21,171 nucleotides of DNA, from the IMG/VR virus record IMGVR_UViG_3300032278_002353, positions 1 through 21,171 of that record; one strand, given 5' to 3'. Shown piece after piece: positions 1 to 21,171 of the stretch. Every line of letters begins with the position of its first letter. Position 1 is the first letter of the stretch. The notes under the pieces were generated by a model. That model was not told where the DNA came from, did no database searches, and saw only the letters and a program-made list of their open reading frames with translations. The translations under genes were made by a program, and so were the position numbers. This DNA comes from a virus.

Positions 1-209
1 CTAATTAATTTGTCGTAAAATAATGCTGTACCTACGTCAGCTTTATCTTTATATTCACCTGCTGTTTGTAATAAGTTATAGAAGCCACCATACCATGTGT
101 TTATGGCTACAGTTATTTGTACTTGTACCCATAAAGAAATAGCAAGTAAAGTGCCACCACCCCAGGCCCACAAAGCCCACTTTCGACTTTTGTAATAAGC
201 GCCTATCAT
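1..209 (-). CDS. SbmA/BacA-like inner-membrane peptide transporter family protein, N-terminal part (cut by window edge)
   Basis: The 69 visible residues begin with a short basic stretch (residues 7-10, KSRK). A hydrophobic segment follows at about residues 11-36, then the block INTWYGGFYNLLQTA at about 37-51. This matches from memory the SbmA/BacA block 'VNAWYAPFYDLIQTA', which follows a transmembrane helix in E. coli SbmA. Family members are inner-membrane, proton-driven importers of peptides and peptide antibiotics. The phage protein starts where SbmA already has about 80 residues, so it lacks the first helix. The ATG at 209 is the first possible start because an in-frame TAG lies three codons upstream. 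It follows the YHYH gene by 14 bases with no strong Shine-Dalgarno. The related ABC_membrane_2 fold is an alternative. The C-terminal part lies outside the window, so completeness cannot be judged. Confidence 0.65.
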   Translation of the reverse strand, partial: MIGAYYKSRKWALWAWGGGTLLAISLWVQVQITVAINTWYGGFYNLLQTAGEYKDKADVGTALFYDKLI

Positions 210-223
210 GTTGTGCTAAACGT

Positions 224-1102
224 CTAAACGCTTCGTTGCTGTTTAGTAGAATTACCAACTATATATGGATAAACAGGTTGAAGGTTTGAATCAACTGTTA
301 AGTAATATGCCCATGTTCCATCTGGATAATCTGGAGTTTTATTATATCTTCCGTTGTATTGATCTAAATGTCCTGTACCTACTTGATATTCATGATCATT
401 AATAAATGTACCAGCCGTCTTTTCACCCCAAGTATATCCACGCCCTGCTGGTTCTGTTGTGTAATATTGATATGAAGAATTCATTCTAGTAACAGCCGTT
501 CCTAATTCTGCATTAGGATCTGTATATGAATAAGGTCCGTAAATAGGATATCCATCAAAACAATAACCTAAAATTTTACTATGGCCGTCTGTGTGTCTAA
601 AATTATCACCACTATAATTAGTTGCTGTATAATAAGTTGGTGTAGGAGTTGCGTTTGTTAACATTGTAGCACTCCAAGATGATGCCGATTCTGCTGAGCC
701 TGTTGGTAAGTTTAAAAACATTCCAGACATATAATGATATTGTCCGTTAATTTCTGGCCAACCACCTGCATCGTCGCCACCAAAGTTTGATCTAAATGCT
801 ACTGCATTATATTCAAAACCATCACCAGGTGCATCTGTAGTAGGATCAAGTGCTGGCGGAACAGTTGCTGGACCTACTGACGGATTAAAAAATACAACAC
901 CGTTGGACATAATACCCATTGGTGTTAATGGAACTGTTACCTGTGCGGCAGTAGTATTTTCTCCGCCACGATAGATAAAAGAATAATTATATGCTTGTGC
1001 AATTGCGGTATTTACGTTTGGTGTAAATTCATTATTTCCAAATGCATTTCCGAATGCCGCCGGATTAGGTAAACCGTTTGATGTAATTGTTAATGTTGCC
1101 AT
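224..1102 (-). CDS. YHYH-domain virion-associated protein
   Basis: This 292-residue protein carries the block pattern of the YHYH family (PF14240). Residues 121-129 read QYHYMSGMF, a YHYH-type motif with Met replacing the last His. Residues 173-191 contain GHSKILGY and DGYPIYGPY. Residues 244-269 contain GHLDQYNGRYNKTPDYPDG followed by TWAYYLT. The biochemical role of the family is not established. There is no signal peptide. The start at 1102 has AAGGA seven bases upstream, in the 10-base gap after the 234-residue fibre gene, so the two are co-transcribed. Its place among fibre genes suggests a virion or tail-associated role, but that is inference. The family assignment is confident; the function is unknown. 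Confidence 0.85.
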   Translation of the reverse strand: MATLTITSNGLPNPAAFGNAFGNNEFTPNVNTAIAQAYNYSFIYRGGENTTAAQVTVPLTPMGIMSNGVVFFNPSVGPATVPPALDPTTDAPGDGFEYNAVAFRSNFGGDDAGGWPEINGQYHYMSGMFLNLPTGSAESASSWSATMLTNATPTPTYYTATNYSGDNFRHTDGHSKILGYCFDGYPIYGPYSYTDPNAELGTAVTRMNSSYQYYTTEPAGRGYTWGEKTAGTFINDHEYQVGTGHLDQYNGRYNKTPDYPDGTWAYYLTVDSNLQPVYPYIVGNSTKQQRSV

Positions 1103-1112
1103 ATTATTTTCC

Positions 1113-1817
1113 TTATGCTATAGTTCCTGCATCAAAGTCGAATCCCACCGGCACTAATAAACTACCAAAGTCAACTTCTGTTATTGAAATTAACCAATCA
1201 ACAATACTAGTTACTGTTTGATTAAATAATCCAAAATTAAAACCAGCTGTGTTAGGAGCAATTAATCTAATATCTACTCCGTGTACTAAACCAGTTAAAT
1301 CTCCATTAAACGTACCTTGAAAAGAACTTGCTGTTAATGTGCCACCATTAATAAGATTATTTCCGTTTGCATCTAAATTTCCACCTAATACTGGAGTAGT
1401 ATCAGTTGAAAGTTCAGTAGTTGTATTAACAGTTAAAACGTTACCACTAATAGTTGTACTGGCACCTACTCCTCCAAATATATTTAACGTATCGCCGTCA
1501 ACCAACGCCTTGGATCCGGAATCAGATACAACATTTAATTGTTGTAATCCGCCTAAAGCATTAACTGTAATGCCATTAGTTGAAGCTGTTAATGTAATAT
1601 TAGCCCCAGATACAAGTTTTTTAAACTGTAAATCAGCACCAGCTTTTTGGTGGAAAATTCCTTCACCAACGTTGCCTAAATTACTTGCAGTAGTTGATTC
1701 AGGAGCTCGTAAGTCTAAATCATCAAAGTTTTGATTAACTTTAATAAACGCTTCACGTAGATCATCACCTGTGCCGTCGTTTGCTAGTGTTCCTATGTTT
1801 ATATTTTGTAGTGCCAT
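1113..1817 (-). CDS. Short tail-fibre-like structural protein with N-terminal NINIG module
   Basis: This 234-residue protein opens with MALQNINIGTLANDGTGD and continues LREAFIKVNQNF. The same roughly 35-residue module begins the proteins at 7859-9232 and 9234-17330. The rest is low-complexity beta-rich sequence rich in Thr, Asn, Gly and Val, including GANITLTAST (about 71-80) and PVLGGNLDANGNNLINGG (about 142-159), phrases common in fibre shafts. The C-terminus (DFGSLLVPVGFDFDAGTIA) resembles terminal segments of marine T4-like fibre proteins. A late promoter box at 1836-1843 and an AGAGAG ribosome site precede the ATG. It is probably a minor fibre or adaptor; the receptor and position in the virion cannot be seen. 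Confidence 0.75.
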   Translation of the reverse strand: MALQNINIGTLANDGTGDDLREAFIKVNQNFDDLDLRAPESTTASNLGNVGEGIFHQKAGADLQFKKLVSGANITLTASTNGITVNALGGLQQLNVVSDSGSKALVDGDTLNIFGGVGASTTISGNVLTVNTTTELSTDTTPVLGGNLDANGNNLINGGTLTASSFQGTFNGDLTGLVHGVDIRLIAPNTAGFNFGLFNQTVTSIVDWLISITEVDFGSLLVPVGFDFDAGTIA

Positions 1818-1830
1818 TTTATCTCTCTTC

Positions 1831-3441
1831 TTATGTATTTATTCCAGCTGTGCCACTGCCACTACTTCCGTTCCAACCCCATGGATTAGGACTATTATAT
1901 GGCCAATATGCTATTCTATTTGGCGCACCATAACGTCTTGGAATAACGTTATCCTCATTAAATGATTCATCTGTACCACTATCGTAGGAATTACTTGTGG
2001 CATGGATTGCAAGAAAATCTTTAAATTGTTGAGCAGTTCCACCTGGATTTGCTTGTAACCATAATGCACCCATTCCAGTTATTTGTGGCGCCGCCATACT
2101 AGTACCACTTATTCTTGATGTATAGTGGCTACCACTTCCTGGATAAAATTGTTTAGCATAGGTACTTACGGTACTTGTAGCACTTGTAATATCATCACCA
2201 CCTGTTATTATATCAATGCGTGGTCCTCGTTCACTGCTTTGAGTTATAAATTCTTCAGTACCAAATAAAGTTCTGTCTAGACTTGCTACGTATATAGTAT
2301 CATCACTATGTGGTGATCCAGGACGGTTATAATAGTAATCTACACCGAGATCACCAATGTATCTCATAAAGCTATCATGAATGCCACTATAATAAGGAGC
2401 ATTAGCTCCTGCAATAGGATGATAACCATTACCTGCAGATTTAACACAAATTATACCTGCATCTGTTAATTGTTCTTGTTCAACATCATCTGAAGGACTT
2501 TGATAAGGAATTTTATAATAAACTATTCCATATTGTTCTAACCCGCCACCCATGAGATCTTGTTGAGCAATACCTTGATCTACACCTTTAAAAAATATAT
2601 GCGTAACTTGTAGAGTTGATGAAAATGATGCTCTCCATCCCCAACTTTGATTTACAATAGTAGGACGTTTAAATCCTGTGTTAGGGTCAATTGGTTTTTG
2701 AGTATGCCAATGTCTAATAAGATCATATTTGTCAGTAGTGGGAATTTCATTCCCAGCCCCACCAAAATGTCTTAAAGAATAAATTTTTGCATTCTTGGCC
2801 CAACCAAAAGTTTTACCTGCGGCAATACCTGCACAATGACTTCCATGCTCACCAGCTCCAGCCGGATTTGCTGTATAATGACCTGCTGGCATTGCCCCTG
2901 CAACACCTGATTCTGTATACCAATCTATTTGTTGAAATCTTGTAGTACCATTAGCATCTTCCCATTCAGGATGTCCTGTAGGATCAATACCGTCGTCTTG
3001 TATAACAACATCAACACCAGTACCATCTAGTGTATATGTATAATCGGCTGAATATGTATTACTTGTTGAAGCAGGATCAAACTCTTTAATCATGTGTCTG
3101 TATAAACCCCAGTTCTTTGCATCTGCGTCATTAGATGTTGATCTATCAAATTGAGCAGTCTGTGTTTCAAATAGTTCGTAGTTAAAAACCTCTGGATCTG
3201 GTTTTGTTTCTACTGCATGAATTCTTGGATCTTTTGATAATTCTGCCGCTTCGGCATCAGTCATCATATAATGAGTAATTCTATCATTGGCTTTCTTAGC
3301 ATACGCTACGTCAACAGTTCTATTTGGAACGTTTGCACTAACAGCCGCATCGCTAGTAGTATCTCTTTCTAGTTCAGCTTCTATTTCTGCAATATCAATA
3401 CCTTTTTTAGTAATAACTTTATATTCTTTTTCACCAGCCAT
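1831..3441 (-). CDS. Subtilisin-like (S8, proteinase K-type) serine protease with intact triad
   Basis: This 536-residue protein has an N-terminal I9-like propeptide region (about 5-80, ending TDAEAAELSKDPRIHAVE), then a peptidase S8 domain. The catalytic residues are visible: Asp149 in VVIQDDGID, His199 in EHGSHCAGIAAG, oxyanion Asn338 in VKSAGNG and Ser448 in ISGTSMAAP. Cys after HGSH is typical of the proteinase K branch. The C-terminus has NRIAYWPY, shared with the upstream paralogue. No signal peptide or membrane segment is seen, so action in the virion or in the infected-cell cytoplasm is more likely than Sec export. The ATG at 3441 has AGGAA eight bases upstream and lies two bases after the stop of the paralogue, so the two are co-translated. 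A role in fibre maturation or attack on host surface proteins is inferred from position among fibre genes. Confidence 0.92.
   Translation of the reverse strand: MAGEKEYKVITKKGIDIAEIEAELERDTTSDAAVSANVPNRTVDVAYAKKANDRITHYMMTDAEAAELSKDPRIHAVETKPDPEVFNYELFETQTAQFDRSTSNDADAKNWGLYRHMIKEFDPASTSNTYSADYTYTLDGTGVDVVIQDDGIDPTGHPEWEDANGTTRFQQIDWYTESGVAGAMPAGHYTANPAGAGEHGSHCAGIAAGKTFGWAKNAKIYSLRHFGGAGNEIPTTDKYDLIRHWHTQKPIDPNTGFKRPTIVNQSWGWRASFSSTLQVTHIFFKGVDQGIAQQDLMGGGLEQYGIVYYKIPYQSPSDDVEQEQLTDAGIICVKSAGNGYHPIAGANAPYYSGIHDSFMRYIGDLGVDYYYNRPGSPHSDDTIYVASLDRTLFGTEEFITQSSERGPRIDIITGGDDITSATSTVSTYAKQFYPGSGSHYTSRISGTSMAAPQITGMGALWLQANPGGTAQQFKDFLAIHATSNSYDSGTDESFNEDNVIPRRYGAPNRIAYWPYNSPNPWGWNGSSGSGTAGINT
1836..1843 (-). 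promoter_or_regulatory. T4-type late promoter box AATAAATA
   Basis: The minus strand reads GGAATAAATACATAAGAAG, a 7/8 match to the T4 late consensus TATAAATA. It is embedded in the last codons of the protease gene. With T4 spacing, transcription would start near 1830. That gives a 13-base leader with AGAGAG before the ATG at 1817. Confidence 0.6.
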
Positions 3442-3443
3442 TA

Positions 3444-4961
3444 TTATATTCCTACATTTGTTGTTAGTGCTCTATTAGCCGCAAATGGAAAATAAGCTAT
3501 TCTATTATAGCCATTCTGTAAACTTCTTGAATTTGAGAAAAATGTTGATGGTGTATTCTCGTCTGTTGATCCTTGAAACAATAAATCTTTGACTGAATTG
3601 TCATGCCACCACTTGCGTAATTGTGCAGGTGTCCATCCAGGGTTTAATTGTAATAGTAAACAGCTCATTCCAGCAACTTGTGGTGTAGACATTGATGTTC
3701 CTGAGTAAAGGTGGACATCTGTATCATTAGAACTACCAGCACTTACAATATTTGTGCCAGCCGCCCATATATCAACTCTAGGACCTTTATCACTACTGTC
3801 ATTAGTAGCTTCTTCAGTTCCCTCTAATTCACTATCTAAATTACCTACAACAACTGTGTCAGGTCCTATATTGCCTGCACCTCTGTTATAATATACAGGG
3901 TTGCCCGCCGCAATATTACTTGTAGCAACACTTCGTATAATATGATTGTTATAATCTATATCTCCGAAGAAACAAAGTTTTTGATATTGATTGCCTGCAC
4001 TTTTAAAATAGTGTACACCTTCGTCTTGCATTTCTTCAACTTCAGCCGATAATCCATAACCAGCTGTATTAAATTTGCTGTTGGTATCGCCGACCATTCC
4101 GAATGATTCGTTCTTAACACTTCCTACACTAGTTCCTCTAAATTGAATATCTGTTATACTAGTAAAGTAACCTTTTGATCCCCAACTGGCACTTACTACT
4201 GTTGGTCGTTTATAACCAGTAACTGGGTCAACGTCTTTAGCTCTATGGAATTCTTTTATTGCATCAAACCAAAATGCTTGATCGAAACTGTTATAAGGTA
4301 TATTATAAATTTTTGCATTCTTGGCCCAACCGTAATCTTTTCCTGTAGCAGTTCCACAACAATGGGTTGCGTGATTACTCGCACCTGATACATTAGTATA
4401 ATCAATATCGGGCATAGCACTACAATTAGGAAGTGTGTTCCATTGGAAAGGTACTAAACGACTAACGCCGTTTCTGTCTTGCCATTGCTCATGAGTAAAT
4501 CTAATTTTACTACCTTCTTGGTGTATATAATCTATACCTGTTCCGTCTAAATGATAATCGTAAGTTGTTCCAGCAGGAAGATCTTGAGTGACATTTTGTC
4601 CCCATAAATTTGTTTTGTTAATTTGTCTTAAGAAGCCCCAATTAGCCCTTGTGTCTGAAGTAGCGTCTCTAGTCCAATCACCAGTTTGTTCATAGTCTAA
4701 CCAATCATCATCCCATACAAGTGGAAGCTCAACACCACCAACTCTGGGATCGTTTTGAAGTTTAACTGCTTCTTCGTCTGTAAGAGCTACTTCAAAGATT
4801 CGTTTACTAGAAGGTCTAGTGTTTACGTTTTGTACTTGTCTGTCTGGAATTATATTACTGTCAACTTTGCTGTCAACAGTTGTGTCTCGATTAAGAGCGT
4901 CAATGACTTCTTCTTTGCTAAAGCCTTTGTGTAAAGAAACAACATAATGTTTTTCACTCAT
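3444..4961 (-). CDS. Subtilisin-like (S8) protease paralogue with Glu in place of catalytic Asp
   Basis: This 505-residue protein is co-linear with the protease at 1831-3441. It has an I9-like propeptide (about 4-79, ending TDEEAVKLQNDPRVGGVE), an S8 domain and an NRIAYFPF tail. His197 (NHATHCCG), Asn324 (FKSAGNQ) and Ser423 (YSGTSMSTP) are retained. The strand that should carry the catalytic Asp reads LDGTGIDYIHQEGSK, against LDGTGVDVVIQDDGID in the sister, so position 149 is Glu rather than Asp. HGTH has also become HATH. The enzyme may be weak, altered in specificity or a structural pseudo-protease. It starts at ATG 4961 with GGAG in the 9-base gap after the 951-residue fibre gene, and lies 2 bases ahead of the sister, so it belongs to the same late transcript. 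No signal peptide is seen. Confidence 0.88.
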   Translation of the reverse strand: MSEKHYVVSLHKGFSKEEVIDALNRDTTVDSKVDSNIIPDRQVQNVNTRPSSKRIFEVALTDEEAVKLQNDPRVGGVELPLVWDDDWLDYEQTGDWTRDATSDTRANWGFLRQINKTNLWGQNVTQDLPAGTTYDYHLDGTGIDYIHQEGSKIRFTHEQWQDRNGVSRLVPFQWNTLPNCSAMPDIDYTNVSGASNHATHCCGTATGKDYGWAKNAKIYNIPYNSFDQAFWFDAIKEFHRAKDVDPVTGYKRPTVVSASWGSKGYFTSITDIQFRGTSVGSVKNESFGMVGDTNSKFNTAGYGLSAEVEEMQDEGVHYFKSAGNQYQKLCFFGDIDYNNHIIRSVATSNIAAGNPVYYNRGAGNIGPDTVVVGNLDSELEGTEEATNDSSDKGPRVDIWAAGTNIVSAGSSNDTDVHLYSGTSMSTPQVAGMSCLLLQLNPGWTPAQLRKWWHDNSVKDLLFQGSTDENTPSTFFSNSRSLQNGYNRIAYFPFAANRALTTNVGI

Positions 4962-4970
4962 AGTTTCTCC

Positions 4971-7826
4971 TTACGCAATAACTATGTCACCAACCATCGC
5001 TGAATGGAGAGTACATTGATAAACCAATGTTGATGGAGCATCCATTGGAACTGTAAATAATTGTGTTCCTGATGTTGATCCTGACACACCAGTTGTATAA
5101 GCACTACCACCAGCACTTACTCTAATTTCGATTGGGTGATTAGTTGAAGCCTCGTTAATAATTGTATATGAAAATCCTTTATATAATGTCATAGTTGGAT
5201 TGTCTGCTGAACTTGGTACACCAGGTCCAGTCCATCTAAATGCTGTTGTACCAAAATTAATAACACTATAAGAAAGTCCTGGTAACTGACCTAGCCACTT
5301 ACCGTCACTATCACGATATCTTAATACATATCCGTCAGTACCACCAAGGTCTACATCAGAGCCACCAGCAATTCTTAATAAACCAGTTGCACTAATTCGT
5401 AAACGTTCACTAGTACCAGCCGCAACTACAACAACTCCTGTTTCTCCAGCAGTAGCAGTATACGAACCAAGGATAGTATTGCTACTACCAGCATCTAAAT
5501 TTTTACCAGCTTGAAATCCTATTAGTACATTTGAATCAGCGTCTGTAAGTGAACCGCCAGCTTCAAATCCTACTATAGTATTTTTTTCAGCCGCATTCAA
5601 AGTTCCTGTTGTTGCGTCACCAAGTTTTATACTATTTGTAAAGTTTGCCGCTCCACTAATAGCATCTGTTAAGCCGTCTATTGATGATGCTCCTCCACTA
5701 GAACCAGTAAATGTTATATTGCCTTCTGCATCACTGGCAGTTGTAATACCAGTTCCACCAATAAATTTAATTGATTCATCTTTACTAATTGGTCTTAAAG
5801 TCGAGTCATCTGCACCAACGCTAAATGTAAAGTTATCTGATGTTGGTATCCAACTTGTACCATCTGAGAATACTAATTGTTTTGCTGAACTGTTATAAAT
5901 TACATCACCACCTTGTCCAACAATACCTGCTATTCCATCATTATCAAAACTACCTACACGTAAAGGTGCTTTTTGTATTACAACGGCATTTGCCGCATCT
6001 AAAATTAAATTACTTGCTGAAGTTATAGTTGGTATACCTGCACCTGAACTTACAACTTCGTCAGCTGTAACTTTAGTTGCAACTATGTTTACACCTGTTA
6101 GTGTATCAGTTGTTTTGTTATATAGTAATCCTGCGTCGCCACCAAATGAACTTGCATCATTAAATTGTACTTGTGTATCAGCACCACCTGGTGTTCCACC
6201 GCCACCGCCACCTGAGGCAACGAATGTAATTTCATCACCACTTGTAGTAATTGTCATATTAGCACCAGCAACAAGTGTTAATGTATCTGTTGTCGAGTCT
6301 GCTACAACATCACTTTGTCCTGAAACTTCAATTGTTTTAAATGAATCTTCATTTGGATCACCTGAAGCCGCAGATACCCAACTTAGAGTTTCTGCTCCGT
6401 CAGTAGTTAATACTTGTCCGTTAGTTCCATCACCGTCTGGCCAAGTAAATGTTTTTGTTGTTGTTACATCAGTTGGCGCTTTGAACCCCATGTAATTTGT
6501 ATTATTAGTATCGTACCATCTAACTTCGTTTGCACTTCCTAGTTTAAGATCAGTTGCAAAGGTAACTTCATTTATACCGTTTGAAATACTACCTGTTATA
6601 TTTAAATTGGTAGCATTAAAAGTAGTTGCACTAATTGAAGTTGCACTTAATACATTTGTATTAGGATTATAAGTTATTGAAGCATCTGTTCTTAGGTCTT
6701 GACCATTACTATCACCTGTGCCAACAAAAGTTACAAACTGTGCCGCCGCTGTTGAGTCAGCTACTGTAGTAACAGTTGCCGCATCAACATTGTTTAATAT
6801 TCTAGGCTCCCATTTTGCTGTTGCACTTTTAAAACTTAAAACATAATCATTAACTGGAGTTATAGTAGTTGTGTCAACATCAGTTAGATCGTCAATGTTA
6901 TTTGGTGATGCAACTGAACCTGGTCCCCAAGTTCCTGCACCTGAATCAAATGTTAATACTTGTCCATTAGTTGCTCCTGCTACACCAACATCTACTAGGT
7001 CACCTATGTTACCAACATTAAATGTTATGTTGCCTTCTGCATCACTGGCAGTTGAAATACCAGTTCCACCTGCAAACTTAATTGATTCTCCGGTACTAAC
7101 TGTTCTTATTGTTGAATCGTCAGCGGCAACTTGTATTGCTGTTAAGCCGTCGCCTTCTTTTACCAACGCAAACCAACCATCATGATGTGCAAAATAGGCT
7201 TTGCCTGTTGCATGAACATGAGCAAACATTCCATGATATATTGATGGACTTACAGCAAATAAGTCTTCTTCTGTATCAAATTTATTAGCAAAGTAAACTT
7301 TGCCTGTTGTTTTAATATCTCTAGTTGTAGTATTGCCTCTTGATAAAACTGTATCAATAGTGTCAACTTCAGTAGTTGTAGCTGTATATTTAAATGTTCC
7401 TGATGCATGGTCATAGTAAAGAACTTTACCGTCATCTGCGGCTGTAGTTGCAGTTACGTTATTAAGACTTTGAAGTTGTGCCGCTTGTATACGTGCATCA
7501 ACTCTAGAATCTGTATGCCATTTATTAGTTGCACCGCCGAGTTCAACTACATCGTCTGTGACAACAGTTGACAGATATCCAACGTCATTTGCAAACGCAC
7601 TCAAAGCCGATGGTACTTCTGGAATCTGAGGTTTATTTGTTAGATCGTTATAGTCACCACTGAATGGATTATTAAACGAAACGTTATTAATTCTAACGTC
7701 TGTTGCATTAATAGTTCCAGCATTAGTAACACCAGCACCACCTAAATCAAGGTTATCGCCTACTGGTAATTCCTTAATTTTGTTGCTATCTAATATATCA
7801 ACTACTAGTGGTATTCTATTTGCCAT
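4971..7826 (-). CDS. Long tail-fibre protein with C-terminal cupredoxin-like domain
   Basis: This 951-residue protein is fibre-like throughout. It has NNPFSGDYNDLTNKPQIP (about 52-69), a phrase frequent in marine T4-like fibres, and MFAHVHATGKAYFAHHDGW (about 199-217). Two copies of an ADDST...ESIKF.GGTGI module follow, then a Gly-rich linker (about 537-545). Head-like repeats of the type NTIVGFEAG / NVLIGFQAG / NTILGS lie at about 753-795, followed by SERLRISATGLLRI. The last 70 residues look like a cupredoxin: HPIEI (His897), TVPMDAP, then YQCTLHSAMVGDIVI with Cys938, His941 and Met944. This is the His...Cys-x2-His-x2-Met set of amicyanin-type sites. The gene opens a late unit (promoter at 7848) that continues into both proteases. 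Its start has AGGAA seven bases upstream. Receptor binding is inferred; copper binding is predicted from ligands only. Confidence 0.85.
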   Translation of the reverse strand: MANRIPLVVDILDSNKIKELPVGDNLDLGGAGVTNAGTINATDVRINNVSFNNPFSGDYNDLTNKPQIPEVPSALSAFANDVGYLSTVVTDDVVELGGATNKWHTDSRVDARIQAAQLQSLNNVTATTAADDGKVLYYDHASGTFKYTATTTEVDTIDTVLSRGNTTTRDIKTTGKVYFANKFDTEEDLFAVSPSIYHGMFAHVHATGKAYFAHHDGWFALVKEGDGLTAIQVAADDSTIRTVSTGESIKFAGGTGISTASDAEGNITFNVGNIGDLVDVGVAGATNGQVLTFDSGAGTWGPGSVASPNNIDDLTDVDTTTITPVNDYVLSFKSATAKWEPRILNNVDAATVTTVADSTAAAQFVTFVGTGDSNGQDLRTDASITYNPNTNVLSATSISATTFNATNLNITGSISNGINEVTFATDLKLGSANEVRWYDTNNTNYMGFKAPTDVTTTKTFTWPDGDGTNGQVLTTDGAETLSWVSAASGDPNEDSFKTIEVSGQSDVVADSTTDTLTLVAGANMTITTSGDEITFVASGGGGGGTPGGADTQVQFNDASSFGGDAGLLYNKTTDTLTGVNIVATKVTADEVVSSGAGIPTITSASNLILDAANAVVIQKAPLRVGSFDNDGIAGIVGQGGDVIYNSSAKQLVFSDGTSWIPTSDNFTFSVGADDSTLRPISKDESIKFIGGTGITTASDAEGNITFTGSSGGASSIDGLTDAISGAANFTNSIKLGDATTGTLNAAEKNTIVGFEAGGSLTDADSNVLIGFQAGKNLDAGSSNTILGSYTATAGETGVVVVAAGTSERLRISATGLLRIAGGSDVDLGGTDGYVLRYRDSDGKWLGQLPGLSYSVINFGTTAFRWTGPGVPSSADNPTMTLYKGFSYTIINEASTNHPIEIRVSAGGSAYTTGVSGSTSGTQLFTVPMDAPSTLVYQCTLHSAMVGDIVIA
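5710..5759. repeat. Direct repeat copy 1 (50 bp, 48/50 identical to 7021-7070)
   Basis: This segment differs from 7021-7070 at only two of 50 positions by direct comparison. It encodes the GGTGI.TASDAEGNITF module of the 951-residue fibre. The near-identity at DNA level points to recent duplication or gene conversion inside the fibre gene. Confidence 0.85.
7021..7070. repeat. Direct repeat copy 2 (partner of 5710-5759)
   Basis: This is the second copy of the 50-base segment within the same fibre gene, about 1.3 kb away and in the same orientation and reading frame. Recombination between the copies would delete an in-frame block of the shaft. Confidence 0.85.
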
Positions 7827-7847
7827 TGTTGTTTCCTATTTTACACA

Positions 7848-7855
7848 TATTTATT
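7848..7855 (-). promoter_or_regulatory. T4-type late promoter box AATAAATA
   Basis: It lies in the 32-base gap between the 457- and 951-residue fibre genes. The minus strand reads GAAATAAATATGTG, a 7/8 match to TATAAATA. T4 spacing predicts a start near 7842 and a 16-base leader containing AGGAA before the ATG at 7826. Confidence 0.65.
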
Positions 7856-7858
7856 TCC

Positions 7859-9232
7859 TTATGCCATACCTAATAATCTGAAAGTCCCGGAACTAAAAGT
7901 ACCGTTAAAACAATGCAATTTTAAATCAGTGAAAGTCGTGACCGCACACATTCCTGACCACAGAACTGTACAAGGACCATCATCGGTTGAAATTCCTTGT
8001 CCAGTCATCACCACTGCGTTTCCGTTTACTCTAAAATCTATATAGCCGCTCCATCTTAATGGAGATGCCCAAATATTATGAGGAGTTAAAACAACGTATT
8101 CTCCGTTCCCGCCTGTCAGAGTCGAGTTCCCGTCTGCCATAAATGACCCTGAATTGTCAAATGAATTAGTACCGTTTTGAGCCCAAGTATCTATACTTGA
8201 AAACCCGTCATTGCTTATTGATAACTCAGTTCTGGTATTGGCGCTCCTGACAACATCTTCTATTTCTAGTCGCACAACACTATACGCGGCAAGATTTAGA
8301 GTTGACCATGTTAACGTCTGGGTGGTAGGGGTATCGGATTCAATTTCTGTCCAACCACCGCCGCCACCACTTGCCGCCGCAAATGTTACTGTATCTGTGC
8401 CAGCATTAGTAGTAATTGTCATATTACTACCAGCTTCAAATGATAATGTATCTGTAGTTGTATCTGCTACAACATCTGATTGACCATCTACTGATATTGT
8501 TTTGAATGAAGATTCATTGGTTTCACCTTCGCCACCTGATTGTTCTATCCAAGCATAGTCTGAACCGCTCCAAGAAAGAACATAACCACTAGTTGGATTA
8601 CTTTGATTTATATGTGAATCAACTCTTGTGTCTGTATAATATAAATTAGTGCCTTCACTTAAATCTGTTGTAGAAGCGGCTGTTATACGTGCATCAGCTC
8701 TTGCATCTGTGTAATATAAATTAGTGCCTTCACTTAAATCTGTTGTGGTAGATGGAATTGTTGGTGCACCGCTTAAAACTGAATATGGAATAGTGCTATT
8801 AGCAGTATCAACTAGTAATGTTGAATCATCACCAACTATTGGGTTACTTGATTGAAGTCCACCACTTAATTGAAAATTACCTGAAGCATCTACTTTTAAT
8901 GTAGAAGTACCTAAATGAATAGTATTTCCACTTAGATATAAATCTTTAAAACGATGTGTACTAGAACCGATATCGTAAGCAACATTTGTGTCAGGAATAA
9001 TATTTCCTTTTACAGTTCCGTCTAAATTAATTTTACTGTTTAATCCATCAACTAGTGTAGTAGAGTCATCACCAAATACAGAACCTTTAATATCTGTAAC
9101 ATGAGCTATTGAGCCGTCATGTCTTGCAAATAGTTCTGTGAAGTTAGCATTAACTTTAGTAAAGGCTGTACGGATAGGATCTCCGTCACCTTTGTTTGCA
9201 CTTGTTCCAATGTTAATATTTTGTTGTGCCAT
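7859..9232 (-). CDS. Tail-fibre protein (457 aa) with NINIG module and YYTD repeats
   Basis: The N-terminus MAQQNINIGTSANKGDGD, continuing IRTAFTKVNANF, is the module shared with two other proteins here. After fibre-type text such as YDIGSSTHRFKDLYLSGNTI (about 86-105) come two 25-residue tandem units, each with TTDLSEGTNLYYTD (about 163-212). The segment from FKTISVDGQSDVVADTTTD to a GGGGG linker (about 243-295) closely matches one in the 951-residue fibre (FKTIEVSGQSDVVADSTTD). The C-terminal 165 residues, beginning WTEIESDTPTTQ, differ from the neighbours and may be a separate globular tip. The ATG at 9232 is one base beyond the stop of the giant gene, with GGAAGAG upstream, so coupling is likely. 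Exact virion position and receptor are unknown. Confidence 0.8.
   Translation of the reverse strand: MAQQNINIGTSANKGDGDPIRTAFTKVNANFTELFARHDGSIAHVTDIKGSVFGDDSTTLVDGLNSKINLDGTVKGNIIPDTNVAYDIGSSTHRFKDLYLSGNTIHLGTSTLKVDASGNFQLSGGLQSSNPIVGDDSTLLVDTANSTIPYSVLSGAPTIPSTTTDLSEGTNLYYTDARADARITAASTTDLSEGTNLYYTDTRVDSHINQSNPTSGYVLSWSGSDYAWIEQSGGEGETNESSFKTISVDGQSDVVADTTTDTLSFEAGSNMTITTNAGTDTVTFAAASGGGGGWTEIESDTPTTQTLTWSTLNLAAYSVVRLEIEDVVRSANTRTELSISNDGFSSIDTWAQNGTNSFDNSGSFMADGNSTLTGGNGEYVVLTPHNIWASPLRWSGYIDFRVNGNAVVMTGQGISTDDGPCTVLWSGMCAVTTFTDLKLHCFNGTFSSGTFRLLGMA
8637..8746. repeat. Tandem repeat, two 35-bp identical cores with 75-bp period
   Basis: The cores at 8637-8671 and 8712-8746 are identical over 35 bases. 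They encode the TTDLSEGTNLYYT units of the 457-residue fibre. The 75-base period keeps the frame (25 residues). This is a coding repeat, not a regulatory one. Confidence 0.85.
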
Positions 9233-9233
9233 C

Positions 9234-12200
9234 TTACACTCTTCCTACTACAGCTTGGATCGTTCCTTCACCAGCATCGTTTTTATCTTCAAGAGCTTTA
9301 CCTATTACTGTTCCTACTTCTGGTTTAGTACTTGCACTCGCAAAGCCTGATGCCGATGCTCCTCCGGCAGTTACAAGCATCTGTCCTTTTTTAACCATAC
9401 CAACAACTTTAACTTTAGTTCTACCTTGTAGTGCTACGGCTGTTACATTAGAACCTTCTAATTCTGAATTCATTAAGTATGCAGGATTTTCGGAAACTAC
9501 TCCAGCAACTCTATCATCTCCACGAAGTGTTGTAACAGTTAGTTCTTGTTCGCCACCAAAGATTACAACTGTACCTGGTTCGTATACCGCATCTGCTGTA
9601 TAATTTTCTGCCAAGTCAGCGTATCGTGCCTGTGTAGCTGTACCACTAAATGTTGTTGCATAAATTGTATTATATTTTTTACTTGCTGAACCAATAATAT
9701 ATGTGTCATCAAGTGATGGTTCAAATCCTGTTGCTGTTGCTATAAGTACACTCGCTCCGTCGGCTACAAGACCAATTTGTCCTGCGGCAGTAAATCCTGT
9801 GTTTGCTCCTATACTAATACCTGTGCTTTGTGCATCAAGTTCGCCTGGCGCTTCAAGGAATGAAGTGTGTATCCAGTCAACACCTATTCTTGATTCTCCA
9901 GCAAGTGCTGAGTTTTGTTGGAAGTTACCTTCTGATACGCCTGTACCTCCAATATTAAGACTTCCTGTTAAACTAACAGTTGGATTAGTTGCTCCAACTG
10001 AACTCATAAATATTGCTCCACCTGGAGTATATAAGTTAACAGTAGTACCAGTAGTATCTATAGTTAGGTATGTATCAACCTTAAGTCCTTGACAAGCTAC
10101 GTTACCTGATCCATCAGTTTTAACAATTTTGCCAGCTTCACCAGTTGTAGTAGTGTCGATTATTCCGGATTCTGTAACAATGTCGGCAAATGTAACTTCT
10201 GTAACTGGTCCTGAAACACCTGAATTATTAGCTAATGCTGTTTTGTCAGCAATATTAATTATTTTATCATAATTAACTGAACCAGTAGTTATTTCTATCC
10301 AACCGTCAGTTGCTGTAAAGTTAGCACTATCAAAACTAGCAACGCCTAAATCTGCTTGTGTAATTGCTGTAGCGTTTGCTCGAGTAGTTGCCGCATTTAA
10401 GTTTAATTTACTTTGAGATATATCCGCCGCTGAGTTTACATCTGCGTTTACAATGCTATCAGGTGCGTGTCTAAATTCTAATGTTGCACCAGATGCCGTT
10501 CTTTCAACATGAAGTGTAACATCAGTTGCTGGATCTTCTGTAGCCAATGCATATTCATCATATGGGCCTTGTTTATTTTGAGCTGTAACTCCACCACCAG
10601 TATCAATAAGGTCAGCTGTATTAAAGTTAGTGCCTGATGTTAATGTGTATGTTAATAAGTTATGTGCTACACCGGCAAGTGAAACGTTTTCAACGTCAAC
10701 AACTGTACCTGTTGCACTTGTTGAGTTACCAGTAATAGTATCATTAACTTGGAAGTTGCCGCCTGATGCCGGTGCTGTATAAATTCTATATTTTCCTGTT
10801 GTTACAAGTAATTGTGCCGCGGCAACTGTATTAGTTTCTACATCAAGTTGTTCTGGAATTGTATCACCAGCCGCAATTAATCCATCAACATAACTCTTAG
10901 TCGCCGCATCTTGGTTATCGGATGGATCTCTTAAGTTTACAACTGTAAATGTTCCACCTGCATTTTGATTACCAGTAAATGCTAGTACACCATCTCTAGA
11001 TAATGCACCAGGACCTATTTGGTTATTTACGGCAACGCCTGCATGGTTAAATCCTAAACGTCTATTAACATAACCTCTTACTGCTGATTCAGTTGGTACT
11101 GAGTCACTGGCATTGTCAGTCATGGCATCGTCTGCACTAAATTCACTAGCTACAACGCCACGTTTAAATCCTAATCCATCTAAGTTACTTAAAGCAATAC
11201 TTGCCGAGAATGTAACTGTACCTGTACCTTGGTCAACTGTAAAGAATCTACCAACTCTAAACATACCATCTTGGTCTGTACTTACATAGAATACTCTACC
11301 TTTATCACGTTCATCAACTTCGTGATCTTGATCTGGAAGTTGTGCCGGATCACCTAATGTTACATTCGGGAAATTTGTTTGGTTATAACTACCTGTACCA
11401 ATGTCTAAGAAATCGTGTCCTGTTGCTCTACAAGTTGAAATATTAATAGTAATATCTCCACCTTCAGCTTTTTGTAGTCCACATCGAAGTGTAACAATTG
11501 TTGTAGTATTTCTTACTGTACTAACAAGTCCAACTGCTGATGCCGGAACGTTAATATCTGAAGCCGCAAGGTCTTCAATTAGAAGTGTAGCAAATGTAGT
11601 TCTATCAGTATAACTTTTAATAACATGAGTTTTACCATCCCAAGCAAAAATCATATCACCTGCATTTAATCTATCAATATCTGCTGTTGATGTTACTTGT
11701 CCAATAGCAATAACAGTATCACCTGCTGTGTCACCCATTGTTGTTCCTGAACCAGCAAATGTGTTATTTTGTGCTTCGCCATTATCAACAAGTACTTTAA
11801 TATATTTGTATGTACTATCAAATGTAACAACTCGTTCAGTTGCCGCTAAAGGTTGACCTAAAGCATTTGATACAGCATATCCAATAGTTCTGTATGTATT
11901 ATCAACAGCTTCGTCAAATGTAATTGCTGTACTAGGTCTAGTAATAGTTGTGTCAACACCAGTAATTCCAAAGTTTAAATTATTTCTAATAATAATTTTC
12001 TGGTCATGTGCTAGTGTATTAATCAATCCTGATTTTGTTGTATTGTCTTGTCCTGTTGTAGCAATATTCAATTGATAAACAGCTTCATCTCTAACTGAAT
12101 TTTTAAATGTAAATCCTGTAATGTTAGCTGTGGCACTTGTAGTATATGTAATTTTTTGTACTATACCGCCACTAACGTATGTGTGTACAATTCCACTTTT

Positions 12201-15200
12201 AAATGTACTAAACACCATAGTATCTGTAGTAGGTACATCATAAATTTGGAAAATACCTGAAGACTTTTTAGCGGCTATATCTGGATATGCTTTCTGTCCG
12301 AATGGACAACTTAATAAAACATTGTCAACTTTAATATAATCAAGTTTGCCATATCCGTGTGCTGATGCTGTAGTAAGTGTAACTAATCCAGTTGTATTAT
12401 CATAATCAAAACCTGTAACATTAAAACCACCACCTACGTTTGTTGCTGAGATTAATTTAGATGTACCACCACTAACGTAAGTATGTTCAACGTTGCTAGG
12501 TGGTAGGAAGAATCCTAATGTATCAGCATCAGGTTTAGTCTTAACCATAAAGACACCTGAATCTGTAGGCGCCGGATAAACTTTAACACCAAAAGAACAA
12601 GACAGTTTAATACTAAACAAATCACAAGTACCAGCCGCAGTAAGTCCGTGTGCTGTAGCACAAGTAACTGTAGCAATACCTGAAACATTGTCATAAACAA
12701 AATTTGTAATGTTTACTCTAGTTGGACCACTAACAACACCGCCACTAACGTAAGTATGTACAATTGCACTTGTACCTAAGTCAATTTCAAATTCATCTGC
12801 TGTTAGTCCTGATGCTAAAACTGTAACAGTTGTTGATGGTGTAACGTGTGGATATGTTTTATTTCCACTAGGACAACTTATTGCTATATCTCGTATTTCA
12901 ATTAAGTCGTCAATAGCTCGTCCGTTTGCAACTGCTGTAATTTCAGTTTGTACACCTGTAATAAGAGTTGATTGTACTGTTGAAATTTCATATCTAGCTC
13001 TACCTGTTGCTCCGCCATGATCAATTTCAACTTCACTTTTTGCGTGTGGAACGTATTCTGTATCACGAACAAATATTTTTAATGAATCAACAGGGTGATC
13101 ATATGTCGCCCCATCATCATAGATTCTAGCAGTCTGAACCATATTATCTACTGTCGTAATTAAGTCTGGTTCTTCATTTGGATCTGATCCTGCCGCTACT
13201 AGTCCATATGTTCCATGAGAGTTAGATCCGTTTAATGATCTAATATCACTACCATTGTTGGAAAAATAAGCTACTTCAGTATAATATGTAAATTGCGAAA
13301 CTAGTTCAGCCATTGCACCATTATTACAAACAGTACCATAACCTAAATCATTAAGTTGTACAAAATCATTTGCCAACATACTTCTGTTACCAGAAGTTTG
13401 TAAAGTAATATCGCATGGCATAGGTTGTGTAAACCCGCCGTTGCTAATACCTGATGTTGGATTTAAAAGAAGTTTAGCAGTACCTGCCTGTTGATCATAT
13501 TCTGCAACAGCATCAACTTGGTATCTATGTCCGTCAATATAAAATGGACTTGGTACTTGTGGTTTCTTTAAGCGTAAACCTTGTCCAACTAAACTTTGTA
13601 CGTTTAATGTAAAGTTATTGTCTTTGCTGTTAACTACTGTAGTAAGGTTTCCAGCAAAACCATCAATATATAGTCCGCCTCTAAATGCTTTTTTGTTTAT
13701 ACTTCTCGCAAAACTTGAGTTCGTTTGTCCATATGGTGATTTAGTTAAAATTGCACCATCTGGATCAAGAACAGCCATAAATCCGCCGTGTCCTTCACAA
13801 GTTAGATTTCTTAAAATTGTTGTATCATTCATTAAGAAGACATCCATGTCTTCGTTATTTTTTGCCGTACTAGCTGAATTGTCTTTGTCAGTTAAGTAAT
13901 GATGTCCATATCCTGGATCATCAAAGTCTGGTAAGTTACTAAGACCGTTTACAATAACTTCTTTTAAAAATGTTAATAGTGTATTAACCTTAGTTTGTGC
14001 TAACGCTTCACCTTGTGTTGAATCAACTACTTGCGAAGTAACTGATTGTGCTGATGTCCAAGCCGCATTAGTTAAAACAAATCCAAAGATTTCTTTCATC
14101 TTATCTATAGCGTCACCTGTTTCAGTTTGTGCACCAGGTACAGTCGTTGCCGCGTTATCAAAATATTTGTCAGCGTTAAAGTGAGTCTTTGAATTACCAC
14201 CCCATTTTAAATCAAATATAAGTCCATCAATGATGTAGCCCATATCTCTTTCACATTTTTGACTATCACTTGATGTAAGGAGTGAAGGATATGTTGTGTT
14301 AATATATGTAATAACTTCGTCTTTAACATATTCTTTGTTTAAAGTTATTAGTTCAGTTGCATTAGGATTCTGTTCTGTTTGTATAGCAATTCCATCAAAG
14401 ACAGGATCTCTATAAAAATGTAAACCTTTCCAAGCACTTTCAGATACGCCTGGTTTAGGTTTAATAATTACACGTCTAAATTCGTCACCTTTAAGTGAAA
14501 CATTGTTAGAAACTCTAATTGGATAATGTTCCCAATATGTTCCGCTTTCTATATGAATACTAATTTGCGGATCTTTAACTTTGAAACCAAATTCTAATTC
14601 TTCACCTATTTCAAATTCTATAGGTTCTAATAGTTCTAATTCAATTGTATCTTCAATTGCGCCTACTGTATATTTTACAATTCGTCCAAGAGATTTAGAA
14701 GTTTTACCTCTTATAATTTTACCTGGAATAAGATCGCTGTTTAGTGGGTTAGCTTGATCACAGAAGCCTTGACTACCATTCATAATGGTGATTTCCCAAG
14801 TGCTACCTTCAACAAGTTGTGGTGCGTCTTTATAATTAGGACCTGTTATAAGTGCTATAACAATATCCCATTTGGCAAGAGTAGCTACTTGTCCAACAGC
14901 GTCAACAATTTGACCTGTGTCAATTACTTGTGTATATGTGCTTTGGTATAAAGTTGTTTCAGCTGTATTTGTAATAACTTTGTTATGTAAATTTTTAGCA
15001 AATTGTTGTGCCGCAAGAGTTTGTACACTTTGTGATTGTCTTGCTCTTTGTCCGCTTACAGAACTGTAATATCTAAACCCTGTATTTCTAGCATGGTAGT
15101 TGGCTGTTACACCATCTAACATATCTAATACAATACCATCTAATGTATAACCTAAATCTCTTTCACATAAATCTCTTAAGTATACGTGTTCAGGATAAGT

Positions 15201-17330
15201 TTCATTAATATAAGCTACAGTTTCTGCAATAATAAAGTTTCTGTTTGCATCTGTTAATATTTTTACTTCTTCATAGCCACTGCTATTTTTTACACCTGTT
15301 GTTACTACTGTTGCTTTATTATTCCCAGCATTATACGTAATATCTTGTATGTAAGGTCCAATATTATCTGGTGCTGTGTCAGTTATTTCTTCAGCTTTAA
15401 GTGCCGCTTGATGTAAACTCTTGTATGCATAATTTAATGCTCTACCTTCACTGCCGACAGGTACGCCACGCATTGTGTCGTCACCATATGAACTTACATA
15501 TAAATTTGTTTGTGATGCAAATGCAGAATTGTCAACATAATATTTTGATGCTGATTGTAATACATCTGGATTAGTAGCAGGAATAATAGTACCTGTGTAT
15601 TCTCCAGTTTGTGTAAGTGTGTTAAGAATAAGAACTAGTTCTGTTACTCTTTCTGATGAACCTGGTTCACCATCATTTGCAATTGTTTTTTGTGAAGTAG
15701 CTGTTTGTAGTGATGTATATGCAGTATTAGTTAAAATATAATCTTTAACAATATCACGTAATTTGTCATTAATTGATACAGCATAAGCTATTTCGCCTGC
15801 ACCTAATTGTGAACTAGCACCATCAAAATAAAGTTTACCTACTCTTACTACTTCTGAGTTCCCACCAAATTTAATATCATGTGCAATTGCATCAATGTTA
15901 AATTTTGTATCTCTTTCACATTTATCATGACGTTGGCTACTTACTACATTATTAGCAAGAGCACTTACAAAAGTATGTGCGGTTGTATTACTTGATATAC
16001 CAACATTTACTGTAATTGTTGTTGCACTTATAGCCGTAATTGCAACTGCCGTATTGTAGGCATAATCAAATCCGCCAGGTGCACTTGATCCAGTTGCTCT
16101 TGGATAGGTATGATTTGTTGCGTTACCATCTAGGGCACAAGTAAATGTTAAACTGTTTGTATTAATCTTAATAAGATTTTCAGTTGTTAAAGGATGAGAA
16201 CCAATAGTTAATACTAATTCTCCTGTTGTCGGTGTGTATACTGCATCTGTTGTATTATAAGCTACTGTAGTATGAGCGCCTGGGTTGTTTGTATCAAACC
16301 AAGCCATTACTTCGTCAGCTAGATATTCTTTATTTTGTGTTATAAGGCTATGTGCGTATGGTGATTGTGGAGTAGCGCCTGCATGAGCACCTGGATGATC
16401 ATGTAAGTACAATGCTCCAGTCATCGAATCGCCTTCGCGTCTTACAACAGATTTTCTTGGAAGTGCTTCTGAAGAAATCCAGTTACCAGCTAATACACTA
16501 TCATATGCGGCATCAAACATTGTTTGTACGCCAGTACCACTACCTGCTGGTACACTAATTTTTATTCTTGTATTATCGTCGTTGTTTTGTGCTTCAGACT
16601 CTGATGCATGAAGACTTACTTGATCAACTGTAACATATCTTAGATAATAAGTTGTTCCTGTTGATAAGCCAGTAGCATCTTGGCCTGTTGAATTATATCT
16701 GTATGCAATACCATTTGAGCTACTCTCAAATCCGTGTGCAGTTGCAACAACGTTGCCACCTGAAAATGCTTCAATAATAAATGTATAAGAACTAGAACTT
16801 CCGGGTTCTGGTCTTATTCTAACTTGTCCAGAACTTCCTGGGCCACCTGATGAACGTAAATATCTGGTGTCTGCATAGCCTCGTGAAATAACTAAATCAT
16901 CAAGTGTAAATGTTGTACCGTGTGCTACGTTTAAAGCAAGAACGGCCGCTGAAGAAATATTAGGATTAGCAATACCTTGGTTAGCCGCATTTAATGGACC
17001 TCCAAGTGCCGGAGTAATATCTGTACTAATAATTGTTCCAGTATTGCTAATTGTAATTTTATCATTTGATAACGAATCAATTGTAATACCTTGTCCGCCT
17101 TCAATACTTTTCATTAGTATTGCGTCACCACTAGCGTTTGATTGCGGAACCTTGTATGCTCCTAGTTGATCAGGAACGTCACTTAATGATCTAAAAGATA
17201 TTTGTCCGCCTTGACCAAAAACAGCATAAAGTTCTGTAAAGTTTTCATTAGCTTTACGAAACGCTTCTCTTATACTATCACCAGTACCGTCGTTACCTTC
17301 TACACCTATGTTAACATTTTGTTTACCCAT
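9234..17330 (-). CDS. Giant fibre-like virion structural protein (2698 aa)
   Basis: The largest gene here. The N-terminus MGKQNVNIGVEGNDGTGD, continuing IREAFRKANENFTELY, is the shared NINIG module. Three dispersed copies of a domain containing CERD (about residues 471, 722 and 1026) follow. Pectin-lyase-like beta-helix text is seen at LYVSSYGDD (about 609) and HIESGTYWEHYPIRVSNN (about 925-942). Three tandem units ending HTYVSGG lie at about 1460-1722. A segment with GRVFYVSTDQDGMFRVG, ALSNLDGLGFKRGVV and VPTESAVRGY (about 2010-2090), and the C-terminal domain starting YADLAENYTADAVYEPGTVV (about 2570-2698), both recall large structural proteins of marine T4-like phages. It is probably a long fibre or baseplate-attached component. 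The start at 17330 has TAGGA nine bases upstream and follows the Fe-S carrier gene by three bases. Structural role is confident; exact location is unknown. Confidence 0.88.
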   Translation of the reverse strand: MGKQNVNIGVEGNDGTGDSIREAFRKANENFTELYAVFGQGGQISFRSLSDVPDQLGAYKVPQSNASGDAILMKSIEGGQGITIDSLSNDKITISNTGTIISTDITPALGGPLNAANQGIANPNISSAAVLALNVAHGTTFTLDDLVISRGYADTRYLRSSGGPGSSGQVRIRPEPGSSSSYTFIIEAFSGGNVVATAHGFESSSNGIAYRYNSTGQDATGLSTGTTYYLRYVTVDQVSLHASESEAQNNDDNTRIKISVPAGSGTGVQTMFDAAYDSVLAGNWISSEALPRKSVVRREGDSMTGALYLHDHPGAHAGATPQSPYAHSLITQNKEYLADEVMAWFDTNNPGAHTTVAYNTTDAVYTPTTGELVLTIGSHPLTTENLIKINTNSLTFTCALDGNATNHTYPRATGSSAPGGFDYAYNTAVAITAISATTITVNVGISSNTTAHTFVSALANNVVSSQRHDKCERDTKFNIDAIAHDIKFGGNSEVVRVGKLYFDGASSQLGAGEIAYAVSINDKLRDIVKDYILTNTAYTSLQTATSQKTIANDGEPGSSERVTELVLILNTLTQTGEYTGTIIPATNPDVLQSASKYYVDNSAFASQTNLYVSSYGDDTMRGVPVGSEGRALNYAYKSLHQAALKAEEITDTAPDNIGPYIQDITYNAGNNKATVVTTGVKNSSGYEEVKILTDANRNFIIAETVAYINETYPEHVYLRDLCERDLGYTLDGIVLDMLDGVTANYHARNTGFRYYSSVSGQRARQSQSVQTLAAQQFAKNLHNKVITNTAETTLYQSTYTQVIDTGQIVDAVGQVATLAKWDIVIALITGPNYKDAPQLVEGSTWEITIMNGSQGFCDQANPLNSDLIPGKIIRGKTSKSLGRIVKYTVGAIEDTIELELLEPIEFEIGEELEFGFKVKDPQISIHIESGTYWEHYPIRVSNNVSLKGDEFRRVIIKPKPGVSESAWKGLHFYRDPVFDGIAIQTEQNPNATELITLNKEYVKDEVITYINTTYPSLLTSSDSQKCERDMGYIIDGLIFDLKWGGNSKTHFNADKYFDNAATTVPGAQTETGDAIDKMKEIFGFVLTNAAWTSAQSVTSQVVDSTQGEALAQTKVNTLLTFLKEVIVNGLSNLPDFDDPGYGHHYLTDKDNSASTAKNNEDMDVFLMNDTTILRNLTCEGHGGFMAVLDPDGAILTKSPYGQTNSSFARSINKKAFRGGLYIDGFAGNLTTVVNSKDNNFTLNVQSLVGQGLRLKKPQVPSPFYIDGHRYQVDAVAEYDQQAGTAKLLLNPTSGISNGGFTQPMPCDITLQTSGNRSMLANDFVQLNDLGYGTVCNNGAMAELVSQFTYYTEVAYFSNNGSDIRSLNGSNSHGTYGLVAAGSDPNEEPDLITTVDNMVQTARIYDDGATYDHPVDSLKIFVRDTEYVPHAKSEVEIDHGGATGRARYEISTVQSTLITGVQTEITAVANGRAIDDLIEIRDIAISCPSGNKTYPHVTPSTTVTVLASGLTADEFEIDLGTSAIVHTYVSGGVVSGPTRVNITNFVYDNVSGIATVTCATAHGLTAAGTCDLFSIKLSCSFGVKVYPAPTDSGVFMVKTKPDADTLGFFLPPSNVEHTYVSGGTSKLISATNVGGGFNVTGFDYDNTTGLVTLTTASAHGYGKLDYIKVDNVLLSCPFGQKAYPDIAAKKSSGIFQIYDVPTTDTMVFSTFKSGIVHTYVSGGIVQKITYTTSATANITGFTFKNSVRDEAVYQLNIATTGQDNTTKSGLINTLAHDQKIIIRNNLNFGITGVDTTITRPSTAITFDEAVDNTYRTIGYAVSNALGQPLAATERVVTFDSTYKYIKVLVDNGEAQNNTFAGSGTTMGDTAGDTVIAIGQVTSTADIDRLNAGDMIFAWDGKTHVIKSYTDRTTFATLLIEDLAASDINVPASAVGLVSTVRNTTTIVTLRCGLQKAEGGDITINISTCRATGHDFLDIGTGSYNQTNFPNVTLGDPAQLPDQDHEVDERDKGRVFYVSTDQDGMFRVGRFFTVDQGTGTVTFSASIALSNLDGLGFKRGVVASEFSADDAMTDNASDSVPTESAVRGYVNRRLGFNHAGVAVNNQIGPGALSRDGVLAFTGNQNAGGTFTVVNLRDPSDNQDAATKSYVDGLIAAGDTIPEQLDVETNTVAAAQLLVTTGKYRIYTAPASGGNFQVNDTITGNSTSATGTVVDVENVSLAGVAHNLLTYTLTSGTNFNTADLIDTGGGVTAQNKQGPYDEYALATEDPATDVTLHVERTASGATLEFRHAPDSIVNADVNSAADISQSKLNLNAATTRANATAITQADLGVASFDSANFTATDGWIEITTGSVNYDKIINIADKTALANNSGVSGPVTEVTFADIVTESGIIDTTTTGEAGKIVKTDGSGNVACQGLKVDTYLTIDTTGTTVNLYTPGGAIFMSSVGATNPTVSLTGSLNIGGTGVSEGNFQQNSALAGESRIGVDWIHTSFLEAPGELDAQSTGISIGANTGFTAAGQIGLVADGASVLIATATGFEPSLDDTYIIGSASKKYNTIYATTFSGTATQARYADLAENYTADAVYEPGTVVIFGGEQELTVTTLRGDDRVAGVVSENPAYLMNSELEGSNVTAVALQGRTKVKVVGMVKKGQMLVTAGGASASGFASASTKPEVGTVIGKALEDKNDAGEGTIQAVVGRV
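12165..12890. repeat. Three tandem protein-domain repeats in the giant fibre gene
   Basis: Each unit has a SC.xG.K.YP motif (near 12880, 12600 and 12300) and ends in HTYVSGG (12738-12758, 12465-12485 and 12165-12185). The end motifs are exactly 273 and 300 bases apart, so units are 91 and 100 residues. A YDN..G..T.T.A.AHG phrase lies between units. DNA identity is high only around HTYVSGG, so these are older duplications. Confidence 0.8.
14200..16345. repeat. Three dispersed copies of a CERD-containing domain in the giant fibre gene
   Basis: The copies centre on an identical 12-base core at 14244-14255, 15156-15167 and 15909-15920, which encodes the CERD motif. Each copy has an upstream helix-like segment (for example LNKEYVKDEVITYINTTYP) and a downstream ID....D...GGN-type segment. 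The spacings of 912 and 753 bases are multiples of three. Beta-helix-like text lies between copies. This looks like a repeated domain of unknown function. Confidence 0.7.
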
Positions 17331-17333
17331 TAT

Positions 17334-17657
17334 TTAAAATCCTACGGATTCTCCACACCCGCAACTATTTTTTGTTGCTGGGTTTGAAATATCAAAAAAT
17401 GATCCAAATAATTCTTCTTTATAATTAATTACTGAGCCCATTAAGTACATTTGACTTAATGAGTCAATAGCAAATTTACCTTTATCTAAATCAATTACTT
17501 CGTCTTTATCTTCTACAGCGTCTGACATAGTCCAGTCATATTGCATTCCTGCACATCCGCCACCCTTCATAGATAGGCGTACAACCGGTTTATTCTTACT
17601 AGCCAGCATATAATTCATCTGGTCTTTTGCTGATTCTGTCAATGTTACTATTGCCAT
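17334..17657 (-). CDS. A-type iron-sulfur cluster carrier (IscA/SufA/ErpA, HesB family)
   Basis: This 107-residue protein has the normal family length and all three conserved cysteines: one in GGGCAGMQY (about residues 33-41) and two in the C-terminal SCGCGES. DLFxI-type family text appears as LFGSFFDISNPATKNSCGCG. A-type carriers accept 2Fe-2S or 4Fe-4S clusters from a scaffold and deliver them to apo-proteins in the cytoplasm. A GTG at 17660 directly precedes the ATG at 17657. AAGGA lies six bases before the ATG but only three before the GTG, so ATG is chosen. It is the first gene after the late promoter at 17677 and sits three bases ahead of the giant fibre gene, so it is expressed with virion proteins rather than with early metabolic genes. 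It is most likely acquired from a bacterial host. Confidence 0.93.
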   Translation of the reverse strand: MAIVTLTESAKDQMNYMLASKNKPVVRLSMKGGGCAGMQYDWTMSDAVEDKDEVIDLDKGKFAIDSLSQMYLMGSVINYKEELFGSFFDISNPATKNSCGCGESVGF

Positions 17658-17676
17658 CACTTTTCCTTGTTCTATG

Positions 17677-17684
17677 TATTTATC
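17677..17684 (-). promoter_or_regulatory. T4-type late promoter box GATAAATA (left-going)
   Basis: The minus strand reads TTGATAAATACATAG, a 7/8 match to TATAAATA. T4 spacing gives a start near 17671 and a 14-base leader carrying AAGGA before the ATG at 17657. It drives the Fe-S carrier and giant fibre unit. Confidence 0.65.
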
Positions 17685-17710
17685 AATAAGTCTAGTATCC
17701 TAATGTAATT

Positions 17711-17718
17711 TATAAATA
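17711..17718 (+). promoter_or_regulatory. T4-type late promoter box TATAAATA (right-going)
   Basis: This is a perfect match to the T4 late consensus on the plus strand, 26 bases from the divergent box at 17677-17684. T4 spacing puts the start at about 17724, the A of the first ATG of the plus-strand gene. Confidence 0.7.
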
Positions 17719-17723
17719 GCTAT

Positions 17724-18011
17724 ATGTTTATAAGGACAGAACAGACTATACAATACTTTATGCGTAAGGGTATAAAAGGTGAACACCACCCTTATAAACG
17801 TAAAAAAACGTTGGTAATATTTAAATGTGATAGTTGTAGTGATGAATTTATACGTGATAAGGGGCGTATAGACCCTAAAAGACTATGCGACGATTATTCG
17901 CACGTATGCCCTAACTGTGATCCTAAGAGATTTGCTCAAAAACGAGGTGTCGAACAACGTCGACGATTGAACTTGCGGGTTGATAGTATGATCGACATTA
18001 CAAAATTATAA
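17724..18011 (+). CDS. Small Zn-ribbon-like basic protein, function unknown
   Basis: This is the only plus-strand gene. Its 95 residues contain two Cys pairs, Cys35-x2-Cys38 (FKCDSCSDEF) and Cys62-x2-Cys65 (HVCPNCDPKRF), plus Cys55 and His60 between them, typical of a zinc ribbon or treble clef. The protein is strongly basic, with Lys/Arg-rich flanks (YKRKK; KRGVEQRRR), so nucleic-acid binding is plausible. Start choice is uncertain. The ATG at 17724 coincides with the predicted late transcription start, which would make the message leaderless. The ATG at 17760 (83 residues, Met13) keeps all Cys residues but has no well-spaced Shine-Dalgarno; the only AAGGA is about 25 bases upstream. It converges on the small membrane-protein gene at 18040. 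I do not recognise a named family. Confidence 0.75.
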   Translation: MFIRTEQTIQYFMRKGIKGEHHPYKRKKTLVIFKCDSCSDEFIRDKGRIDPKRLCDDYSHVCPNCDPKRFAQKRGVEQRRRLNLRVDSMIDITKL

Positions 18012-18031
18012 TATCGACCAAACTATCGATA
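18012..18031. terminator. Weak palindrome between convergent genes (possible terminator)
   Basis: A six-base stem TATCGA/TCGATA with an eight-base loop starts right after the plus-strand stop codon, in the 28-base gap between convergent genes. There is no GC-rich stem and no clear T-run, so termination is only a guess from position. Confidence 0.2.
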
Positions 18032-18039
18032 ATTTAAGT

Positions 18040-18204
18040 TTATTCAGATTTCCAAATATTGTAAACGCCCCAAGCAAGTGCTCCCCAGATTAATACTTTG
18101 GTTAGCGGCATAATGCCTAGGATAACAATTAACGCCGCACCACCGATTATAATTCCATTCCATGATGTGCGTTCTTCTATTCTTCCTTTGATCCAATCAA
18201 ACAT
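18040..18204 (-). CDS. 54-residue membrane protein, holin candidate
   Basis: A short gene with an ideal ribosome site (AAGGAG, eight bases before ATG 18204), 12 bases after the upstream stop. The protein starts MFDWIKGRIEERTSW, an amphipathic charged segment. Two hydrophobic segments follow, at about residues 17-34 (GIIIGGAALIVILGIMPL) and 37-51 (VLIWGALAWGVYNIW), and it ends KSE. Two helices, small size and proximity to a peptidoglycan hydrolase would fit a two-helix holin. Many small phage membrane proteins look similar, so this remains a candidate. Its first residues (MFDWIKG) resemble those of the upstream protein (MFKWLKD). Confidence 0.75.
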   Translation of the reverse strand: MFDWIKGRIEERTSWNGIIIGGAALIVILGIMPLTKVLIWGALAWGVYNIWKSE

Positions 18205-18216
18205 AATAATTACTCC

Positions 18217-18495
18217 TTACAATGCTTTATGCAATTGACTTACTAATTTAGATTTAACAAGTCTACGATCTAACTCGATACCGTGCTTTCTTCCTAACTC
18301 TTCCATTTGCTTTTTGGTCATTTTAGAAAGTTGAGCTTTAGTATGAGATTTTGGTGTTTTCTTTACAGTTTTCATCGTTGGAGCCGCGAAGGTTTTATTA
18401 GACCAGTGTGTAACGTGGTCTGATAATTTAGTATCGCAACATTCTGGCTCTTTATGGATGTTTCCAGTAAAGATGTCTTTCAGCCATTTGAACAT
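18217..18495 (-). CDS. Small basic protein with SAP/HeH-like C-terminal segment
   Basis: This 92-residue protein has a short amphipathic N-terminus (MFKWLKDIFTGNI), a CC pair at residues 19-20 and a Lys-rich middle (about 42-53). The C-terminal segment is helical and basic: LSKMTKKQMEELGRKHGIEL (56-75) followed by DRRLVKSKLVSQL. That helix-extension-helix pattern, with GIELDRR between helices, resembles SAP/HeH/LEM-type motifs that bind nucleic acid and are common in small marine phage proteins. GGAG lies eight bases before the ATG at 18495, and an ACTAAATA box lies further upstream. It is followed after 12 bases by the 54-residue membrane-protein gene. The function is unknown; the fold assignment is tentative. 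Confidence 0.75.
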   Translation of the reverse strand: MFKWLKDIFTGNIHKEPECCDTKLSDHVTHWSNKTFAAPTMKTVKKTPKSHTKAQLSKMTKKQMEELGRKHGIELDRRLVKSKLVSQLHKAL

Positions 18496-18529
18496 AGGTA
18501 GTCTCCCCTAGTTTAATAAGTCTGTAATA

Positions 18530-18537
18530 TATTTAGT
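18530..18537 (-). promoter_or_regulatory. Possible late promoter box ACTAAATA
   Basis: It lies in the 54-base gap upstream of the SAP/HeH-like gene. The minus strand reads ACTAAATATATTACAG, a 6/8 match to TATAAATA. T4 spacing gives a start near 18524 and a 29-base leader containing GGGGAG. It is weaker than the other boxes. Confidence 0.4.
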
Positions 18538-18549
18538 TGTTTTGTAGTC

Positions 18550-18753
18550 TTAAGTTATAATATTGACGTTTTTACTCTTGCCCTTAGGGTCGCAAAAAGG
18601 CGGTATTTGTGTTTTTTCATGCAATCTGCTCTTTTTAAGCCCTGTTTCTGCTACTGATTCTACGGGTTTAATCTTATCTGTGGATAACGTTCCAGCAATT
18701 CTCATGACGTTTGCCATGAATCTTCCTATGCCATATGATCGATTAATTTTCAT
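18550..18753 (-). CDS. 67-residue basic protein, translationally coupled, unknown function
   Basis: The start ATG at 18753 overlaps the TGA of the lipoprotein gene as ATGA. I therefore prefer it to the in-frame upstream ATG at 18795, which would lie well inside the lipoprotein gene. The protein begins MKINRSYGIGRFMANVMRIA and is basic, without a clear membrane segment. It has a single Cys near the C-terminus (PPFCDPKGKSK). I do not recognise a family. Tight coupling to the lipoprotein and hydrolase genes places it in the same cluster. Confidence 0.6.
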   Translation of the reverse strand: MKINRSYGIGRFMANVMRIAGTLSTDKIKPVESVAETGLKKSRLHEKTQIPPFCDPKGKSKNVNIIT

Positions 18754-18929
18754 TTTAAGTGTTCTTTTTGGCGCTCTCGTTCTGCTATGCACCATTCATC
18801 ATCTGGATTAAACATACAATCAAGTACTTTACCAATTCCGCCTAATGTAGGTTTTGCTTGTGTTCCATTACTTCCACATTCTGATAGTACCATTAGTAAT
18901 AATATAAGAATTATTATGTTCTTTATCAT
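18750..18929 (-). CDS. 59-residue small lipoprotein candidate (possible outer-membrane spanin)
   Basis: A short gene placed exactly between two others: three bases after the glucosaminidase stop and overlapping the next start (ATGA). The protein opens MIKNIIILILLLMVLSECGS, a lysine followed by a hydrophobic stretch and then LSEC, a lipobox-like site with Cys18. Glu just before the Cys is unusual, since Gly, Ala or Ser is expected. The remaining roughly 41 residues are hydrophilic and contain Cys38 and Cys47 and a charged tail (ERERQKEHLK). A small lipoprotein next to a cell-wall hydrolase would fit an outer-membrane spanin subunit, but no typical inner-membrane spanin partner is evident, so this is a hypothesis. 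Confidence 0.65.
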   Translation of the reverse strand: MIKNIIILILLLMVLSECGSNGTQAKPTLGGIGKVLDCMFNPDDEWCIAERERQKEHLK

Positions 18930-18932
18930 ATA

Positions 18933-19598
18933 TTAATTTGCTGTTATCACCTTTAATTTTTGTACAGTTGCTTTTAACAATGTTGTGTATTCTGGGTTTG
19001 TTGAAAATAAATCTAATGTATCAATTAATTTATCATAGTTAAATATCCCTGCTATAACCATTTCTTCTCGTAATTCTCTAAAATCTTTGTATGCAGGATG
19101 ACTATTTAATAAGTCAACATAGTCTTGGATTGATTGACATTTTGTTTTATATACTTTAACACCCCATACTGCTTTTGGATTGTCTTTAGGTTTTATTTGC
19201 GGAAGTTTGGGATCCCAAGTTCTAACACCAAATAAAGCATTCCCTTCAATTGCAAATCTACTTGTACCCCAACCTGATTCTAATCCTGCTTGGGCTTCTA
19301 TAATCATTGATGGAATTCGTAAACTGTGGGGGGTTGTAAAGTTAATATAATTAACGCATTTTCGTACAGCTAAAATAAAACTTTGTTGATCAGTATAAAC
19401 AAATTCGGGTTCGTGTAATCCAAGTTTAACTGCTATTTTAGATTGTTCAATTTCAACACGTTCTGTTATCTTGTCAATAATGTAATTATTTGGTTTAAAC
19501 GTGCCAAAGCCAAAGGCAAAGGCAACGAGTAATATGATTAGTATTACTCCAATAAAAATTCTAAATTTTTTATTATCTTTTAGTTTCATCCTTTTCAT
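18933..19598 (-). CDS. Membrane-anchored Bax-type glucosaminidase (putative endolysin)
   Basis: This 221-residue protein has a basic N-terminus and one hydrophobic segment (about residues 13-32), then a glucosaminidase domain of the Bax/GH73-related type. IPSMIIEAQAGLESGWGTSR (95-114) carries the predicted catalytic Glu107. It is followed by FAIEGNALFGVRTW (115-128), a family hallmark. Such enzymes cleave the glycan strands of peptidoglycan. The single N-terminal helix would place the domain in the periplasm as a signal anchor, or as a signal-arrest-release endolysin. The first ATG (19598) lies essentially at the start site predicted from the promoter at 19604-19632. The second ATG (19589, Met4) has AAGG directly adjacent and may be the real start. 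Downstream lipoprotein and small membrane-protein genes support a lysis role. Confidence 0.82.
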   Translation of the reverse strand: MKRMKLKDNKKFRIFIGVILIILLVAFAFGFGTFKPNNYIIDKITERVEIEQSKIAVKLGLHEPEFVYTDQQSFILAVRKCVNYINFTTPHSLRIPSMIIEAQAGLESGWGTSRFAIEGNALFGVRTWDPKLPQIKPKDNPKAVWGVKVYKTKCQSIQDYVDLLNSHPAYKDFRELREEMVIAGIFNYDKLIDTLDLFSTNPEYTTLLKATVQKLKVITAN

Positions 19599-19603
19599 AC
19601 TAT

Positions 19604-19632
19604 ACTATAGCATTATTTGGATCAATTGTCAA
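19604..19632 (-). promoter_or_regulatory. Sigma70-type promoter TTGACA-17-TATAGT
   Basis: On the minus strand, a perfect -35 TTGACA (19627-19632) is separated by exactly 17 bases from TATAGT (19604-19609, 5/6 to TATAAT). It fills the 40-base gap before the glucosaminidase gene. The predicted start near 19597 leaves almost no leader. Confidence 0.75.
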
Positions 19633-19638
19633 TGAAAT

Positions 19639-20340
19639 TTAATACCAATTTTTCGAACACCATGGATCTATGGAGTCTTTTGGATTTGGATCACCGTGAA
19701 ATACAGCAATAGACGTTTCACGTAATATATTTGGTTCGCCTGGAGTAGCAAAATTCCGTTTTCCAGTTACTCTAGACATTTCGGGTTTACCACGCATTTC
19801 CCATTTATAACTTTGGATCCATTCGTCAGGCCAAAAACAAAAATCCGATTTAACATTAGCGAATAACCAATCTTGGTCTCCGTGATACCTAGCCGCATGA
19901 TATTTTGGATTTTCCATAAAGCGTTCATAGACTTGACTATGTTGTCCTGTTTCAAATCGGACAATACTAGAGTTCATTCTATTCCAATTGGATTGTACAC
20001 ATCTATTAAAGTCTCGTATAACACAAAATTGGCCAGGATTATAAGAAAACAACTTATCCATATTTTTAAAAATAATTACATCTAAATCAATATAAAGAAT
20101 AGTTCCTTTTACTCCTAGACCAGGATTAAAGAACATTGGTTTGTACCACCAACCTTTGACATCAGGAATTGCTGGTAGTGGATGTATTTCTATTCCGGAT
20201 TTTATGCCTTGTGCATTTTCAGTAAAGACAGCAAAGTTAAAAGGTATAGTTAGATTTCTTGAAACCATATTGTGCAAAATATTAACATACTCTGCACTAT
20301 ATTTGTTGCCATGTTTTAAGCATACAACATAATTAGCCAC
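19639..20340 (-). CDS. GT-A type glycosyltransferase
   Basis: This 233-residue protein has a DxD motif, YIDLDVII (Asp85 and Asp87), preceded by GWWYKPMFF (63-71). These are typical of nucleotide-sugar transferases of the GT-A fold, where DxD binds a metal and the sugar nucleotide. HGDQDWLF (153-160) and VFHGDPNPKD (213-222) are likely acceptor-side and metal-binding segments, as in GT8-like enzymes. The start is GTG at 20340, supported by AAGGAG six bases upstream; no ATG is placed as well. There is no signal peptide, so it acts in the cytoplasm. The acceptor cannot be told from sequence: surface glycan, virion protein and modified DNA are all possible. It sits in a row with a JmjC/cupin-like gene and queD. 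Confidence 0.82.
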   Translation of the reverse strand: MANYVVCLKHGNKYSAEYVNILHNMVSRNLTIPFNFAVFTENAQGIKSGIEIHPLPAIPDVKGWWYKPMFFNPGLGVKGTILYIDLDVIIFKNMDKLFSYNPGQFCVIRDFNRCVQSNWNRMNSSIVRFETGQHSQVYERFMENPKYHAARYHGDQDWLFANVKSDFCFWPDEWIQSYKWEMRGKPEMSRVTGKRNFATPGEPNILRETSIAVFHGDPNPKDSIDPWCSKNWY

Positions 20341-20346
20341 GTACTT

Positions 20347-20352
20347 CTCCTT
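20347..20352 (-). promoter_or_regulatory. Ribosome binding site AAGGAG deciding a GTG start
   Basis: AAGGAG on the minus strand lies six bases before the GTG at 20340. It overlaps the TAA of the upstream gene (20351-20353), so translation of the glycosyltransferase is probably coupled to termination of the JmjC/cupin-like gene. Confidence 0.8.
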
Positions 20353-20902
20353 AAATTGGTGCCGCTGGCGGTTGTGTCAGTGCTGGTTTAGATGGCATCG
20401 CTCCGATACTTAATGTAACTCTTGGTTCTAATGGAATAGATTTATGCGGTGTTAATCTAGGAAGTAGTATTGCATCACCCGTTTTTACATGAAGTAGTTT
20501 ATTGTCAGTTGCTTCTTCATTTGATATTGCATAAGCAACTTCACCGTACCCTTGTATTAATAATACAGTTTCATTGTCACGGTGCATAAAGATTGAATGA
20601 TGCTTGTCTGATAAACTCCAAAATAAAGAACAATTAATTAAATTCTCAGTTTGAAATGATTTATAGTTTGTTATAAATTCTGTATAAAAAGGTTTTAGCT
20701 CTTTATGAGTTTCGACTTGTGGCAAGTGGCTACTATATTGATTCATAACCGTGTCGATATTTGTAACTCTAGAAATGTATTGATTAATGGTTAGTAGTGT
20801 TTCAAAGTTAATAATCTTAGCTTCAGGAAACACGCCTGGCCAATGTTGAACTTGGTTATAACGACGAGCCTCGTTTAATTCTTTCCAAAATTTTTCACGC
20901 AT
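20351..20902 (-). CDS. JmjC/cupin-fold putative Fe(II) dioxygenase-like protein
   Basis: This 183-residue protein has a cupin core in its C-terminal half. FMHRDNETVLLIQGYGEVAY (105-124) follows the cupin_8/JmjC pattern 'H.D....llQ..G...W'. VKTGDAILLPRLTPHKSIPL (139-158) supplies a second His. His107, Asp109 and His153 are the expected HxD...H iron ligands of 2-oxoglutarate-dependent oxygenases. The N-terminal half is helical and unassigned, and the C-terminus is Pro/Ala-rich (ALTQPPAAPI). The start ATG at 20902 overlaps the TAA of the queD-like gene (TAATG), so the two are coupled. The substrate is unknown; protein, tRNA or nucleobase hydroxylation are possible. A non-enzymatic cupin cannot be excluded. 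Confidence 0.7.
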   Translation of the reverse strand: MREKFWKELNEARRYNQVQHWPGVFPEAKIINFETLLTINQYISRVTNIDTVMNQYSSHLPQVETHKELKPFYTEFITNYKSFQTENLINCSLFWSLSDKHHSIFMHRDNETVLLIQGYGEVAYAISNEEATDNKLLHVKTGDAILLPRLTPHKSIPLEPRVTLSIGAMPSKPALTQPPAAPI

Positions 20903-21171
20903 TATCTTTCCAATATTGCACTATTACTTCCGTGTTCAAAAACTTCAACACTAGAAAGTCTTACACGACCTCCTGTGTCTTCATCAATAATTGGTGATAT
21001 GTAGTTGTAAACGTGTTCTGCAAATTTTTCACAACCAACGCCATCCATTTGAACAACTTTTGCAAGACCCTTTTCTTCTAGTGCTACAAAATCGCTTAAA
21101 TTAGGATCTGCTTTATCAACAGCTACTTTATGGTCGAAGTTATCTTCTAGGTATTGTTTAATCCATCCACA
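20902..21171 (-). CDS. queD: QueD-like 6-carboxy-tetrahydropterin synthase / PTPS family, C-terminal part (cut by window edge)
   Basis: The 89 visible residues show the family's Zn-His and catalytic blocks: DNFDHK (about 10-15), then VVQMDGVGCEKFAEHVYNYI (39-58) and SSVEVFEHGSNSAI (73-86) with the conserved Glu and His near the C-terminus. QueD converts dihydroneopterin triphosphate to 6-carboxy-tetrahydropterin in the pathway to preQ0, which feeds tRNA queuosine or, in several phages, 7-deazaguanine DNA modification. The N-terminal part, with the usual first Zn ligands, lies beyond the window, so 6-pyruvoyl-tetrahydropterin synthase specificity cannot be separated from QueD. It is coupled to the JmjC/cupin-like gene by a TAATG overlap. 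No other pathway genes are visible here. Confidence 0.82.
   Translation of the reverse strand, partial: CGWIKQYLEDNFDHKVAVDKADPNLSDFVALEEKGLAKVVQMDGVGCEKFAEHVYNYISPIIDEDTGGRVRLSSVEVFEHGSNSAILER

Follow-up and report, generated by a model that had tools for sequence, protein, structure and literature searches.

Protein B, a 505-aa homologue of peptidase family S8, carries a glutamate at the catalytic-acid position. It is encoded on the minus strand (positions 3444 to 4961) of the window analysed here, the whole 21,171 bases of an IMG/VR virus record. Textbooks treat the Asp-His-Ser triad of subtilisin as a constant, and the Glu side chain is one carbon longer than that of Asp. We consider it likely that B comes from a T4-type, jumbo-like marine phage and is an active S8 protease with a Ser423-His197-Glu149 triad, its activity being predicted. 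The swap is ancient, fixed and recurrent and the rest of the active site is intact, so B is probably a working protease.

B matched Pfam PF00082 (E = 3.2e-21) and PHROGs 9158 and 3677. Its tandem sister, the S8 protease A (536 aa, positions 1831 to 3441, minus strand), with the canonical Asp149/His199/Asn338/Ser448, matched PF00082 with E = 2.9e-25 and was 34% identical to B (E = 3e-79). The Pfam alignment to B opened at profile position 46, past the Asp motif. In the pairwise alignment, YHLDGTGIDYIHQEGSKIRFTHEQWQD of B paired gap-free with YTLDGTGVDVVIQDDGIDPTGHPEWED of A, and residue 149 was E in B (codon GAA, 4515 to 4517, minus strand) and D in A (codon GAC, 2995 to 2997, minus strand). 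The same E149/D149 pairing was found in a 149-row multiple alignment, and a comparison of E-only with D-only profiles paired the same columns with 100% probability. All three alignments uphold the gap-free Asp/Glu correspondence proposed in the initial annotation and, together with the structural model, rule out a misalignment of residue 149. Sequencing error or recent mutation was ruled out as well, since Glu is fixed in orthologues from many metagenomes; Glu was also present in a contig of 99% identity found in a different metagenome. By motif numbering, we take Glu149 to be at the position of Asp32 in subtilisin BPN'.

The other catalytic residues were kept in both proteins, as initially annotated. 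The equivalents of the catalytic His (His197, CAC, 4371 to 4373), the oxyanion-hole Asn (Asn324, AAT, 3990 to 3992) and the catalytic Ser (Ser423, TCA, 3693 to 3695, in the box SGTSMSTP) of B, all on the minus strand, correspond to H199, N338 and S448 of A. Ala198 (GCA, 4368 to 4370, minus strand) adjoins the catalytic His, and the Asp-x-Gly loop that follows the acid has been remodelled. B shares with S8 (subtilisin/proteinase K, PF00082) the fold, the acid-His-Asn-Ser order, the oxyanion Asn, the GTSM serine box and, probably, a propeptide of I9 type. It differs by having Glu instead of Asp as the acid and Ala instead of Gly after the His, and by the loss of the Asp-[ST]-Gly loop. The profile match, the subtilisin fold and the His, Asn and Ser motifs were thus all found, and the catalytic Asp was not; with Glu149 in its place, B is a homologous variant of S8 rather than a canonical member. 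Sedolisins (S53), which have the subtilisin fold, carry Glu in the position of the His and Asp in that of the oxyanion Asn. Since both His197 and Asn324 are present in B, a sedolisin is ruled out. Acetylcholinesterase and some lipases have a Ser-His-Glu triad with Glu as the acid; these hydrolases have the alpha/beta-hydrolase fold and are unrelated to B, the likeness being functional only. The literature searched, which consisted of open-licence papers, yielded no description of a subtilase with a natural Glu triad.

An AlphaFold2 model of B, built from a joint alignment of 67 sequences, reached a mean pLDDT of 91.2 and a pTM of 0.81; with orthologues alone the model was poor (pLDDT 66). Foldseek matched it to proteinase K-like enzymes (best E = 7.9e-20, with target-normalised TM-scores of 0.77-0.83) and also to viral S8 proteins. 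In the model, Glu149 closes strand 144-149, His197 starts helix 196-206, Asn324 comes after strand 317-321 and Ser423 starts helix 422-439. This is the subtilisin arrangement, with Glu149 predicted at the strand end where Asp normally sits. Residues 4-78 were modelled as beta-alpha-beta-beta-alpha-beta. By this topology, residues 1-78 (4728 to 4961, minus strand) would form an I9-like N-terminal domain, a probable propeptide. The initial claim of a preserved propeptide therefore agrees with the model topology, and its sequence support was weak: Inhibitor_I9 matches were obtained for 12 of the 67 relatives (best E = 0.018), and B was not among them. In the joint-alignment model, the I9 domain was docked unlike in pro-subtilisin, with a Foldseek rmsd of ~22 over the joined domains.

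For a wider comparison, A, B and a B alignment served as queries in a scan of 2.9 million viral contigs. After identical copies were dropped, 149 S8 ORFs were aligned, including 11 homologues from phage records. The acid site was Asp in 97 and Glu in 51, and one ORF ended short of it. With one distant Glu protein (on contig L026) set apart, Glu stood at position 149 in 50 of 50 orthologues covering the site. These proteins (26 after thinning at 85% identity) formed one clade with an SH-aLRT support of 100 and a long stem; its placement as sister of the A clade was moderately supported (94). The initial annotation had asked whether Glu149 is fixed in one clade, and it is. Identities inside the Glu clade drop to 45%, and Glu149, His197, Ala198, Asn324 and Ser423 do not vary in any of the 50 orthologues; together with the GTSM box, they are also invariant in 30 aligned orthologues with at least 46% identity to B. 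Asp was found in the sister-clade and cyanophage relatives, in the homologues of the jumbo phages Atu_ph07 and Phosso, and in all 11 sampled homologues from phage isolates or single-cell viruses. The Asp-to-Glu swap in B is ancient and fixed. Across 195 non-identical sequences, the acid site held only Asp or Glu, which fits a required carboxylate and not relaxed constraint.

A cellular origin of B was sought in 84,980 genomes, and this candidate was dropped: the scan gave weak matches only, mostly to the serine box. As a crude baseline, all 33 S8-like ORFs from these genomes in which the acid motif could be parsed by a regular expression had Asp.

An inactive B paired with its active sister was one of the readings offered in the initial annotation; B would then serve A as a partner or regulator. 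At the majority of loci B immediately precedes A, and the stop codon of the one frequently overlaps the start codon of the other; this tandem arrangement speaks for such a pairing. So does the precedent of CspB/CspA/CspC, a paralogous arrangement of active and pseudo-enzymes (PMC6636752). In C. difficile, S494/H183/D126 of CspB became G485/T170/D105 in CspC (PMC6636752). CspA and CspC resemble B in being paralogues encoded together with an active subtilase (PMC6636752). However, they have lost two triad residues, in CspC the Ser and His with the Asp kept, and B keeps Ser and His and has changed the Asp to Glu. The pattern of a known pseudo-subtilase is therefore the opposite (PMC6636752), and in PIMMS2 orthologues it is likewise the His and Ser motifs that were lost (PMC5520436). 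A loss of Ser and/or His of the CspC kind was not seen here, both residues being kept in every row covering them. The His, Asn, Ser and GTSM box, unvarying over wide divergence, also argue against an inactive B. Furthermore, at ~25 loci (contig fragments, several of them the same contig twice) B was found without another S8 gene in the fetched flanks (L044-L047, L050-L055, L183-L185, L187, L188, L190-L201). Whole-record searches of two of the B-alone records (26 and 36 kb) revealed no second S8 gene. Given the invariant His, Asn and Ser, the carboxylate-only site and the occurrence of B without A, we regard a pseudo-enzyme as improbable; this half of the initial proposal is disfavoured.

Other arrangements were seen as well. 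One contig (L189:6001-13025) carried four tandem S8 genes, the first of the Glu type and the next three Asp-type genes of unequal length. At L059:8-2250, a B orthologue was matched over 2.2 kb next to an intact A, and an intact ORF for this orthologue was not seen there; this B is probably a disrupted copy.

Over comparable pairs, B had a pN/pS of 0.27-0.38 and A one of 0.35-0.52; the constraint on B is therefore no weaker than that on A. B is under purifying selection and is not decaying. Four of the 68 columns conserved in both groups separated the Glu clade from the Asp rows. These were column 149 (D to E), column 198 directly after the catalytic His (G to A, with Gly in every Asp-type row and Ala in every Glu-clade row), column 321 just ahead of the oxyanion Asn (A to S) and column 364 (P to N). 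By motif comparison, they presumably correspond roughly to BPN' positions 32, 65, 152 and 168. Three of the four were no more than 4 residues away from a catalytic residue (p = 0.016 in a post hoc hypergeometric test, with the columns picked afterwards and conserved columns clustering at active sites regardless). The active site of B looks retuned, not broken.

The distant Glu protein on L026 shares 27% identity with B; its acid site is Glu, and Pro follows the His. It is the third S8 protein of this contig (L026:3455-11145), on which the two independent Glu-type lineages and an Asp-type A gene are found together. The protein belongs to a second family of 78 loci with 27-30% identity. Among the 48 members covering the acid site, 40 had Glu and 8 had Asp; His, Asn and Ser were retained wherever covered. 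Parsimony on the family trees gave 3-4 Asp/Glu changes, at least two of them forced by strongly supported branches. The nearest Asp/Glu pairs were 95% (L323 with Asp, L315 with Glu) and 94% identical (L308 with Asp, L307 with Glu), and no column besides the acid site separated the two forms. In the larger tree, the second family fell outside the B clade, on a long branch whose exact place is unsure. Judged from these sequences, its Glu arose independently of that in the B clade.

The switching between Asp and Glu in the second family bears on all the alternatives. For a pseudo-enzyme paired with its sister, it is a further point against. A slow or self-limiting enzyme had been the other half of the initial proposal. 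In its strict form, the Glu triad would suffice only for one slow, single-turnover intramolecular cleavage of the prodomain, after which B would be a structural tail protein. Conservation of the triad and prodomain is compatible with a need for self-processing alone, and the tail and baseplate gene neighbourhood fits too. Asp mutants of subtilisin BPN' reportedly retain weak activity, as Carter and Wells are said to have found in 1988. The conservation of B could also come from single-turnover self-cleavage or from a structural role. However, exchanges of Asp and Glu among proteins 94-95% identical, with no linked changes, suggest that the two acids are equivalent, not that Glu brings a large rate penalty, and we hold the single-turnover form of this reading to be unlikely; on a slow protease more broadly, the data point neither way.

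Least probable, and in our view very doubtful, is that Glu149 is a bystander and another carboxylate serves as the triad acid. In the Glu clade the loop past Glu149 has been remodelled, and other invariant Asp residues (D144, D233, D292, D336, D397) are available. Nevertheless, D144 is also present in the Asp-type rows and so is not a gain, the predicted strand and helix placement sets Glu149 exactly at the Asp position, and the second family exchanges Asp and Glu at this very site with no other separating column.

The large contigs carrying B had a T4-type gp23 capsid protein, and psbA was not found in them. The capsid protein of one B contig was 67-70% identical to those of the jumbo phages Phosso, Vibrio 2.275.O and PA5oct, and that of a second-family contig 65-67% to the same three. 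The record of the window is itself without a capsid gene, so its place among these phages is taken from the shared gene pair. In the window, B and A are surrounded by a minus-strand cluster of tail genes, with gp9/10-like connector proteins, a YHYH protein and a 2,698-aa tail protein resembling cyanophage tail fibres. A gp9/10-like N-terminal module (QNINIGT...GDxxR.AF) opens three tail proteins (1113-1817, 7859-9232 and 9234-17330, all minus strand), which suggests a shared baseplate attachment module. Adjoining the cluster is an IscA/HesB-like gene for Fe-S assembly (17334-17660, minus strand, PF01521), a possible auxiliary metabolic gene. An endolysin-like protein with a glucosaminidase domain and a hydrophobic N-terminal stretch is encoded at 18933-19598 (minus strand).

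Tail and baseplate genes were also the neighbours of the homologues. The cyanophage subtilisin-like proteins of PHROG 9158 / T4-GC 292 (P-SSM2, S-SSM7, S-CREM1, S-H38) are homologous S8 proteins encoded beside baseplate and tail-fibre genes, and differ from B in having Asp at the acid site. Several Asp-type relatives (L091, L122, L130, L063, L140) were 1,300-2,300 aa long and fused to long tail-like, repeat or laminin-G domains. Two B orthologues (L018:8001-10451 and L075:3741-6215) had ~300 additional C-terminal residues, for which no Pfam match was found in L018. From the gene neighbourhood and the fusions to tail-like or lectin-bearing proteins, B is probably associated with the virion tail.

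For B as an active protease, we propose the following course. Duplication would have given B and A, and the active site of B would then have been altered, from Asp to Glu and from Gly to Ala after the His, with two further changes placed by motif near the oxyanion hole and the S1 pocket. These changes suggest an altered rate or specificity, not a loss of activity. Glu149 would orient and charge His197 as Asp does. B would remove its I9-like N-terminal domain by self-cleavage, and the processed protein may act in the tail of the virion or at the stage of tail assembly.

On balance, we think that a working Ser-His-Glu triad has arisen in phage subtilisins on two or more occasions and that in one family the acid toggles between Asp and Glu, so that the 'essential' Asp would be exchangeable. 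Profile searches or activity filters that require the Asp would label such proteases truncated or dead. The natural Asp/Glu pairs, some of them 94-95% identical, offer a ready-made measure of how well the triad tolerates the longer acid.
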